A program made the translations under genes and the position numbers. Under the pieces are notes generated by a model, which saw only the letters and a program-made list of their open reading frames with translations, did no database searches and had not been told where the DNA came from. DNA of 64,000 bases from Candidatus Manganitrophus noduliformans. Its GTDB lineage: Bacteria > Nitrospirota > Nitrospiria > SBBL01 > Manganitrophaceae. Shown piece by piece: positions 1 through 64,000 of this stretch; within the stretch, counting starts at the first letter, position 1; every line of letters begins with the position of its first letter. The DNA is taken from positions 186,001 to 250,000 of the forward strand of contig NZ_VTOW01000001.1 of NCBI RefSeq assembly GCF_012184425.1, given 5' to 3'.

Positions 1-291
1 CTTCGGCTGGAATACCGGCCCGGCGACTCGCCGGTATTGGCGGTGAAACTGCAAGAGATGTTCGGACTGGCCGAAACGCCCCGGGTGGGGTGGGGAAGGG
101 TCCCGGTGACGCTCCATCTTCTCTCCCCCGCCCGGCGTCCGATTCAGGTGACGCAGGACCTGCGCGGCTTCTGGGAACGGACCTATGCCGAGGTGAAGAA
201 GGAGCTGAAGGGACGTTATCCGAAACATCCCTGGCCCGATGATCCATGGAATGCGCCGCCGACGGCGCGCACGAAGCGGCGGTCGTCTTAA
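1..291 (+). CDS. hrpB: ATP-dependent RNA helicase HrpB, C-terminal fragment
   Basis: The first 291 bases are an open frame that enters from outside the window, so only about the last 96 residues are present. They match the HrpB C-terminal domain of DExH-box helicases. The recognisable parts are the stretch RRPIQVTQDLRGFW, the following ERTYAEVKKELKGRYPKHPW, and a basic tail. HrpB unwinds RNA in an ATP-dependent manner; its cellular role in most bacteria is unclear. The helicase motifs themselves lie upstream and cannot be checked here. The gene converges on msrB with only seven bases between the stops and no visible terminator between them. Confidence 0.85.
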   Translation, partial: LRLEYRPGDSPVLAVKLQEMFGLAETPRVGWGRVPVTLHLLSPARRPIQVTQDLRGFWERTYAEVKKELKGRYPKHPWPDDPWNAPPTARTKRRSS

Positions 292-298
292 GGTCGCT

Positions 299-784
299 TT
301 AGGCCGACACGAACGTCAACGCCGCCGAGTTGATGCAATACCGCAACCCGGTCGGCGGCGGACCGTCATCGAAAACATGTCCCAGATGGCCGCCGCACCG
401 CCGGCAGTGGACCTCCGTCCGAGAGAAGAAAAGCCTCCAATCGGTCCTGGTTCCGACCGCCGTCGGTTCGATCGGCTCCCAAAAGCTCGGCCAGCCGGTT
501 TTGCTGTCATATTTGGTCTTCGATGAAAAGAGGGGAAGGTCGCACCCCGCGCAGTGGTAAATACCGGGGGCCTTGTGATCATGGTAGGCGTTCTTAAAAG
601 GAGCCTCCGTTTTCTCTTTTCGTAAAACGCCATACTGCTCCGCCGTGAGAATGGCCCGCCATTCCTCGTCGGTTTTCGTAATCTCGAAGCCCCCTTCCGG
701 CTCCTCCGCCCCGGCCGGCCAAAGATCAAGAAGATAGGCGAGGATGCCGACCGTCCCGGCTTTTAATACGTTTCTCCGATTCAT
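299..784 (-). CDS. msrB: Exported peptide-methionine (R)-S-oxide reductase MsrB
   Basis: This 161-residue protein reduces methionine-R-sulfoxide in oxidised proteins. The MsrB domain fills residues about 35-160. Zinc-binding CxxC pairs are visible as CAGC and CRRC, the fold motif GWPSFW is present, and the catalytic cysteine sits in RYCINSAAL near the C-terminus. The N-terminus (MNRRNVLKAGTVGILAYLL) has twin arginines and a hydrophobic stretch, so the enzyme is probably exported, possibly by Tat, and would repair envelope proteins. I chose the ATG at 784 because AAGGAG lies eight bases ahead of it; a longer frame to 814 has no such site. Confidence 0.88.
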   Translation of the reverse strand: MNRRNVLKAGTVGILAYLLDLWPAGAEEPEGGFEITKTDEEWRAILTAEQYGVLRKEKTEAPFKNAYHDHKAPGIYHCAGCDLPLFSSKTKYDSKTGWPSFWEPIEPTAVGTRTDWRLFFSRTEVHCRRCGGHLGHVFDDGPPPTGLRYCINSAALTFVSA

Positions 785-1046
785 CGGTTCTCCTTCGTAT
801 TCCGGTTCTGTCAAAAACCATATGCCCTATTTGCCGCTTATCCATTCGTCGCACGGGCACGATATTCCTTACAGAGGGATTGGGAAAAATGGGAAGAAGG
901 GGAGATCTCAAATAGACGTAGTGGTGACAACCATAAGGACCCTGGTGGGGGGCCGGACAATCGGTTCGCTCCGGTTGCCGGCACGAATCATGTCTACCGG
1001 CTAAAACCCCGGGTCCCTTTGGTTCAAGAGCGTTGTTGAGCCGTGG

Positions 1047-1481
1047 TTACTCTTCTTTTTGCTTGTTGTTCTTTCCGGTCAGCCGATCGGACAACGCCTG
1101 AATCCTGGCCTGATAGCGCGGATCATTTAAGCCCATTTCATCGTAGGCCTCCAGCTCCTTGAAGAGCTCGTCTACCTTCGCTTCGATCTCTTTCAACGTC
1201 GTCGGGTCGTCGACCACCTTTACCATCATATCGGTCGCAACCAGCCGCATCGAATCGACCCGCCTGCGGCTGCTGCATTCGGCCGCTTTTTCCAGAAGAA
1301 GGAGCTCCACCATCCGGGTGGTGATCCAATCCCCATCTTCCCGGAACCGGAGCCGGTCCGGATTCTCATCGACCCAATTGATAAACGCTTGCTGGAGTCG
1401 ATACGCTTTCTCTTCAAAGGTCCTCGGTAATTCTCGGTCCTGCCAAGATTTCGCCTTTTCCGCGGCCTTCTCTTTTGCCAT
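1047..1481 (-). CDS. Hypothetical charged helical protein
   Basis: I do not recognise this 144-residue protein. It is soluble, rich in Lys, Glu and Arg, and predicted by eye to be mostly alpha-helical. The N-terminus is AKEKAAEKAKSW and the lysine-rich tail ends in KNNKQKEE. The middle holds a run of leucines (VELLLLEKAAEC). No signal peptide or membrane segment is seen. The start is supported by GAGGAGG eight bases upstream of the ATG. It stands alone, with about 260 bases to msrB downstream and about 350 bases of AT-richer DNA upstream, so it is probably a single-gene unit. Confidence 0.7.
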   Translation of the reverse strand: MAKEKAAEKAKSWQDRELPRTFEEKAYRLQQAFINWVDENPDRLRFREDGDWITTRMVELLLLEKAAECSSRRRVDSMRLVATDMMVKVVDDPTTLKEIEAKVDELFKELEAYDEMGLNDPRYQARIQALSDRLTGKNNKQKEE

Positions 1482-1828
1482 TCCTTGCCTCCTCTCGTTA
1501 GGACCTTTAATTAAAGAGGAAATCCCTTCCCCTTGAAGTCATTCATCGGCGGTGAGCGGCCGATCGATGCAGGCTGAATGCGAATCTGTCATTTGAGTGT
1601 TTTGTAAAGATAACATATCCTAAATAGAAATGGGGATCATTTTTTAATTTTCAGATTGATACAGTATATACACCCTCGATCCATCTGTCATCCCCCGCCG
1701 TCGCAACGCGCTTGTAGCGAACCTCTTTACAAATAAAATATATGTGGCCCTTGCCGTGGGCGATTTGTTAAAATCTTGCCAGATCCGATCAGGATGTTTG
1801 GTCTACCACATTTATGGGAGGAGACATC
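1482..1828. other. AT-rich intergenic region with candidate promoter
   Basis: This 347-base gap separates divergent genes. It is clearly AT-richer than its neighbours, especially 1600-1680 and 1720-1780. On the plus strand TGTTAAAAT at 1766-1774 looks like an extended -10 element for the small membrane-protein gene that starts at 1829, though I see no good -35. I could not pick a convincing minus-strand promoter for the 1047-1481 gene. No RNA gene or repeat was seen. Confidence 0.4.
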
Positions 1829-2236
1829 ATGGCTACTTCGATCTCTCAGGAGACCGTCCCGGTTCGTCAATCCGTCCCGGCCGATCTTATTTTTTTCGGC
1901 GTCTTGATGATCCTCTCCGGAATCATGGATACCTACATCATTCTTGCGAATCCGGCGTATGGGCTTCCTGTCTTTGGAATGAAGCTGACCGGGGGAGTCG
2001 GATGGTTTTTCAAATTTCTCTCCCCGGTCCTCCATTTCGCCTCCGGATACGGCGCCATTCTGGGCCGCCGGTGGGCTTATCCTCTTTTCATGTTTTATTC
2101 GCTTTACGGCCTGGCCAGCGCGACGGTCAGCCGCCTGGTCCTCCCGCCCCCTCACCGGATCAGGACGGTCTTTATGATCGTCCTCGTCCTTTTTATGATT
2201 TATCTTTACGCCCGAAGAAAGGCGTTCCGGAATTAA
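1829..2236 (+). CDS. Small four-helix membrane protein, unknown function
   Basis: This 135-residue protein has four likely membrane segments: about residues 22-42, 52-72, 82-105 and 113-130. The tail is basic (ARRKAFRN) and probably cytoplasmic. The N-terminal 18 residues are polar. No catalytic motif is visible, so I assign no function; it resembles the many small DoxX- or DUF-type membrane proteins only in size and topology. The ATG at 1829 follows GGAGGAG with seven-base spacing and is preferred over the in-frame ATG at 1814. It ends just before a terminator that serves the convergent hsp20 gene and probably this gene too. Confidence 0.65.
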   Translation: MATSISQETVPVRQSVPADLIFFGVLMILSGIMDTYIILANPAYGLPVFGMKLTGGVGWFFKFLSPVLHFASGYGAILGRRWAYPLFMFYSLYGLASATVSRLVLPPPHRIRTVFMIVLVLFMIYLYARRKAFRN

Positions 2237-2240
2237 GACA

Positions 2241-2274
2241 AAAAAATCCCCCAGCTTGTTCCGGCTGGGGGATT
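2241..2274 (-). terminator. Intrinsic terminator of hsp20
   Basis: The arms AATCCCCCAGC (2245-2255) and GCTGGGGGATT (2264-2274) form a perfect 11-bp stem. Read on the minus strand it is followed by TTTTTT (2246-2241), the form of a strong Rho-independent terminator for hsp20, which stops eight bases away. On the plus strand the run after the stem is only moderately T-rich, so termination of the convergent gene is less certain. Confidence 0.85.
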
Positions 2275-2281
2275 GGATTGA

Positions 2282-2728
2282 TTACTCAACCTGAACCGTA
2301 ATGCTTCTCGGTTTGGTCTCTTCCCGTTTCGGCAGGGTGATCGTCAACACGCCCCGGTCATATTTCGCTTTGATTTTATCCTGCGCGACCGTGTTCGGAA
2401 GCCGGAACGATCGGGAGAAGCGCCCGAACACCCGCTCGATCCGGTGGTAGTTCTCTTTCTTCTCCGTCTGCTCGATCTTTTTCTCCCCCCGAATTTCCAG
2501 GGCATTGTTTTCGATTTTGACCTCGATCTCTCTCATCTCCATGCCGGGCAGCTCCGCCTTCAGCTGGATCGCCTCGGCGTCTTCATAAACATCGACCGCC
2601 GGCACCCAATCTTGAACCAGTCGGCCGTTTTCCGTCTCGTAGTTATTCAAGGTGTCAGACAAAAATTGATTCATTCGATCCTGAAAGGTGACAAAATCTT
2701 TCAACGGTTCCCACTTTACGATCGCCAT
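2282..2728 (-). CDS. Hsp20-family small heat shock protein
   Basis: This 148-residue protein is a holdase that binds unfolding proteins and forms large oligomers in the cytoplasm. The alpha-crystallin domain spans about residues 40-140. It starts with DWVPAVDVYEDAEAIQLKAELPG, written here only to the family landmark VPAVDVYE, and contains the conserved ELPGM turn and the C-terminal RGVLTITLPK block. The tail IxV motif (SITVQVE) for oligomerisation is present. Length is typical. AGGAGG lies seven bases before the ATG. It is divergent from the RpoH-type sigma factor, which fits heat-shock control, but the visible promoter looks like sigma-70. Confidence 0.93.
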   Translation of the reverse strand: MAIVKWEPLKDFVTFQDRMNQFLSDTLNNYETENGRLVQDWVPAVDVYEDAEAIQLKAELPGMEMREIEVKIENNALEIRGEKKIEQTEKKENYHRIERVFGRFSRSFRLPNTVAQDKIKAKYDRGVLTITLPKREETKPRSITVQVE

Positions 2729-2780
2729 AGGTTCCTCCTCTTAAATAAGCCGCTTTCGGCGGCGGAAATGATTTATTTTC

Positions 2781-2808
2781 TAAATAATCCGTAGCGGATG
2801 AAAGTCAA
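2781..2808 (-). promoter_or_regulatory. Candidate promoter of hsp20
   Basis: On the minus strand TTGACT (2808-2803) and TATTTA (2786-2781) are separated by 16 bases, a good sigma-70-type match. The consensus RpoH promoter CCCCAT-type -10 is not seen. A small GCCGC/GCGGC hairpin lies further down the leader, before the AGGAGG. Confidence 0.5.
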
Positions 2809-2899
2809 GGCCTTGTTTCCCATGAGCCACATCGATCAGATAATTCTTCTTTGGGGAGGGTCAAGGGGCCGGGAGCCACTTTTTTATCCCCCCTTTTTT

Positions 2900-2908
2900 T
2901 GTTATACT
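2900..2908 (+). promoter_or_regulatory. Extended -10 promoter element of the rpoH-type gene
   Basis: TGTTATACT fits an extended -10 (TGn plus TATACT). The -35 region is a poor poly-T stretch, which the TGn element can compensate for. It lies 32 bases before the ATG at 2941. Confidence 0.5.
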
Positions 2909-2940
2909 TTTTTTCCTGATAGATTCGGAATGGAAAGACC

Positions 2941-3870
2941 ATGGAAGAATTTGAAATCGAAAACATAGAAGCGACGCCGGAGACCGATATCGAGCCGGTG
3001 GAGCCCGATGAACAGGGGGTCGCCGTTTCTGATCCCCTGCAGCGATATTTGGCGGAGATCCGGCAGTATCCTTTTCTCAGCCGAGAGGAGGAAAAGCGGC
3101 TTGCCATCAAATTCAAAGAGGAGGGAGATCTCCAGGCGGTCACGGAATTGATTCTCTCCCATCTTCGATTGGCCGCTTCCATTGCGATGGAGTATAAAAA
3201 TCTTCCTTTCAACCTGATGGATTTGATTCAGGAAGGAAACGTCGGGTTGATGCAGGCGATCAAGAAGTTCGACCCTTACAAAGATATTCGGGTGTCGACA
3301 TACGCCTCCTGGTGGATCCGCGCTTATATCCTGAAATATATCCTTCACAACTGGCGGTTGGTGAAAATCGGCACGACCGAGGCGCAGCGAAAACTCTTTT
3401 TCCGTCTCTCAAAAGAGCGGGAGCATCTGGAGAAGATGGGGTATGAGGCGGGACCGAGACTCCTTGCCGATCGCCTCGACGTGAAGGAGCAAGAGGTGGT
3501 GGAGATGCAGCAGCGGCTCGGGGGATGGGAGACCTCCCTCGATGCGCCGGCCGGCCCCGAATCGGATGAAACGCTGGCCAATCTCCTTCCTTCGGATCAG
3601 GAAGCGGTCGATGACCGTTTGGCCAAAGATGAGCTTCAGGAGCTCTTTCAGGAAAAGCTGAAGGAATTTTCAAAAACGCTGAAGCCGCGGGAGTTAGAAA
3701 TCCTCAACGAACGGATTCTCTCCGAGAATCCGAAAACGCTGGAGATCTTCGGCAAGAAGTACAAGATCTCCAAAGAGCGGGTCCGTCAGCTTGAAGAGAA
3801 TCTCATCAAAAATTTGAAAAAGTTCATGAAGCAGAAGATCAAGGACTTCAAAGACATCGGGCCGCTATAA
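2941..3870 (+). CDS. rpoH: RpoH-type RNA polymerase sigma factor
   Basis: A 309-residue group 3/4-border sigma-70-family factor. Region 1.2 starts near residue 32 (DPLQRYLAEIRQYP). Region 2 is clear (LMDLIQEGNVGLMQAIKKFD, then the -10-binding STYASWWIRAYI). The segment AQRKLFFRL at about residues 148-156 matches the RpoH box. Region 4 at the end carries a helix-turn-helix with SKERVRQLEENL. The RpoH box and the adjacent hsp20 gene argue for a heat-shock sigma factor rather than a housekeeping one. The 30-residue acidic N-terminus is unusual for the family. GGAATGGA precedes the ATG. Confidence 0.85.
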   Translation: MEEFEIENIEATPETDIEPVEPDEQGVAVSDPLQRYLAEIRQYPFLSREEEKRLAIKFKEEGDLQAVTELILSHLRLAASIAMEYKNLPFNLMDLIQEGNVGLMQAIKKFDPYKDIRVSTYASWWIRAYILKYILHNWRLVKIGTTEAQRKLFFRLSKEREHLEKMGYEAGPRLLADRLDVKEQEVVEMQQRLGGWETSLDAPAGPESDETLANLLPSDQEAVDDRLAKDELQELFQEKLKEFSKTLKPRELEILNERILSENPKTLEIFGKKYKISKERVRQLEENLIKNLKKFMKQKIKDFKDIGPL

Positions 3871-3892
3871 AAACGCGGCCCCCGGCCGTTTA
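3871..3892 (+). terminator. Weak hairpin after the rpoH-type gene
   Basis: CGGCC and GGCCG form a five-base-pair stem with a CCC loop directly after the stop codon, followed by TTT and, a little later, TTTT. The stem is short and the T run poor, so termination here is uncertain. Confidence 0.3.
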
Positions 3893-3939
3893 CATTTTCC
3901 GGTCGGTATGGTATAAACCGCCAACCTTAAGGAGCGGAT

Positions 3940-4227
3940 GTGTTTCATCATCTTTTCGTCTGCACCGGCCCGACCTGCAGCCAGCAGGGGGCGGAAGAAA
4001 CATTGCAGATCCTACAGCAAAAACTAGAAGAGCACCACCTTCGAAAGAACGTCCGGGTCACCCTTTGCCGCTGCTTGGGGCAGTGCGGAAACGGCCCCAA
4101 CATGGTGATCTATCCGGAAGGAACCTGGTACGGCCACATGGAAGAAAAAGAGGTCGGCCGACTGGTCAAAGAGCACCTGATCGAAGGGAAAGTCCTCTCC
4201 CGTCTCGTTCAAATCCCCGTCGATTAA
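3940..4227 (+). CDS. Thioredoxin-like [2Fe-2S] ferredoxin
   Basis: This 95-residue protein has the fold and spacing of thioredoxin-like 2Fe-2S ferredoxins, as in NuoE C-terminal domains and Shethna-type proteins. The four cysteine ligands are visible: a pair in VCTGPTC (Cx4C) near residues 8-13 and a second pair in CRCLGQCGNGP (C, then C four residues on). It would carry single electrons in the cytoplasm; its partner is unknown. The start is GTG at 3940, preceded by AAGGAGCGGAT. It lies 18 bases before folB and is probably co-transcribed with it. Confidence 0.82.
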   Translation: MFHHLFVCTGPTCSQQGAEETLQILQQKLEEHHLRKNVRVTLCRCLGQCGNGPNMVIYPEGTWYGHMEEKEVGRLVKEHLIEGKVLSRLVQIPVD

Positions 4228-4245
4228 ACCTTCGCTCGGAGCAAT

Positions 4246-4985
<740 letters not shown>

Positions 4986-6332
4986 TCAGAGATTGTAGCC
5001 GCTTTCCCCATGCTCCGACATATCGAGTCCGGTGATCTCTTTCTCTTTCGTCACGCGCAGTCCCATCGTGGCGTCGAGAATTTTCAGGAGAATCATCGTC
5101 ATGACGAAAGCGAACACCCAGGTGGCGACCACGCTGATCGCCTGGATGAGGAGCTGTTTGGCATTGCCGTATAAAAGACCGTCCGCGCCGGCGGCGTTGA
5201 TCGCCTTGCTGGCGAAGATTCCGGTGGCCAAGGCGCCGAAGGTGCCGCCGAGACCATGCACCCCGAAAGCGTCGAGGGAGTCGTCGTATCCAAGCTTATT
5301 CTTCAGGATCACGGCGCCGAAGTAGCAGACAAAACCGCCGCCGATCCCGATCAGCAGGGCGGAGATCGGACCGACGAAGCCGGAGGCCGGGGTGATGGCG
5401 ACCAGGCCGGCCACCGCGCCGCTGACCGCCCCCAGGACGGTCGGCTTTCCCCGATGCGACCACTCCACGAACATCCAGGTCAGGGCCGCGGCGGCGGCGG
5501 CGGTATTCGTGACGACGAAGGCGGAGGTCGCCAACGCACCCGATGCCACCGCGCTCCCGGCGTTGAAGCCGAACCAGCCGAACCAGAGAATCCCGGCGCC
5601 GAGGACCGTCATCGAGAGATTGTGCGGCGGCATCGGCTCCTTCCCATAGCCGATCCGCTTTCCCATATAGAGCGCCGCCGCCAGCGCGGAAACGCCGGAG
5701 CTGATGTGAACCACCGTCCCCCCCGCAAAATCAAGGGCCCCCATGTTCCGCATCCATCCGCCGACCGCCCAGACCCAATGGGCCATCGGATTATAAACGA
5801 AGGTGGCCCAGAGCAGCGAGAAAACAAGGAAGGTCGAGAATTTCATCCGCTCGGCGACGGCCCCGGTGATCAGCGCCGGGGTGATGATGGCGAACATCGC
5901 TTGAAAGATCATGAAGGCCTGGTGGGGAATGGTCGCGGCGTAGTCGGGATTCGGCTCCAGTCCCACCCCGTTGAGCCCGAGCCAGGCGAGGCTTCCGATC
6001 AAGCCGCCGACATCGGGACCGAACGAGAGAGTATACCCCCAAAGGACCCATTGCACGCTGATCAGGCAAATCATGATAAAGCTCTGCATGATCGTGCCGA
6101 GGACGTTCTTGGTCCGGACCATCCCGCCGTAGAAAAGGGCGAGGCCGGGGGTCATCAACAGCACCAATGCCGAAGCGGCCAGCATCCAGGCGGTGTCGCC
6201 GGTATCGATGGCGGAGGGAGCGGGGGCTTCCTGGGCAAAGGCGGACGGCGGATGAAACCCGATGAACAGGGTTAAAAACAACAAAACCAGCAGCCAACTC
6301 AGATAAACCTGCATGCGTCGATTCGTTGCCAT
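4986..6332 (-). CDS. amtB: Ammonium transporter AmtB (set 1)
   Basis: A 448-residue Amt-family channel for ammonium/ammonia uptake in the inner membrane. A signal-like segment at residues 13-33 ends near AFAQE, followed by 11 predicted membrane spans. Family landmarks include DTAWMLAASALVLLMTPGLA, written here as the DTAW...TPGL opening, the FYGGMV turn, and the twin pore histidines expected around HWVW and FGVHGLGG. The GGGG AACA-spaced ATG at 6332 follows GGGGAGGAACA. It sits 25 bases after glnD and 45 before glnK. The tail KEITGLDMSEHGESGY is the usual cytoplasmic C-terminus that P-II contacts. Confidence 0.94.
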   Translation of the reverse strand: MATNRRMQVYLSWLLVLLFLTLFIGFHPPSAFAQEAPAPSAIDTGDTAWMLAASALVLLMTPGLALFYGGMVRTKNVLGTIMQSFIMICLISVQWVLWGYTLSFGPDVGGLIGSLAWLGLNGVGLEPNPDYAATIPHQAFMIFQAMFAIITPALITGAVAERMKFSTFLVFSLLWATFVYNPMAHWVWAVGGWMRNMGALDFAGGTVVHISSGVSALAAALYMGKRIGYGKEPMPPHNLSMTVLGAGILWFGWFGFNAGSAVASGALATSAFVVTNTAAAAAALTWMFVEWSHRGKPTVLGAVSGAVAGLVAITPASGFVGPISALLIGIGGGFVCYFGAVILKNKLGYDDSLDAFGVHGLGGTFGALATGIFASKAINAAGADGLLYGNAKQLLIQAISVVATWVFAFVMTMILLKILDATMGLRVTKEKEITGLDMSEHGESGYNL

Positions 6333-6357
6333 TGTTCCTCCCCTGATGGTTGTGAGC

Positions 6358-8961
6358 CTACTTTCCTTTGCCGGTCGAACCTTGCTGAATCTCGTTTGTG
6401 AGCCGCTCCTTCACCTTCCGGATCATTTCCGAATCGGTGATCTTCTTCCCCTCGGGACCTTGCACGTAGAAAACGTCGACGATCTGATCGAGCCGCGTCG
6501 CGATTTTGGCCGAGTGGACCGAGAGACCGAGATCGAAGATTGTTTTCGCAATCACATAAAGGAGTCCCCGCCGGTCGGGGGCAAAAATATCGATGATCGT
6601 GAAGTGATGGGAGCTGTCGTTGTCGAGCTCCACCCGCACGGCAACCGTCGGAGGGGGTTCCTTGTGAGACCCAAACCGTTGTCCCCGCGTGAAGAGGGCC
6701 TCAATCGTTTCCTGACCGATCAAAACGCTCCGGACCGCCTGCGAGATCGTTTCGATCCGATCGGGCGGCACCGGCCCGGTATAATCGGGATCGATCACCC
6801 GGAACGTATCGACGACCATGCCGTTCGATTGGGTGAAGACTTGCGCCCCCATGATCTGAAGCCCTTTGGCGGCCAGCACGCCGGTCATCTTCGAGAAGAG
6901 ACCGGGTGTGATCTGATCATAGGTGTAAAGGGTATATTCCGTCATCCCGGAATCGGGAAGGTAGCGCGCCGCGACATGAATCGGATCGATCAGCAAGTGG
7001 AAGAGGGCCGACAAGTCGGCGAGCACTTTCTCGAAGGGGGTGGTCAAAAGGTAGCGTGGAATCAATCCTTGGACGGTCTCTTCCAGCCAAACCTCCGGAT
7101 ATTTGCCTTTTGCCTCCTGGCGGAGGCGCGCGACGATCATCTCGACCTTCCGCTCCTCAGGATCGGCCTCTTCTCCCGTCAGGATCGAAAGCGCTTCCCC
7201 GTAGAGTTTGAGGAGAAGCTCTCCTTTCCAACTCGTCCAGGTGCCGGGGCCGACCGCGCGAATATCGGCGCAGGTTAAGACGAACAGTTTTTTGAGGGTT
7301 TCCGGCCGGGCGACCTCGCTGGCGAATTGAAGGAGGACCGGCTCGTTTGAAAAGTCCCGGTAGAGCGCCACCTCGGACAAAATCAGATGACGCCGGACGA
7401 GAAACACCAAAAGGGCGCGCTCCTCGTCGGCATATCCCAGCTGAACTCCGGCCGCTTCGGCGAGCATCGCTCCGACCGCGCTGTGGTCCTCATCGCGCCC
7501 CTTCCCCACGTCATGCAGAAGAAGCGCCAGGTGGAGGAGATCTTTTCTTTGGATTCCCGCGTAGATTTTTCCGATCGGCCCCCCCTCGGCGGCCAGGCGC
7601 TCCCCCTCTTCCACGGCGCGGAAGCTATGTTCGTCCACGGTGAAAAAATGGGACCGGCTCTCCTGGACCAGCCGTTGAACACGCGCGAACTCCGGGATGA
7701 CCCGCCAGAGAACATGGGTCCGGTGCATCACGCGCAGGGTATCGGCGATCCGTCCCGGCTTCGAGAGGATTTCGCGGAAGAGGACGGCCGCCTCCGGTGA
7801 AATCGGCCGGTCCCGCTCCTGATCGGCAACCTGGTGGAGGACTTCGAGGACCGGGCCGGGAATGCGGGCGCCGTGTTCTTTTACAAGGAGAAAAATTCGA
7901 AGGAGATTTTCATCGTTCCCGAAGAACTGATGAAGATTGGTCGCCTGCGGAACAATCTCTCCGGCGGAGAGTTGAAAGCCGGGGGCCGCCTGGCGGGTCT
8001 GCCACGCGCGTTGCCACCTCTGCCATCGGCTGACCGGAAAGGCGTCCCGGATAAACCGATCCGAAATCTCGATGACCCAACCGGTCAGGATATAATACTG
8101 GCGCATCAGCTCCCGCCGGTTCTCGAAATGAAAAAAGGGGGCGAGCTCTTCCTGCAGCTCCATCGTCAGATGGTCGGAGGCCTTTCCCGCTTTGAAGTGA
8201 AGCTGGTTCCGAATTTTCCAGAGAAAATCGAGGGCGGTGGTCAGGCTTGAATATTCCGCGTTGGAGAGAAGCCCCCACTGAAAAAGCTGCGCGAGAGAAT
8301 TGGTCCGATAGCGGGCCAGCGCCACCCAGCGGAGGTGATGAATATCGCGAAGCCCGCCGGGGCTCTGCTTGAGGTTCGGCTCCAGAAGATACGGGGTGGC
8401 GCCGAACTCCTTTCGCCCCGCCGCTCTTCCGTTGTCGAGCTGGACCAAAAAATCCTTTAGATTTTTTCCGACCACCTTGGAGAAGAAGGCTTCGTGAAAC
8501 TGCTGGAACAGGCCGCGATCGCCGGTGAGAAAGCGCGATTCAAGAAGGGAGGTGCCGATGAGGGCGTCTTGCTTGGCGGCGGCGATGCACTCCTCCACGC
8601 TGCGCACGCTGTGGCCGACCTTGTATCCGAGGTCCCAAAAAAAGGGGAGCAGCTCCGACGCGAGTCTTTCGGCCTGCCTCGCGCGTCCTTCGGGGAAGAG
8701 GAACATCAGGTCGATGTCCGAGGCCGGCGAAAGCTCCCGGCGGCCGTAGCCGCCGATGGCGACCATCGTTCCCCCCCATTCCTGGATCAGCGTCGGGTTG
8801 ATCGACTGAAATCCCCGCAGCAGGAGATGGTCGGCCAGATCCGAGAGGGCCTCGACGACGCGAAGGCCGGTCCCGCCCTGATCGTGAAAGGCACGGATCT
8901 CCTTCTGCCTGGCCCCAAAGAGGAGGCGAAGATCAGCAAGAATATTGGCCTGAGAGTGCAT
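6358..8961 (-). CDS. glnD: [Protein-PII] uridylyltransferase / uridylyl-removing enzyme GlnD
   Basis: An 867-residue bifunctional glutamine sensor that uridylylates P-II at Tyr51 when glutamine is low and removes UMP when it is high. The nucleotidyltransferase motif GGYGRRELSPASDIDLMF is near residues 70-87. The central HD domain carries LHDVGKGRDEDHS near residue 490. Two ACT domains occupy roughly the last 190 residues (the second opens with DRRGLLYVIAKT). Length and order are typical. GGAGCAGG precedes the ATG and an extended -10 lies just upstream. Being ahead of amtB and glnK, it is expressed with its own substrate. Confidence 0.94.
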   Translation of the reverse strand: MHSQANILADLRLLFGARQKEIRAFHDQGGTGLRVVEALSDLADHLLLRGFQSINPTLIQEWGGTMVAIGGYGRRELSPASDIDLMFLFPEGRARQAERLASELLPFFWDLGYKVGHSVRSVEECIAAAKQDALIGTSLLESRFLTGDRGLFQQFHEAFFSKVVGKNLKDFLVQLDNGRAAGRKEFGATPYLLEPNLKQSPGGLRDIHHLRWVALARYRTNSLAQLFQWGLLSNAEYSSLTTALDFLWKIRNQLHFKAGKASDHLTMELQEELAPFFHFENRRELMRQYYILTGWVIEISDRFIRDAFPVSRWQRWQRAWQTRQAAPGFQLSAGEIVPQATNLHQFFGNDENLLRIFLLVKEHGARIPGPVLEVLHQVADQERDRPISPEAAVLFREILSKPGRIADTLRVMHRTHVLWRVIPEFARVQRLVQESRSHFFTVDEHSFRAVEEGERLAAEGGPIGKIYAGIQRKDLLHLALLLHDVGKGRDEDHSAVGAMLAEAAGVQLGYADEERALLVFLVRRHLILSEVALYRDFSNEPVLLQFASEVARPETLKKLFVLTCADIRAVGPGTWTSWKGELLLKLYGEALSILTGEEADPEERKVEMIVARLRQEAKGKYPEVWLEETVQGLIPRYLLTTPFEKVLADLSALFHLLIDPIHVAARYLPDSGMTEYTLYTYDQITPGLFSKMTGVLAAKGLQIMGAQVFTQSNGMVVDTFRVIDPDYTGPVPPDRIETISQAVRSVLIGQETIEALFTRGQRFGSHKEPPPTVAVRVELDNDSSHHFTIIDIFAPDRRGLLYVIAKTIFDLGLSVHSAKIATRLDQIVDVFYVQGPEGKKITDSEMIRKVKERLTNEIQQGSTGKGK

Positions 8962-8984
8962 CCTGCTCCATTCTTAGGTGGTTC

Positions 8985-8993
8985 ATTCTACCA
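8985..8993 (-). promoter_or_regulatory. Extended -10 promoter of glnD-amtB-glnK
   Basis: On the minus strand TGGTAGAAT is an extended -10 (TGn plus TAGAAT), ending 24 bases before the glnD ATG. No close -35 is seen. There is no sigma-54 element here, so this nitrogen operon seems to be constitutive, unlike the second one. Confidence 0.5.
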
Positions 8994-9031
8994 TACATCG
9001 CGGCGGGCCTTAACCTCAAAAGAAGGGGGAC

Positions 9032-10864
9032 CTATCCCGGAACAGAACCGACAAGAAGCGCTTTGATATAGAGAATGACAATCAGGGCAATCGAGATGAT
9101 GACGACCAGCCGCCACATCGCCTTGATCCAGCCCAACGGGGTGAAGGAGGGATCGACATACCGGAGGATGTAGGCGAAGGCGACCACCGACTGGGCCGAG
9201 CCGATGTGGGTGAGAGAGCCTCCCGCCGCATATCCGGCGATTTGGGCCGCGGCGAAGAGGAACATATCCGGCATCCCGTGAATGGCCCGGGAGGCGAAAT
9301 CGGCGACGACGTTGTTGTCCAGCACCGCCGAGAGAAGCCCCGATCCGAGGAACTGGATGACCGCCACATGGGCGGGGCCGAGAAGGTCCACCCCCCGTTC
9401 GATCGCCGCCTTCAACTGATCGAAAAATCCGACCGCCGTGAGCATCGTGATCGAAAGAAAAAGAGGAAAGAGAAAAAGGTACTCCTTATATTCGTGGGTC
9501 GCTTCCCGCAATGCGAGTTTTCTCATCTTCGTGTGGGCCAAAATCCCCAACAGCGCGAAGGAAAACGCGGCGATCGACGAGATAAAGAGGGGAACATCGT
9601 GATTCCGGGCGTGCCAAAACAATAAGCCGAGGAACGGAATAAAAGCGAGCTTGCCCCATCTCTGCGCGGCGTTCCGTTGAACACGGGTGTCCTCCAGCAA
9701 GCGTTCGATCACCCCCGCCTCCCGCAGCTCCAACTCCCGCTCTCCCGGACTCCCCCTTTGTTTCCGATGATGATAATAGGACTTCACCGGCGCGACAAAC
9801 GCTTCTCCCAAAAAATCCCCGATGAACGCGTTCACGGTCTCTTCATCGACCTTGGCCCGGATCATCGCCGAGATCGGATGATGTCCCTCATGGTAGAGGG
9901 CATCCACCGCCGCCTTTTTTTCTCCAAAGCGTCCGGCGTACTCCTTGAACATATCCTCGATCTCTTTGACCTCTCCTTTCCGCGCGGCTTGATGGAACCG
10001 GACATCGGCGATATTCTTCTCCAGAACGTCGAGCTCATCCAGGGGGATCATCGCCCCCTTCAACCAGCCGGAAATAAATTGGGAGACAATGAGGAAGGTA
10101 ACGACCGCCATCGGCAACGCATATTTCAGAAAAAAAGTATCGGGGAGGCTGAGATTGGACTTCATGATCAGGTTCGGGGGCTCTCCGTAAGCGAGCCACA
10201 TTCCGCAGACGGTGGTCAGGATCACCGAAATCATGATGATGAATTCGATCCCTTCGTGCCGAATCCGCGCCATCACCAGGATAATCACCAAGACGCGGAT
10301 CGTCAGGCCGATCATGGAGACGCCGTCCAAGATGCCGGAGGCAAAGGAGACCAATCCCGCGATGGTCAGAACCGTCGCCAAAACGCGCCCCTCGAAGATC
10401 CGGAGGAGATTCATGCTGACCGCTTCCAGCAAGCGGGTCTGGGAGATGACGCTGACGAAAAAAGTCAGCCCCAGGATAAAAAGCATCGTATCGCCGTGGA
10501 TCAACTTCTCAAGGCCGTCGATGGAGAGAAGATTTTCCCGAATCGCACGCCACAAGGCGGCTCCCCCTTCCCGAGACATCTCCTCACGCAGTTGGGACTG
10601 GGGCCACCAAAGGGGGAAGAAGGTGACGAAGATGATCGGGAGCGCTCCATACGTGATCGCGTTTTTGTCGATCCGATAACGGATCGACCCGAAGAGGAAA
10701 AGGATCAGAATGGTCGCCAACACCTCGATTCCGAGAAGATTCGGACTGGGAGGGTTGTTCCAGGTGAAGATTCCGATTAGGGCGGCAATGGCGAGACAGA
10801 TGGCGAAATACCACTTCGATTCTATCTCAACGATGTCGTTCGATGATTCTGTCACAGGGTCCAT
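9032..10864 (-). CDS. Ion-transporter-superfamily permease, NhaD/ArsB-like, with cytoplasmic insert
   Basis: A 610-residue polytopic membrane protein of the ion transporter superfamily, closest by eye to NhaD-type Na+/H+ antiporters. The landmarks are a GLTFFVSVISQTRLLE helix, the GILDGVSMIGLT re-entrant loop, the YGEPPNLIMKSN segment, and near the end LDNNVVADFASR, with the paired discontinuous-helix pattern of the superfamily. Between the two membrane halves lies a hydrophilic insert at about residues 275-405 with many charges, which is longer than usual. The substrate cannot be told from sequence. A strong promoter lies just upstream, so it is separate from the flanking ammonium operons. 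Confidence 0.75.
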   Translation of the reverse strand: MDPVTESSNDIVEIESKWYFAICLAIAALIGIFTWNNPPSPNLLGIEVLATILILFLFGSIRYRIDKNAITYGALPIIFVTFFPLWWPQSQLREEMSREGGAALWRAIRENLLSIDGLEKLIHGDTMLFILGLTFFVSVISQTRLLEAVSMNLLRIFEGRVLATVLTIAGLVSFASGILDGVSMIGLTIRVLVIILVMARIRHEGIEFIIMISVILTTVCGMWLAYGEPPNLIMKSNLSLPDTFFLKYALPMAVVTFLIVSQFISGWLKGAMIPLDELDVLEKNIADVRFHQAARKGEVKEIEDMFKEYAGRFGEKKAAVDALYHEGHHPISAMIRAKVDEETVNAFIGDFLGEAFVAPVKSYYHHRKQRGSPGERELELREAGVIERLLEDTRVQRNAAQRWGKLAFIPFLGLLFWHARNHDVPLFISSIAAFSFALLGILAHTKMRKLALREATHEYKEYLFLFPLFLSITMLTAVGFFDQLKAAIERGVDLLGPAHVAVIQFLGSGLLSAVLDNNVVADFASRAIHGMPDMFLFAAAQIAGYAAGGSLTHIGSAQSVVAFAYILRYVDPSFTPLGWIKAMWRLVVIISIALIVILYIKALLVGSVPG

Positions 10865-10916
10865 TGAACCGATCTTTTACCACGCCGGTACCGCGGAGAG
10901 GCGCTGATTTCGGGAC

Positions 10917-10945
10917 ATTATATAGCAGAAAATGCGCCGGAACAA
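10917..10945 (-). promoter_or_regulatory. Sigma-70 promoter of the NhaD-like gene
   Basis: TTGTTC (10945-10940) and a perfect TATAAT (10922-10917) with 17-base spacing on the minus strand. Transcription would start about 45 bases before the ATG at 10864. Confidence 0.7.
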
Positions 10946-10992
10946 CCGGATAATCTGATCGCTCGCCGCGGCACCGGAGGCAAGCCGACACG

Positions 10993-11035
10993 GAGCGGCC
11001 TGTGATGAAGATTCTAATCCTCACACGGGCCGCTC
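10993..11035 (-). terminator. Long hairpin after porin-amtB-glnK operon
   Basis: GAGCGGCC (11035-11028) and GGCCGCTC (11000-10993) pair, with an inner TGTG/CACA extension after a two-base bulge. It lies 24 bases after the glnK stop. There is no T run after it, so it may protect the 3' end or act with Rho and is not a standard intrinsic terminator. Confidence 0.45.
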
Positions 11036-11058
11036 ATCCGAACCGGACCAAAACCGAT

Positions 11059-11409
<351 letters not shown>

Positions 11410-12945
11410 CTATCGCATTACCTTTTCGGTCTCGGACACCTTCGGTTTCGGTGAAGCGTAGCCGACATTCATTGCGCCGCTGCTGGAGATCATGCTGACG
11501 GCAAAATCGGGATACGCGGCATTGCCGTGCTCGCCGATATCCAACCCTTCCATCTCCTCCTGCTCGCTGACCCGGACGCCGAGGGTCGCCTTGATCGCCA
11601 CCCAGATGATATAAGAGACCACGAAGGTGAACGCCCCGACCGCGGCGACTCCGATCAACTGGCTGATCAGCAGCTTCGCCCCGCCGCCGAAGAGGAGGCC
11701 GTTGCCGGTGGTGTTCGGCAACATTGCATCTTGAGCGAAGAGGCCGACCGCGAGTGTTCCGAAAATTCCGCAGACCAGGTGGACCGAAAGGGCCCCCACC
11801 GGATCGTCGATCTGAAGCCGATCGAACATCATGACCGCCAGAACGACTAGGAAGCCGCAGATTGCGCCGATGATCACCGCGCTGCCGGGAGAGACGAAGG
11901 CGCAGGGGGCGGTGATCCCGACCAAGCCGCCGAGCATGCCGTTGATCGACATGCCGAGATCGGGTTTCCCAAGCATGGTCCAGGCGGTCGCCGTCGAGAC
12001 GAGAAGTCCCGCCGCCGCGGCCAGCGTGGTGGTGATGATGATCCGAGAAATATCGCCCGGCGCCGCCGCCATCGTGCTTCCGGGGTTGAAGCCATACCAG
12101 CCGAGCCAGAGGATCAGCGCGCCCAGGGTGCCGAGCGCCATGTTGTGGCCGGGGATCGCCTGCACCCGACCGTCCTTATATTTTCCGAGCCGGGCGCCGA
12201 GAACCAGCACTCCCGCCAGGGCCGCCCAGCCGCCGACCGAATGAACCACGGTCGACCCGGCGAAATCCCACATCCCCAGTCCTGCGATCCAACCGCCTCC
12301 CCAGATCCAGTGCCCGACGATCGGATAGATGAAAGCGACCAGAACGAAGGAGAAGACGATAAACGAGAGATACTTGATCCGCTCGGCCACCACCCCCGAG
12401 ACGATCGTGGCCGCCGTTCCGGCAAAGACAAGCTGGAAGAAGAACTTGGCGAGCAGGGGGACCGTCGCCCACGCGATGGCGCCGTAGACGCCGCTGTAGC
12501 CGTCGCCGGTCATCGGCGAGTTATCCTCTCCGCCGAGGAAGAAGAGACCGCTCGTCCCGACGAATCCGTTCCCGTCGCCGAACATCAACCCCCAGCCGAT
12601 GAACCAAAAGGCCAGCGTGGAGATGGCGAAGACGATGAAGTTCTTCGAGAGGATGTTGACGGTGTTCTTGCTCCTGCAGAAGCCCGATTCCACCATGGCG
12701 AATCCGGTGTTCATGAAGAAAACGAGCATCCCGGCAATCACCACCCAGAGGGTGTCGAGGGCGACCTTGGTTTCCGAGGGGCCTTCGACCGCAGGCGGGG
12801 CCGGTGGAGCGCTCTCTGTGCTCTCCATCGTCATCGCGGGGGCTTCTGCCGCCGGCGCCGCCGCCTCTTCCGCCCACACCGGGAGGGAGAGTGACATCAC
12901 CAACGCCGCCAGAATTCCGATCCAACCGATCTTTAAATCCTTCAT
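11410..12945 (-). CDS. amtB: Ammonium transporter AmtB (set 2)
   Basis: A 511-residue Amt-family channel, longer than the first copy. After an N-terminal signal peptide (ends near PVWAEEA) there is an Ala/Pro-rich periplasmic stretch to about residue 60, then 11 membrane spans. Landmarks are GFAMVESGFCRSKN, which is typical of the Amt type with a conserved FCR turn, the HWIWGGGWI pore segment, and the GIFGTLAVGLF helix. The C-terminus is extended past the usual GLDIGEHG element by about 30 residues. It lies between porin and glnK with gaps of 27 and 12 bases, so ammonium could pass the porin and then this channel. Confidence 0.94.
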   Translation of the reverse strand: MKDLKIGWIGILAALVMSLSLPVWAEEAAAPAAEAPAMTMESTESAPPAPPAVEGPSETKVALDTLWVVIAGMLVFFMNTGFAMVESGFCRSKNTVNILSKNFIVFAISTLAFWFIGWGLMFGDGNGFVGTSGLFFLGGEDNSPMTGDGYSGVYGAIAWATVPLLAKFFFQLVFAGTAATIVSGVVAERIKYLSFIVFSFVLVAFIYPIVGHWIWGGGWIAGLGMWDFAGSTVVHSVGGWAALAGVLVLGARLGKYKDGRVQAIPGHNMALGTLGALILWLGWYGFNPGSTMAAAPGDISRIIITTTLAAAAGLLVSTATAWTMLGKPDLGMSINGMLGGLVGITAPCAFVSPGSAVIIGAICGFLVVLAVMMFDRLQIDDPVGALSVHLVCGIFGTLAVGLFAQDAMLPNTTGNGLLFGGGAKLLISQLIGVAAVGAFTFVVSYIIWVAIKATLGVRVSEQEEMEGLDIGEHGNAAYPDFAVSMISSSGAMNVGYASPKPKVSETEKVMR

Positions 12946-12972
12946 TTTTTCCTCCTTGTATTACAGATGAAT

Positions 12973-14058
12973 TTAGAAACTATAGACCACGCCGAGGACG
13001 GCGCGGTTCTGTGTATCGGTGACCGCCCCGCCTTCGTCTTCGAAGATATCTTCATCGGCCATGTCGTAACGGTACTCGGCCCGAATCAGAAGATTGTTCG
13101 CCACCTTGACCTCTCCGGTGACGGTGACCTCTTGAACCGTATTGTCGGCCGTTCCGAACATGACGCCGTCATCATCGGTGGCATTCTCAACGCGAACGGC
13201 AACGGCATAAGGGTCCGCCGCCAGTCGGGCGTAGAGAGCAATCCCCGACCAGGTCATACTGTCTCCGCCGCCGATTGGATCTTGCGTGCCGTAATCGTAG
13301 TTGGCTGCAAAGGAAAGGTTATCTGTCGCATTAAACATGACGATCGCATCGTAGACATGCCGATCCTGAAAACCGCCTCCGGCCGATCGTTCAGGACCGA
13401 TCCAGTTCAGAATGACGGTCAGCGGTTGGATCGGAACGATTCCAACTTGGGCTCCGAATGTTTTACCGTTGTTATTCTCGACCACATTGTTCCAGCCGTT
13501 GAGGACATAGCCGTTCACCCAGATCATGTCGGAAATGGCATAGTTCGCCCGCAGCCCGGCATGATAGTAGGGGATCGCACAGCAGAAGAGGAGCCCCCGC
13601 GTGTAGTTCCAATTGTCCTTCGACTCGATCACTTCCAATCCCATATGGGTGACAAATTTACCCATATCGAGGGTCAGGCCGACCGGCGTAGCCCAGGTCA
13701 CATAGGCCTGCTGAATGTTTTTGTACGGTTCTTCAGAGGCCCCGCCCGGACAGGAGAAAGCACCGCAGTGGACGAAGTCGGTCGTGGTTCCAAAATTAAG
13801 ATCGATGCGAAAACCGACCGGCTCGGCCGTTCTCGCCAAGACGATTTCGGCCAAGCTGACGCTGAAGGCGTTATGATAGAAATCAAAGTTGCTGAGCCCA
13901 TTCGTATTGGAGTCGGGTCTATTGAAGTTGAAGCTGTAATACGTATCGACGAATCCGCTGATCTGAAACGGCGATTCTGCCGGTTCTTGCGCAAACAACC
14001 TCCCCGTCGATAAGATCAAGAACAGAACGACAAAACCCGCCCCCCATGTTTTTTTCAT
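12973..14058 (-). CDS. Outer-membrane beta-barrel porin of the ammonium operon
   Basis: A 361-residue protein with a signal peptide (cleavage near LFAQEPAE) and repeated amphipathic strands ending in a C-terminal phenylalanine (VVYSF), the marks of an outer-membrane barrel. Opening text FQISGFVDTYYSFNFNRP and the overall pattern match the BBP2/porin-type family. Four cysteines (two in CGAFSCPGG, two in LLFCCAIP) could form disulfides. It is the first gene of the operon with amtB and glnK and is transcribed from the sigma-54 promoter through two terminator-bearing leaders. A role in letting ammonium or organic nitrogen through the outer membrane is inference. Confidence 0.8.
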   Translation of the reverse strand: MKKTWGAGFVVLFLILSTGRLFAQEPAESPFQISGFVDTYYSFNFNRPDSNTNGLSNFDFYHNAFSVSLAEIVLARTAEPVGFRIDLNFGTTTDFVHCGAFSCPGGASEEPYKNIQQAYVTWATPVGLTLDMGKFVTHMGLEVIESKDNWNYTRGLLFCCAIPYYHAGLRANYAISDMIWVNGYVLNGWNNVVENNNGKTFGAQVGIVPIQPLTVILNWIGPERSAGGGFQDRHVYDAIVMFNATDNLSFAANYDYGTQDPIGGGDSMTWSGIALYARLAADPYAVAVRVENATDDDGVMFGTADNTVQEVTVTGEVKVANNLLIRAEYRYDMADEDIFEDEGGAVTDTQNRAVLGVVYSF

Positions 14059-14100
14059 CTCTGCTTTTTCCTCCCCTGTATGAATGTGATCGGTTAAGTT

Positions 14101-14176
14101 AAAAAAAAGGCGCCGCAGGATAGATAAACATCCGGCGGCGCCCTTGCCTGCCTACATTGATTACGTCAGCGTAGTC
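14101..14176 (-). promoter_or_regulatory. ANTAR-type antitermination leader, proximal copy (with intrinsic terminator)
   Basis: Minus-strand RNA. First hairpin: arms GACTAC and GTAATC (one C-A mismatch) around loop GCTGAC. After a six-base linker, second hairpin: GGCAGGC and GCCGCC (the A bulged) around loop AAGGGC, which has A1 and G4. The 3' arm of this second hairpin is part of the 5' arm of an intrinsic terminator (GGCGCCGC paired with GCGGCGCC, 14142-14109) followed by eight T. The two structures exclude each other. Its first-hairpin loop has G at position 1, where the motif wants A, so this copy may bind less well. Confidence 0.65.
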
Positions 14177-14208
14177 GATCTCTAATTTTATCTGCTCTAC
14201 AACAACTC

Positions 14209-14285
14209 AAAAAAAGGCGCCGCAGGACGAAGGATCAATCCGGCGGCGCCTTTGCCAGCCTTTAAACGATTACATCGGTGTAGTC
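14209..14285 (-). promoter_or_regulatory. ANTAR-type antitermination leader, distal copy (with intrinsic terminator)
   Basis: Minus-strand RNA beginning near the predicted start of transcription. First hairpin: GACTAC and GTAATC around loop ACCGAT (A1, G4). A seven-base linker follows. Second hairpin: GGCTGGC and GCCGCC (T bulged) around loop AAAGGC (A1, G4), at 14242-14260. Its 3' arm overlaps the terminator stem GGCGCCGC/GCGGCGCC (14250-14216), which ends in seven T. Both loops satisfy the known ANTAR target rule of six-base loops with A at 1 and G at 4. Compared with the proximal copy, the first and last loop bases change together (A/T to G/C). Confidence 0.7.
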
Positions 14286-14304
14286 GGTTTGTCCAGGATA
14301 CTAG

Positions 14305-14321
14305 AGCAACTGGTATGCCAA
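14305..14321 (-). promoter_or_regulatory. Sigma-54 promoter of porin-amtB-glnK
   Basis: On the minus strand TTGGCATACCAGTTGCT has GG and GC exactly ten bases apart, matching the -24/-12 consensus TGGCAC-N5-TTGCA. Transcription would start near 14294, just ahead of the distal leader copy. Confidence 0.85.
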
Positions 14322-14414
14322 ATTGAAATATCTTGAAAAGTCCTGAAAAATCTGTAGCTTCTGAAAGCGCCTGAACAGCCGACCCGACAAATATGGTCTG
14401 AATCTATACAATTG

Positions 14415-14430
14415 TGTCGCATTTACGACA
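14415..14430. promoter_or_regulatory. NifA-type upstream activator site
   Basis: TGTCGCATTTACGACA is an exact TGT-N10-ACA site with further symmetry (TGTCG/CGACA). It lies about 104 bases upstream of the -24 element, the usual distance for an enhancer-binding protein, and ten bases after the stop codon of the NifA-like gene. Confidence 0.7.
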
Positions 14431-14440
14431 AAACTGTCCA

Positions 14441-15430
14441 CTAAAATGGGTTTTCGGGAAAGAGCTTGTACTTCTTGATCTTATAAGCGACCTGCCGCGG
14501 GGTCATTCCAAGCAATCGGGCCGCTTTGGCCTGGACCCATCCCGACCGCTCCAGCGCTTTTTTAAGAGCCTCTTGCTCCATTCCTTGCATTTTTTCCGTG
14601 AAAGAACCCCGCTTGTCGGAGGCAATGGGCGGAGTGACCGTTTTAATATCGTTGAAATAAGTCTGTATCGCCGGGGGGATGGTCTTGAATGTCACCGATT
14701 CATCTTCCGCCAAAACCACCAGCCGCTCGATGCAATTCTCCAACTCGCGGACGTTTCCCGGCCAATCATAGTGGATGAGAAGCTGGATCACGTCATTGGA
14801 GAGGTGGACTTTTTTATTGTTTTCGTTATTGAACTTTTCAAGAAAGTGCTCGATCAGCAAGGAAATATCTTCCCGTCTCTCCCGGAGCGCCGGAAGATGA
14901 ATCGGCACGACATTCAGCCGGTAGTAGAGGTCCTGACGAAAGCTCCCCTCCAGGATCGCGTTCTCAAGCTGACGATGGGTAGCGGCGATCGTCCGGACGT
15001 CGACCGAGATGGTATCAACCCCGCCGACCCGCTCGAACTCCATTTCCTGCAGGACCCGCAGCAATTTCACCTGGACCGGAAGGGGAAGATCGCCGATTTC
15101 ATCCAGGAAGATCGTTCCCCCGTCGGCCAGCTCGAACCGGCCCTTTCTCATTTGGATCGCGCCGGTGAAGGCCCCCTTTTCGTGACCGAAAAGCTCGCTC
15201 TCCAGCAATGTCTCCGAAAGGGCGGCGCAATTGACTTTGATAAAGGGCTTGTGGGCGCGGGGGCTGTTTTCATGGATCAACTTCGCGATCAGCTCTTTCC
15301 CGGTCCCGCTCTCCCCGCGAAGGAGAACCGTGGCTTTGCTCTGGCTGACGCGAATCAACTCCCGATAGATATCTTTCATGACGGGGCTGCGGCCGATCAG
15401 CGCGCTCGAAACCCGAGACTCTATGGCCAT
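14441..15430 (-). CDS. NifA-like sigma-54 activator lacking a sensor domain
   Basis: A 329-residue enhancer-binding protein. The AAA+ domain covers residues about 10-240: Walker A GESGTGKE at 39-46, the sigma-54-contacting GAFTGA at 86-91, Walker [14 protein letters not shown], and the arginine finger region [11 protein letters not shown]. The Fis-type helix-turn-helix at the end ([17 protein letters not shown]) is close to that of NifA. The N-terminal GAF domain that normally senses signals in NifA is absent; the ATG at 15430 is preceded by GGGAGGAAG. It is adjacent to the sigma-54 operon with a TGT-N10-ACA site, its likely target. Activity must be set by expression or by a partner protein. 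Confidence 0.85.
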
Positions 15431-15496
15431 AAAACTCTTCCTCCCTGCAGTCGTCCTCTTGGAGATTCGTGCCCGACGTGGACGGGCTGTCTTCCC

Positions 15497-15567
15497 TCTA
15501 AAAACAAAACGTCCCACCCCAACGGATGTTGGAATGGGACGTCCTCGTCAGAACACATCTTTGTGTT
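15497..15567 (-). promoter_or_regulatory. Terminator-bearing leader of the NifA-like gene
   Basis: Starting almost at the predicted transcript 5' end: a hairpin AACAC/GTGTT with loop AAAGAT (A1, G4) at 15567-15552, a short region that can form a weak second hairpin (GAC with GTC, loop GAGGAC), then a strong terminator: ACGTCCCA paired with TGGGACGT plus an inner CCAAC/GTTGG stem (15542-15509), followed by TTTGTTTTT. The gene starts about 80 bases later. The first loop fits the ANTAR rule; the second does not at position 1. Confidence 0.55.
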
Positions 15568-15574
15568 GTGATGT

Positions 15575-15603
15575 ATCGTACCTCAATCAAACAAGTGTGT
15601 CAA
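15575..15603 (-). promoter_or_regulatory. Sigma-70 promoter of the NifA-like gene
   Basis: Perfect TTGACA (15603-15598), 17-base spacer, TACGAT (15580-15575) on the minus strand. The start of transcription would fall near 15568, at the first base of the leader hairpin. Confidence 0.65.
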
Positions 15604-15665
15604 GCCGGTTTTTTTCTGTACTTCGATTTGATACCGAGTTAGTATGATAGCGATGCCGTTCGTCA

Positions 15666-15695
15666 TTGACTCCCCGATCCAAGAAATGGTATAGC
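15666..15695 (+). promoter_or_regulatory. Candidate promoter of the TPR gene
   Basis: TTGACT (15666-15671), 18-base spacer and TATAGC (15690-15695), 35 bases before the ATG at 15730, divergent from the NifA-like gene's promoter. Confidence 0.45.
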
Positions 15696-15729
15696 CTGGG
15701 ATAGAGAATGGAAAGGAGCTGATCAAGAG

Positions 15730-16506
15730 ATGACGTCGAACAAAAATCACTCCGGGATCTTCCTGCAAGGGATGATCTTTCTCCATCGCGGGCAATTCGA
15801 AAGCGCCCGGCGCTGTTTCGGGCAGGCGCTGGAAGAGGCGCGCGCCGGGGGGAAGGCCGATCAACTCCGCGCGGTGCTTCTGAATCTGGGGAATGCCTCC
15901 GCGGCCCTCGGAGACCGGGAGAAGGCCCGCTCCTGCTACCTGGAGATCTTGGCGCTCGACCGGGAAGAGCCCGACGCGAAAACGGTCGGGCAGACCCTCG
16001 TCAATCTCGGCAATCTCTGCCGGGAGGCGGGGGAGTTCGAGCGGGCGCGGGCCTATTATCTGGAGGCGGCTGATCTTCTCCAAGAAAACACGGACGACCT
16101 CTCCTCGGGGTTGCTCTACAGCAACCGGGGCCTATTGGAAGAGGCGACGGGACAGATGGAAGAGGCGATTACTCTTTTCAGAAAAGCGATCGAATTCCAC
16201 AAGAAGGCGGGGCATGAGGAAGGGTTGGCGGCGACCTGGGGACAGCTGGGTCGGGCCTTCCTCCAGCGGGATCAGGATCGGGACGCGGAAACCTGCTTTA
16301 ACTACGCGGCGACCCACTTCAGCCGGTTAGGGGATCCGGCGGGGGAGAGCGAAGCCCTCCGGGGCTTGGCGGCGGTTTATGAAGGCCGGGGGGATCGGGA
16401 GCTGGCCCTTCACTGTCTCGGACGCATCACGGAAATCCGGGAGAGATATCGCCTTCCGCCGGATGCACGCGACCAGGAACAAAGCGATCGGCTCCGGAGA
16501 AAATAA
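15730..16506 (+). CDS. TPR-repeat protein
   Basis: A 258-residue protein built almost entirely of about six tetratricopeptide repeats, with the canonical A-x-x-x-[YF] and G-x[FL/ME] positions visible (for example GEFERARAYYLEAADLL and GQMEEAITLFRKAIEF). Repeats of this sort are protein-binding scaffolds. There is no signal peptide, so it should be cytoplasmic. AAAGGAG lies ahead of the ATG. It is divergent from the NifA-like regulator and 241 bases before the next gene; nothing in it points to a particular partner, though a role with the regulator is possible. Confidence 0.78.
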   Translation: MTSNKNHSGIFLQGMIFLHRGQFESARRCFGQALEEARAGGKADQLRAVLLNLGNASAALGDREKARSCYLEILALDREEPDAKTVGQTLVNLGNLCREAGEFERARAYYLEAADLLQENTDDLSSGLLYSNRGLLEEATGQMEEAITLFRKAIEFHKKAGHEEGLAATWGQLGRAFLQRDQDRDAETCFNYAATHFSRLGDPAGESEALRGLAAVYEGRGDRELALHCLGRITEIRERYRLPPDARDQEQSDRLRRK

Positions 16507-16747
16507 AACCCTCCTTGTAACCGGTTTAAACGAGACCGATCGGGCGTTGGCGCCGGGAGAGGCGCCCGATAAACTTCTTTCCGTTTTAATCTTTTCGATT
16601 TGAGATGCAACTCCCGCGGGAAGACCATTTCCCCGTTCGCAACGGACGGCCTCTCCCCCCTCTCGTCTTTCCCCCCCCATTCGTGTCAAAATAAATAAAG
16701 CCCGGCGCGCATCGTCTCTCCTTTTCTCTCGCCGGAATGGGGTTTGA

Positions 16748-17713
16748 TTGAAACAAGAGACACGAAATTGGATCAATACGATTATCGGCTTGGTCGCCCT
16801 TATTGCGGCGGGCCTCTTCCTATACAGGCGATTTCGAACCATCGACCTGGCGGAGGTCACCGCATATCTCCGCTCCCTGGAGGGGATGCGGCTGGCGATC
16901 GTTGGTTTTTGGACGACGATCAGCTACCTGGTCCTCACCGGTTATGATTGGCTGGCCCTTCGTTTTCTAAAGAAGCGGATCTCGTACCCTCGGGTGGCGC
17001 TCGCCTCTTTTGTCGGATATTCCATCAGCAAGAATCTCGGAATCAGTTGGCTGACCGGCGGGTCGATGCGCTATCGATTTTATTCCCGCTGCGGAATGGA
17101 TCTCAAAGATGTCACCAAACTGGTCCTATTCAACACCGTCACCTTTCTCCTCGGTTTTTTCTTTTGGGGCGGCTTTTCGTTCCTTTTTTACCCCTTGGAA
17201 GAAACGGTCGTCCCTTTTCTTCCAAGGTCGCTCTTCCCCGTGGTGGGGCTCTTGGTTTGGGCGATCCCCTTGGCCTACCTGGGGATCTGCAGCCGATCCG
17301 ACAAGGAGATCGAATTCCGGGGGAAACGATGGTCTCTCCCCCCCTTCCGGATTGCGTTGTCGCAATTGGTTCTGGGGACGATCGATGTCTTTGCGACCCT
17401 CTGGATCCTCTATTTGATCCTTCCAGCGGGGGCGGTTTCGATCGGAACCTTCATCGCGGCCTATTTCATCGTGGAGGTGGTGGCGATTCTCACCCATGCC
17501 CCGGGGGGAATCGGGGTGTTTGAATCGAGCATGTTGGTGCTCCTCGAGGGCCGACTCTCCGAAGCGGCCCTCCTTTCCTCCCTTCTGCTCTATCGGGTAA
17601 TTTACTTCCTCATCCCCATGGTGATCGGGATCGCGCTCCTCGCCATCGATGAGATCCGCTATCGCCCCCGATCACTCGACGCCATATTGCGTCAAAAAGC
17701 CGAAAATCGCTAA
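16748..17713 (+). CDS. Lysylphosphatidylglycerol-synthase-type membrane protein (UPF0104)
   Basis: A 321-residue polytopic membrane protein of the AglD/UPF0104 family, which corresponds to the membrane half of lysylphosphatidylglycerol synthase. About eight spans are seen; the family landmarks are SYPRVALASFVGYSISKNLG, the GGSMRYRFYS turn, and THAPGGIGVFESSML. The aminoacyl-transferase domain is lacking, as is usual in this subfamily. The start is TTG at 16748; an in-frame stop directly upstream rules out a longer protein, and the ribosome binding site is weak. It is 14 bases before the phospholipase-D-type gene, so the two probably share a transcript and a role in membrane lipids. Confidence 0.8.
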   Translation: MKQETRNWINTIIGLVALIAAGLFLYRRFRTIDLAEVTAYLRSLEGMRLAIVGFWTTISYLVLTGYDWLALRFLKKRISYPRVALASFVGYSISKNLGISWLTGGSMRYRFYSRCGMDLKDVTKLVLFNTVTFLLGFFFWGGFSFLFYPLEETVVPFLPRSLFPVVGLLVWAIPLAYLGICSRSDKEIEFRGKRWSLPPFRIALSQLVLGTIDVFATLWILYLILPAGAVSIGTFIAAYFIVEVVAILTHAPGGIGVFESSMLVLLEGRLSEAALLSSLLLYRVIYFLIPMVIGIALLAIDEIRYRPRSLDAILRQKAENR

Positions 17714-17726
17714 AATAGTAGTAAAG

Positions 17727-19007
17727 ATGATCTACCAATCGCACCTCACCCAACATTTTTACAACAGCATCAAAAGGATTTTGTTTCTCGTTCTGATGCT
17801 GGCCCTCGTTGCCTGCGGCGCGACTCCCAAGCGACTGGGGCAAGAGCCCTTTCCCCTCTCCCACCCCGCTTTTTTCGATACCCTCGAGGCCTACACCGGC
17901 GCGCCGATTCTGTCGGGGCATCACGTTCGTGTCTTGCTCGACGGCGACGAGACCTTCGCCGCCATGTTGAAGGCGATCCGAGAGGCGGAGAAGAGCATCA
18001 CCTTCGTCACCTACGTCTACTGGAAAGGGGAGATCGCCGACGCATTCGCCGACGCGCTCGCTGAACGCGCGCGAAACGGCGTGCCGGTTTACCTGCTCCT
18101 CGATTCCCAGGGGGCGAAGAGCATGGAGGAAAAGAACGTTGCGAAGATGAAGGAGGGGGGGGTCCATTTTGCCTGGTTCCGGCCGCTGAAGTGGTACAAA
18201 CCTTTCCAGTACAACTACCGGACGCACCGGAAGGTTCTCGTCATCGATGGACGGATCGGCTTTACGGGGGGCATCGGGATCGGCGACGAATGGCTCGGCC
18301 ATGCGCAGGACAAGGATCATTGGCGGGACACCTGCGTCGTCGTCGAGGGGCCGGTGGTTCACTACATGCAGGCGGCGTTCGCCGAAAACTGGATGGAGGC
18401 GACGCGGACCATGATTGTGGGAGACCTTTACTTTCCCCCCCTCCAAGAGATCGGTCCGGTCAAAGCGCAAGGACTTCGGAGCTCGCCGATGGAGTCGAGC
18501 TCCGAAGTCTACATGCTCTACCTCCTGACCATCGCCTCGTCGGAGCGGACCCTCTATATCACCACCGCCTACTTTCTTCCCGATGGTCTTCTTCAGGACC
18601 GGTTGATCGAGGCGGTCCAGCGGGGGGTCGATGTCCGGGTCATCGTTCCCGGAAAATATAACGATAACTACCTTCTCTACCAGTTGGCCCGAAACGGATA
18701 CGGCAGGCTGTTGAAGGCGGGGGTGAAAATTTACGAGTACCAGCCGACCTTCATGCATGCGAAGACGATGGTGGCCGACGGCGTCTGGGGATCGATCGGC
18801 AGCACGAACTTCGACAACCGTTCGTTCAGCCTCAACGATGAGTTCAACCTGAACTTCCATAGCCGGGCGGTCGCTCGACACCTGGAAGAAATTTTTCTGG
18901 AGGATCTGGCGCGGTCGCGTCCGATCTCTTATGAGGAGTGGCGGAAGCGGCCCTATCGCGAGCGCTTCGTCGGCTGGCTGGGAGACTGGATCAAAAGCCT
19001 GTTGTGA
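17727..19007 (+). CDS. Phospholipase D / cardiolipin synthase-type lipoprotein
   Basis: A 426-residue protein with two HKD motifs, at about residue 166 (THRKVLVIDGRIGFTGG) and 344 (MHAKTMVADGVWGSIGSTN), the signature of cardiolipin synthases and phospholipase D. The N-terminus (a lipobox LVAC with Cys30 after a hydrophobic run) suggests a lipoprotein, which is odd for cardiolipin synthase, normally held by two membrane spans. It would act at the periplasmic face. I use the ATG at 17727, which avoids overlap with the upstream gene; an earlier in-frame start at 17649 would cover that gene's end. With the UPF0104 gene it forms a likely lipid-modification pair. Confidence 0.85.
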   Translation: MIYQSHLTQHFYNSIKRILFLVLMLALVACGATPKRLGQEPFPLSHPAFFDTLEAYTGAPILSGHHVRVLLDGDETFAAMLKAIREAEKSITFVTYVYWKGEIADAFADALAERARNGVPVYLLLDSQGAKSMEEKNVAKMKEGGVHFAWFRPLKWYKPFQYNYRTHRKVLVIDGRIGFTGGIGIGDEWLGHAQDKDHWRDTCVVVEGPVVHYMQAAFAENWMEATRTMIVGDLYFPPLQEIGPVKAQGLRSSPMESSSEVYMLYLLTIASSERTLYITTAYFLPDGLLQDRLIEAVQRGVDVRVIVPGKYNDNYLLYQLARNGYGRLLKAGVKIYEYQPTFMHAKTMVADGVWGSIGSTNFDNRSFSLNDEFNLNFHSRAVARHLEEIFLEDLARSRPISYEEWRKRPYRERFVGWLGDWIKSLL

Positions 19008-19026
19008 GAGGAAAGGGGCGAATGGC

Positions 19027-19365
19027 TCACTTTAAGATATAATGGAGCGCAAAATCGGCCGCGATGGCGGCCAGGGCGACGCCGTTGAGCCAGGCGATGT
19101 CTTTCCATCCCTTCCGGGCGAAATAGACGATGTTGAAGAGAATAAAGAGTTCGGCGACGTTCGACACCGGCATGTGCAGCCACCGCATCCCCATTTCTCC
19201 GACCACCCAGGTCATCAAGTAGAAAAAAATTGCAAGGGAGAGGGTCAGCCACTCGGTTCGCGTTGTCCCGCCGCGGCGTTTTACCCGGACCATGGCAGTG
19301 ATCAAGCAAACCAGGACGATGAAGAAGAGGAGCGGAAAAAGGGGCCACCAGACTTTGACTGACAT
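19027..19365 (-). CDS. Small membrane protein, unknown
   Basis: A 112-residue protein with three or four membrane spans (residues about 7-27, 42-60, 68-84 and 92-110). It has the look of a DUF-type integral membrane protein, with a basic loop RVKRRGGTTRTEW after the first span. No catalytic motif is visible. The ATG at 19365 is preceded by AGGACC. It is convergent with the lipoprotein gene, with 19 bases between the stops. Confidence 0.6.
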   Translation of the reverse strand: MSVKVWWPLFPLLFFIVLVCLITAMVRVKRRGGTTRTEWLTLSLAIFFYLMTWVVGEMGMRWLHMPVSNVAELFILFNIVYFARKGWKDIAWLNGVALAAIAADFALHYILK

Positions 19366-19480
19366 GGTCCTAATGGTACTGAAACGGCGGGGGAAAGATC
19401 AAGGAGAAAGAAAACGTTCCCGGGAATAAGAAGGGAAAGAGACCGCATTAAAAAAACATGTTGCAGCCGTATCCATCAAT

Positions 19481-19500
19481 TATAGTAGAATTTTTCTATG
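19481..19500 (+). promoter_or_regulatory. -10 element directly before a start codon
   Basis: TATAGT at 19481-19486 ends 11 bases before the ATG at 19498. If used, transcription would begin about five bases before the start codon, making the message almost leaderless; no ribosome binding site is visible. Confidence 0.4.
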
Positions 19501-19893
19501 ACACAGGATCGTTTCGATAAACTCATCAAAGACTATAACGACGACTTTCGCCACCTTCTCAGGCGAGCCGGCCGGAAAAATTACAACGGCCTTCTCTCCT
19601 CATTCAAAAGATTGAGCGATCTCTATTATGCTATTATTGAATTCCAAGATTCCGGAAAATATCTGTTTCGAATCCTTCCATACCCTTTGTCCTTTCGGGC
19701 AAACGACGATTTTCTGAAAGAAATCGGGTTTGATCCTGAAGAAATTAAAAATATCTACGGCTTTCTCGAATTCGTAAAAACATCTCAAGGGGAAGAGTTC
19801 GAAGAATATATCAAAATCTATGTAAACGGCAAACGGGAAGCTCCGCGCATTGCCGGAAACAAACAACGTACGGAGCAAAGCGGTGCGAAGTGA
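19498..19893 (+). CDS. Hypothetical protein, AT-rich
   Basis: I do not recognise this 131-residue protein. It is soluble, with many aromatic and charged residues (for example DLYYAIIEFQDSGKYLF) and no signal peptide. Its base composition is clearly lower in G+C than its neighbours, with codons such as AAA, GAA and ATT favoured, a possible sign of transfer. No ribosome binding site is seen, and a -10-like TATAGT lies right ahead of the ATG. It is convergent with the TfoX-N gene. Confidence 0.6.
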   Translation: MTQDRFDKLIKDYNDDFRHLLRRAGRKNYNGLLSSFKRLSDLYYAIIEFQDSGKYLFRILPYPLSFRANDDFLKEIGFDPEEIKNIYGFLEFVKTSQGEEFEEYIKIYVNGKREAPRIAGNKQRTEQSGAK

Positions 19894-19927
19894 TAACCGG
19901 ATCAATCGGGATGAAGTCCTACTCCTG

Positions 19928-20263
19928 TCAGCGCTTCCGTTTCCTCGGCATCTTCGCTTGGCAAGCAATCGCCCTTTCGGCCCACCCCTTCAACCGCTCC
20001 GGATCTTCGATCACATCGACCGGCACCTCATAATACGTTTTCAGGGTCTGCTTGGCGCTGGGGCGGAACGGCTTCATCTCCATTTCGACATAGTCTGAAC
20101 GGCTGGCATCGTCGGTCTTGAAGTAAAGCCGGCCTTTAAAAAGGATGCCGAAAAAGTGCTCGTCCCGGTAGAGACCCTGCCCGCCGAACATCGGCCGGCA
20201 GTGAATTCCTTCAAGCGGGCTCAGTTGGTCGAGAACAAACTCCCGGAACGATTCGTCTTTCAT
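19928..20263 (-). CDS. TfoX N-terminal-domain protein
   Basis: A 111-residue protein matching the TfoX N-terminal domain, seen by GIHCRPMFGGQGLYRDEHFFG, written as the RPMFGG...GLY landmark, followed by FKTDDASR and the C-terminal PVDVIEDPERL segment. The full TfoX/Sxy competence regulators carry a second C-terminal domain that is missing here, so a competence role should not be assumed. The ATG at 20263 begins one base after the histidine-kinase stop, with GGGATAGG ahead of it; an alternative ATG at 20293 would overlap that gene by 29 bases. Co-transcription with the kinase gene is likely. Confidence 0.72.
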   Translation of the reverse strand: MKDESFREFVLDQLSPLEGIHCRPMFGGQGLYRDEHFFGILFKGRLYFKTDDASRSDYVEMEMKPFRPSAKQTLKTYYEVPVDVIEDPERLKGWAERAIACQAKMPRKRKR

Positions 20264-20264
20264 C

Positions 20265-23200
20265 CTATCCCGGCATTCCCGTGATGACATCATGAACGGT
20301 TTTGCTCAGCTGCTCGAGTTGGTAAGGCTTGGCGATCACCCCTTTGAAACCGTACCGGGCATAATCACCCATGATCGGATCGTTGGAGTAGCCGCTCGAG
20401 ACGATCGCCCTCACATGCGGGTCGATTTCAAGGAGGCGCTGGATCGCCTCTTTCCCCCCCATCTTCCCCGGCACGGTCAGGTCCATGATGACCAGGTCAA
20501 ACGGTTCTCCGGAGGCCGACGCCTCCCGGTAGCGTGCGATCGCCTCGGCGCCATCTTCGGCGTATCCGACCCGGTAGCCGAGAAAGCCTAAGAGCTCTCC
20601 TGCCACTTCTCGGACCGCCTGCTCGTCATCCATGATCAAAATTTTACCCTTGCCCCGAAGCGGCGCCTCGGATCGCCGCTCCGCCTCAACGTCGCGCGAA
20701 GAGGCCGCCAGGTAAATGGAGAAGATCGAGCCCTTTCCCAGCTCGGAGTCGGCCATCATGTAGCCGTCGTGTTTTTTGACAATCGAATAGGAGGTCGGCA
20801 GCCCCAGTCCGCTTCCCTTCTGTTTGGTCGTAAAGTAAGGATCGAAGATCTTCGGGAGATGCTCCTTCGGAATGCCTATTCCAAAGTCCTGAATCGAGAT
20901 CCGAACGTATCTCCCCGGTTTGAGGAAAATCCGCTTGTCCCCTTCTTTGACAAGATCGTTCTCCGCCCGCACTTTGATGATCCCTCCTTGGGGCATCGCC
21001 TGCTGGGCATTGATGACCAGGTTGTGGAGGACCTGACTGATCTGTCCCTCATCGATTTCGACCGGCCAGAGATCGTCCGAGATGACGAATTCAACCCCGA
21101 CATTCGATCCGTGCAGAACGAACTCGATTGAATCCTTCAGCAGCTCCTTCATCGAGACGGTTTTCTTGATCGGCGTCCCCCCTTTGGCGAAGGTCAAGAG
21201 CTGCTGCGCCAGATCCCTTGCCCGAAGCGAAGCGGTCTCCGCGTCGCTGACCCGCCGATGAAGGGGATCGGTCAGACCGATCGACATCTTCACTAGGGAG
21301 AGATTCCCCAGAATGGCGGTCAAGATATTGTTGAAGTCGTGTGCGATGCCGCCGGCAAGCAATCCGACCGCTTCCAGCTTGCTCGTTCGAAGAAGATCTT
21401 CCTCCATTTTTTGCTGCTGGGTGGTGTCTCGGAACACCAAGACCACGCCTATGATATGTCCTGCTTTGTCTCGAATAGGGGCGCCGCTGTGGGCAATGCT
21501 CCGCTCTGTTTCTTCTCGAGAGACCAGAATCGTATGATCGGCCAATTCGACGGTCGCGCCGGTTTGCAGAACCTGGACGGCGGGACTCTCCAGAGGCCGG
21601 CCGGTTTTCCCGTCGATCATATGAAAGATTTCCTGAAGGGGGCGGCCGACGGCCTCTTGTTGGGTCCAGCCGGTGAGGCCCTCGGCCACTTTGTTCATCA
21701 GGACAACCCTCTCCTCCATGTCGGTGGTGATCACCCCATCGCCGATCGACCCCAATGTCACCGCAAGGCGCTCTTTCTCCGACGCCAGCGCCTCCTCCGC
21801 GCGCTTCCACTCGGTAATCTCGGTGGTAAAACCCTCCAGCGCCAGCAATTCGCCCCCCTGGGAATACACCCCGCGCCCATGCTCCCAAACCCACTTCTCC
21901 CGCTTCGATGCGGTAAAAATCCGGTAGACCAATTCGTACGGTCTCTTCTCGCGAAGGGCGGCTTGGGTCTCTTCCCAGACCCGTTCCCGATCTTCGGGGT
22001 GGATTAAGCTCCCATAGGAGAGGGTTTTATTGCCGATAAAGTCATCCGGAGCATAACCGGTGATGGCCAGGCATCCCTCGCTGACGAACTCGGTCGTCCA
22101 GTCCGGATCGTTCCGGCACCGGTAGGCCAAACCGGGGAGATTGCTCATCAAGGTCGTCAGCGCCCGCTGGCTCTCGCGTAGCGCCGCTTCGGCCTCTTTT
22201 CGCTCCTCGATTTCTCTTTGGGCCCCCCGGTAAAGACACGCATTATCGACCGCCACGGCGACGCGGCGCGCGAGGTCTTCCGCCAGGGAGAGATCGTCCT
22301 CTCCGAAATGGCGGCCCGATTCCATTGTGACAAAAGAAAGCGCCCCCAACGTTTTCCCCCGAGCCGAGAGGGGGACGCTCATCGCCGATTTGATCCCCAG
22401 CGCTTTGGCGAGCTTCAGATGTTCGGGATCGCGCGCGATGGTCTCCAACAACGCGTCGGGAATATCGGAGAGGATCATCGGCTTTCCCGAGGTCAGCACC
22501 TGCCGAAGCGGGTGGGCGCCTCCCCGTTCGGGAGGGTAGCGCCGCATCAGTTCCAATCCGAGCGCCTCTTTGACCGGATCGGTGGCGACCGCCGCCACCC
22601 GGCGGATCGATTGATCTTCTTCAACGATATCAACGACGCAACCGTCGGCCAGAAAGGGGATCGCCAAACGCGCCACGCTCTCCAAGGTGGTTTCGTAATC
22701 AAGCGAAGCGGAGAGGATCTCACTCGCTTCCGCCAGAAAAGTAAAGCGCCACTGCGCCTGCACCGCCGCCGCGCGCGCTTCCCGCTCGCGATAAAGAAGG
22801 CGCGCGTGCTCCTCCTCCGCCTTCTTTCTTTCGGTCACGTCGTTTGCCAAGGTAAGCCCCGCCTGCTTCCCCATAAAAAGGATCAGATCGCGGGTAATCT
22901 CCACGTCGATGATCGTTCCATCCTTCTTTCGGTGCCGCCAGATGCCGGCCCGAGCGACTCCGGGGGACATCTTCTTAAAATCTTCCAGCAAGCGGGGAAT
23001 GTCTTCCGGCGGGCGGATGTCTTTGATGGTCATGGAGAGGAACTCTTCGCGGCTGTAGCCGTAGTGCCGGATGGCCGACTCGTTGACCGCCAGAAAAGCG
23101 AGCGTCTCCGAATCGAACACCCACATCGGATGCGGATTGTTCTCGAAGAGGATCCGATACTTTTCCTCCGATTCCCGCAGCGCCTCCTCCGCCTCCCGGA

Positions 23201-23717
23201 GGCCGGTCACCATGCGCGACGACGCCGAAAGCTGACGGCGAAGATCCAGCAGCAACATCGTCTCGTGCGCAATCGTTTGGAGCCCTTCGATCTGCTTGGG
23301 GCGCAGTTCTCGAGGAGCGTAATCCATGACGCAGACGGTTCCGAGGGCATGCCCTTCGGGGGTCAGCAGCGGGGCGCCTGCGTAGAATCGGACGTGGGGG
23401 TCGGAGGTCACCCAGGGGTTGTCCGAAAACCGGGGGTCGGAAGCGGTATCGTGAACAATCAACGGCTGGCGCTGCAGGATCGCGTGGGCGCAAATGGCGC
23501 TCTCCCGGGGGGTCTCAGTCGGGCTCACACCTATTTTTGATTTGAACCACTGACGATGATCATCGATAAAGGTGATCACCGCGATCGGCGCTTCACAAAC
23601 GTCGGAGGCCAACCGTGTCAGATCGTCAAACACATTTTCCGATGGGGTATCGAGGATCTGATACTGCCGAAGCGTTTCCAGCCGCTTTGGTTCATCCTGG
23701 GGAAGGGGGGGTTTCAT
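20265..23717 (-). CDS. Hybrid sensor histidine kinase with GAF/PAS array
   Basis: A 1150-residue cytoplasmic hybrid kinase with no membrane span. Order by eye: GAF at about 20-165; PAS at 180-300; GAF at 325-505; PAS at 515-640; PAS at 650-770; HisKA with the phospho-acceptor His793 (GGIAHDFNNILTA); HATPase with NLVINAQQAMPQGG, GIGIPKEHL and GSGLGLPTSY; receiver domain with acceptor Asp1079 (FDLVIMDLTVPG) and a conserved lysine in IAKPYQ. Such kinases integrate redox, light or small-molecule signals and phosphorylate their own receiver. No partner regulator is adjacent except a TfoX-N gene. The start lacks a strong ribosome binding site. Confidence 0.92.
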   Translation of the reverse strand: MKPPLPQDEPKRLETLRQYQILDTPSENVFDDLTRLASDVCEAPIAVITFIDDHRQWFKSKIGVSPTETPRESAICAHAILQRQPLIVHDTASDPRFSDNPWVTSDPHVRFYAGAPLLTPEGHALGTVCVMDYAPRELRPKQIEGLQTIAHETMLLLDLRRQLSASSRMVTGLREAEEALRESEEKYRILFENNPHPMWVFDSETLAFLAVNESAIRHYGYSREEFLSMTIKDIRPPEDIPRLLEDFKKMSPGVARAGIWRHRKKDGTIIDVEITRDLILFMGKQAGLTLANDVTERKKAEEEHARLLYREREARAAAVQAQWRFTFLAEASEILSASLDYETTLESVARLAIPFLADGCVVDIVEEDQSIRRVAAVATDPVKEALGLELMRRYPPERGGAHPLRQVLTSGKPMILSDIPDALLETIARDPEHLKLAKALGIKSAMSVPLSARGKTLGALSFVTMESGRHFGEDDLSLAEDLARRVAVAVDNACLYRGAQREIEERKEAEAALRESQRALTTLMSNLPGLAYRCRNDPDWTTEFVSEGCLAITGYAPDDFIGNKTLSYGSLIHPEDRERVWEETQAALREKRPYELVYRIFTASKREKWVWEHGRGVYSQGGELLALEGFTTEITEWKRAEEALASEKERLAVTLGSIGDGVITTDMEERVVLMNKVAEGLTGWTQQEAVGRPLQEIFHMIDGKTGRPLESPAVQVLQTGATVELADHTILVSREETERSIAHSGAPIRDKAGHIIGVVLVFRDTTQQQKMEEDLLRTSKLEAVGLLAGGIAHDFNNILTAILGNLSLVKMSIGLTDPLHRRVSDAETASLRARDLAQQLLTFAKGGTPIKKTVSMKELLKDSIEFVLHGSNVGVEFVISDDLWPVEIDEGQISQVLHNLVINAQQAMPQGGIIKVRAENDLVKEGDKRIFLKPGRYVRISIQDFGIGIPKEHLPKIFDPYFTTKQKGSGLGLPTSYSIVKKHDGYMMADSELGKGSIFSIYLAASSRDVEAERRSEAPLRGKGKILIMDDEQAVREVAGELLGFLGYRVGYAEDGAEAIARYREASASGEPFDLVIMDLTVPGKMGGKEAIQRLLEIDPHVRAIVSSGYSNDPIMGDYARYGFKGVIAKPYQLEQLSKTVHDVITGMPG

Positions 23718-24125
23718 CAGACGCTTTCTCCACCCGGAGAGAGGACCCCTTCCGAAAAGCGCTTACGACAAAGCGCATCAATCCGGGATCTTCTTGCGGA
23801 AAAAAACGGTCTTTGAAAGAGGAGGTCAGGAAGGCGGCCTGATCGAAGGGGCTGAAGACTCGGGAAGAAGGAGCGGATCATCTCGTCTACCTCCGACTCT
23901 GAATCCTTCCCTCGTCGGTTCTTGACGAATCCTAATATCGCGAGGGGTGTTCTATTGAGGTATTTCAGCAGCCCTCTCAAAGAGAAGGAAGATGTTCAGC
24001 CTCTGCTGAAGGAGGCCATACAGGATTGTTAATATTCACTCAGAGTAGGTTTCAATATACAGAATTGACCCTGAGTGAGTCAATCAGGGTATTTACGGCC
24101 TCTGAGGCCGAAAAGAAGAGGGAAA
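23718..24125. other. Gene-free interval between der and the hybrid kinase
   Basis: About 400 bases. On the minus strand TTGACT (24083-24078) and TATATT (24059-24054) with an 18-base spacer form a plausible promoter for the kinase, but it would give a leader of more than 300 bases. The -35 lies inside a small inverted repeat, ACCCTGA/TCAGGGT (24067-24090). Beyond that, a weak GGCCTC/GAGGCC hairpin follows the der stop. A minus-strand frame starting with TTG near 23980 was not convincing. Confidence 0.35.
24054..24083 (-). promoter_or_regulatory. Candidate promoter for the hybrid kinase
   Basis: TTGACT, 18 bases and TATATT on the minus strand in a locally AT-rich stretch just after der. Its -35 overlaps an inverted repeat that could bind a regulator. 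Confidence 0.4.
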
Positions 24126-25442
24126 TTATCGACGCTGGCGAAGTCGGATTCGGATCGGCGTGCCGGTAAAGCCGAAGGTCTCGCGGAGCTGATTTTCAAT
24201 GTAGCCGAGGTAATGATCGGGAACCCCTTTGGGAGCGTTCGCAAAGAGAACAAAGGTCGGCGGCCGCACCCCGGCCTGGGTGATGTAGTAGAGCTTGAGC
24301 CGCTTTCCCTTGTAAAAAGGGGGGGGATGGCTCTCCATCATTTTCTCAAAAAAGCGATTCAGATCGCCGGTGGAGACCCGCTGGGTATAGCCGCCGTAGA
24401 CCGTATCGATCAGCTGGAAGATCTGGCCGATCCCTTCTCCCTCCCGAGCGGAGATGGTCGCATACTGCAGATCGGTCAAAAAACGGAATCGAAGGGCGAT
24501 CTGATTCAGAAGCCGTTCCTTGGCCCTTTCTTCTTTTTTTGCAAGATCCCATTTGTTGATCAGGACGACCGATCCCCTCCCCTTCTCGATGATCAACCCG
24601 GCGATCTTCGAATCTTGCTCGGTGATCCCTTCGACGCCGTCGATCAGAAGGAGGGCGACGTCCGACCGCTCCAGCGCTTCTTTCGCCCGCGCGATGCTGA
24701 ACTGCTCCACCCCATGTTCGATTTTCCCCCGCCGCCGGATGCCGGCCGTATCGATAAAAAGATACCGCTTGTCGTGATAGGTGACCCAACTGTCGATCGT
24801 ATCGCGGGTCGTCCCCGGAACATCGCTGGTGACAAGCCGCTCCTCCCGCAGGAGGGTGTTGATCAGGGTCGATTTCCCCACATTCGGCCGGCCGAGGACG
24901 ACCACCTTGGGGGCTTCGATCTTCTTTTCTTCTTCCTCCGGGGCCATCCGGGGGTAGAGGGCGTCGAGCAGATCGCTCAACCCTTCGTTGTGCTCGGCGG
25001 AGATCGCATACAGCGGATCGACACCCAACTCATAAAATTCGTTGAATCGTTGGATTCCCTTCCCTTCGGCCTTGTTGATCACATAATAGACCGGCTTTCC
25101 GCTTTTTCGAAGCAGATCATGAATCGACCGGTCGATCGGCGTAACCCCGTCCCGCGCGCTCATGACGAAAAGAAGGGCGTCGGCCTGCTCGATGGCGATC
25201 TCCGACTGCCGCCGGACCTGGGTCTCCATCTCCTCTTTCGATTCGGGGACCAACCCGCCGGTATCGATCAGCGTAAACTGCCGATCCCGATAATGGCCGA
25301 GCGCCTCGTTTCGATCACGCGTGACCCCCGGCATATCTTGAACGATCGCCTTGCGCCTGCCGACCAACTTGTTGAAGAGGGTCGATTTCCCGACGTTCGG
25401 CCGCCCGATAACGGCGATAATCGGCCCTTTTATCTCTGCCAC
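24126..25442 (-). CDS. der: Ribosome-associated GTPase Der (EngA)
   Basis: Der is the tandem GTPase required for assembly of the 50S ribosomal subunit. The 438 residues hold two G domains, each with GRPNVGKST (near residues 12 and 183), DTGG or DTAG and NKxD motifs (VINKAEG and LINKWDL), and a C-terminal KH-like domain ending in a basic tail. Length is typical. The start is GTG at 25442, with GGAGGAG some 12 bases upstream; it overlaps the end of the upstream 142-residue gene by 13 bases, suggesting translational coupling. Confidence 0.95.
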   Translation of the reverse strand: MAEIKGPIIAVIGRPNVGKSTLFNKLVGRRKAIVQDMPGVTRDRNEALGHYRDRQFTLIDTGGLVPESKEEMETQVRRQSEIAIEQADALLFVMSARDGVTPIDRSIHDLLRKSGKPVYYVINKAEGKGIQRFNEFYELGVDPLYAISAEHNEGLSDLLDALYPRMAPEEEEKKIEAPKVVVLGRPNVGKSTLINTLLREERLVTSDVPGTTRDTIDSWVTYHDKRYLFIDTAGIRRRGKIEHGVEQFSIARAKEALERSDVALLLIDGVEGITEQDSKIAGLIIEKGRGSVVLINKWDLAKKEERAKERLLNQIALRFRFLTDLQYATISAREGEGIGQIFQLIDTVYGGYTQRVSTGDLNRFFEKMMESHPPPFYKGKRLKLYYITQAGVRPPTFVLFANAPKGVPDHYLGYIENQLRETFGFTGTPIRIRLRQRR

Positions 25443-25858
25443 GGATTTGTCTTCTCCTCCGCCGCCTTGTTCCGCGCGACGATCTCCCGCCAGTGCTCGG
25501 GGAGGCTCTCCTCTTCGACTTTGAAATTATGGGTCGCGACGAAGGTCATCCCGTGATAGAGATTGATCTTGTATTTTCCCCGGCCGTAGGTTTTGGCGAG
25601 ATACGCCATCAGCTGCTCCTTCTCCATCAACCCCGCCAGCTCCGCCGTCGTCCGGCTTTCGAGATCGTTGAAGATCACGATCATCCCGACCTTCTCTTCC
25701 ACCAAGATCTTGATCGAAGCTTCATTGAAGATCTCCTGATATTTCTCCTTCATCTCGCTCACCTCCGGCGCGCCGTGCGAGGCGGTACGCCGGATCTTCC
25801 GGACATACTCTTTGAACATCTCCCAGAGCCAGCCGGTGAAAAGATTATCCTGTTCCAT
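25430..25858 (-). CDS. Hypothetical protein upstream of der
   Basis: I do not recognise this 142-residue soluble protein. It has a helical, basic N-terminal third (KEYVRKIRRTASHG), a middle with alternating hydrophobic residues (KILVEEKVGMIVIFNDLE) that reads like beta strands, and a helical, charged end. There is no signal peptide. The start ATG is preceded by GGAGG; that site abuts a perfect 28-bp palindrome. It ends inside der, with a 13-base overlap. It is 52 bases from the CbbO-like gene, so it may belong with that transcript, with der last. Confidence 0.65.
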   Translation of the reverse strand: MEQDNLFTGWLWEMFKEYVRKIRRTASHGAPEVSEMKEKYQEIFNEASIKILVEEKVGMIVIFNDLESRTTAELAGLMEKEQLMAYLAKTYGRGKYKINLYHGMTFVATHNFKVEEESLPEHWREIVARNKAAEEKTNPWQR

Positions 25859-25868
25859 TGGGTCCTCC

Positions 25869-25896
25869 GTAGGGGCGACGCATGCGTCGCCCCTAC
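25869..25896. repeat. Perfect 28-bp palindrome
   Basis: The half-site GTAGGGGCGACGCA is followed without any gap by its exact reverse complement, giving a 28-bp self-complementary sequence centred on GCATGC. It lies between the CbbO-like stop and the ribosome binding site (GGAGG) of the next minus-strand gene. Elements of this form (TAGGGGCGACGCATGCGTCG...) are scattered in many genomes as short interspersed palindromes, from my own memory rather than a search. Confidence 0.85.
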
Positions 25897-25909
25897 ATTA
25901 CGTTATCAG

Positions 25910-28900
25910 TTATGTCGTTAACCTCTTATAAATCTGCGGCAGCTTCACCGGGAGGGTTTCGATCTGGTCGATGACCAGATAGGCGACCTCGCCATACATG
26001 CCGCGCAGATACTCCGGTCCTTCCCGGTCGACCGTGATGCAGTAGGGATGAATCCCTTGCCGCTTCGCTTCGCGAAGCGCCATCTTCGTGTCGGCGGTCG
26101 AATACGAGCCGCTGTATTGGTCGTCGAGCGGCTTGCCGTCGCTGATGAGGGCCAACACCTTGACCTTGGACGGCTGGGCCGCGAGCCGCCGCGCCGCATG
26201 ACGGATGGCGGCGCCGTCGCGGTTCTGAGCCGCCGCCTCGATCCGGCCGATCCGGCGGTCGATCTCGGCGCCGTAGCGCTCGTCGAAATCTTTGATCAGA
26301 TAGAAATCGACCGAATCTTTTCCCCGTCCCGAAAAACCATAGAGGGCGAAGCGGTCGCCGACGGCGTCGATCGCCTTCGACAAAAGGACCAGCGCCTCTT
26401 TTTCGATCTGGACGATCCGCTTTCCGGCGTTCTTGGGGTCCCCAAAAAGCCCGCTTTTTGGGGGTGGGGGAAGCGGCTGCTGTGTCGAGCCGCTGATGTC
26501 GATCAGAAAAGCGATCGCCACACTCCGCTCTTTCTTCTGGCGGGCGACATAGATCCGATCCGAAGGAGAGCGTCCCGATTTCGCCTCCACCCGGCTGTTG
26601 AGCAGCGCATCGAGATCGAGCTCGTCCCCCTCCCGCTCTCCTTTGATCCGCTTGAGCCCTTCCGGGCGGAGGTGCTGAAACGCCGTTTGAATCGACTGGA
26701 TCATCCCCCCATACTCGACGAGGATTGCCTCGACCGCGTCGGGGGTCCCCGCCGCCACCGGCCGCTCGATCACCTGGCACCATCCCGGCCGGTAGTCATT
26801 GCTCTCGCAATCCCATTCATCATACCGGAACCGCCTGCCGCCTGCGGTCCCTCCCGGCTCCGAGCGCCCCGCCGTCATCTGCTCGGCGAGGGTGTCGAGC
26901 GCCCCTCCCTGCTGAAGCGATTCGAGCGTCGACTCCCCCCGTTGGATCGATCCGGAGAGGGCCGCCACGGCCGCCTCGGTCGAGAGATCGACCCCCGCCC
27001 CTTTGAGTTTCTCCAGCAGGGCGTCGGCCTGGGCCTGTGTCGCTTTCTTCGTCTCCTCCACCCGCTTCGGATCGATTACCCCGCGGGTCGAGGGGGCGAT
27101 CATTCCGGCCCCTTCTCCTTCGCCCCGGACCGGGCTTCCCCGCTCATCAAAGGTCTCCATGTCGCCGGTGGCGGGGGTCGGCTCGGCCTGGTCGATTTCC
27201 AAAAGATCGTAGACCCGCGCCGCCGCCGCCATCGCGTAGGCGACCGGGACCGGCGCATCGGGGTTCTGAACCGCTCCCAACATCCGGCAAGCCTCGAAGA
27301 GGGTCGATTGAATCGCCGGCGGGATCGGCTCTTTTGTTTTCCCCGACAGCGAAATCTGATGGAGCAGCTCGACGACAGCCCCGCGCGGGCTCAACCCGGT
27401 GAGCGGCGGACGGCGGGCGAGGTCGGCCTCGCGCATCCGGATCAGCGCCGATCTTAATCCGGGATACTCCTGCTTCAGCAAGTACTCGATCCGAGCCCCC
27501 TCGGCGATCTCGAAAAGCCGCTGGATCAGCGCCGGCTCGGGAAAGAGGGAAAAGAAGGAGGTCAAACTCGAGAATCCCCCCCGGCGTTTGTATTTCATCT
27601 GAAGCGCCTCGATCAGGTCGGCGGTGTCGGCGATTTTCGGCGTGAAGGTGTTGAACTCCAGGTAGCCGGCCTGATAGGCGGTCGCAACCTTATACCATTC
27701 GAGATTGAGCGCCCTGTCTGGGAATTGGTTGACATGGTCCGGAAGATAGATCGTCTGGCCGTCGGTCGTAGGCGCCTCGGACTCCTTTCCTTCCTGTTTG
27801 AGGCTTGAGGTCGGCTGGATCGCGACCGGCCGGCCGGAGAGGGCCTCCGCGAAGAGCTTTAACATCCGTGAGATCGAGGCCAGAGAGACACCGGTCCCGA
27901 AATGATCGACCGCCTCGCGCGCCCCCTTCGATTCAAACGCAAAAAACGCCTTTGCCGACCCCCGGCCCCCGGCCCCCGGCCCCTGCTTCACCAAGGCCAT
28001 CCCCTCTTCGACCCACTCGGGGAAGTGGGAAGCGGCGCGCCCCATTTCCTTCAAGATCTTGGGACCGCTTAAGAAAAGGGTCGCCGCCAACTCCCCGTCG
28101 AATCGCGCCAGGGTCAGCGCTTTATCGAGCAGGACCCCTTCGAGATGAAGGGTCTGAAAGGGGGGGAGGATGGCGGCCGCCTCGGTGAAAAGCTTGGCGG
28201 CGAGGGTTGGATTCCGCTCGGCGACCTCGGCCGTCAGATCGAGGAGCCGGACGCGGTCGGCGTTCGATGAAATTTTAGTGAAAACCTCCGGACTCGTCCG
28301 AACGAACTGCAGCGTCGCGAGGACCTTTCCGGAGGAGAGCTTCTGTCCCGCTGCGATCCACTTCGGGAGGAGCTCGATCGGCAGGAGAATCAGGAGCGAG
28401 GGGGTCGTTCGGAAATACTCAACCGCCAAGGTGTAATCTTGTTTCCCGAGGGCGAAGCCGTGCTCGGCCCATTCGGCCAGCGCCGCCTCGGTGAGGGACA
28501 CGTTGGCGAGCAGGGCGGGCGCCTGTTGGTAATATTCCATCGCCAAGTTGTAGTCGCGCTGCGCCAGGGAGATCCCCAGCTGAAGAAAGCGGTCGCGGAG
28601 CGGCTTGGATGGAAGCTTGGAGAAGACCGCGGCGCCCTGTTTGAAGAACCGAATTCCTGCCGCCGACGATTGCTGCGCGATCTGAATTCCCATCCCGACC
28701 CAGCCGGCCAGCTCGTCGGGGCCGATCGACTGCAGCACCAATGGGACCGCGCGAAAGTATTCCGTCGCTGCTTTCGTCGAGAAATCGGAGAGGATGAGGC
28801 CGATGTTCACCGCGTTTTTTTGGAGGGACGGATCGAGCCGGGAGAGCGCCCAGAGAATGCGCGCGGCCTCGTCGGCGTCGAGGGTCGCCGCCAGCAAAGA

Positions 28901-28933
28901 TTGGATCGATTCGAGGGGGGATGACGGGCTCAT
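25910..28933 (-). CDS. CbbO/NorD-type von Willebrand A protein with N-terminal helical repeats
   Basis: A 1007-residue partner of the MoxR-type ATPase encoded just upstream. The C-terminal vWA domain has the MIDAS motif DISGSTQQ near residue 800 and ends in IYKRLTT. The N-terminal 300 residues consist of about eight helical repeats of roughly 38 residues, each with an [AY]xEYFR-type block and a W or L before a basic D/N turn. CbbO and NorD proteins of other bacteria are usually shorter (about 600-780 residues). CbbQ/CbbO remodels RuBisCO; NorQ/NorD inserts metal in nitric oxide reductase; neither target is in this window. The ATG at 28933 overlaps the upstream stop as ATGA. Confidence 0.85.
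27959..27983. repeat. Heptanucleotide tandem repeat inside the CbbO-like gene
   Basis: CCCCCGG is repeated three times and followed by CCCC (plus strand), so about 3.6 units of seven bases. It encodes a Gly-rich linker (GPGAGGRG) between helical repeats. A unit gain or loss would shift the reading frame because seven is not a multiple of three. Confidence 0.75.
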
Positions 28934-29742
28934 TCGAAGAAACTGCGGACAATTTCCATGAGGGTTCGGTGCATCTCGGCATCGTCGGTCATGGCGTCGG
29001 CGATCGCCGCCGCGCAAGCCCGATGCGGCGGGATGCCCTTCCCGATCAACTGGCCGGCATAGATCAGAAGCCGCGTGCTGACCCCTTCTTCCAGGCCGTG
29101 ATTTTTAAGATTCCGGACCTTCTCGCCGATCCCGACCAGGCGGCGCGCGACCTCTTCCGAAATGGCCGCTTCCCGGGCGACGATCTGGATCTCCGTTGCG
29201 CGCGGGGGATAGTTGAATTCCAATGCGATGAACCGCTGGCGGGTGCTCTGCTTGAGGTCTTTCAAAACACTCTGATAGCCGGGGTTGTACGAGATCACGA
29301 GCATAAAATCGTCCGACGCGGGGACGATCTCCCCCTTTTTCTCGATCGGGAGGATCCGCCGGTCGTCGGTCAGCGGGTGGATGACGACGGTGGTATCTTT
29401 GCGGGCTTCGACGATCTCATCCAGATAGCAGATCGCCCCATGTTTCACCGCCAGCGCCAGCGGGCCGTCGGCCCAGACCGTCTCGTCCCCCTGGAGCAGA
29501 TACCGCCCGACCAGATCGGAGGCGGTCAGATCTTCATGGCAGGCGACGGTGATCAACGGGCGCTTGAGATGGTAGGCCATGTAGGCGACGAACCGGCTCT
29601 TCCCGCAGCCGGTCGGCCCCTTGATCAGCACCGGCCGCTTCGATTCATAGGCCGCCTTAAAGAGAACGGCCTCCGCGCCGACCGGTTGATAATAGGGCTC
29701 CTTGGTGAGATAAAACGGCTCCATGATCGATGGGTGTTGCAT
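28930..29742 (-). CDS. MoxR-type AAA+ ATPase, CbbQ/NorQ-like
   Basis: A 270-residue MoxR-family ATPase. Walker A GPTGCGKS at residues 42-49, Walker [10 protein letters not shown], and the sensor-region text [22 protein letters not shown], seen here as NPGYQ and the RQRF arginine, match the CbbQ/NirQ/NorQ group. These ATPases work with a vWA protein to activate a metalloenzyme. The ATG at 29742 follows GGGAGG; a longer frame exists but lacks such a site. It overlaps the CbbO-like gene by four bases (ATGA), a tight coupling that supports a two-component complex. Confidence 0.88.
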
Positions 29743-29906
29743 GAGACCTCCCTGTATCAAATCTGGGGGGATTATAACCTTTCCGGATTGATAAAACAAT
29801 CGTTTACCCCGCCGGTATCGGGTGTCTGGAGGGGAACGAAGGGGAAAAAACTTTTGACTCTTTTCCGCTTTTAAGGTAAGTTTGGTCTACTTCAGGGAGT
29901 TTTCGG

Positions 29907-30620
29907 ATGGACGATTTCGAAAAAGTCTACGAGCAGGCCCGCGCCGCCTTCGACGAGGGGAAGATCATCGAAGCGGAACGGCTCTTTCTCAAGCTCCTCC
30001 AGAATCATCCGCAAGGATATGCCGATATCTATAACAAGCTCGGCATCATCACCTTTCAGAAAGGAAATGCGGAAATGTCGGTCGTTTACTTCAAAAAGGC
30101 GCTTCAGATCAATCCCCGCTACACGGAAGCCTCCCTTAACCTGACGATCGCCCTCAACGACCTCGGCCGATACGACGAGGCGGGCGAGACCTTTTCCAAG
30201 GCGGCGCGGGTCGTCCGGTCCGAGGTGAAATCGATCGATCCCTTTATCCAGGGAAAGCTCGCCAACGAACATGCGAAGCTCGCCGATCAATATTTTGAGA
30301 TCGGCCTCTACGACGGCGCGCTGGAGGAGTACCGGAGGGCTCTCTCCATCCGGCCGAAGTTCGTCGACGTGGTCACCAAAGTCGGAATTACCCTGCGGGA
30401 AAAGGGAATGTTCGATGATGCCATCGAGACTTTCCAGCAGGCCAAAGAGATTCATCCGAAGTACATTCCCGCCATCATCCATCTCGGCGTCACCTATTAT
30501 ATGAAGGGCTTTGTCGATCTGGCCCTCGCCGAATGGGAAGAAGCCCAGCGGATCAATCCCGAGGGGAAAGAGGCGCAGGTTTATCTCGCGATGGTGAAGA
30601 AAGAGATCATCGAGGGGTGA
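29907..30620 (+). CDS. TPR-repeat protein
   Basis: A 237-residue protein of tetratricopeptide repeats, such as GNAEMSVVYFKKALQINPRYTEA and GFVDLALAEWEEAQRINP, named here only by these blocks. It has no signal peptide. A central insertion (residues about 95-130) separates the two repeat groups. AGGGAG precedes the ATG. It lies 52 bases before clpS, so the two may share a transcript; the divergent CbbQ gene is on the other strand. Function beyond protein binding cannot be told. Confidence 0.75.
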   Translation: MDDFEKVYEQARAAFDEGKIIEAERLFLKLLQNHPQGYADIYNKLGIITFQKGNAEMSVVYFKKALQINPRYTEASLNLTIALNDLGRYDEAGETFSKAARVVRSEVKSIDPFIQGKLANEHAKLADQYFEIGLYDGALEEYRRALSIRPKFVDVVTKVGITLREKGMFDDAIETFQQAKEIHPKYIPAIIHLGVTYYMKGFVDLALAEWEEAQRINPEGKEAQVYLAMVKKEIIEG

Positions 30621-30671
30621 TCTCGTTTTGCCTTTCCCGCCGGTTCCTTTCCGCTCAGAAATGAGTCCGTC

Positions 30672-30989
30672 ATGATCGCCAGCACGGCCCCGTCCGTCCT
30701 TCCGGAGCTTTCAGAAGAAACCAAATCGGAGATCGAAGAGATCCCCCCCTACAAGGTCATCCTGCTCGATGATAATGTCACATCGATGGAATTTGTTGTC
30801 CGGATCTTAATTCAGATTTTTGGAAAAGATCCCGACACCGCCCAAGCGCTGATGTGGCAGGTCCATACAGAAGGGGCCGCGCATGTCGCGACCCTCTCGA
30901 AGGAGCAGGCGGAGTTGAAGCAGGAGCAGGTCCACAACGCCGCCCGGGCGGAGGGATTCCCGTTTCGTTGTGTCATTGAGCCGGCTTAA
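30672..30989 (+). CDS. clpS: ATP-dependent Clp protease adaptor ClpS
   Basis: ClpS delivers N-end-rule substrates to ClpAP. The 105-residue protein has the domain at residues about 25-105: YKVILLDDNVTSMEFVV, the MWQVHTEG helix (the family usually has MLEVH), and the C-terminal VHNAARAEGFPFRCVIE block that forms the substrate pocket. The N-terminal 25 residues are acidic and disordered, as usual. No clpA gene is in the window. It stops one base before the convergent ybgC stop. Confidence 0.88.
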   Translation: MIASTAPSVLPELSEETKSEIEEIPPYKVILLDDNVTSMEFVVRILIQIFGKDPDTAQALMWQVHTEGAAHVATLSKEQAELKQEQVHNAARAEGFPFRCVIEPA

Positions 30990-31379
30990 TTAGCAGATCT
31001 TCGTCACGATCTTTATGATCTCTTCCGGAAGGCGTATCGGCTTGAAGCGCTCGTCGACGCAGACGAGCCGGACCCAGCCTTCGGCGGCGACCTTCTCGGT
31101 ATCGTGCAGGCGGATCACATGGGAGAAGGTGAGGCTGGCGCGGCTGAAGTCGACGACCTCCGTTTCCATATCGAGCAGGTCGTTGTAGCGCGCCGCCAGG
31201 CGATAGTCGATTTCGGCGTGGGCGACGACGAAAAGAACCCCCGCCGCCGCGTACGAAGCCACTTCCAACCCCCGCTCCCGGAAAAATTCGGTCCGCCCCC
31301 GCTCAAAATATTTCAGATAATTGGCGTAATAAACCACCCCGCCCGCGTCGGTATCCTCGTAATAAACACGAATCTGCAT
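30990..31379 (-). CDS. ybgC: YbgC-type acyl-CoA thioesterase
   Basis: A 129-residue hotdog-fold 4-hydroxybenzoyl-CoA-thioesterase-family enzyme. The signature YYEDTDAGGVVYYANYLKYFERG, seen here as the DTDAGGVVY block with its catalytic aspartate, is at the N-terminus. Such proteins hydrolyse acyl-CoA esters and are often linked with the Tol-Pal system, but no tol genes are here. The ATG at 31379 shares its A with the TGA stop of the upstream isoaspartyl peptidase gene, so the pair is translationally coupled. A TTG three bases earlier is less likely. Confidence 0.87.
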   Translation of the reverse strand: MQIRVYYEDTDAGGVVYYANYLKYFERGRTEFFRERGLEVASYAAAGVLFVVAHAEIDYRLAARYNDLLDMETEVVDFSRASLTFSHVIRLHDTEKVAAEGWVRLVCVDERFKPIRLPEEIIKIVTKIC

Positions 31380-32317
31380 CAATCCTCCATGACCCTTTGA
31401 AATTGACCGCCAACCTTGCGGCGTCGCCCGGCCCGGTATCCCCCCGGCATATAGTCGGTCGTGTGAAGCAGGGCGAAACCGCCGTCGGCCGAGAGGATGA
31501 TCGCGCCGGCCTCCCCGCCGATCCGGCGGCGCATCCGGATCAAAGCGCCTCTCCCGGCTTCTTCCGCCTCAACGCCCCCCTCCATCGTCAACGCGATCTC
31601 CTTCGCGAGCCCCGCCCGGATGATCGCCTCGCCGAGGCCGGTCATCGAAACGGCGCCGGAACGATTGTCGGCGTACGTTCCGGCCCCAATCAAGGGGCTG
31701 TCTCCGACCCGTCCCGGAAGCATCAGACGGATTCCTCCGGTCGAGGTCCCCGCCGCGACATTCCCCTCTGTGTCGCGCGCCACCGCCCCGACGGTTCCGC
31801 GCTTTCCCTTTTCGTTTTTCTTCGCTCCTTGAAGCTTCCGGAAAAGCGCTTCCCACTTTCCGAAAGAGAGCTCCTCGGAAGGGGGGCTCGGAGCGGCGAG
31901 CGAAGGGGAAAGATGGGGGAGACGGAAAAGACGGGCCAATCCCTCCGCCGATTTTCCGACCAGGAGAAGGTGCGGCGTCCGCTCCATCACGAGGCGCGCG
32001 GCGCGAATCGGGGTGAGAATCCCCTCCATCGCGGCGACCGCCCCGGCGGAGAGGTCCCGCCCGTTCATGACGGAGGCGTCCATCCGGAGGACCCCGTCCA
32101 TCTGCCGCTTCGATCCCTTTCCGGCATTGAACCGGCCGCTCTTCTCCAAAACGACCACGGCCGCCTCGACCGCGTCGAGGGCGGAGGCCCCCCTCTGCAG
32201 AAGGCGCTCCCCCCGGTCGAGGGCCGTTTCGATCGTTTTCAACTGCGCGGCGGTCGGCGGGGTCGACCCGCAGCCGCCGTGGATCAGCAGAACCGTTGCG
32301 CGCGTTTTCTTCTTCAT
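31379..32317 (-). CDS. Isoaspartyl peptidase / L-asparaginase (Ntn hydrolase)
   Basis: A 312-residue plant-type asparaginase. It is synthesised as a proenzyme that cleaves itself before the nucleophile threonine in GTVGAVA (about residue 174), producing two subunits. Other landmarks are LIHGGCGS, the FNAGKGS loop and the GRVGDSPLIGAGTYAD, shown here as the GDSPLIGAG motif. It hydrolyses isoaspartyl peptides and asparagine, releasing ammonium. I take the ATG at 32317; an in-frame GTG lies at 32329, and neither has a clear ribosome binding site. It is co-transcribed with ybgC. Confidence 0.85.
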   Translation of the reverse strand: MKKKTRATVLLIHGGCGSTPPTAAQLKTIETALDRGERLLQRGASALDAVEAAVVVLEKSGRFNAGKGSKRQMDGVLRMDASVMNGRDLSAGAVAAMEGILTPIRAARLVMERTPHLLLVGKSAEGLARLFRLPHLSPSLAAPSPPSEELSFGKWEALFRKLQGAKKNEKGKRGTVGAVARDTEGNVAAGTSTGGIRLMLPGRVGDSPLIGAGTYADNRSGAVSMTGLGEAIIRAGLAKEIALTMEGGVEAEEAGRGALIRMRRRIGGEAGAIILSADGGFALLHTTDYMPGGYRAGRRRKVGGQFQRVMED

Positions 32318-32366
32318 CGGTTTGGTCACTTTACATCAGCGCCGCGGGCGACGACAAGTCAAAAAG

Positions 32367-32822
32367 TTATTTTTTGGAAGGCGTTTTCTTCTGAGACGAT
32401 TTTTTCTTCGGAGGCGGGGGGAGCTTTTTCTTCACAGGCGGAGGGGGTTCATTCTTCTTGATGAACTCGGCCGGAATTTTTTTCAGTTTGTCGGGGACAT
32501 TTGAATAGCTCAAATAGCGCCACGGCCCCTCATGTGTCTGGCCCTGATACCACTTTCCATTGTGATAGAAGTACCATCTCTTCTCGAAGAGATAAAGATT
32601 GTAGGAAAGATCGGGAGCATGATAGACGTCGAGGTTGGGAATCCGGGCCAATTTGGGGCGACGGGCGACACGCATCGGCGCGGGACCTTGATCGGAGGAT
32701 TGCGGGAAAGCGGTCCGATCGACGCGGGAATAAACGGCCCCCTTGCCCTCGGCTTCCCCACCGAAGAAGATTCCGAAAAAGAGGGCAAAGATCCCGATCG
32801 AGTGAATGGATCGAAATTTCAT
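32367..32822 (-). CDS. Exported hypothetical protein with Pro/Lys-rich tail
   Basis: A 151-residue protein with a signal peptide (hydrophobic to about residue 22, with a GGEAEGKG turn). The central part has an aromatic-rich segment (YNLYLFEKRWYFYHNGKWYQGQ) of a type seen in bacterial surface proteins. The tail is a run of proline and lysine (PPPPVKKKLPPPPKKKS), likely to bind the negatively charged envelope or wall. The ATG at 32822 is preceded by GAGAAG. Function unknown; it lies between the asparaginase and the DinG-like gene. Confidence 0.65.
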   Translation of the reverse strand: MKFRSIHSIGIFALFFGIFFGGEAEGKGAVYSRVDRTAFPQSSDQGPAPMRVARRPKLARIPNLDVYHAPDLSYNLYLFEKRWYFYHNGKWYQGQTHEGPWRYLSYSNVPDKLKKIPAEFIKKNEPPPPVKKKLPPPPKKKSSQKKTPSKK

Positions 32823-32884
32823 CTTCTCAATCGTAGCAAATGAAGAAGCAGTGTCAAGTCCGCCGTTGCGTTGCCGGCATGCCG

Positions 32885-34894
32885 TCATCCCGACGCTCCG
32901 GCCGACGCTCCGGCGGAGAAAAAGCGCTGAACCGCTTCGAGCCGATCGGTCCGGGGAGAGGGGGGAAGGCTCGCGAGAAAATGCCGGCCGTATTCTTTTC
33001 TCGTCACACGGTGATCGAGAATGGCGAGAAGCCCCCGGTCCTCCCGATTCCGGATCAGTCTTCCAATCCCCTGTCGAAGGGAGAGGATCGCGGAGGGCAA
33101 TTGAAACGTCATGAAGGGATCTTTCCCTTGATCGGTCAGCGATTCGATCCGGGCGGCGATGAGGGGATCGGAAGGAGAGGCAAAAGGGAGTTTGTCGATG
33201 ATGACGCAAGAGAGCGCTTCCCCTTGGACATCGACCCCCTGCCAAAAACTGGTCGTTCCGAGGAGAACCGAGGAGACTTCGCTCCGGAACGTTTCGATCA
33301 GCGCATGCTTCGGCTGGTCTCCCTGCTTGAGGAGAAGATAGGGAACCCGGGGGGCGATCAGTCGATAGACCTCTTCCAGATTCTTCCAGCTGGTGAAGAG
33401 GAGAAAGGCCCTCCCTCCGCTTGCAGCAAGGATTCGGACGATTTCCTCCGCGATCGCCGGAACAAACGGGGGGCTCGTCGGGCTCGGAAGATGGCTCGGG
33501 AGATAAAGGAGCGCTTGTTTTTCGTAGTCAAAGGGGGAGGGAAGGACCGCCTCGTCGGCCTGCTCGATCCCCAGACGCTCTTTCACAAAATCGAAAGCCC
33601 CCGTCGCCGTCGGGGCGTATTGCAATACGCCCCGGCTTTGCATACCGGAAGAGAGGGTCGCGGAGGTGAGGACGATCGGGATCTCCTGCTCAAAGAGCTT
33701 TTGGCGGAGGAGGGCCGAGATATCGAGCGGCGACGCATGGAGAAAGACCCCCAGCCTTCGGCTCTCTCCCCAGAAGACGAACGGGGTCGACGCATCCGCC
33801 GTCAGAAAGAGCTGCAAGTCGGCCGAGAATAATTCGATCCGCTCCGCAAGATGGGAGAAACCGTTGCTTTTTACCTGCGCGGCGTGGATCTGCTGGCGAA
33901 GCAGGTCGAGCGATTGGAGAAGATCGTGCCCAGCGGTGACCGCTTCCCGCGAGAAAAATGCGCGTGTCAGACGGTATCGCTCTTCCCCTCTCCTGAAAAA
34001 TTGAAAGAACCGGTTCGACTTCGCCAAGATCCGCGCGCACTGGTCGAGATACCCTTTCTCCTGCGGTTGGGAGAAGCGGACCTCCCGCTCGGTGTCGCGG
34101 AGGAAATCTTCCACCCGGTAGCTGCTGATCGAGACACCGAAGTATTGGGTGGCGACCTCTTCCAGCAGATGCGCTTCGTCGAAGATCACGGCGTCGTAAC
34201 GGGGAAGGACCTCCCCGAAGGAAAAATCTTTCAGCGCCAGATCGGCGAAGAAAAGATGGTGGTTCACGACAATCAGGTCGGATGCGGCGGCCGATTGCTT
34301 CATCCGGGTGATGTAGCAGCGGTCGTAGTCGGGACATCCGCTCCCGAGGCAGGCCTCCCCCTTCACGGAAACTTCCGGCCAGAGGGGCGACCCCTCCGGC
34401 AGGGCCGACAACTCGGCCCGATCGCCGGTGGCGGTCTCCATCGACCAGCGGTGGAGCTGTTCAAAATCTGATCCGACTTCCAGGCCGGGAAAGGTCGGCT
34501 GCTCCAGAAATTGTCCGAACCGGTAAAGGCAGAGGTAGTTCCCCTTCCCCTTCATCATGCTGTAGGTAAAGCGGCGCGGGAGTGATTGCGCCAGGAGCGG
34601 GAGATCTTTTTGGTAGAGCTGGTCCTGAAGGGTCTTGGTCCCGGTGGAAATCACGACCCGTTTTCCGCTGAGCGCGGCCGGAATCAGGTAGGCCCAGGTC
34701 TTTCCGGTCCCGGTGGGGGCCTCCACCAGAAGGGTGCTCTGCCGCTCCAGGGCGTCGGCGACCGCGGAAGCCATCTGCATTTGCCCTTCGCGGTATTCGT
34801 AACGATTTAAAAGGGTGGAGAGGAGCCCGCCGGGAAGGAAGAGCTTTTGACAGGAATCGGATGATCCGGTATCTTTTACTTTGTTCCTTGCCAA
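32885..34894 (-). CDS. DinG/XPD-type ATP-dependent DNA helicase
   Basis: A 669-residue superfamily 2 helicase of the DinG/XPD group. Walker A EAPTGTGKTWAY is near residue 57, the DEAH box (IFDEAHLLEE) near residue 230. Four cysteines in the region around CLYRF and CLGSGCPDYDRC probably bind a 4Fe-4S cluster. The C-terminal half holds the helicase motifs TSFWQGVDVQG and QGIGRLIRN. The frame starts at TTG 34894, with AAAGG ahead of it; there is no ATG before residue 39. The start overlaps the divergent 34861 gene by 34 bases if both starts are right. Confidence 0.87.
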   Translation of the reverse strand: MARNKVKDTGSSDSCQKLFLPGGLLSTLLNRYEYREGQMQMASAVADALERQSTLLVEAPTGTGKTWAYLIPAALSGKRVVISTGTKTLQDQLYQKDLPLLAQSLPRRFTYSMMKGKGNYLCLYRFGQFLEQPTFPGLEVGSDFEQLHRWSMETATGDRAELSALPEGSPLWPEVSVKGEACLGSGCPDYDRCYITRMKQSAAASDLIVVNHHLFFADLALKDFSFGEVLPRYDAVIFDEAHLLEEVATQYFGVSISSYRVEDFLRDTEREVRFSQPQEKGYLDQCARILAKSNRFFQFFRRGEERYRLTRAFFSREAVTAGHDLLQSLDLLRQQIHAAQVKSNGFSHLAERIELFSADLQLFLTADASTPFVFWGESRRLGVFLHASPLDISALLRQKLFEQEIPIVLTSATLSSGMQSRGVLQYAPTATGAFDFVKERLGIEQADEAVLPSPFDYEKQALLYLPSHLPSPTSPPFVPAIAEEIVRILAASGGRAFLLFTSWKNLEEVYRLIAPRVPYLLLKQGDQPKHALIETFRSEVSSVLLGTTSFWQGVDVQGEALSCVIIDKLPFASPSDPLIAARIESLTDQGKDPFMTFQLPSAILSLRQGIGRLIRNREDRGLLAILDHRVTRKEYGRHFLASLPPSPRTDRLEAVQRFFSAGASAGASG

Positions 34895-35205
34895 GAGAAA
34901 ACCTTTATTTTGAGGTCGAAGTGGCCGAAGGTCAGATCCGGGGGAAAAGCGTCGTTTCCGTATCGAAAGATATCGCAGAGGGATTCATGGTCCTCAATCC
35001 TCTGGTCCTGAAGCGTTTCGAGAAGGAAATGTACAAAGCCCTTCATCAACAGCTGAAGAAAGTGCAAAGAGAGGTTCGGTCGGAGAGTTTCCCCACGCAC
35101 GACACGATGGGGATTCGGAGACGGAACACACGCCTTCAGCGATTACACACCGCTCTGGTGGTCCTGGAACATGCCGCCAAGGAGAAGCGGATCCCCCTCC
35201 TGTAA
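34861..35205 (+). CDS. Hypothetical protein divergent from the DinG-type gene
   Basis: I do not recognise this 114-residue protein. It is soluble and mostly basic (KALHQQLKKVQREVRSE), with a helical C-terminal half. The ATG at 34861 has AGGA five bases upstream. An alternative GTG at 34921 with GAGG would avoid the overlap with the DinG-type gene and leave 94 residues. No domain is recognised. It is followed within 21 bases by the convergent SPOR-protein gene. Confidence 0.55.
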   Translation: MIRYLLLCSLPRENLYFEVEVAEGQIRGKSVVSVSKDIAEGFMVLNPLVLKRFEKEMYKALHQQLKKVQREVRSESFPTHDTMGIRRRNTRLQRLHTALVVLEHAAKEKRIPLL

Positions 35206-35225
35206 TCTACACCCGAAATATTTTG

Positions 35226-35984
35226 CTATTTTCCCGTATCGGTCGTAATCAAGAAGCTTAACTTTTCCGCCTCCCGAATCCGCTCGGCCGCTTTCTGCGC
35301 CTCCGCGCGACTTGGATAATGGCCGATCCGAACCCGATACCGGGTTCCCTTCTCCGGGATCTCGCCGGCCGCGACATAGACGTCATACCCCTTTTTCTTC
35401 AACTTTTGGGAAAGGGTCTCGGCCCCTTTTCTTTCCGCAAAGGAGGCCACCTGGATCGTGTAGGCGCCGGAGGGTCCGGAAGTCGGCGGGACGGAAACCT
35501 TCTTGGGGTCGCTCTTTTTTTCCGGCGGCCGCTTTGTTTTTTGGGCTGCCGGCTTGGTCTCTTTCTTCGTCTGCAGCGCGACGCTTTTCTTTTCTTTGTC
35601 CTTCAAGGTATCGAAGAAGGTCAAGTCTTCCTTCGGAATCGGATTCCCAGGGGCTTGAGCGGTCGCCGCATTCCCTGGGGGGGGCGCCGCGGGGAAAGGC
35701 TCCGGCTTTGAATCGAACCGCATCTCCCCCGGCTTCAGCGCGGGGTCTGGAACCACCGGCTCTTCCTTCTCCGAAAGCTCCGCCGGAGCGGCCGGGCTTT
35801 GATCGGGCGCAAGCTGGCTCACCGGCGGGGGCGGGGGGGGCTCCGGGCTTTCCTCTTTTGTTCGGAAGACAAAAACGAGCGTGAGAAAAACCAAAACCCC
35901 CAGCAGGCCGATCATAAAATAGGGGGGCTTCTTCTTCGGGCCCATTCCTTCGTCTTCTCGCTTCAAATCCTTCAAGTCACGCAT
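35226..35984 (-). CDS. SPOR-domain membrane protein
   Basis: A 252-residue protein with a cytoplasmic N-terminus of about 20 residues, one membrane span at residues about 22-43 (IGLLGVLVFLTLVFVF), a Pro/Ala/Lys-rich linker of about 120 residues and a C-terminal SPOR domain at 175-250 (YTIQVASFAERKGAETLSQKL, named by YTIQVASF, and RYRVRIGHYPSRAEA). SPOR domains bind septal peptidoglycan lacking stem peptides. The ATG at 35984 follows GGAAGGGGG. It is the last gene of nadA-DUF2905-spoIID-queA-SPOR. Confidence 0.85.
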   Translation of the reverse strand: MRDLKDLKREDEGMGPKKKPPYFMIGLLGVLVFLTLVFVFRTKEESPEPPPPPPVSQLAPDQSPAAPAELSEKEEPVVPDPALKPGEMRFDSKPEPFPAAPPPGNAATAQAPGNPIPKEDLTFFDTLKDKEKKSVALQTKKETKPAAQKTKRPPEKKSDPKKVSVPPTSGPSGAYTIQVASFAERKGAETLSQKLKKKGYDVYVAAGEIPEKGTRYRVRIGHYPSRAEAQKAAERIREAEKLSFLITTDTGK

Positions 35985-36026
35985 GAAAAACCCCCTTCCT
36001 GACAAAAAAGGACTTTTAAATTCGCG

Positions 36027-37094
36027 TTACAAAATCAGCGTTGCATCGCCGTAGCTGTAAAAGCGGTAGCGCTCCCGGATCGCCTCTTGGTAGACGGCGC
36101 GGACCGCCTCGCCTCCGGCAAAGGCGGAAACCAAAACCAGAAGGGTCGATTTCGGCAGATGAAAATTGGTGATCAAACCGTCCACCGCTTTGAAATGATA
36201 CCCCGGCGTGATGAAGAGCTCGGTCTCCCCGGCCCCGGACTGAACGGTTCCGTCGGGCCGGGAGGCGCTCTCCAGCGCACGGGTCGCCGTTGTGCCGACG
36301 GCAATCACCCTTCCGCCGCTCCGTCGCGCCCCCTTCACCGCCTCCGCCGTTTCGAGGGGGATCTGAAACCACTCCCGATGCATCCGGTGATCGGCGATCC
36401 GCTCCTCCCGCATCGGTTGGAAGGTGCCGAGGCCGACGTGGAGGGTGACCGTCGCAATTTGGATCTCCTTTCGCCGGATCTCCTCTAAAAGCGCATCGGT
36501 AAAATGAAGCCCGGCGGTCGGCGCGGCGGCCGACCCCGAAGCTTTGGCGTACACCGTCTGATAGCGCTCCCGGTCGGCCGTGTCGCTCCGGCCCGCGCGT
36601 TTCTTGACGATGTAGGGGGGGAGCGGAACCTCGCCCCAACGCTCCAGATAAGCATTAAGATCAGGGGTCCCTTTCGGCAGCTCGAACCGGATCTCCTTAT
36701 GCCCTCCGTCGATCTCCCGGACCACATGCGCGATCGCCCCCTCTTCCAGAAGCAGATCGACCGGCGGGGTGACTTTCCCTGTCATCATCACTTCCCACAC
36801 ATCCCTGTCCGAAACCGAGGGACGCAGAAGAAGCAGCTCGATGCGTCCCCCCGACTTTTTCTTCGCGCGAAGGCGCGCCGGGAAAACCCGGGTGTCGTTG
36901 AGGACCAGAAGGTCCGAAGGGTGCAGATATTCGGGAAGCGACGAGAAGCGCCGGTGTTCGATCTTCTCTCTTTTTCGATGGTAGACAAGGAGCCGCGATT
37001 GATCCCGCTCGGCCGCGGGCGACGCTGCGATCAGGGAGGGATCAAGGGAGTAATCGTAAGCCGCAAGGTGCTGTTCATTCTCTAGAGAGATTAT
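36027..37094 (-). CDS. queA: tRNA preQ1(34) S-adenosylmethionine ribosyltransferase-isomerase QueA, non-canonical start
   Basis: QueA transfers the ribosyl moiety of S-adenosylmethionine to preQ1 in tRNA, forming epoxyqueuosine. The full frame (about 355 residues) includes the N-terminal block AAYDYSLDPSLIA and ERDQSRLLVY, the LLVLNDTRVFPARL motif, SGSAAAPTAGLHFT, VGLGTFQPM and a C-terminal TNFHLPKSTL. No ATG, GTG or TTG occurs in frame before residue about 98 (GTG at 36800), so a shorter version would miss a third of the enzyme. The most likely start is ATA at 37094, with AGGA six bases ahead, overlapping the spoIID stop as ATAA. Confidence 0.75.
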   Translation of the reverse strand: MISLENEQHLAAYDYSLDPSLIAASPAAERDQSRLLVYHRKREKIEHRRFSSLPEYLHPSDLLVLNDTRVFPARLRAKKKSGGRIELLLLRPSVSDRDVWEVMMTGKVTPPVDLLLEEGAIAHVVREIDGGHKEIRFELPKGTPDLNAYLERWGEVPLPPYIVKKRAGRSDTADRERYQTVYAKASGSAAAPTAGLHFTDALLEEIRRKEIQIATVTLHVGLGTFQPMREERIADHRMHREWFQIPLETAEAVKGARRSGGRVIAVGTTATRALESASRPDGTVQSGAGETELFITPGYHFKAVDGLITNFHLPKSTLLVLVSAFAGGEAVRAVYQEAIRERYRFYSYGDATLIL

Positions 37095-38206
37095 TTTATT
37101 TCCTCATACGGTTGCAGCGTGACGCCTGGGTAGTAATATAACAGAATCTCATCAAAATTCAACCCGCTTTCGGCCATCACCTTCGCCCCCCATTGGCAAA
37201 GCCCGACGCCGTGTCCGTAGCCCATCCCCCGGATCTGAATTTTCCTTCCAAAACTTTCGATGGTGAACCGGGTGCTCGGAAGGATCTTGTAGCCGAGGGC
37301 CTTTCGGAGGTCTTCGGCCTTCACGATCAACTCCCCGCCCGAGTAGAGAATCCGAACGGTCAGCAGCCGTCCGGCCCGGCTCCATTGAAGAGGGGTCAGC
37401 GTGGCGATGGCGCCGACCGGATGACCGAGCTTTCCCAAAGCCGCCTCCAGATCGTCGAGGGTGATCGTCCGCTTCCACTCGTGATAGGGGGAATCTCGAT
37501 CGAGGGGACAGCTCACCCCTTTGAGATAGGGAAAGGCGATGTTCCAGCGCTCGGCGGCATCTTCGGTCGGACCGGCGGAGGTGGAGTGAAAGAAGGTCAA
37601 CGCCAGCCCCCCGTCGTAAGAGAGAATCTGTCCTTTGGTCTGCGCAATCGCAAGCGAAGCGCGGCTGTCTTCGACCGACTCTCCTTTGTAAACCTGTCCG
37701 AGGATGGTGTTGACCAGGTCGTACTCTTTTCCCTTTCGGTTTTCCCTCTGATAGAGCGCATAGGTGCGGGAGATGACCGCTTGAACTTTCAGCGCTTCCA
37801 TCTCCCAGTCGGCCGGCATCTCCGCGGGAACGACCCCCTGGAGGTATCGCTCAATATCGATTTCATTGATGACGAGGAGGCCGCCGTTTTTCTTTTTAAT
37901 CTGGATCGTGCCGTCGTACAGTTGGCGGTTGATCGCGATCTTGCCGCCGCGCCTCGGTGAAAAGAAAAGGGCTTCTTCCCCCGTTTCCTGTCGATTGAGC
38001 GTAATCCCTTTTTGAATCCGAAGATCGGCGGAGGTGATCGGATGTTTGCTGAGGAGGTCGCCCGAAGCGGTCTTGACGAAAAAACCTTCACCGGAGGTAA
38101 CGAGCACCTGCGCGGCATTCTCCAGAAGGGCCACACGGATCGTCTCCCCGGCCCATGCGGCCGTCGGAAGGAAAAAGAGAAAGAGGGCGATCAGTATCGA
38201 ATGCAT
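37091..38206 (-). CDS. SpoIID/LytB-domain protein
   Basis: A 371-residue exported protein (signal peptide to about residue 19, ending AWAG) of the SpoIID/LytB family, which in Bacillus is a peptidoglycan lytic transglycosylase of sporulation. The family blocks are seen: VVPAEMPADWEMEALKVQAVISRTYAL, noted as the EMPADWE and AVISRTYA motifs, a YHEWKRT segment, and the closing GHGVGLCQWGA. In non-sporulating bacteria it is a wall hydrolase. Its start shares one base with the stop of the DUF2905 gene (TAATG). Confidence 0.87.
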   Translation of the reverse strand: MHSILIALFLFFLPTAAWAGETIRVALLENAAQVLVTSGEGFFVKTASGDLLSKHPITSADLRIQKGITLNRQETGEEALFFSPRRGGKIAINRQLYDGTIQIKKKNGGLLVINEIDIERYLQGVVPAEMPADWEMEALKVQAVISRTYALYQRENRKGKEYDLVNTILGQVYKGESVEDSRASLAIAQTKGQILSYDGGLALTFFHSTSAGPTEDAAERWNIAFPYLKGVSCPLDRDSPYHEWKRTITLDDLEAALGKLGHPVGAIATLTPLQWSRAGRLLTVRILYSGGELIVKAEDLRKALGYKILPSTRFTIESFGRKIQIRGMGYGHGVGLCQWGAKVMAESGLNFDEILLYYYPGVTLQPYEEIK

Positions 38207-38421
38207 TACCTTCGACTCAACAGCCAGAAGATCAGCGAGAGGATGATACTGATGAGAATGCTGGTGGCGATTGGAAAATAGAAAGTCACGTTGCGCCGTT
38301 GAATGAGGATATCGCCGGGAAGTCGGCCGAGGCCGGGGATCTTCCCCGCGAGGAGGACGATGCCGCCGAGAAGGGCGAGGATCAACCCGAGAAAAATGAG
38401 GATGCGCCCGATGTCGGCCAT
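38206..38421 (-). CDS. DUF2905 membrane protein
   Basis: A 71-residue protein with two membrane spans (residues 7-27 and 46-66) and the conserved loop GKIPGLGRLPGDI between them, the mark of the DUF2905 family. AAGGAGGATCAG precedes the ATG. It sits between nadA and spoIID in the operon, a common neighbourhood. Its function is unknown. Confidence 0.85.
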   Translation of the reverse strand: MADIGRILIFLGLILALLGGIVLLAGKIPGLGRLPGDILIQRRNVTFYFPIATSILISIILSLIFWLLSRR

Positions 38422-38431
38422 CTGATCCTCC

Positions 38432-39361
38432 TTATTTTGCCTTGCTGATTTCCAACATCCGATCGATCGCCGTCTTTGCGCGCACGGCGACCGACGGGGG
38501 AACGGCGATCGGAAACTGCATCTCCTCCAAGGACCAGAGGAGCTTCTCGAGGGTATTCACCTTCATGTGGGCGCAATCGCACCACTTGCAGGCGGGAATG
38601 AATTCTTTGTCCGGATTTTCTTTCTGAAGGCGGTGGAGAATGCCGATCTCGGTGGCGACGATGACCTCGCTGTGATCGGTCTTTCTCGCCTCGGTGCAGA
38701 TCCCGCTGGTCGAGAGGACCTGATCGGCCGCGGCACTCACCTGGGGGGTGCACTCCGGATGGGCCAGGACCAAGGCGCCGGGATGTTCCGCCTTCGCCTC
38801 CGCCAGCTCGGAGGTCATGATCCGAAAATGGGTGGGGCAATAGCCGTTGTATAAGATCAGCTTCCGTCCCGTCTGCCGCTCGACGTGGGCGCCCAAGAAC
38901 TGATCGGGAATAAAGATCACCTCCCGATCGGCCGGAATCGACTGGACCACCTTCGCCGCATTCGACGAAGTGCAGCAGATATCCGACTCGGCCTTCACTT
39001 CGGCGCTGGAGTTGACATAGCAGACGACGACCGCGCCGGGGTGCTGCGCCTTCAGCGCCCGGACCTCCGCCGCCGTGATCATCTCCGACATTCCGCAGCC
39101 GGCATCGAGATCGGGAAGCAGCACCGTTTGATTGGGGCAGAGGACCGCCGCCGTCTCCGCCATAAAATGAACGCCGCAAAAGACGATCACTTCCGCGTTG
39201 GTCTGCGCCGCCTTCTGAGAGAGCTCCAGCGAGTCGCCGATGAAGTCGGCGACATCCTGGATCTCCCCGATCTGATAATTATGGGCGATGATGATCGCCT
39301 GCCGCTCTCTTTTGAGCCGCTCGATTTTGGCGATCAGACGTTTTTCGGTGGCGACACTCAT
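38432..39361 (-). CDS. nadA: Quinolinate synthase NadA
   Basis: NadA makes quinolinate from iminoaspartate and dihydroxyacetone phosphate in NAD synthesis, using a 4Fe-4S cluster. The 309 residues are typical. The three conserved cysteine regions are present in VFCGVHFMAETA, NGYCPTHFRI and ACKWCDCAHMK, and the HNYQIGEIQD opening is intact. The ATG at 39361 is preferred to the TTG three bases upstream. A strong promoter lies just upstream. It heads the operon nadA-DUF2905-spoIID-queA-SPOR; nadB and nadC are not in the window. Confidence 0.94.
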   Translation of the reverse strand: MSVATEKRLIAKIERLKRERQAIIIAHNYQIGEIQDVADFIGDSLELSQKAAQTNAEVIVFCGVHFMAETAAVLCPNQTVLLPDLDAGCGMSEMITAAEVRALKAQHPGAVVVCYVNSSAEVKAESDICCTSSNAAKVVQSIPADREVIFIPDQFLGAHVERQTGRKLILYNGYCPTHFRIMTSELAEAKAEHPGALVLAHPECTPQVSAAADQVLSTSGICTEARKTDHSEVIVATEIGILHRLQKENPDKEFIPACKWCDCAHMKVNTLEKLLWSLEEMQFPIAVPPSVAVRAKTAIDRMLEISKAK

Positions 39362-39389
39362 CAATCGATCCTACAAGAAAAGTGAATTT

Positions 39390-39418
39390 AGTTTAACATA
39401 GGGGGGGTAGCTGATCAA
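39390..39418 (-). promoter_or_regulatory. Promoter of nadA operon
   Basis: TTGATC (39418-39413), 17-base spacer and TAAACT (39395-39390), on the minus strand, about 28 bases before the nadA ATG. Confidence 0.6.
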
Positions 39419-39559
39419 GCAACAAAGCGGGCCCCTTTTAGAATCTTTCCGATCATTTCCAAGTCTTTATGCCGCTCCGGCGGTTTGTGATCACACGGGA
39501 TTTCCAGGGCGGGTCTTCCCCAAAGTTGCATCAGAGAAGAGATCATGGCGTAAAACCAC

Positions 39560-40483
39560 CTAGTGGCAGGAACCGCTTCCTGAATCGACCACCCGCATCC
39601 GTCCGGGAAAGAGCATCGCGATGAATTCCCACTGATACGTCCCGTCGTTGAGGACCAGCCTCAACACGCCGTAAGCCCGGTTATATCTGAATTCACTGTT
39701 GGCCGCCGTTGTCCTAAAACGGTGGAGGCCCGCCCCGCCGGTCCCGACCACGAAGGCTCGAATTCCCCTGCCGGGATCGGCCGCGCCGTCGGGCGATTGC
39801 GGCGCAAAGCGCTCGTAGACATGATCATGTCCGGAGAGGACGATCTCCGTCTTCGCTTCGTAGAGGGCCCGCCAGATCGGCTTCATGGCGGCCTTGCCGC
39901 GTCTCCCGGAGCTGAAGAGCGGATGGTGCCAATAGGCCAGTGTGCATCGCTTGGGATGGCTCTCCAAATCGGCCCGCAGCCACGCCTCCTGAGGAGAGCC
40001 GGCGCTCACATCGATGTTGCTGTTGAGAACGATGATATGCCACCCCCCGAGATCGTAACTGTAGTAGCCTTTATCCGGCTCGCCCGCTTTGGGGCCGAAG
40101 TAATCAAAATATCCGGCGGCGCCGGGGGTCCGGTAGTCGTGATTTCCGGGGGAAGGACGGGTCCGCTCCTTATGCCGGCCCCAAAAAGGATCGTAGCAGT
40201 CGGCGAAGTCTTCAGCGGACCCTTCCGGATAGGCGTTGTCCCCCGTCGTGAAAACCAGGCCGGGGATCCGATCGAGCAGCCGGGCGGTCGCCTGATTGCC
40301 CTTCCAGAAACAATGGCCGATGTCCCCGGCGCCGACCAGAACGGAGGAGCCCTCCGGCACGGAGAGAGACGCGGGAGCGGGAAAGCGCGCGCATCCTAAG
40401 ACAAAAAGGGGGAAGAGGATGAGGAGAAATAAAGAGAGACGTCCAATAAGGATGCGGCGTATTCCGGGGGGGACCGGGTCCAT
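39560..40483 (-). CDS. Lipoprotein metallophosphatase, purple-acid-phosphatase-like
   Basis: A 307-residue calcineurin-type phosphoesterase. The signal sequence ends in VLGC (lipobox). Catalytic landmarks are GAGDIGHC, TTGDNAYPEG, GNHDYRTPG (GNHD), YWHHPLFSSG and SGHDHVYERFAP. These bind two metal ions. The same pattern appears in the larger lipoprotein at 59439. Its start is an ATG without a strong ribosome binding site. It lies between nadA and asd with gaps of about 200 and 59 bases and is probably a single unit. Substrate unknown. Confidence 0.85.
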   Translation of the reverse strand: MDPVPPGIRRILIGRLSLFLLILFPLFVLGCARFPAPASLSVPEGSSVLVGAGDIGHCFWKGNQATARLLDRIPGLVFTTGDNAYPEGSAEDFADCYDPFWGRHKERTRPSPGNHDYRTPGAAGYFDYFGPKAGEPDKGYYSYDLGGWHIIVLNSNIDVSAGSPQEAWLRADLESHPKRCTLAYWHHPLFSSGRRGKAAMKPIWRALYEAKTEIVLSGHDHVYERFAPQSPDGAADPGRGIRAFVVGTGGAGLHRFRTTAANSEFRYNRAYGVLRLVLNDGTYQWEFIAMLFPGRMRVVDSGSGSCH

Positions 40484-40542
40484 CGAATCACCGGGGGGGA
40501 GGTGTCATTCGGCGCGATTTAGAAGAGACGAGATAAAAGCGC

Positions 40543-41559
40543 TTATCGGATCAACGCCTCGGCGATCTGCACCGCGTTGAGCGCCGCCCCCTTTCGCAGG
40601 TTATCTCCGACCACCCAGAGATTCAGGCCGTTCGGAACGGAGCGGTCTTCGCGCACGCGGCCGACGTAAACGTCATCCTGTCCGGCGGCATCGAGCGGGG
40701 TGGGATAAAGCTTGCGGCCCGGATCGTCCATCACAACCACGCCGGGGAAGGCGGAGAGAAGCGCGCGCGCTTCGTTCGGCAGAAGCTTCTTTTCGGTTTC
40801 GATGTTGACCGCCTCGCAATGGGCGCGGAAGACCGGGACGCGGGTCGTCGTGGCGGTGATCCGGATCGCATCGTCCCCCATGATCTTCTTCGTCTCATTG
40901 ACGATCTTGGTCTCTTCTTCGGTATACCCCGTCTCCGGATCGGCATCCCAGTTGACGATGCAGTTGAAGGCGATCTGCTGCGGGTAGACCTTGCATTCGA
41001 CCTCTTGGAAATTCATCAGGGCGCGCGTCTGCTCCATCAGCTCCTGCATCGCCTCTTTCCCGGTCCCGGAGACCGACTGATAGGTCGTCACGATCACCCG
41101 CTTGATCCGGGCGGCGTCGTGGAGCGGCTTGAGCGCCATGACGAGCTGGGCTGTGGAACAGTTGGGGTTGGCGATGATGCCGCGATGGTTTGCCAGGGTG
41201 TGGCCATTGACCTCAGGCACCACGAGCGGGACCGCCGGCTCCATCCGGAAGGCGCTCGAATTGTCGATCACCACGGCGCCGGCCTTCACCGCGTGCGGGG
41301 AGAACTTTTTGCTGAGGTCGCCGCCGGTCGCGCCGAGGACGATGTCGATCCCGTTGAAAACCTCTTCGCTCAGTTTCCGGACAACGATGTCTTTGTTTCT
41401 AAAAGTGAGGGTGGAGCCGGCCGACCGCTCCGACGCAAAAAGATGGAGCGCCTCGACCGGGAACTGCCGCTCCTCCAAAATCTCGACCATCTCCTGTCCG
41501 ACAACCCCCGTCGCCCCCATGACGGCGACGTGATACGCGTTCTTTTTCTGAAGCGCCAT
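40543..41559 (-). CDS. asd: Aspartate-semialdehyde dehydrogenase
   Basis: Asd reduces aspartyl phosphate to the semialdehyde for lysine, threonine and methionine synthesis. The 338 residues hold the NADP fold MGATGVVGQEMVEIL, the active-site cysteine in NPNCSTAQLV near residue 133, and the SVSGTGKEAM segment. GAGGGGAAC lies before the ATG. It is the last gene of leuA-leuB-asd, 13 bases after leuB. Confidence 0.94.
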   Translation of the reverse strand: MALQKKNAYHVAVMGATGVVGQEMVEILEERQFPVEALHLFASERSAGSTLTFRNKDIVVRKLSEEVFNGIDIVLGATGGDLSKKFSPHAVKAGAVVIDNSSAFRMEPAVPLVVPEVNGHTLANHRGIIANPNCSTAQLVMALKPLHDAARIKRVIVTTYQSVSGTGKEAMQELMEQTRALMNFQEVECKVYPQQIAFNCIVNWDADPETGYTEEETKIVNETKKIMGDDAIRITATTTRVPVFRAHCEAVNIETEKKLLPNEARALLSAFPGVVVMDDPGRKLYPTPLDAAGQDDVYVGRVREDRSVPNGLNLWVVGDNLRKGAALNAVQIAEALIR

Positions 41560-41572
41560 AAGCGTTCCCCTC

Positions 41573-42667
41573 TTACTTGAGTTCTTCCAAAATCCGGCGG
41601 CCCATCTCGACGCATCCGACTTTCTTCGTCCCCTCGGAGTAGATGTCGGCCGTCCGATAGCCTTTTTCCAGGACCCGGACCACCGCCGCCTCGATGGCGG
41701 CCCCCTCTTTATCGAGCCCGAAGGAGTACTGCAGCATCATCGCGGCGGAGAGGATCGTGGCGATCGGATTGGCGAGGTCCTTCCCGGCGATGTCGGGAGC
41801 GCTTCCATGAATCGGCTCGTACATCCCCCGCAGGCCCTTCCCATCCGCTCGCTCTCCCATGCTGGCGGAGGGGAGCATCCCGATCGAGCCGGTCAACATC
41901 GCCGCCTCATCGGAGAGGATATCCCCGAAGAGATTCGTCGTGACCAACACATCGAACTGCTTCGGGTTTCGGATCAGCTGCATCGCGCAATTGTCGACGT
42001 ACATATGGCTGAGCGCCACATCGGGATACCCCTTGTGGACTTCGGTGACGACCTTGCGCCAAAGCTCGGTCGCTTCCAAGACATTGGCCTTGTCGACCGA
42101 CATCACCTTCTTCCGCCGCTTCCGGGCGACCTCGAAGGCGACCTTGGCGATCCGGACGATCTCCGGCGTTGTGTAGACTTCGGTGTTGATCCCCCGCTCG
42201 CCCCCTTCATACTTCTCGACCCCGCGCGGCTTGCCGAAATAGATCCCGCCGGTCAGCTCGCGGACCACCAGCAGATCGATCCCGTCGATCACCTCCCGCT
42301 TGAGGGTCGACGCGTCGGCGAGCATTGGAAAAAGCTTGGCCGGCCGGAGATTGGCATAGAGTCCCAGTTTCTCGCGCAATCCGAGCAGCGCCCGCTCGGG
42401 GCGAATCGAATAATCGAGCCCTTCCCATTTCGGTCCCCCGACGGCGCCGAGCAAAACGGCATCGGCCTCAAGCGCCAACTTGAGGGTCTCCTCGGGAAGG
42501 GGCTTCCCGAACTGATCGATCGCCGTTCCGCCGACGATGGCATTTTGAAATTCGAACCGATGTCCGAATTTTTTACCGATGGTCTCCAAGACGGCCACCG
42601 CCTGGGGAACGATTTCCTGGCCGATCCCGTCCCCAGGGAGAACGGCGATTTTATATGCTTTTGTCAT
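41573..42667 (-). CDS. leuB: 3-isopropylmalate dehydrogenase LeuB
   Basis: LeuB oxidises and decarboxylates 3-isopropylmalate in leucine synthesis. The 364 residues match the family, with [15 protein letters not shown] at the start, the substrate-binding REL(T)GGIYFG loop, and the [14 protein letters not shown] signature of isopropylmalate/isocitrate dehydrogenases. Its start is an ATG with AAGGA 13 bases upstream. It lies 44 bases after leuA and 13 before asd. No leuC or leuD is in the window. Confidence 0.94.
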
Positions 42668-42711
42668 TTTCGCAATAGATCCTTGTCAATGATTGAACGT
42701 TTAAGAGTACC

Positions 42712-44259
42712 CTAGATTAATCCCACTTTCGGCTCGGTCTTCCCCCCGCGTGCGGCGCGCGCGGCGAGTTTGTTCAGGGCATTGAGATACGCCCGGGCCG
42801 AGGCGATGATGATATCGGTGTCGGCGCCGTGTCCCATGGCGGTTTTCCCCTCTTCTTCGATCGAGACCGACACTTCGCCCAATGCGTCGGTCCCGCCGGT
42901 GATCCCCTTGACGTTGTACGAGAGAAGACGGCTCTTCGTCTGGGTGATCGCCGCGATCGTCCGATACACGGCATCGACCGGACCGTCCCCCTTGCCGACC
43001 ATCTTGCGGACGGTCTCCCCGATCGACATCTCGACCGTGGCGGTGGGGGTGACCTCACTCCCGCTCTCCACATGAATCGCGATGAGCTTATAAGTTTCGG
43101 AGGGGCGGTCCATCTCTTCCGTGATGATCGTCTCGAGGTCCTCTTCGAAGATCTCCTTCTTCTGATCGGCGAGACGCTTGAGCCGCTCGAACGCCTGGTC
43201 GAGCTCGGCCTCGTTCGGATGATAGCCCATCTCTTCCAGCCGCTTTTTGAAGGCGTGGCGGCCGGAGTGCTTGCCGAGAACGATATGGGTCTTGCCGGCC
43301 CCCACCGACTCGGGCCGCATGATTTCGTAGGTCATCTTCTCCTTGAGCAGCCCGTCTTGATGAATCCCCGACTCGTGCGCGAAGGCGTTGGCGCCGACGA
43401 TCGCCTTGTTCGGCTGAACCATCATCCCGGTGATCTTGCTGACCAGACGGCTCGCCTTGGTGATCTCTTCGGTATTGATCTTCGTATCGGCGCCGAAGAG
43501 ATCTTTGCGGGTCCTAAGCGCCATCACGACCTCTTCGAGCGAGGCGTTCCCGGCCCGCTCGCCGATGCCGTTGATCGTGCACTCCACCTGTCCGGCCCCA
43601 GCCAAAATGGCGGCGATGGAGTTGGCCACCGCCAGCCCCAGATCATTATGGCAGTGGACGGAGATGACCGACTGATCGATATTGGGAACCCGCTTGCGGA
43701 TCGCTTCGATCAGCCGCCCGAAGTCTTGCGGGATCGCGTAGCCGACCGTGTCGGGGATATTCACCGTCTTAGCCCCCGCGGCGATGACCGCCTCCAAAAC
43801 TTCACAGAGATAGGTTTCGTCGGAGCGGGTGGCGTCCATCGGGGAGAATTCGACATCCTCGACGTAGCCGCGCGCGTGCGAGACCATCTCGACCGCGCGT
43901 TTGAGCGCCTCCTCCCGCGTGAGCCGGAACTGATGCTTCAGATGAATGTCGGAGGTGGAGATGAAGGTGTGAATCCGGACCTTTGCCCCTCCTTTCAGCG
44001 CTTCCCAGGCGCTGTCGATGTCGGCCGGCTTGGCGCGCGCGAGGCTGCAGATGGTCGGCCCCTCGATCTCGTTGGCAATCGTCCGGACCGCTTCAAAGTC
44101 GCCGGGGGAGCTGTAGGCGAATCCGGCTTCGATGATATCGACCCCCAATCGGGCCAGCTGCCTGGCGATCGAGAGCTTTTCCTCGACGTTCATGCTGGCG
44201 CCGGGAGATTGCTCTCCATCCCGGAGGGTGGTGTCGAAAATTTGAATCATCCGTGACAT
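42712..44259 (-). CDS. leuA: 2-isopropylmalate synthase LeuA
   Basis: LeuA condenses acetyl-CoA with 2-ketoisovalerate. The 515 residues include the metal-binding opening [13 protein letters not shown], the second signature [12 protein letters not shown], and a C-terminal allosteric domain from about residue 390 that senses leucine. The start is ATG at 44259 with GAGGCAG. It starts a block leuA-leuB-asd separated from the upstream pssA by a terminator, so it may have its own promoter as well as read-through from ilvBNC. Confidence 0.95.
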
Positions 44260-44283
44260 CGCATCTGCCTCAATTGTGAATGG

Positions 44284-44318
44284 ATAAATAAATGGCCTTC
44301 ACCCATGGACGAAGGCCA
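44284..44318 (-). terminator. Terminator between pssA and leuA
   Basis: Minus strand: TGGCCTTC (44318-44311) pairs with GAAGGCCA (44300-44293), then TTTATTTAT. It falls between the pssA stop and the leuA start, so it could end the ilv-psd-pssA message or act as an attenuator for leuA. Confidence 0.6.
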
Positions 44319-44358
44319 GTCTACCAAATGAACTCCTGAACGAAAGCGAGTCCAAGTT

Positions 44359-45183
44359 TTAGTTTTTAAGGTAAATCTCCTTGTCCTCGATATCCTCGAC
44401 CCCTTCGCCGGCGGGGGGAGGCGCTTCGCCCGTCTTCTTGGAAAGGCGGTTGTAGAGGGCGACGACCGGTTTCTCAGTGATTCCTGAGAGGACATAGATT
44501 GCGAAGAGGGAGAAGAGCATGACCTGAGGAGCGGTCACCAGAATTAAAAGGACCAGGACCAGGCTGACCAAAACGCCGAACGGCTTTCGATCCTTCAGGT
44601 TGAACTTTTTGAAGCTGCGATAACGGATATTGCTGACCATTAAGAAGGCGAGCATATAGGTGACCGCCAGGGTCAACGCGGGACGGATCTCTTTGCCAAA
44701 GTGGAGAATATAACTGTCGAGCATGACCAGGGTGGCGATCAGGCTTGCCGCCGCCGGAATCGGCAGCCCGACGAAGTCGGTCGATTCCGGGCCGGAAACC
44801 TGGACGTTAAAACGGGCAAGTCGGAGCGCGCCGCAGACGATGAAGAGAAAGACCGCGACCCAGCCGAGGCGGCCGTAACCGCTTAAAGCCCAGGAGTAAA
44901 TCAAAAGACCGGGGGCCACGCCGAAGGAGACCAGATCGGCCAGCGAGTCGTATTCGACGCCGAACCGGCTGGTCGTTTTGGTAAGACGGGCGAGTTTGCC
45001 GTCTAAAGTGTCGAAGATCGAAGCGACCAAAATGGCGATGGCGGCCATGACATACTCGGCGTTGAAGACGGCGATAATCGCGAAAACGCCGCAGAAGAGG
45101 TTTCCGCTGGTGAAGAGGTTCGGAATAATATAGATCCCCTTCCGTCTCAGCTCTTTCATTTCCGGCCTTTTTTTCTGATTCAT
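44359..45183 (-). CDS. pssA: CDP-diacylglycerol-serine O-phosphatidyltransferase PssA
   Basis: PssA makes phosphatidylserine from CDP-diacylglycerol and serine in the membrane. The 274 residues hold the CDP-alcohol phosphotransferase motif FDTLDGKLARLTKTTSRFGVEYDSLAD, cited here as DTLDGKLAR and EYDSLAD, and about eight spans. Its start overlaps the psd stop by four bases (ATGA). It supplies Psd, the next enzyme of phosphatidylethanolamine synthesis. Confidence 0.92.
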   Translation of the reverse strand: MNQKKRPEMKELRRKGIYIIPNLFTSGNLFCGVFAIIAVFNAEYVMAAIAILVASIFDTLDGKLARLTKTTSRFGVEYDSLADLVSFGVAPGLLIYSWALSGYGRLGWVAVFLFIVCGALRLARFNVQVSGPESTDFVGLPIPAAASLIATLVMLDSYILHFGKEIRPALTLAVTYMLAFLMVSNIRYRSFKKFNLKDRKPFGVLVSLVLVLLILVTAPQVMLFSLFAIYVLSGITEKPVVALYNRLSKKTGEAPPPAGEGVEDIEDKEIYLKN

Positions 45184-45827
45184 CTTAAAATTCCTAGAAT
45201 GGTTTCGCCTCCCCGGACCTTTTGTCCCATGGAGACGCGAATTTCCGTTTCGATCGGGAGAAAGAGGTCGACGCGGGAGCCGAAACGGATCAGGCCGAAT
45301 CGCTCGCCCCGATTTAAAACGCTTCCTTCTTGAATCCAGCAGACGATCCGCCGCGCGATCAGTCCTGCGATTTGAATGCAGACAACCCGTTTTCCGGCCG
45401 GCGTTTCCAACACAACCGCGTTTTGCTCATTCTCCAGCGAAGCTTTCGGCACGTTCGCCGCGAAGAAACGTCCGGCGTTGTAAAAAACGCCGATCACTTT
45501 TCCGGCGACGGGAACCCGGTTGATGTGGACATTAAAAACATTGAGGAAGATGCTGATCTTGATCGCCGGTTTATTGAGAAACCGCCCTTCTTCCGTCCTT
45601 GAGATATCGACGATCTTTCCGTCGGCCGGAGAGACCAGCGCCCCTTCGGCTTGCGGAACAGATCGACGCGGATCTCTAAAAAACCAGAGGCAAAAAAGGG
45701 TCAGCGCCCCGAAGAACCACCCTGCCGCTCGACCGAGGAAGAGCCCCCCCAGCAGGGTCGAGAGCGCCCCGCCTGCAATAAATATGAAGCCTTCTTTTGC
45801 GATCGGAAATTGTGTTTCTTCTGTCAT
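45180..45827 (-). CDS. psd: Phosphatidylserine decarboxylase Psd (archaeal-type short form)
   Basis: Psd decarboxylates phosphatidylserine to phosphatidylethanolamine. The proenzyme cleaves itself at a Gly-Ser bond, here in RFGSRVD near residue 181, to create the pyruvoyl group. At 215 residues it is the short type without the long N-terminal domain of E. coli Psd. Two spans are at the N-terminus. The ATG at 45827 follows GAGG. It is coupled to pssA by an ATGA overlap. Confidence 0.92.
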   Translation of the reverse strand: MTEETQFPIAKEGFIFIAGGALSTLLGGLFLGRAAGWFFGALTLFCLWFFRDPRRSVPQAEGALVSPADGKIVDISRTEEGRFLNKPAIKISIFLNVFNVHINRVPVAGKVIGVFYNAGRFFAANVPKASLENEQNAVVLETPAGKRVVCIQIAGLIARRIVCWIQEGSVLNRGERFGLIRFGSRVDLFLPIETEIRVSMGQKVRGGETILGILR

Positions 45828-45923
45828 GCTCAACCTCGTCCGGTGCGGAGCGCCCAAAATGGTTTACGGTTCCGATTTTAGCATTTTGGAGGAGAAAAAA
45901 ATAGCTACCTGGACGGGAGACGC

Positions 45924-46946
<1,023 letters not shown>

Positions 46947-46978
46947 TTATTATACGGATGGACCGTGGAAAATAAATC

Positions 46979-47506
46979 CTATTTTGATACCATCTTTTTC
47001 TCTCGTTCTTCTTTCGAGGAGATGGTCTTGATCTCTTCCCGGGCGATGGCGATCCGGCCGGTTCGAATCAACTCCTTGATCCCGAGCGGCCGGAGCAGGT
47101 TGATGATCGCGTCAATTTTTTGCACATCGCCGGTAATTTCGATCGTATAGGTGTTCGGCGTGGAGTCGACGATTTTTGCCCGAAAGATATCGGCGACCCG
47201 GAGCGCTTCGGCGCGGTCCTGCTCGCGGGTGTTGATTTTGATGAGCGCGGTCTCCCGCTCAACATACTCTTTTTCCGTGAGATCGACCACCTTGATCACA
47301 TCGACGAGTTTGTTCAGCTGTTTGGTGATCTGCTCGATGATCCGGTCGTCTCCCTGCGTCACGATGGTCATCATGGAGACCGTCGGATCAAGCGTCGGCC
47401 CCACGGAGAGGCTTTCGATGTTGAAGCCCCGGCCTGAAAAAAGGCCGGAGACGCGGGAGAGAACGCCGAATTTATTCTCGACCAAAACGGAAATAATATG
47501 CTGCAT
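46979..47506 (-). CDS. ilvN: Acetolactate synthase small (regulatory) subunit IlvN
   Basis: A 175-residue regulatory subunit of acetolactate synthase that gives valine feedback inhibition. The N-terminal ACT domain starts with HIISVLVENKFGVLSRVSGLFSGRGF, noted as the VLVENKFGVLSR motif, and the C-terminal half is the second ALS small-subunit domain. Gap to ilvB is 36 bases. GAGGATTC precedes the ATG. Confidence 0.94.
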   Translation of the reverse strand: MQHIISVLVENKFGVLSRVSGLFSGRGFNIESLSVGPTLDPTVSMMTIVTQGDDRIIEQITKQLNKLVDVIKVVDLTEKEYVERETALIKINTREQDRAEALRVADIFRAKIVDSTPNTYTIEITGDVQKIDAIINLLRPLGIKELIRTGRIAIAREEIKTISSKEEREKKMVSK

Positions 47507-47542
47507 GAATCCTCATCAGTTAGGGGAAACAAACGGAAGAGA

Positions 47543-49303
47543 TTACGCGGTGAGCACGCCGTCCGCTTTTTCTTCCTGCTTTTGACCCTTCGCCTTTTTC
47601 GATCCCTTGTCAGGGTCGGAGAAGACCATCTCGTTGATGGCGGCGCCGGCCGGAATCATGGGATAGCAGTTTTCTTCTTGATCCACCTGAAAATCGATCA
47701 CGACCGGTCCGCTGGCGGCGAGTCCTTCTTTCAGAACATCGTCCACCTCGCTCACCTCCGTGGCGCGAAGCCCGACGGCGCCGAAAGCTTCGGCCAACTT
47801 AACGAAATCGGGAGAGTCCCCCATGAAGCTTGAGGAATATCGCCCATCATAGAAAAGCTGTTGCCATTGACGGACCATTCCCAAATATTTATTGTTGATG
47901 ATGGCGACTTTCACCGGCAGCTTGTACTGGACCGCGGTCGCAAGCTCTTGAATATTCATAACGATGCCGCCGTCGCCGGCAATACAGACGACCTGTTCAT
48001 CCGGATAGGCGCATTGGGCGCCGATCGCTGCGGGGAGTCCGTATCCCATCGTGCCGAGACCTCCCGAATTGATGAAGGTGCGGGGCCGATTGAATTTATA
48101 GAATTGGGCCGACCACATCTGATGTTGGCCGACATCGGTGGTGATGATGGCATTTCCCTGCGTGGCCTCATAAATCTTGTCGATCACGTATTGAGGCTTG
48201 ATGATTTTGTTTCCCTGTTCATAAGCGAGAGGATGTTCCTTCTTCCACGCTTCGATCTGCTCCATCCACGGCTGATGTTGTCCCAAATTCCCATTGCCGG
48301 AGGTCCGCAAAAGCTGATTGAGTTCCCGGAGGACCAGTTTGGCATCACCGACGATGGGCACATGAACGGCTAGGTTCTTGTGGATCGAAGTGGGATCGAT
48401 GTCGATGTGGATGATTCGTGCGTTCGGGGCGAAGTCGGCGACCCGGCCGGTGACGCGATCATCGAAGCGGGAGCCGACTGCAATGATGAGATCGGAATTG
48501 TGGATCGACATATTCGCCCAATAGGTCCCATGCATTCCGAGCATGCCGAGAAACTGAGGATGCGTTCCTGGAAAAGCGCCAAGGCCCATCAATGTGAGGG
48601 TTACCGGGATTTTTGTGATCTCCGCCAGCTCGCGAAGCTCTTGATGCGCATCCGAGGAGAGGACCCCTCCGCCGGCATAAATGACCGGTTTTTTCGCCTT
48701 TAAAATCTCCTGGGCCGCCTGCTTAATCTGCCACTTGTTTCCTTTATAAACGGGGGAATAACTTCGGATATACACTTTATCAGGATACTTAAATTCGGTC
48801 TTTGCCAAAACGACATCTTTCGGAAGGTCGACCAAAACCGGCCCGGGTCTCCCGGAAGTGGCGATGTAAAAAGCCTCTTTAATCGCCTGGGCCAGATCGT
48901 TTACATCTTTCACCAGAATATTGTACTTCGTACAGGGACGGGTGATGCCGACCACATCCGCCTCTTGGAAGGCATCATTGCCGATCAGTTTCGTCGGGAC
49001 CTGACCCGTCAGAATCACCAAGGGGGTTGAATCCATATAGGCGTCGACGATGCCGGTGACGGTATTCGTGGCGCCGGGACCGGAGGTCACCAAAACCACG
49101 CCCGGCTTTCCTGTCGCCCGCGCATATCCTTCCGCCATGTGTGTTCCCCCCTGCTCATGCCGGCAGAGAACGACCTGGAGATCCTTTTCGTCATAAAGAA
49201 CATCGAAGACAGGAAGATTGACCCCTCCCGGATAGGCAAAAACAACTTGGACCCCCTCCCGCTTGAGGCACTCAATCAGAATTTGTGATCCCGACAATTT
49301 CAT
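47543..49303 (-). CDS. ilvB: Acetolactate synthase large subunit IlvB
   Basis: IlvB makes acetolactate (and 2-aceto-2-hydroxybutyrate) from pyruvate with thiamine diphosphate. The 586 residues contain the three domains of the family: the catalytic glutamate in FAYPGGVNLPVFD (the C-terminal side of the pattern is AYPGG), the central FAD-binding region, and the TPP motif GDGGIVMNIQELATA. AAAGGAG precedes the ATG. It is the first gene of the operon and has a strong promoter about 160 bases upstream. Confidence 0.96.
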   Translation of the reverse strand: MKLSGSQILIECLKREGVQVVFAYPGGVNLPVFDVLYDEKDLQVVLCRHEQGGTHMAEGYARATGKPGVVLVTSGPGATNTVTGIVDAYMDSTPLVILTGQVPTKLIGNDAFQEADVVGITRPCTKYNILVKDVNDLAQAIKEAFYIATSGRPGPVLVDLPKDVVLAKTEFKYPDKVYIRSYSPVYKGNKWQIKQAAQEILKAKKPVIYAGGGVLSSDAHQELRELAEITKIPVTLTLMGLGAFPGTHPQFLGMLGMHGTYWANMSIHNSDLIIAVGSRFDDRVTGRVADFAPNARIIHIDIDPTSIHKNLAVHVPIVGDAKLVLRELNQLLRTSGNGNLGQHQPWMEQIEAWKKEHPLAYEQGNKIIKPQYVIDKIYEATQGNAIITTDVGQHQMWSAQFYKFNRPRTFINSGGLGTMGYGLPAAIGAQCAYPDEQVVCIAGDGGIVMNIQELATAVQYKLPVKVAIINNKYLGMVRQWQQLFYDGRYSSSFMGDSPDFVKLAEAFGAVGLRATEVSEVDDVLKEGLAASGPVVIDFQVDQEENCYPMIPAGAAINEMVFSDPDKGSKKAKGQKQEEKADGVLTA

Positions 49304-49465
49304 TGCGCTTCTCCTTTGGTCTCGGCCGGTGGTTTTTTCTGGCCCTTACCTTCAAACAAATACAAACGATTGACCGCGCCTTACCGAGTCCGCTAGTTCA
49401 TTTGCTTTTACAAGTACTTTATATTTAAAGGGAATAAGAGTCACGATGATAACATGAGATTAATA

Positions 49466-49494
49466 TTATTACCATAGCCCGGAGGGGGAGTCAA
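49466..49494 (-). promoter_or_regulatory. Promoter of ilvB operon
   Basis: TTGACT (49494-49489), 17-base spacer and TAATAA (49471-49466) on the minus strand, leaving a leader of about 155 bases before ilvB. The leader contains a 30-codon frame starting with GTG that is moderately rich in Val and Leu; I see no convincing terminator in it. Confidence 0.6.
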
Positions 49495-49541
49495 CCGGAA
49501 ATATTTGGGAAATCAAGGCGGATAGAGCGGAAAGGAATGTA

Positions 49542-50360
49542 CTATTCCTGGGGGAGGTATTGAAGGGGATCCCCCTTCGAAATCGGCTCGGAACTCAAGG
49601 TGATTCGGGCGGTGGCCGTCTCCTTCTGGCTGGTGAGAACCAGCAGACGTCCCACGCTCCGCTTTGGAATACGACCGGCACCGGCCTTTTCCCCGCCGTG
49701 GATAATTTCAAACTGATCCCCGGGGAGAATGCCATTCTTCCATCCCTGGTCGATGTAGACGATGTCATGCTCTCCACTACTCAACCGATCGTCACGCACT
49801 TCGGCGATCATCCCTCCCTTTTTGTCGGAAGAGACCTGCTCGGAGGGGGTCGAAGAACGGATGAGGGCTCCGAGTGCCGCGATCTCATCATCCATTGAAA
49901 TGGCCTCTTTCGAATGAACAACCTGAGCGGTCGCAGTATTCCCGTTGCGTTCGATGACCTTGATTGCTCCGGTAATTTCAATCAGATCTCCGAGCAATTT
50001 TCCCGTCTCGGGATGGTGGACTTTCTTTATTTTACGATAGAGGACCCATTCATCGGAAGCGGCTTCCGTTTTTGAAAGTTGGAGATAAACAATATCGCCT
50101 CTGGAAAAGAGGGTCTTCGAATCCTTTGCCCCGATGAGTTTTCCGTCTGAGTTTAGATCCTGCACGACCATTCCATTCGAGAGAGCCGACCAAAAATCGA
50201 TCTTTCTAGGCGAGGCGATCTCCTTTTCGCTCAGGTCCGAGAGAGGCGACATCGGTTCCTCCGCAGGGATCTCTTCCGCCGACACGTGGAAAGCGCCGAC
50301 GGAAACAAGAAAGGTCACCAGAACCGTCCATTGAAAGACCCGCTGTCTAAAGGCCATTTT
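49542..50360 (-). CDS. Exported protein, unknown (beta-rich)
   Basis: A 272-residue protein with a signal peptide (cleavage near FHVSAEE). The mature part is beta-strand-like with two similar blocks (ITGAIKVIERNGNTATAQVV and VGRLLVLTSQKETATARI), each followed by a GD-containing turn. The blocks recall the FlgT-C-type or LysM-associated repeats, but I would not name a family. GAGGAGG lies before the ATG at 50360. It is divergent from the propeller genes and sits next to the ilvB promoter. Confidence 0.65.
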   Translation of the reverse strand, partial: KMAFRQRVFQWTVLVTFLVSVGAFHVSAEEIPAEEPMSPLSDLSEKEIASPRKIDFWSALSNGMVVQDLNSDGKLIGAKDSKTLFSRGDIVYLQLSKTEAASDEWVLYRKIKKVHHPETGKLLGDLIEITGAIKVIERNGNTATAQVVHSKEAISMDDEIAALGALIRSSTPSEQVSSDKKGGMIAEVRDDRLSSGEHDIVYIDQGWKNGILPGDQFEIIHGGEKAGAGRIPKRSVGRLLVLTSQKETATARITLSSEPISKGDPLQYLPQE

Positions 50361-50383
50361 ATCCTCCTCGCCGTCTTTGGAGA

Positions 50384-50411
50384 AAGATATCAAATAATCG
50401 TGAATTGTCAA
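50384..50411 (-). promoter_or_regulatory. Candidate promoter of the 49542-50360 gene
   Basis: Perfect TTGACA (50411-50406), 16-base spacer and TATCTT (50389-50384) on the minus strand, 24 bases before the ATG. Confidence 0.5.
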
Positions 50412-50512
50412 GAAAGGGGATCTCCGCCGAATCCCGCTCCCTTGCCGAGGCACAGCATTGTTTTTGGAAAGAAAGATATGTTAACATGACGGCGCATTTT
50501 ATTGGAAAACCG

Positions 50513-51496
50513 ATGAGGCCGCTTTTTTTGTCAATCCGTTTGATTCTTTGGTGCTCCCTTTTTTTTGCCTTGGGATGCAGTCGGGGTGAGACGGTCCTCT
50601 CCGTCACACTGAATACCCGCAATCCGGACACGGTCTATGTCGGCACAACGGGGGGCGGATTCTACAAGAGCACCGATCGAGGAGTGACCTTTCAAAGAAT
50701 GAGCAATGGGTTGACCTCCTACAATATCACCTCCATTGCGGTGAATCCCTCCTTGACCACGATTCTTTACGCCGGCTCGTTTGGAGACGCCGTCTATCGA
50801 AGCATCGACAGCGGCCGGAATTGGATGATCATCAATACCGGTCTGGATGATAATGTCGGAACACAGGCGGTAAATGCCGTTGTTTCCAATCCCTTTATCT
50901 CCGACATTCTTTATGTCGGAACGAACCATGGGGTTTACAAAAGTATGGACGGCGGGGGAGAGTGGAAGTCGGCAAATATGGGCGTCGCCAATCGGTTCGT
51001 GATCGCCCTGGTGATGGATCCTCGGGATCACAGCATCTTGATGGCGGGGACAAACGAAGGGATCTTTAAGACGGAAAATGCCGCCAAGACGTGGCGATTG
51101 GTCCATCCGGAGACGAAAAAATGGGCGGTGAATGCGATCGTTTTCGACAAGTCCGATCCGAACATCGTCTACGCCGGGACAAATCAGGGGATCTTTAAGA
51201 CGACCGACCAGGGGAACACATGGCAGCCGCAAAACAACGGTCTCGCGAACAGGTTTATCGTCACCCTCCTCATCCATCCGGAAAAGACACAGGTCCTCTA
51301 CGCCGGCAATCAAGACGGTATTTATAAAACAGTGAACGGCACCGAATCGTGGGCGCCCCTCGCCGGCTCACCCCGCTCCATCACCTCATTGTCGATTCAT
51401 CCCCAATCGCCCGAGGTCCTCTTCGCGGGGACCACACAGGGTCTTTATCGAAGCACCGATGCCGGCGCCCGCTGGGAGAAAATGAAGTTGCGTTGA
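50513..51496 (+). CDS. BNR/sortilin-type beta-propeller lipoprotein
   Basis: A 327-residue lipoprotein. The signal ends in FALGC, with a hydrophobic run from the ATG at 50513; an earlier ATG at 50486 is possible. The mature part is made of about seven repeats, each with [VL]YxGTxxGxxKSxDxGxxW-type blocks (for example YVGTTGGGFYKSTDRG, YAGTNQGIFKTTDQG), the pattern of BNR or sortilin-type propellers. It is 57 bases before a second propeller lipoprotein. No function is assigned; such proteins often bind partners or cofactors outside the cell. Confidence 0.82.
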   Translation: MRPLFLSIRLILWCSLFFALGCSRGETVLSVTLNTRNPDTVYVGTTGGGFYKSTDRGVTFQRMSNGLTSYNITSIAVNPSLTTILYAGSFGDAVYRSIDSGRNWMIINTGLDDNVGTQAVNAVVSNPFISDILYVGTNHGVYKSMDGGGEWKSANMGVANRFVIALVMDPRDHSILMAGTNEGIFKTENAAKTWRLVHPETKKWAVNAIVFDKSDPNIVYAGTNQGIFKTTDQGNTWQPQNNGLANRFIVTLLIHPEKTQVLYAGNQDGIYKTVNGTESWAPLAGSPRSITSLSIHPQSPEVLFAGTTQGLYRSTDAGARWEKMKLR

Positions 51497-51553
51497 GATT
51501 CGAAAAGGTCTCGAATAGAAAACGGCATTCATTATTTTCATAAAGGAGCACGA

Positions 51554-52591
51554 TTGAAATATTTTTCAAGCAAAAAGATTTGGCAGTGGACCCTCCTCGC
51601 ATTTCTCTTCGCCGGCTGCCGCCCCCCCTCCCCTGTTCCCGATGCGCCCGGCTCCCCGACCGGGTGGGAAATCCAAAACAGCGGCATCCAAGCCTCATTG
51701 GGCGGCATCTACTTCTTGGACGCTCAAAACGGCTGGCTGACCGGAAACAAGGGGATCATTCTTCACACGACGGACGGCGGCCAGCATTGGTCGGTGCAGG
51801 AAACCGGCACACAGACGCTGCTGGTTTCGATCTTCTTCGTCACCCCGAAGCGGGGATGGGCGGTCGGAGAAAAAGGGCTGATTCTCTTCACCGAGGACGG
51901 CGGACAGAAATGGGAGCTACAAAAATGGGCGCTTCAGGACGGCAGTCAACTGAAGAAGAATCTGTTGCATGTCTTCTTCATCAGCCCGGACCAAGGATGG
52001 GTGACCGGCGAGAAGGGACTCCTCCTCTCCACCACCGACGGCGGGCAACATTGGGTATCGACCGAGGTCAAGCCGGCGGTCTCTTTTAATTCCGTTTTTT
52101 TCGTTAATCAGAAGCAAGGGTGGATTACAGGGGACGCCGGGAATATCTTTTATACGGAAGACGGCGGCGTCAATTGGACTCGGCAGGAGTCGGGAACGCA
52201 GAAGGATCTTCACCGCATCTTCTTTTCACGGCCCGAGATCGGCTGGGCGGTGGGAGGCGCCGGGACCATTCTCCACACCAAAGACGGCGGAAAAAGTTGG
52301 TCTCCCCAAACCAGCGGGGTGCCGAGCTTTCTGCTCGGCCTCTTCTTTATCAATGATCAGGTCGGCTGGGCCGTCGGCGCTTCGGGGACGATCTTGAATA
52401 CAAAGGATGGAGGGGCCACCTGGCAGCAGCAGGTTTCCGGAACGATTAATTTCTTGACCAACGTCTTCTTCGTCGACCCTCAGGTCGGCTGGGTCATCGG
52501 GATCAAAGGGACCATCTTCCATACGAAGCGGGGGGGCGAGCCCCCGCCGATCGAGGTCAAGGAAGTGAAAACAGAAGAAGAAAAGAAATGA
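51554..52591 (+). CDS. Ycf48-like beta-propeller lipoprotein
   Basis: A 345-residue lipoprotein with lipobox LFAGC and about seven repeats of the form GWAVGxxGxILxTxDGGxxW (for example GWAVGEKGLILFTEDGG). This is the Ycf48/HCF136-type seven-bladed propeller. In phototrophs Ycf48 helps assemble photosystem II; here the host is not evidently phototrophic, so the role is unknown. The start is TTG at 51554 with AAAGGAGCACGA ahead of it. It ends four bases inside the next gene. Confidence 0.85.
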   Translation: MKYFSSKKIWQWTLLAFLFAGCRPPSPVPDAPGSPTGWEIQNSGIQASLGGIYFLDAQNGWLTGNKGIILHTTDGGQHWSVQETGTQTLLVSIFFVTPKRGWAVGEKGLILFTEDGGQKWELQKWALQDGSQLKKNLLHVFFISPDQGWVTGEKGLLLSTTDGGQHWVSTEVKPAVSFNSVFFVNQKQGWITGDAGNIFYTEDGGVNWTRQESGTQKDLHRIFFSRPEIGWAVGGAGTILHTKDGGKSWSPQTSGVPSFLLGLFFINDQVGWAVGASGTILNTKDGGATWQQQVSGTINFLTNVFFVDPQVGWVIGIKGTIFHTKRGGEPPPIEVKEVKTEEEKK

Positions 52592-52770
52592 GTCTTGATG
52601 AAGTCGGCGTAAGACCTAAATCCTCTCCCTCTAAAGAAGTCTTACCGGATACGGGAAAATCAGCGAAGAAGCTCTATTGGTGTGATCTTTGCGGAGCACC
52701 GATGCTCGATCTTCACTGCAAACTGATCTGCCGTCGGTGCGGCTTCAAGCGCGACTGTTCCGACCCTTAA
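52588..52770 (+). CDS. Small zinc-ribbon protein
   Basis: A 60-residue protein with a two-knuckle zinc ribbon: CDLCG (residues about 32-36) and, 13 residues later, CRRCGFKRDC. The N-terminal half is polar and probably disordered. It overlaps the propeller gene by four bases (ATGA), so they are translationally coupled; the pair propeller-propeller-zinc ribbon looks like a unit. Its stop overlaps the convergent thiamine-binding gene. No family name is recognised. Confidence 0.7.
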   Translation: MSLDEVGVRPKSSPSKEVLPDTGKSAKKLYWCDLCGAPMLDLHCKLICRRCGFKRDCSDP

Positions 52771-53102
52771 GTTTTCAGCTTTCGCCCGAGCGTCTTCTCC
52801 ACGCTGGCCACTTTGCTCGTCAGCCGCCCTGTTTTCCCCTTGCGATAATCGATCTTGATCACCGTCGAGACCCGGTCGCAATCTTCCTTCATCCGCTCCC
52901 AGCAGGCCTTCACGACCCCAAGCACCTCTTCCCAAGGGCCTTCGATCACCGTCCCCATCGGGTTGAGACGATACTCCAGGCCGCTTTTGTCGATAATTTC
53001 CAGCGATCGGGAGACATACTCGCTGACGCTCTCCCCTTGGGTAAGCGGAGACATGGAGAATTCGAGCAAAATGGTTTCATCTTTCTCTTTCCGGCTTGCC
53101 AC
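52767..53102 (-). CDS. MTH1187-family thiamine-binding protein
   Basis: A 111-residue protein of the MTH1187/YkoF-like (DUF77) group. The blocks LLEFSMSPLTQGESVSEYVSR, noted as SMSPLTQGESVS, and YRLNPMGTVIEGPWEEV are characteristic. The fold is ferredoxin-like and some members bind thiamine. The start is GTG at 53102 with GGGAGGTCAC, the best start in the region. The stop overlaps the convergent zinc-ribbon gene by four bases. Confidence 0.85.
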   Translation of the reverse strand: MASRKEKDETILLEFSMSPLTQGESVSEYVSRSLEIIDKSGLEYRLNPMGTVIEGPWEEVLGVVKACWERMKEDCDRVSTVIKIDYRKGKTGRLTSKVASVEKTLGRKLKT

Positions 53103-53133
53103 GTGACCTCCCTCGATCTTGAAATGAACTGCG

Positions 53134-53409
53134 TTACTCTTTTGGAAAGACCTGTGTAAACGGTTTAATCTCGTATCGGGAAAAGACCCCGCCTGAAACA
53201 TACGGGTCCGCCTCGCCCCAAGCGACCGCCTCTTCTAAAGAGCCCGCCTCAAAGACGATGAGACTTCCACTCTTGTCCCCGAAGGGGCCTGCCAAGATTA
53301 ATTTCTTTTCAGCCGTCAACTTCTCCAGACGCTCCAAATGGGATGGGCGAAGATGTTTTCTTAACTCAGCGCCATCCGGGCCGTCCAGCCCGATCATCAC
53401 AAATTTCAT
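53134..53409 (-). CDS. YciI-family protein
   Basis: A 91-residue protein of the YciI-like (dimeric alpha-beta barrel) superfamily. The opening FVMIGLDGPDGAELRKHLRPSHLERL and the FSRYEIKPFTQVF end match. Members often have a His-Asp pair; H near residue 20 is in RPSHLERL. The ATG at 53409 follows GGAGCGCG. Function is unknown; it lies between the thiamine-binding gene and the YgfZ-type gene. Confidence 0.85.
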   Translation of the reverse strand: MKFVMIGLDGPDGAELRKHLRPSHLERLEKLTAEKKLILAGPFGDKSGSLIVFEAGSLEEAVAWGEADPYVSGGVFSRYEIKPFTQVFPKE

Positions 53410-53452
53410 CAAACGCGCTCCTGCTTTTTCCAGATCGGGTGAAGGCCCCCTT

Positions 53453-54535
53453 TCAGGGTACAAGACGGTAGAACGGAAGGGCCGAGACCTGCGCGGTTTT
53501 TCTGGTCTGAGCGATCTCCACCTCGACCTCCGTGCCGGGAATCGCGATCTGCGGCCGCACGTAGCCCATCGCAACGATCTTTCCCGCAGAGGGAGACCAG
53601 GTTGCGCTGGTAATCCAGCCGAGCTCCTTCTCCCCCTGGAAGATTTTGTCCTCTCTTTTGGGAAGATCCGACCCTTCGATCGTCAATCCCATGAGCTGTT
53701 TGTTCACATGGCCATAGGTCTGGATGCGGGCCATGACCTCTTGGCCGGGATAGCACCCCTTGGTATAGCTGATCGCTTCCTTCTCAAGACCCGCTTCAAT
53801 GGGGATAATATGCTCGTCGATATCGATCCCATACCGGGGTTTTCCCGCCTCGATCCGCAAGATCTCGAGAGCGGTTTGGCCGAAGGGTTGGAGGCCGAAC
53901 GCGCCGCCCGCCGAAAAAAGGCCCTCCCATAATTTCTCCAGCCCCTCCGCCGGGACATAGAGATGATAGTCTTCTCCTCCCGTCGTCGATTGTTTGACGC
54001 AAAGGAGGGCCGCTCCGTCGCGCTCGCTTTGAAAGAACGACTTCTCTTCATGGATCGGAAGCGGACCGAGGAGGGCTTCGAGAAGCGGCCGGGCCTCGGG
54101 GCCGGATACGAGGAGTCGCCCCCAAGCCGGAGATTCGATCTTGATCTGGGATCGGAATTTAAACCGCATCAGCTGATCGAGCGTTTTCTTCGCATTCGTC
54201 CACTCCACATCGATCAGCAAGGCCTCGGGAAGCAGGTAGAGATGGAAGTCGGAGAGGACCCTTCCTTTGGCCGTCAGGAGGGTGGCATAGAGTCCTTTTC
54301 CCTGTTGCAACGGAGTGAGATCATTGCTGATGATATTTTGCAGAAAAGGAATGCGGTCTTTCCCGGTGATGAGGAAGGGGAACTGATGCGAAAGATCGGC
54401 CACGCCGACCTTTCGTCGGACGGCTTGATATTCCGAGAGAGCATCTCCGTAATCGGACGGAAGCTCCCATTCGCCGTAAGGCACGAAACGGGCGCCCCGC
54501 TGTTGGTGTTGGGCGCGTAAAAGCGGCGTCGGCAT
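53453..54535 (-). CDS. ygfZ: YgfZ/GcvT-family folate-binding protein
   Basis: A 360-residue protein with the GcvT-like aminomethyltransferase fold. The YgfZ signature KGCYPGQE, with its functional cysteine, is near residue 255. YgfZ binds folate and helps maintain iron-sulfur enzymes, notably MiaB. The N-terminal text LSHQFPFLITGKDRIPFLQNII is typical. The ATG follows AAGGGAGATCC. It is separated by a short gap from the YciI gene. Confidence 0.88.
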   Translation of the reverse strand: MPTPLLRAQHQQRGARFVPYGEWELPSDYGDALSEYQAVRRKVGVADLSHQFPFLITGKDRIPFLQNIISNDLTPLQQGKGLYATLLTAKGRVLSDFHLYLLPEALLIDVEWTNAKKTLDQLMRFKFRSQIKIESPAWGRLLVSGPEARPLLEALLGPLPIHEEKSFFQSERDGAALLCVKQSTTGGEDYHLYVPAEGLEKLWEGLFSAGGAFGLQPFGQTALEILRIEAGKPRYGIDIDEHIIPIEAGLEKEAISYTKGCYPGQEVMARIQTYGHVNKQLMGLTIEGSDLPKREDKIFQGEKELGWITSATWSPSAGKIVAMGYVRPQIAIPGTEVEVEIAQTRKTAQVSALPFYRLVP

Positions 54536-54671
54536 GGATCTCCCTTGAAAATCGGTTAATAAGTGAAAAATAATAACATGGCCGGGAAGATCGGGTCAAA
54601 TCGGTCCTTTTCGTAACGCTTGACTCGCCCCTTAGAATTCAGATATCTTAAAACATAAGGAAGTTTTAGAG

Positions 54672-55424
54672 GTGTCCGACAAAATGAGAGAATCTGCGAT
54701 CAAAAAATCCCATCTGGCCCTCATTCGAAGCGAGATCCGCCTTCTCATCGTCGATGATGAGGCCCTGACGAGAAAGGGGCTGATCTCCCTCTTCCATCTG
54801 CAGAAGGGGATGAAAGTGGTCGGCGAGGCGCAGCACGGCATCGAGGCGGCGGAGCGGGCCAAGGAGCTCAAGCCCGATGTGGTTCTGATGGATTCGCAAA
54901 TGCCGGTTTGTGACGGCCTGAAGGGAATCGGCCTGATCCGGGAGGCGCATCCCGCCGCCAATATCATCATTCTCGCTCTTTCGGATGAAGAGTCGAACAT
55001 TTTCGCCGCCATGCGGGCGGGGGCCAAGGGCTTCATCTACAAGAACATCGACCCTGAGAAGCTCTATAAATGCGTCTCCCTGGTCCATCGCGGGGAGTTG
55101 GTTTTGCCCCGGCAGATGGCCTCGAAACTCTTTACCTCCCCCTACATCACCTCCTCGGCGCCCTCCACGAACCATGGTCCCCTGACCCCGAGAGAGCGGG
55201 AGATTCTCAGTTGTCTCGGCGAAGGGGCCAGCAACAAAGAGATCGGAGCGACCTTGGGGATCTCGGAGCACACCGTTAAAATCCACCTGCGCCACATTCT
55301 TAAAAAACTACATTTGAATAATCGCGTCCAAGCCGCTATTTTCGCCCTGAAGGAACGGACCTTGCCGCCGGAAGCGCCGGCACAAGCGGAGTCAAAAAGG
55401 GAAGGAACCAGTCCAACGGTTTAA
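54672..55424 (+). CDS. LuxR/NarL-family response regulator
   Basis: A 250-residue regulator. The receiver domain at residues about 20-140 has the acidic pair in LIVDDEAL and the acceptor aspartate in VVLMDSQMP near residue 74. The C-terminal LuxR-type helix-turn-helix is in LTPREREILSCLGEG, followed by NKEIGATLGISEHTVKIHL. The start is GTG at 54672, with an alternative ATG at 54684. It lies 88 bases before a diguanylate cyclase gene and may share a transcript with it. No kinase gene is adjacent. Confidence 0.9.
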   Translation: MSDKMRESAIKKSHLALIRSEIRLLIVDDEALTRKGLISLFHLQKGMKVVGEAQHGIEAAERAKELKPDVVLMDSQMPVCDGLKGIGLIREAHPAANIIILALSDEESNIFAAMRAGAKGFIYKNIDPEKLYKCVSLVHRGELVLPRQMASKLFTSPYITSSAPSTNHGPLTPREREILSCLGEGASNKEIGATLGISEHTVKIHLRHILKKLHLNNRVQAAIFALKERTLPPEAPAQAESKREGTSPTV

Positions 55425-55512
55425 ATCCTTTCCGATCCACACATCCCGGAGATAGTCTTCCGACGAGGGTCTCCCGGGGTTCTCTTTTTTAAACCCTCTC
55501 TCATCTGATTCA

Positions 55513-56568
55513 ATGGACAACGTCAGCAACGCCCCGGAGAGCGAACCATGGCAAGCATTGCTCCAAGTTGCCAATCGCCTCTTTCAGGCGCGACGATTCA
55601 ATGAAGTCCTCTACCAGGTCGTCCGCGAAATTGCGAGCCGGATCGACGTGGTCCGCTGCTCGATCATCTTCGTCGATGAACGAAAAGAGACCGCCTACGT
55701 CGTCGCGACACACGAGACGCCGGAATCGAAACGGATCCCCCTCGATCTGAAAAAGTATCCTGAGATTGTGCACGCGGTCCATGCGCGGGGGCCGATCTTT
55801 ATCCCCGATGTGTTGCGTCACGCGCTGTTGGCTCCGTTCGAGGAGGTATTGCGGGGAGTCTCCCTCGGTTCGATTCTGATTCACCCCCTGATCCAGGAAG
55901 AGAGAGTCCTCGGGAATCTGATCTTGAGGATCTCTAGCCACCGCACCTTAGCACCGGAGGAGCTTCAGTTTTCGGCTTGGGTCGCTCAGCTGGCGCCGGC
56001 CGCCATACGAAACGCCCACCACTACGAAAGCCTTCTCCAGGAAAAGAACGACCTGGAACGGCTGGCGATGATCGATTTTCTGACCGACACCTACAATCAC
56101 CGCTACTTCAGCGCCCGGCTGGAGGAAGAGTTCAACCGGGCGATTCGCTACAATCTCTCCCTCTCCTGTATCTTGCTCGATATCGACGATTTCAAATGGA
56201 TCAACGACACCTACGGCCACCGGCGGGGGGATACGATTTTGCGGGAGGCGGCGTCGGTGATCAAAGGGACGATCCGAAAGACCGATTTCCTGGCGCGTTA
56301 CGGGGGAGAGGAATTTGTCATCATTCTTCCTCAGACCGATTTGGCCGGCGCCTATCAGGAAGGAGAGCGGATCCGTCAAGCGGTCCGGAGCCACTCTTAC
56401 GGCGAGGCAAATCAAACGAAAAGGATTACTCTCAGTCTCGGTGTCGCATCCTTCCCCGGCCGGACCATCGTGACAATCGATGATCTGATCCGGGCCGCCG
56501 ATTCGGCCCTCTACCAGGCGAAGCGCCAGGGAAAAGACCGAACCGAGGCGTTTGTCGCCCCCTTATAA
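55513..56568 (+). CDS. GAF-GGDEF diguanylate cyclase
   Basis: A 351-residue enzyme predicted to make cyclic di-GMP. A GAF domain spans about residues 20-175, and the catalytic GGDEF domain 180-345, with active GGEEF near residue 264 in RYGGEEFVIILPQ. A product-inhibition site RxxD (RKTD) lies five residues before the catalytic motif. The N-terminal GAF sees a soluble signal. It follows the LuxR-type regulator. Cyclic di-GMP may control surface products, such as those from the gene at 61294. Confidence 0.93.
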   Translation: MDNVSNAPESEPWQALLQVANRLFQARRFNEVLYQVVREIASRIDVVRCSIIFVDERKETAYVVATHETPESKRIPLDLKKYPEIVHAVHARGPIFIPDVLRHALLAPFEEVLRGVSLGSILIHPLIQEERVLGNLILRISSHRTLAPEELQFSAWVAQLAPAAIRNAHHYESLLQEKNDLERLAMIDFLTDTYNHRYFSARLEEEFNRAIRYNLSLSCILLDIDDFKWINDTYGHRRGDTILREAASVIKGTIRKTDFLARYGGEEFVIILPQTDLAGAYQEGERIRQAVRSHSYGEANQTKRITLSLGVASFPGRTIVTIDDLIRAADSALYQAKRQGKDRTEAFVAPL

Positions 56569-56602
56569 ACCCCTCCCGATGCTTTAGGGGAAATAGATCG
56601 GC

Positions 56603-57628
56603 TTAAACTTCCATGAGACCCGATCGGTTTCGAATCAAGAAGCGCAACCGCTCCCGCCAAAGGGGATTTCGAAGCGCATGAAGATGATATTGGCCCGACT
56701 CCCGAATCGACATCTTGATCAAGAAGAGCGGAAAGAGCTGAGAGAAAAGCCGCGGGCTCAACTCCCATTGAAAAAAGAAACGGGCCATGAGGTCTTGAAT
56801 CCGTCGGCGGAACCAATGCTCCTTGAAAAAAAGGTTCTCAAAGGAAAGGAGGGGGTCCCCCTCCTCTTTTCCGACCGGGAGGGACGAGAGAAAGAAGAAA
56901 AGATCATCAAACGGCGATCCCTTTTTTTGGGAGAAGCTCCAATCGCACATCGAGAGGGAAGCGCCGTCGGTCAACATGTTCCCAAGCCAAAAATCACCAT
57001 GGTGGCCGGTGATCGGAAGCGCCGTTCGCTTCCATTCCTCCCAGCCTTCTAAATGTTCGTTCAAGAAATGCGCTTCCGGAGCATCGACCGGGTAGAGCGA
57101 TCGATACTGCTCGATCGGCCCCCTCACCTCTTCTTCAATCCAGCTCTCGGTGACCTCCACCGTCCCCTCCTGCGTCTCCTTCTGAAATTGCAGAAGCCAG
57201 GCGAGAACGCTCTCGAGCATCTTGTTGGTCTCCTTTTGATGCGCAACCCCTTCATCAGGTTTCACCACGGAGGGAAGGCCCTTCCCCTTGAGTCCCGTCT
57301 CGACGAAGAGAAACCGCCCCGGATCTTCCCGGCTCAAGAGCGGCTTGGGAATGGTCGATCGAAACGTCGGCGTGAGCCGATGGTAGAAGTAGAGAAGGTT
57401 TTCATACTCCTGCGTCAGCATCGGGATGGTCTGGTGATCCCGGGAAACCTTGACCACCCATCTCGGCGTGGAGCCGTTCTGATCGAAGAGCAAGAAGACC
57501 ACCGGTTGCGCGGTGGGGTTTTTCTTCGATCCGGCCGTCTTGGTAAAGTAGAGGGCGCGGGGGGGGAAAAAAGGAATCTCCCAGCGAGGTCCGTTCTCAA
57601 CGATGACTTTTTCGATTTCTTTAAGCAT
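56603..57628 (-). CDS. Aminoglycoside-phosphotransferase-like kinase
   Basis: A 341-residue protein with the APH/choline-kinase-type fold. The ATP-binding half shows RWVVKVSRD; the catalytic loop is HGDFWLGNML (the HGDxxxxN motif) and the metal-binding aspartate lies in SMCDWSFS. The ATG at 57628 lies inside the end of the upstream methyltransferase gene, with AAGGAAGGACC ahead. It may phosphorylate a small molecule or sugar. Substrate unknown. Confidence 0.8.
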   Translation of the reverse strand: MLKEIEKVIVENGPRWEIPFFPPRALYFTKTAGSKKNPTAQPVVFLLFDQNGSTPRWVVKVSRDHQTIPMLTQEYENLLYFYHRLTPTFRSTIPKPLLSREDPGRFLFVETGLKGKGLPSVVKPDEGVAHQKETNKMLESVLAWLLQFQKETQEGTVEVTESWIEEEVRGPIEQYRSLYPVDAPEAHFLNEHLEGWEEWKRTALPITGHHGDFWLGNMLTDGASLSMCDWSFSQKKGSPFDDLFFFLSSLPVGKEEGDPLLSFENLFFKEHWFRRRIQDLMARFFFQWELSPRLFSQLFPLFLIKMSIRESGQYHLHALRNPLWRERLRFLIRNRSGLMEV

Positions 57629-58754
57629 AGGGTCCTTCCTTCCAAGCAATGATGCTGAAATGAGGGGAGAAGAAAGAGGTGACGCCGAGCGATGTCCCCA
57701 TGAGAGCGAGCTTCTTCTTGATTTTCCCCAAGCGGGAGCTGGGGGAAATCGCATGGTTCAGATAAAACCGCAGCGGCGCGGGATGATCGAGCGACACGAG
57801 CTCCACCGGCCGGTTGTACCCCGGGACCGGCATGAAGAACTGGTTGTCGATGAACCCCGACTCTTCCAGCAGTTTTCGATAGCCCCCCTTCCCGTAGGTG
57901 TAGGTCCGATAGCTGCTGTAAGCGCGGCTCACCCGGTAGGGCTGCTTGATATAAAACCGGCAGCAGAGATCGGCCATCCAACGGGGCATCAGGCTGGTGT
58001 ACTTCAATCCGCTGTGATCTTTTTCACCTAAAAAATTGTCAAACCCGAAGCGGTTTTCAATGCCGATGTAGACCGCTCCCCCCGGCTTGAGCAGTCGATG
58101 GAGCTGCTCTAGGAAGCGTTTCTGGAGGACCCGCGGATTTTCGTTGTAATCGGCCAATCCGACCCATTCCAGATAGCCGTTCACGATGATGAAATCGAAT
58201 GTTCCCGGCGCGAAGGGGAGCTTCAGCCCGCTGGCGATCGCCACCTCCATGTTGTCGAGCCCCTCTTGCGCCCGGCGGGTTTCGATGAATTTGGCCCGCT
58301 CTGCAATCAGCTCGACCGCCGTGATCGAGCCGCAGTGCGGCTGCAAGCCGAAGGAGATCGTTCCGAAGCCGGCCCCGACATCGAGCACCTTCGAATGGGG
58401 AAGGAGGGGAAGAATAAACCGGAAGTCGGCCCGCGCCTCATCGGTCATGTAATCATAAATGCTCGGATAAGCCTTGGCGACCTTTTGATCGAGCGCCTTC
58501 TTCCATCCCGCTTTCCGGGCCAGATCGTTGATTTGAATCATCTCTTTTTCCGGGATCTCTCCCCAATAATAATCGCTGGCCGCGAAACAGGGGATCCCAT
58601 CGACCTCCTTCCAGGTAAATCGGCACTCTTTGCAGGAGAGGGCGCCGTCGTGCGGAAGGGGATGGAAACAATGAGGGCAGGCCAGTGTCGACCCTTTCCG
58701 GCTCCGTTGGGTTGCCGGCAGCGGCAGATCTTTCTTCAATGCGCTTTGAAACAT
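57621..58754 (-). CDS. SAM-dependent methyltransferase with zinc-ribbon N-terminus
   Basis: A 377-residue protein. Residues about 24-60 form a Trm112-like zinc ribbon (CPHCFH and CKECRF). The Rossmann fold starts with KVLDVGAGFGTISFGL, motif I of class I methyltransferases. A further IIVNGYLEWVG and LKPGGAVYIGIENRFG (shown by GGAVYIGIEN) follow. The pattern resembles small-molecule methyltransferases. Its end overlaps the kinase gene by eight bases, so the two act together. The ATG at 58754 has GAGG upstream. Confidence 0.82.
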   Translation of the reverse strand: MFQSALKKDLPLPATQRSRKGSTLACPHCFHPLPHDGALSCKECRFTWKEVDGIPCFAASDYYWGEIPEKEMIQINDLARKAGWKKALDQKVAKAYPSIYDYMTDEARADFRFILPLLPHSKVLDVGAGFGTISFGLQPHCGSITAVELIAERAKFIETRRAQEGLDNMEVAIASGLKLPFAPGTFDFIIVNGYLEWVGLADYNENPRVLQKRFLEQLHRLLKPGGAVYIGIENRFGFDNFLGEKDHSGLKYTSLMPRWMADLCCRFYIKQPYRVSRAYSSYRTYTYGKGGYRKLLEESGFIDNQFFMPVPGYNRPVELVSLDHPAPLRFYLNHAISPSSRLGKIKKKLALMGTSLGVTSFFSPHFSIIAWKEGPYA

Positions 58755-59030
58755 CTCGATTACCTCATGGAATATGTGCGCGATTAGGAGTGAGGAGAAC
58801 GGGGTTCCCTCTCGTCGCGAGACGACCTCCCGGTCGAAGGGGCTCCGTTCATGAACAGGAACGGTAATTTGCAAGGAGTGTACCGGTCGATTTACAAAGT
58901 TTTAACATTCCCTTTACAGGCGGGACCGGTCCGGCCGATTGGAAAGAGAGCGGGGCTTGCATTTATTTTGCATTTTATTGCAATTTGATTATAATGATCC
59001 GGTTTGTCGGAAGGGGCCGAAGGGAGAGAG

Positions 59031-59408
59031 ATGCTCTATTATATTTTATTCAACACATTCCTGGTTGCGCTCGGCTGCGTGCTTCCCTGGATTCATCCCG
59101 GTCTGTTCGTCGTCGGCCTTCGAGGAATCGACATGGTCGATGGAAAGATCGCCCTGGGCCTGGCCCTGATCGGACTTCTTGCAGCCTCTTACCAGCTTCT
59201 CCAGAAAAGGGGGCGTTTTTACTGGGTCTATGGCCTGATCGGCTTTTTAATCCTGATGATTGCAACGCTCGACCTATACACCTTTTACCAAAATCGCTAC
59301 CCGATCGGCCCGGGGATTTACCTGGTTGCCCTGGGAGGGCTTCAACTCACCGGCGCCTACATCCTCTTTTTGCTTCGGCAGGGAAGAGGGGCCTCTCCCC
59401 CGCCATAA
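59031..59408 (+). CDS. Small four-helix membrane protein
   Basis: A 125-residue protein with four membrane spans (residues 4-24, 38-55, 61-80 and 92-115). Loop text is GIDMVDGKIALG. No motif is seen. The ATG at 59031 has GGGAGAGAG ahead. It is divergent from the methyltransferase operon and convergent with the large phosphatase. Function unknown. Confidence 0.65.
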   Translation: MLYYILFNTFLVALGCVLPWIHPGLFVVGLRGIDMVDGKIALGLALIGLLAASYQLLQKRGRFYWVYGLIGFLILMIATLDLYTFYQNRYPIGPGIYLVALGGLQLTGAYILFLLRQGRGASPPP

Positions 59409-59438
59409 GCGCGCGCTCATACAGATCTTCCCCCCTGC

Positions 59439-61175
59439 TTACTCCGGCCGATTGATCTGGAACGTATCAATCACCGCCCCGGTGATATCGATCGCTTTCA
59501 ACACGAGTGTATCGGCAGTTACATCGACCGAGACAAATTCATGGGTCGCGCTTGAAATCACGGTCCGCTCATTCCGCCCCACCGGATAAAGCGGCGCTCC
59601 CCCCCCGCCGGTCACGACGTAGGTCACCCCATTGATCGGAACGGTCCGCTCATAGCCGTGGGCATGGCCGTTGAACACCAGATCGACGCCGTATTGCTCG
59701 AAGAGGGGAACCCAGTGTAATTGAACCGAGGGGGTGTCTCCATATTCCGCGCTGCTGAAGGCGGGGTGATGGAAGTAGACGATCTTCCACCGGGCGGGGG
59801 CCTTCAGCGCCGTCTCCAGCCATCTCTTTTGCGCCGGGTCGGCCACCTTGTTGCTGTCGAGGCCGATGACATGCGTCTCCCCCCAAAAGAAGTCGTAGTA
59901 AAAATTCCCCCGAGGAAGATAGAAATTTTGTTTAAACGGTTTTCCGCCGTCGGTCACGATATCATGATTGCCGGGGACCGGAAAGAAGGGGAGACGGTCG
60001 ATCAGCCCGGCATACGGGTGGAAGTAGCCCCGATCGTACTCGCTGTCGGCCCCTTTATCGTAGATGACATCTCCCGCGATCAGGGCGAAGTCGAACGACC
60101 GGCTTTTCATCACCTCCGCCAAACGCTTCTGATGGACGCTCCCCGTTCCGCTGTCGGCGAACGCGATAAAGGAGCTCTCGCTCCCCTGCGCCGGCGCGGT
60201 GGTGAAGGTGGCGACCGGCCCGAAGCGCTCCCCGTCGATCTCGACCTCGTAGGAGTAGGTCGTCTCCGGGGTGAGATCGGAGAGAAGGGCGAAGTGCTGA
60301 TCTTGGACCGTCCGATCGGGCAGGGCCTCGTTGCGCTCCTCTCCCAGACCCCAACGGACGGTCCCGCCGGGGCTGCAACGCCAGGCGATCACCGCCGATT
60401 GGGAAGAGACCCAAGCGAGGTAGGGCTGCCGGGGAGAGGCGCTGCAGGCGATCCCTTTCGGAAGAAGGGAGGAGACCGTGACCGCCGCCTCCCCTTTCAG
60501 AGAGGGATCGGATCGGCCGGTCGCCGTCACATGGTAGGTTCCCGCCGCCGTCGGGGCGGTGTACTCCCCTTCTTCCGTAATGGCGCCGCCTTCTTGCTCC
60601 CGAACACTCCAGAAGAAGGTCTTGTCGGGGGTCTCCGTGACCTCCGCGGAAAAGCGCGCCTTCCCGCCAGGGCCGAGAAACCGGGCGGCCGGCTGAACCC
60701 GGATCGCCCCCTGCGAGATCACCGTTACCTCCGTTGCAGCCCATCGCGCTTCATCGCTCCGGGAGGTTGCAATCAGATGATAGGTGCCGGGCCGGGCGGG
60801 GGCGGTATAGATCCCGTCGTTCGTAATCGATCCCCCCGCCTCCCCTTCCTCAATACGCCACGCGACATCCGACTCGATCCCCTCCGAATCGGGGAGGGTG
60901 TCGGTCGCCGAAAAATGCTGCTGTCCGCCGACCGGCAGACGGGCCCCCTCCGGTTGGATCGAGAGCGATCCCGGCGACGCGGGAAGATCTTCGGCCGGCG
61001 TATTGACGGGGGGGGCGGAGGGAAGCGCTGCGGAGGGAACGCTTTCTTCTTCTCCTCCTGCTCCCCCCCCTCCCCCGCACCCGACGACGAGGAAGAGCGC
61101 CGCAACGATGGAAAGGATTGACATGAACCGTGCGTTGGATAAAAACCTGCTTCTTTCTTTCAAATCTAAATACAT
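59439..61175 (-). CDS. Purple-acid-phosphatase-like lipoprotein with Ig-like domains
   Basis: A 578-residue lipoprotein with lipobox VVGC and a Gly-rich start. Two Ig-like (BIG-type) domains occupy about residues 60-230, then a fibronectin-III-like N-terminal domain of purple acid phosphatases (YLAWVSSQSAVIAW), then the calcineurin-type catalytic domain: FADSGTGSVHQKR, IAGDVIYDKG, PGNHDIVTDG, HHPAFSSAEYG and FNGHAHGYERTV. The GHxHxYER metal-binding triad is complete. It is likely anchored in the outer leaflet. The start at 61175 has GGATTTAGG; an internal ATG at 61124 is possible. Substrate unknown. Confidence 0.85.
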   Translation of the reverse strand: MYLDLKERSRFLSNARFMSILSIVAALFLVVGCGGGGGAGGEEESVPSAALPSAPPVNTPAEDLPASPGSLSIQPEGARLPVGGQQHFSATDTLPDSEGIESDVAWRIEEGEAGGSITNDGIYTAPARPGTYHLIATSRSDEARWAATEVTVISQGAIRVQPAARFLGPGGKARFSAEVTETPDKTFFWSVREQEGGAITEEGEYTAPTAAGTYHVTATGRSDPSLKGEAAVTVSSLLPKGIACSASPRQPYLAWVSSQSAVIAWRCSPGGTVRWGLGEERNEALPDRTVQDQHFALLSDLTPETTYSYEVEIDGERFGPVATFTTAPAQGSESSFIAFADSGTGSVHQKRLAEVMKSRSFDFALIAGDVIYDKGADSEYDRGYFHPYAGLIDRLPFFPVPGNHDIVTDGGKPFKQNFYLPRGNFYYDFFWGETHVIGLDSNKVADPAQKRWLETALKAPARWKIVYFHHPAFSSAEYGDTPSVQLHWVPLFEQYGVDLVFNGHAHGYERTVPINGVTYVVTGGGGAPLYPVGRNERTVISSATHEFVSVDVTADTLVLKAIDITGAVIDTFQINRPE

Positions 61176-61202
61176 CCTAAATCCCAGATAAAATCATTTT
61201 AT

Positions 61203-61233
61203 AAAAATGGAGCGTCCTGAGAAGGACGCTCCA
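61203..61233 (-). terminator. Intrinsic terminator of the DUF4091 gene
   Basis: Perfect 11-bp stem TGGAGCGTCCT/AGGACGCTCCA with a four-base loop, followed on the minus strand by TTTTTAT. It lies 61 bases after the DUF4091 stop. Confidence 0.85.
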
Positions 61234-61293
61234 GAATGGACCGGATCGAGCCGCCGAGAAGGGAGATCCCCTCCCCGGCGGGGACGCCGTCGG

Positions 61294-63246
61294 TCATGCC
61301 CTCTTTTTCCCGATTCTTCTCCAGAGGGAGCCCCAGAAGGGGGAGGAGAAGATCAAGAGGAACGGAATCGCCTGGCGGAAATCGGTCGGCCCGGCGGTCC
61401 GGTTCAGGCTGCATCCCCCTCCGCCACCCCCCCCGCCGGAGGAATCGTCCTTGATTGCCGTGGTCGCATTCGGGCCGACATTGTCCGAAAACGCTCCGGC
61501 GCCGGGGGTGGTGCGGGCGATCCGCGCGGCCATTTTTTCGCGGGCTTCATAGAGATCGAGCGGCTCCCGGTTCCAGGTATAGGTGTTGGTGACCATGCTC
61601 GCCACCTGTTCGTCGGCAAAGGAGCCTTCGCCCATGCTTTTGAGAAGATGCAGGTATTCGTAATCCTCCATCCCCTCCCGGAGCAACTTCAGGCGGATCG
61701 ACTCGACCGGGATATGGGTTTTGCCGCCGATCTTGCTCGGCCGTCCGGGATAATAGAGGGTGCCGTCGCCGTTTCCGCCGAAGAAGAATTGGTTGGCCCA
61801 GGCGTCTCCTTCGCCGAAAGCGTAGATCATGTCATAATAAAGCTCCCCCTGGATGTTGTATTTGTAGCTCATCCACTGCATGATCCGGCTGAACATCGCC
61901 GGCAGATCGATCATGAAGCTCGGCCAGTCCATATGATATCCTTCCCGGTCGAACCGCTCTCCCCCCATAATCCCGCAGCCGTGGCTGCCGCAGGCCTGAT
62001 ACCACCAGACCTCCGGGCCGTACTTGTTTCTCTGGTTCCCGACGGTGGCCGCGCCGCCGGGGACTTCGCTCCCCGGCTCCCGCCCGTTCGGCTTGTTGTC
62101 CATGAACCGGATCGTCGGGATAAAGAGATCGATCACATCGGCGACCCCCCCTTCGGCGGCGCTCTGGACGCTGGTGGTTACGGAGGATCGCAGATCCGGA
62201 TCGGCCTGGTGGAGCGCGTCGGCCCGCCGCCGGATGGCGGCCCAGTCGGCCGCTTTCTTCGGCTCGTCAAAGGTGTACTGGAAGAGCCGGTCGAACCATC
62301 CTTTCGATTTGAAGTGCTGCGCGTATTCCCGCAGAAAGGGGACATCTTCCCTATGATTAAAGTCGCGCGTCTGGATGGTCGTCTGCTTGGCGCCGGGAAG
62401 TTTTCCGCCGGGGAGGGAGACGGTCCCGTCCAGGAAAGGACCGAACGCGGTATCGAACGGCGCCCAATTGATCTTCCCCCCGCTCATTCCCCCCATCGCT
62501 TCGGGCGAGAGGAGATAGTTGTCCGAAATCCGGTGGAGGAGATTGGCTTTGGCATACATCTGGCTGAGCGCCACCGAGGCGCCGCCGGAGAGGCCGTGGC
62601 CGGGCGCGAGGAGGCGGTGGTCGATCGAGTAGGCCGACTTCAGCGTGGAGACCGACGGCAGGGCGAAATCCCAGACGGTCAGCTCGATCGGGACAACCAG
62701 GGGGGTCTGTCCGGTCGCCGTGACGGTGGCGGAGCCGCTGTAGACGCCGGCGGCGGCCGTGGGGGGAATATAAATTTCGATCCAGACCGGCTGGTTCCTT
62801 CCGGCGGCCACGTTGAATGGGAAGGCGTTGCGCACCTCGCCGACGTATTCATCTTTTTTCGGAATCAGCGCATCGGGCCACTCTCCCGTTCCCCCCTGGA
62901 GGGTCGAGGCGGTCTTTACATTGATGTAAGCCGCTTTGTAGATCATGACGCGATCGGTCGGGATCGTGTTGCCGCGGCCGTCGGCCAGATCGCTCACGGT
63001 TACATCGACACCCGAAAGAGGGCCGCTGCCCGCCGTCACCACCAGTTGGAACGATTCGAATTCATTTCGCGCCCCCTTCACGGTTGCGGAGAGCTGATCG
63101 GTTTTTGGGGGGGTATTGGGACGGATCTTCACGGTCGCATGATCGGTCCAGACGGTCATGGCGTTGGCCGCAGCGGACATCGCGAATAGAACAATAAAAA
63201 GGTGAAATACAATGCGGATGGGCGAAAAGCGCTTCTTTGTTTCCAT
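61294..63246 (-). CDS. DUF4091 exported protein with C-terminal sorting tail
   Basis: A 650-residue secreted protein. Signal peptide cleavage is near SAAANAMT. The middle (from about residue 180) matches DUF4091, a glycoside-hydrolase-like domain often in polysaccharide loci. The C-terminus has a run of nine glycines, a cysteine, a hydrophobic span and RR (GGGGCSLNRTAGPTDFRQ then a span and RRIGKKRA), a tripartite tail of the JDVT- or GlyGly-CTERM type, processed by a membrane peptidase. The ATG at 63246 follows GGAGGAAAT. It ends at a strong terminator. A structured leader lies upstream. Confidence 0.82.
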   Translation of the reverse strand: METKKRFSPIRIVFHLFIVLFAMSAAANAMTVWTDHATVKIRPNTPPKTDQLSATVKGARNEFESFQLVVTAGSGPLSGVDVTVSDLADGRGNTIPTDRVMIYKAAYINVKTASTLQGGTGEWPDALIPKKDEYVGEVRNAFPFNVAAGRNQPVWIEIYIPPTAAAGVYSGSATVTATGQTPLVVPIELTVWDFALPSVSTLKSAYSIDHRLLAPGHGLSGGASVALSQMYAKANLLHRISDNYLLSPEAMGGMSGGKINWAPFDTAFGPFLDGTVSLPGGKLPGAKQTTIQTRDFNHREDVPFLREYAQHFKSKGWFDRLFQYTFDEPKKAADWAAIRRRADALHQADPDLRSSVTTSVQSAAEGGVADVIDLFIPTIRFMDNKPNGREPGSEVPGGAATVGNQRNKYGPEVWWYQACGSHGCGIMGGERFDREGYHMDWPSFMIDLPAMFSRIMQWMSYKYNIQGELYYDMIYAFGEGDAWANQFFFGGNGDGTLYYPGRPSKIGGKTHIPVESIRLKLLREGMEDYEYLHLLKSMGEGSFADEQVASMVTNTYTWNREPLDLYEAREKMAARIARTTPGAGAFSDNVGPNATTAIKDDSSGGGGGGGGCSLNRTAGPTDFRQAIPFLLIFSSPFWGSLWRRIGKKRA

Positions 63247-63331
63247 ATTTCCTCCGGTCGATGGCAATCGATTTCAAGGCGATAATGCCTGAATTTAAAA
63301 ACAGGCGACCCTGGCGTGATCGAGGTGGCAG

Positions 63332-63398
63332 CCTCTCTCCCAGTTAGACAGAGAGGTCCGTTTTGAAGAGGCGTCCCTTCTCAGCGAGAAAGAACGCC
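63332..63398 (-). other. Structured leader of the DUF4091 gene
   Basis: Two hairpins on the minus strand: AGGCGT/ACGCCT enclosing CTTTCTC/GAGAAG (63398-63369), and CCTCTCT/AGAGAGG with an 11-base loop (63356-63332). A GGTGGC/GCC-rich run follows up to 63301. No known riboswitch core is recognised. Confidence 0.4.
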
Positions 63399-63493
63399 TT
63401 TCACGGGGGTGGTTCGCTTTTTTTTGACGAGATATTGAGGGGGAAAAAATGAGTGGATCGATTGAAAGGTCCATTGAATCATCAATTGAATCG

Positions 63494-63883
63494 TCATGGG
63501 CTGCATTTCTCCATGGAGGACTCGATGAGGGCTCGGATGGTCGGCACCAGGGTGCGGACCATCTCCTCTTTGGCCAGAAAGGTCACGCCGAGCGTCTTCG
63601 CCTGCCGAACGAGTGTGGGATTCTCAGGGATCGTCAACGCCAGCAATCGGCTCTCCGGCGCCTGCGTTTTGAATTCTTTCCAGATCTTCGTCGCTTGTCT
63701 CCCTGAAGAGGCAAAATTAACGAGAATAATGTCGGGTTTGAACATCTCCAGGGCCATGATCGCCTCGGCTTCGCTTCTCGCCTCCCAGACAATTTCGATC
63801 TCCGGGGCGGTCCTCAGGAGACGCCGGAAGACCTGGATGATCCCTTCGTACTCCTCGACGATGAGCACTTTGATCTTTTTCAA
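63494..63883 (-). CDS. Degenerate receiver-domain protein
   Basis: A 129-residue response-regulator-like protein consisting only of a receiver domain. The usual aspartate pair is replaced by EE (VLIVEEYEG), and the phospho-acceptor position reads asparagine in DIILVNFASSG, so phosphorylation of the normal kind is unlikely. The conserved lysine is in FLAKEEM. The start is TTG at 63883 with CACGAGG ahead; a longer TTG start at 63904 is possible. It lies upstream of the DUF4091 gene on the same strand, 247 bases away. Confidence 0.75.
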   Translation of the reverse strand: MKKIKVLIVEEYEGIIQVFRRLLRTAPEIEIVWEARSEAEAIMALEMFKPDIILVNFASSGRQATKIWKEFKTQAPESRLLALTIPENPTLVRQAKTLGVTFLAKEEMVRTLVPTIRALIESSMEKCSP

Positions 63884-64000
63884 ACGAACCTCGTGACGTG
63901 GCAACCGCTTGCCCTAATCGGTTTGCAAGCCTACCAGATCTGGTTCAAATGACCATTGGGAAACGGCCCTAATTGACCTGAAAAAAGAGATGGATTGAGT
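63884..64000. other. Terminal gene-free stretch
   Basis: The last 117 bases hold no coding frame that I can support and no recognised element. The promoter of the degenerate receiver gene presumably lies here or just beyond the edge. Confidence 0.3.

Follow-up and report, generated by a model that had tools for sequence, protein, structure and literature searches.

ANTAR-type RNA targets have been defined as two hairpins with six-base loops, each loop carrying A at position 1 (A1) and G at position 4 (G4), with the second hairpin overlapping an intrinsic terminator (PMC3369931). ANTAR control of P-II proteins and ammonium transporters is a known principle, already published for other bacteria, where these genes and those of nitrogenase have been reported as targets together with their regulons; some of the matching RNAs lack terminators, and as of 2012 ANTAR proteins bearing GAF or PAS domains had yet to be characterised (PMC3369931). 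The leader described here precedes a porin-amtB-glnK operon in a 64 kb stretch of Candidatus Manganitrophus DNA, the whole of which we refer to as the window. It shares with the eut/EutV, nasF/NasR and amiE/AmiR leaders (PMC3369931, PMC8934654) two hairpins with six-base loops, G4 in both, the overlap between hairpin 2 and the terminator, and nitrogen genes of a kind reported as targets elsewhere. In contrast to those leaders, it has two complete units in series, a sigma-54-like promoter and tolerance of G at loop position 1 (G1), and the Manganitrophus regulator has two GAF domains where EutV has a receiver domain and NasR a NIT domain. Nitrogen-fixation control by GnfK/GnfR in Geobacter reportedly combines ANTAR antitermination with a sigma-54 activator; Manganitrophus differs in having no nifH above cut-off, an ANTAR protein without a receiver domain, and an activator whose leader is itself an ANTAR-type target. 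The tandem leader, the sigma-54/feed-forward wiring, a GAF-GAF-ANTAR protein with predicted targets, the purine at loop position 1 and the lineage appear to be new. The initial annotation of this DNA knew of no description in this lineage, and our literature search, the scope of which excluded subscription papers and the 2012 supplementary tables (PMC3369931), likewise gave none.

Anatomy and conservation of the tandem leader

On the minus strand from 14285 to 14101, two units of about 80 bases are offset by 109 bases, and each consists of hairpin 1 (GACTAC-N6-GTAATC), hairpin 2 (GGCxGGC-N6-GCCGCC) and a G+C-rich terminator followed by seven or eight T (Table 1). G4 is present in all four loops and A1 in three, the exception being loop 1 of copy B, which has G1. 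Both copies satisfy two of the published requirements for an ANTAR target, namely hairpins of at least 3 bp with six-base loops and a variable linker, and a hairpin 2 that overlaps an intrinsic terminator (PMC3369931). The full-length units fold as terminators (-31.8 and -33.1 kcal/mol, z -3.7 and -4.3, with none of 200 shuffles equally stable), units truncated ahead of the terminator 3' arm adopt the two-hairpin fold in both copies, and in growing prefixes the two hairpins form first, the terminator appearing once its 3' arm exists. Coordinates, loops and folds bear out what the initial annotation had described, that is, two spaced copies on this strand, loops that fit fully in the distal copy A and only at hairpin 2 in the proximal copy B, and a 3' arm of hairpin 2 common to the terminator stem that makes the two structures mutually exclusive. 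In isolation, the hairpins of copies A and B have ordinary energies (z -1.2 and 0.0), and the case therefore rests on the loops, the overlap, conservation and co-occurrence. The lack of unusual stability in the isolated antiterminators and the G1 in copy B are points against reading the leader as an antiterminator.

Table 1 Features of the tandem leader, its surroundings and one distant predicted target (positions in the window unless a contig is given)
Feature	Position	Strand	Basis
Sigma-70-like promoter of activator gene, TTGACA-17-TACGAT	15575..15603	-	sequence pattern
Third dual hairpin, AACAC-AAAGAT-GTGTT and GAC-GAGGAC-GTC	15538..15567	-	top held-out-model match in window
Activator-leader intrinsic terminator, uses hairpin 2 arm	15500..15545	-	folding (-34.3 kcal/mol, z -5.6)
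NifA-like sigma-54 activator without sensor domain	14441..15430	-	domain and nifA model search
Putative upstream activator site, TGT-N10-ACA (NifA-type), TGTCGTAAATGCGACA	14415..14430	-	sequence pattern
Sigma-54-like promoter (-24/-12), TGGCATACCAGTTGC	14306..14320	-	pattern match; conserved in genus
Copy A hairpin 1, GACTAC-ACCGAT-GTAATC, loop ACCGAT	14268..14285	-	sequence, folding, genus conservation
Copy A hairpin 2, GGCTGGC-AAAGGC-GCCGCC, loop AAAGGC	14242..14260	-	sequence, folding, genus conservation
Copy A intrinsic terminator, overlaps copy A hairpin 2, then T7	14209..14253	-	folding
Copy B hairpin 1, GACTAC-GCTGAC-GTAATC, loop GCTGAC	14159..14176	-	sequence, folding, genus conservation
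Copy B hairpin 2, GGCAGGC-AAGGGC-GCCGCC, loop AAGGGC	14134..14152	-	sequence, folding, genus conservation
Copy B intrinsic terminator, overlaps copy B hairpin 2, then T8	14101..14145	-	folding
Porin, BBP2 family, first gene of controlled operon	12973..14058	-	domain search
amtB, ammonium transporter	11410..12945	-	domain search
glnK, P-II protein	11059..11397	-	domain search
Molybdopterin oxidoreductase (PF00174)-P-II (PF00543) fusion gene, fifth predicted target	G000 C1:439777-440874	-	L332, L234

Copy A and copy B are each present in every one of the six genomes of the genus. The sigma-54-like promoter (TGGCAN6TTGC) is kept in the genus genomes wherever upstream sequence was examined, with TGGCATCNGTCTTGCTT-like sites as its counterparts in family f10. 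Inverted repeats resembling the putative activator site occupy the same place in relatives, and the TGT-N10-ACA pattern also precedes the promoter of the nitrate-transporter operon in the genome itself. Downstream of the operon in the window are a second amtB and a glnD-like gene (4986-6332 and 6358-8961, both on the minus strand); no ANTAR-type leader was found ahead of this second amtB (6332-4986).

Scanning around amtB, activator and ANTAR genes in 40 relatives yielded leaders upstream of amtB in family f5 (GCTC-AAAGAA-GAGC and ACTC-AATGGG-GAGT) and of porin-amtB in family f10 (GGATAC-GAYGYC-GTATCC and CGGC-AAYGAA-GCC), and the element was also seen ahead of the f10 glnK and, in two genomes of the Nitrospira family, near amtB. 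When 18 leaders were aligned with MAFFT, unaided, the C-G closing pairs and G4 were invariant in both loops; position 1 is A or G across families, and G1 recurs. Across families, the hairpins are conserved and covary, as the initial annotation had required of its reading: 94.5% of the pair cells in the cross-family alignment are standard (65% in shuffles, at most 58% when slid), and 38 cells, versus 11.6, are changed on both sides. Most of the aligned leaders were chosen by a hairpin-seeking scanner, which inflates these pairing statistics, and we therefore treat them as supporting rather than independent evidence. A model built from copies A and B alone found nothing convincing beyond the genus. 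In the region itself, a covariance-model search, which had been proposed as a check, recovers both copies with a model from other families: model R3, whose eight source sequences all belong to families f6 and f10, was run unfiltered on the 64 kb window and ranked copy A second (18.3 bits, E 0.013) and copy B third (17.4 bits, E 0.022), the best match being the activator leader at 15567-15538 (-). L117, L222, L226 and similar matches lie mostly within coding frames and were judged to be chance.

The location of strong terminators between the activator gene and the porin gene is also what one would see if the units were two plain intrinsic terminators ending activator transcription, or a constitutive attenuator, with incidental hexaloops. 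We regard this as highly improbable, in that the conserved sigma-54-like promoter lies upstream of both terminators and thus places them within the leader of the porin operon, the loop G4 and the C-G closing pairs do not vary across families, and the presence of the leader tracks that of an ANTAR gene, as described below.

A single GAF-GAF-ANTAR protein and its distribution

A whole-genome profile search, which the initial annotation had called for in positing an ANTAR protein encoded elsewhere, found exactly one ANTAR domain, on contig C3 (80.4 bits against a PF03861 cut-off of 27.3; 76.5 bits in the domain search of the protein), at the C terminus of a protein with two GAF domains (C3:593149-594417). 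The protein qualifies as an ANTAR protein by its score above the curated PF03861 cut-off and by its conserved RNA-contact residues: among the EutV contacts R142, K143, K149, E160, M172, Y164 and K147 (PMC8934654), alignment to EutV (PDB 6wsh) shows the first five kept, Y164 replaced by F and K147 by R. In EutV, Tyr164 stacks with G4 and A1 has no specific contact (PMC8934654). Neither a receiver domain nor a NIT sensor domain was present in the domain search, and the protein is accordingly of neither the EutV/GnfR nor the NasR type. The likeness to NasR, EutV and GnfR drawn in the initial annotation thus survives for the geometry of the RNA target and not for the regulator, and its parallel with GnfR has to be narrowed: the genome search gave no nifH above cut-off, only distant relatives, so the parallel concerns control of ammonium and nitrogen sources, not nitrogen fixation. 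By eye, no ANTAR-type leader was found in the region upstream of the ANTAR gene.

Across the class Nitrospiria, 189 of 270 genomes carry an ANTAR gene, nearly always in one copy, and named matches include Candidatus Manganitrophus, Candidatus Troglogloeales, Nitrospira moscoviensis and Candidatus Nitrospira defluvii. Four genomes of the Nitrospira group (G029, G033, G035 and G037) have neither an ANTAR gene nor an amtB match; ANTAR-bearing relatives of the same family have amtB.

Model R2 was run on all 270 class genomes, of which the 17 used for training were left out, leaving 253. Strong matches (E <=0.001) were obtained in 31 held-out genomes, every one with an ANTAR gene, and in none of the 81 without it (Fisher 5e-6). 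This test treats related genomes as independent, and its p values are only a guide; less exposed to kinship is the contrast within genus g9, which is mostly ANTAR-less, where a match at E <=0.005 occurs in 9 of the 13 genomes with the gene and in 1 of the roughly 65 without it (the size of g9 is estimated). A strict hairpin scan gave a co-occurrence p of only 0.06 and missed family f10, in which hairpin 2 has 3 pairs.

An Rfam search of the leader returned no family at gathering score, and narK and ncS01, weak matches below that score, were rejected as its identity. With no factor shown to bind and nothing beyond these weak matches, the leader could in principle answer to another trans-acting factor (a small-molecule ligand, another RNA-binding protein or a small RNA). 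Such a factor seems to us barely credible, given the absence of any Rfam family at gathering score and a loop signature, gene adjacency and co-occurrence that all indicate an ANTAR protein.

The activator leader and further predicted targets

The adjacent NifA-like sigma-54 activator has an ANTAR-type leader of its own at 15567-15500 (-), the third in the window and one that the initial annotation did not list with the tandem. The antiterminator of this leader has a hairpin 2 of only 3 bp with a G1 loop and, in isolation, prefers another fold, which counts against the antitermination reading. The activator likely starts at ATG 15430, because a longer reading from GTG begins within the terminator. 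The protein resembles NifA/NtrC sigma-54 activators in its score against the nifA equivalog model (477 bits) and in the TGT-N10-ACA pattern upstream of the promoter, but differs in falling below the cut-off of 529 (528.85) and in having no sensor domain in the genus; with this score, and no nifH above cut-off in the genome, we rejected it as NifA proper. Genus genomes keep the activator leader, and similarly built leaders stand ahead of the activator in families f5, f2 and f7 and ahead of a glnK-activator operon in f10. In G008 and G020, both of which lack an ANTAR gene, inspection by eye found no leader upstream of the activator. The activator (14441-15430 and relatives L105-L110) is short and sensor-less in the genus and in f5 and has 540-630 aa in f10, a difference that would fit a loss or relocation of sensing.

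Elsewhere in the genome, the sigma-54 pattern occurs at 105 sites, against 55 for a reversed-pattern control. Only 4 of the 92 sigma-54-like sites examined lie within 170 bases of a terminator, and hexaloop hairpins are present at every one of these 4. They precede the porin-amtB-glnK operon, a CBS-protein gene that has a nitrate ABC transporter after it, an ATP-grasp cluster of the circularly permuted type (in which the hairpin 2 loop has 7 bases) and an operon of the polyamine-degradation type encoding a glutamine-synthetase-like enzyme together with an aldehyde dehydrogenase. The fifth predicted target, the PF00174-PF00543 fusion gene, is a conserved gene of the genus (relatives L220, L221, L230-L236); it is preceded by a sigma-54-like promoter and by an ANTAR-type leader whose T run is poorer. 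Since four more ANTAR-type leaders thus lie behind sigma-54-like promoters in this genome, the element is probably part of a nitrogen-source regulon. Class-wide, leaders of similar kind precede amtB, porin, glnK, activator and nadE genes, a list that is a lower bound because, over whole genomes, R2 gave scores to only 150 of the 1952 candidates and failed to pick up the activator leader.

In several Nitrospirales genomes, a leader with an overlapping T-rich terminator is located ahead of nadE (L210-L215, L217, L228), with the ANTAR gene about 100-250 bases upstream in several cases; the nadE call (glutamine-dependent NAD synthetase) comes from sequence reading without a domain search. A second tandem, with two terminators, was seen in another family ahead of a gene for a 396-aa outer-membrane-type protein (L219, G013:C74:15062-14907, -).

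Some of the f5 amtB and f10 porin leaders have no overlapping intrinsic terminator, and the mode of action is therefore not uniform. The f5 amtB leaders L144 and L146-L150 have dual hexaloops and no terminator, and in most of them the CAATGGGGAG part of hairpin 2 can pair, fully or almost fully, with CTCCCCGTTG near the start of the amtB coding sequence, a complementarity that suggests translational control in this family. An ANTAR target acting chiefly on translation or RNA stability, with secondary terminators, as proposed for terminator-less ANTAR RNAs, has to be considered for Manganitrophus as well, given the related amtB and porin leaders without terminators, the complementarity of some to early coding sequence, and the terminator-less matches near ribosome sites in other bacteria (PMC3369931). 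In the window, however, strong terminators that use the hairpin 2 arm are part of the activator leader as well as of both copies, and the ribosome site of the porin gene (about 14070) is overlapped by hairpin 2 of neither copy; we consider this mode very unlikely for the tandem leader.

Proposed circuit and its meaning for the Nitrospiria

The explanation that best fits the evidence as a whole, and one we hold with considerable confidence in the absence of binding or expression data, is that the leader is a tandem ANTAR-controlled transcription antiterminator. What the sequence itself shows is the RNA anatomy with its overlap, the one ANTAR gene, conservation, co-occurrence and the leader of the activator gene. 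Under this mechanism, a transcript from the sigma-54 promoter would halt by default at one of the two intrinsic terminators. The activated GAF-GAF-ANTAR protein, whose binding to the leader and antitermination are inferred, would engage both hexaloops of each copy as they emerge and hold hairpin 2, whose 3' arm and loop the terminator stem needs, allowing the polymerase to enter porin-amtB-glnK. Two terminators in series would multiply the default block, deepen the off state and make read-through depend on binding at each site; a stepped or cooperative effect of the tandem, and nitrogen stress as the signal, remain inferences, as they were in the initial annotation. That the signal is nitrogen state is inferred, and it is perhaps read by the GAF domains.

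The same protein would likewise overcome the terminator ahead of the neighbouring NifA-like activator, and we infer that one ANTAR protein probably opens all three leaders. The activator in turn would probably drive the sigma-54 promoter of the porin operon, as is inferred; a TGT-N10-ACA site lies at 14430-14415. By acting on both the activator and its target operon, the ANTAR protein would form, probably, a coherent feed-forward AND gate with the activator. On balance, and with only slight confidence, we favour a wider model in which a nitrogen-source regulon of the Nitrospiria is run through RNA by one GAF-GAF-ANTAR protein, which antiterminates the leader of the sensor-less NifA-like activator and acts again on the tandem or single leaders of sigma-54 operons, so that sensing in this feed-forward AND gate lies on the antiterminator and not on the activator, some families having terminator-less leaders that probably act on translation.

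Among the Nitrospiria are nitrite oxidisers, comammox bacteria and the manganese oxidiser Candidatus Manganitrophus; to our knowledge, little is known of how they regulate the use of ammonium and other nitrogen sources. They now have one named regulator with predicted RNA targets, Candidatus Nitrospira defluvii included, and GAF-type ANTAR proteins gain a set of predicted targets. In the comparison of leaders, G4 and the C-G closing pair are more strictly kept than A1. The locus also offers a natural tandem terminator and a predicted feed-forward circuit that can be tested in vitro.
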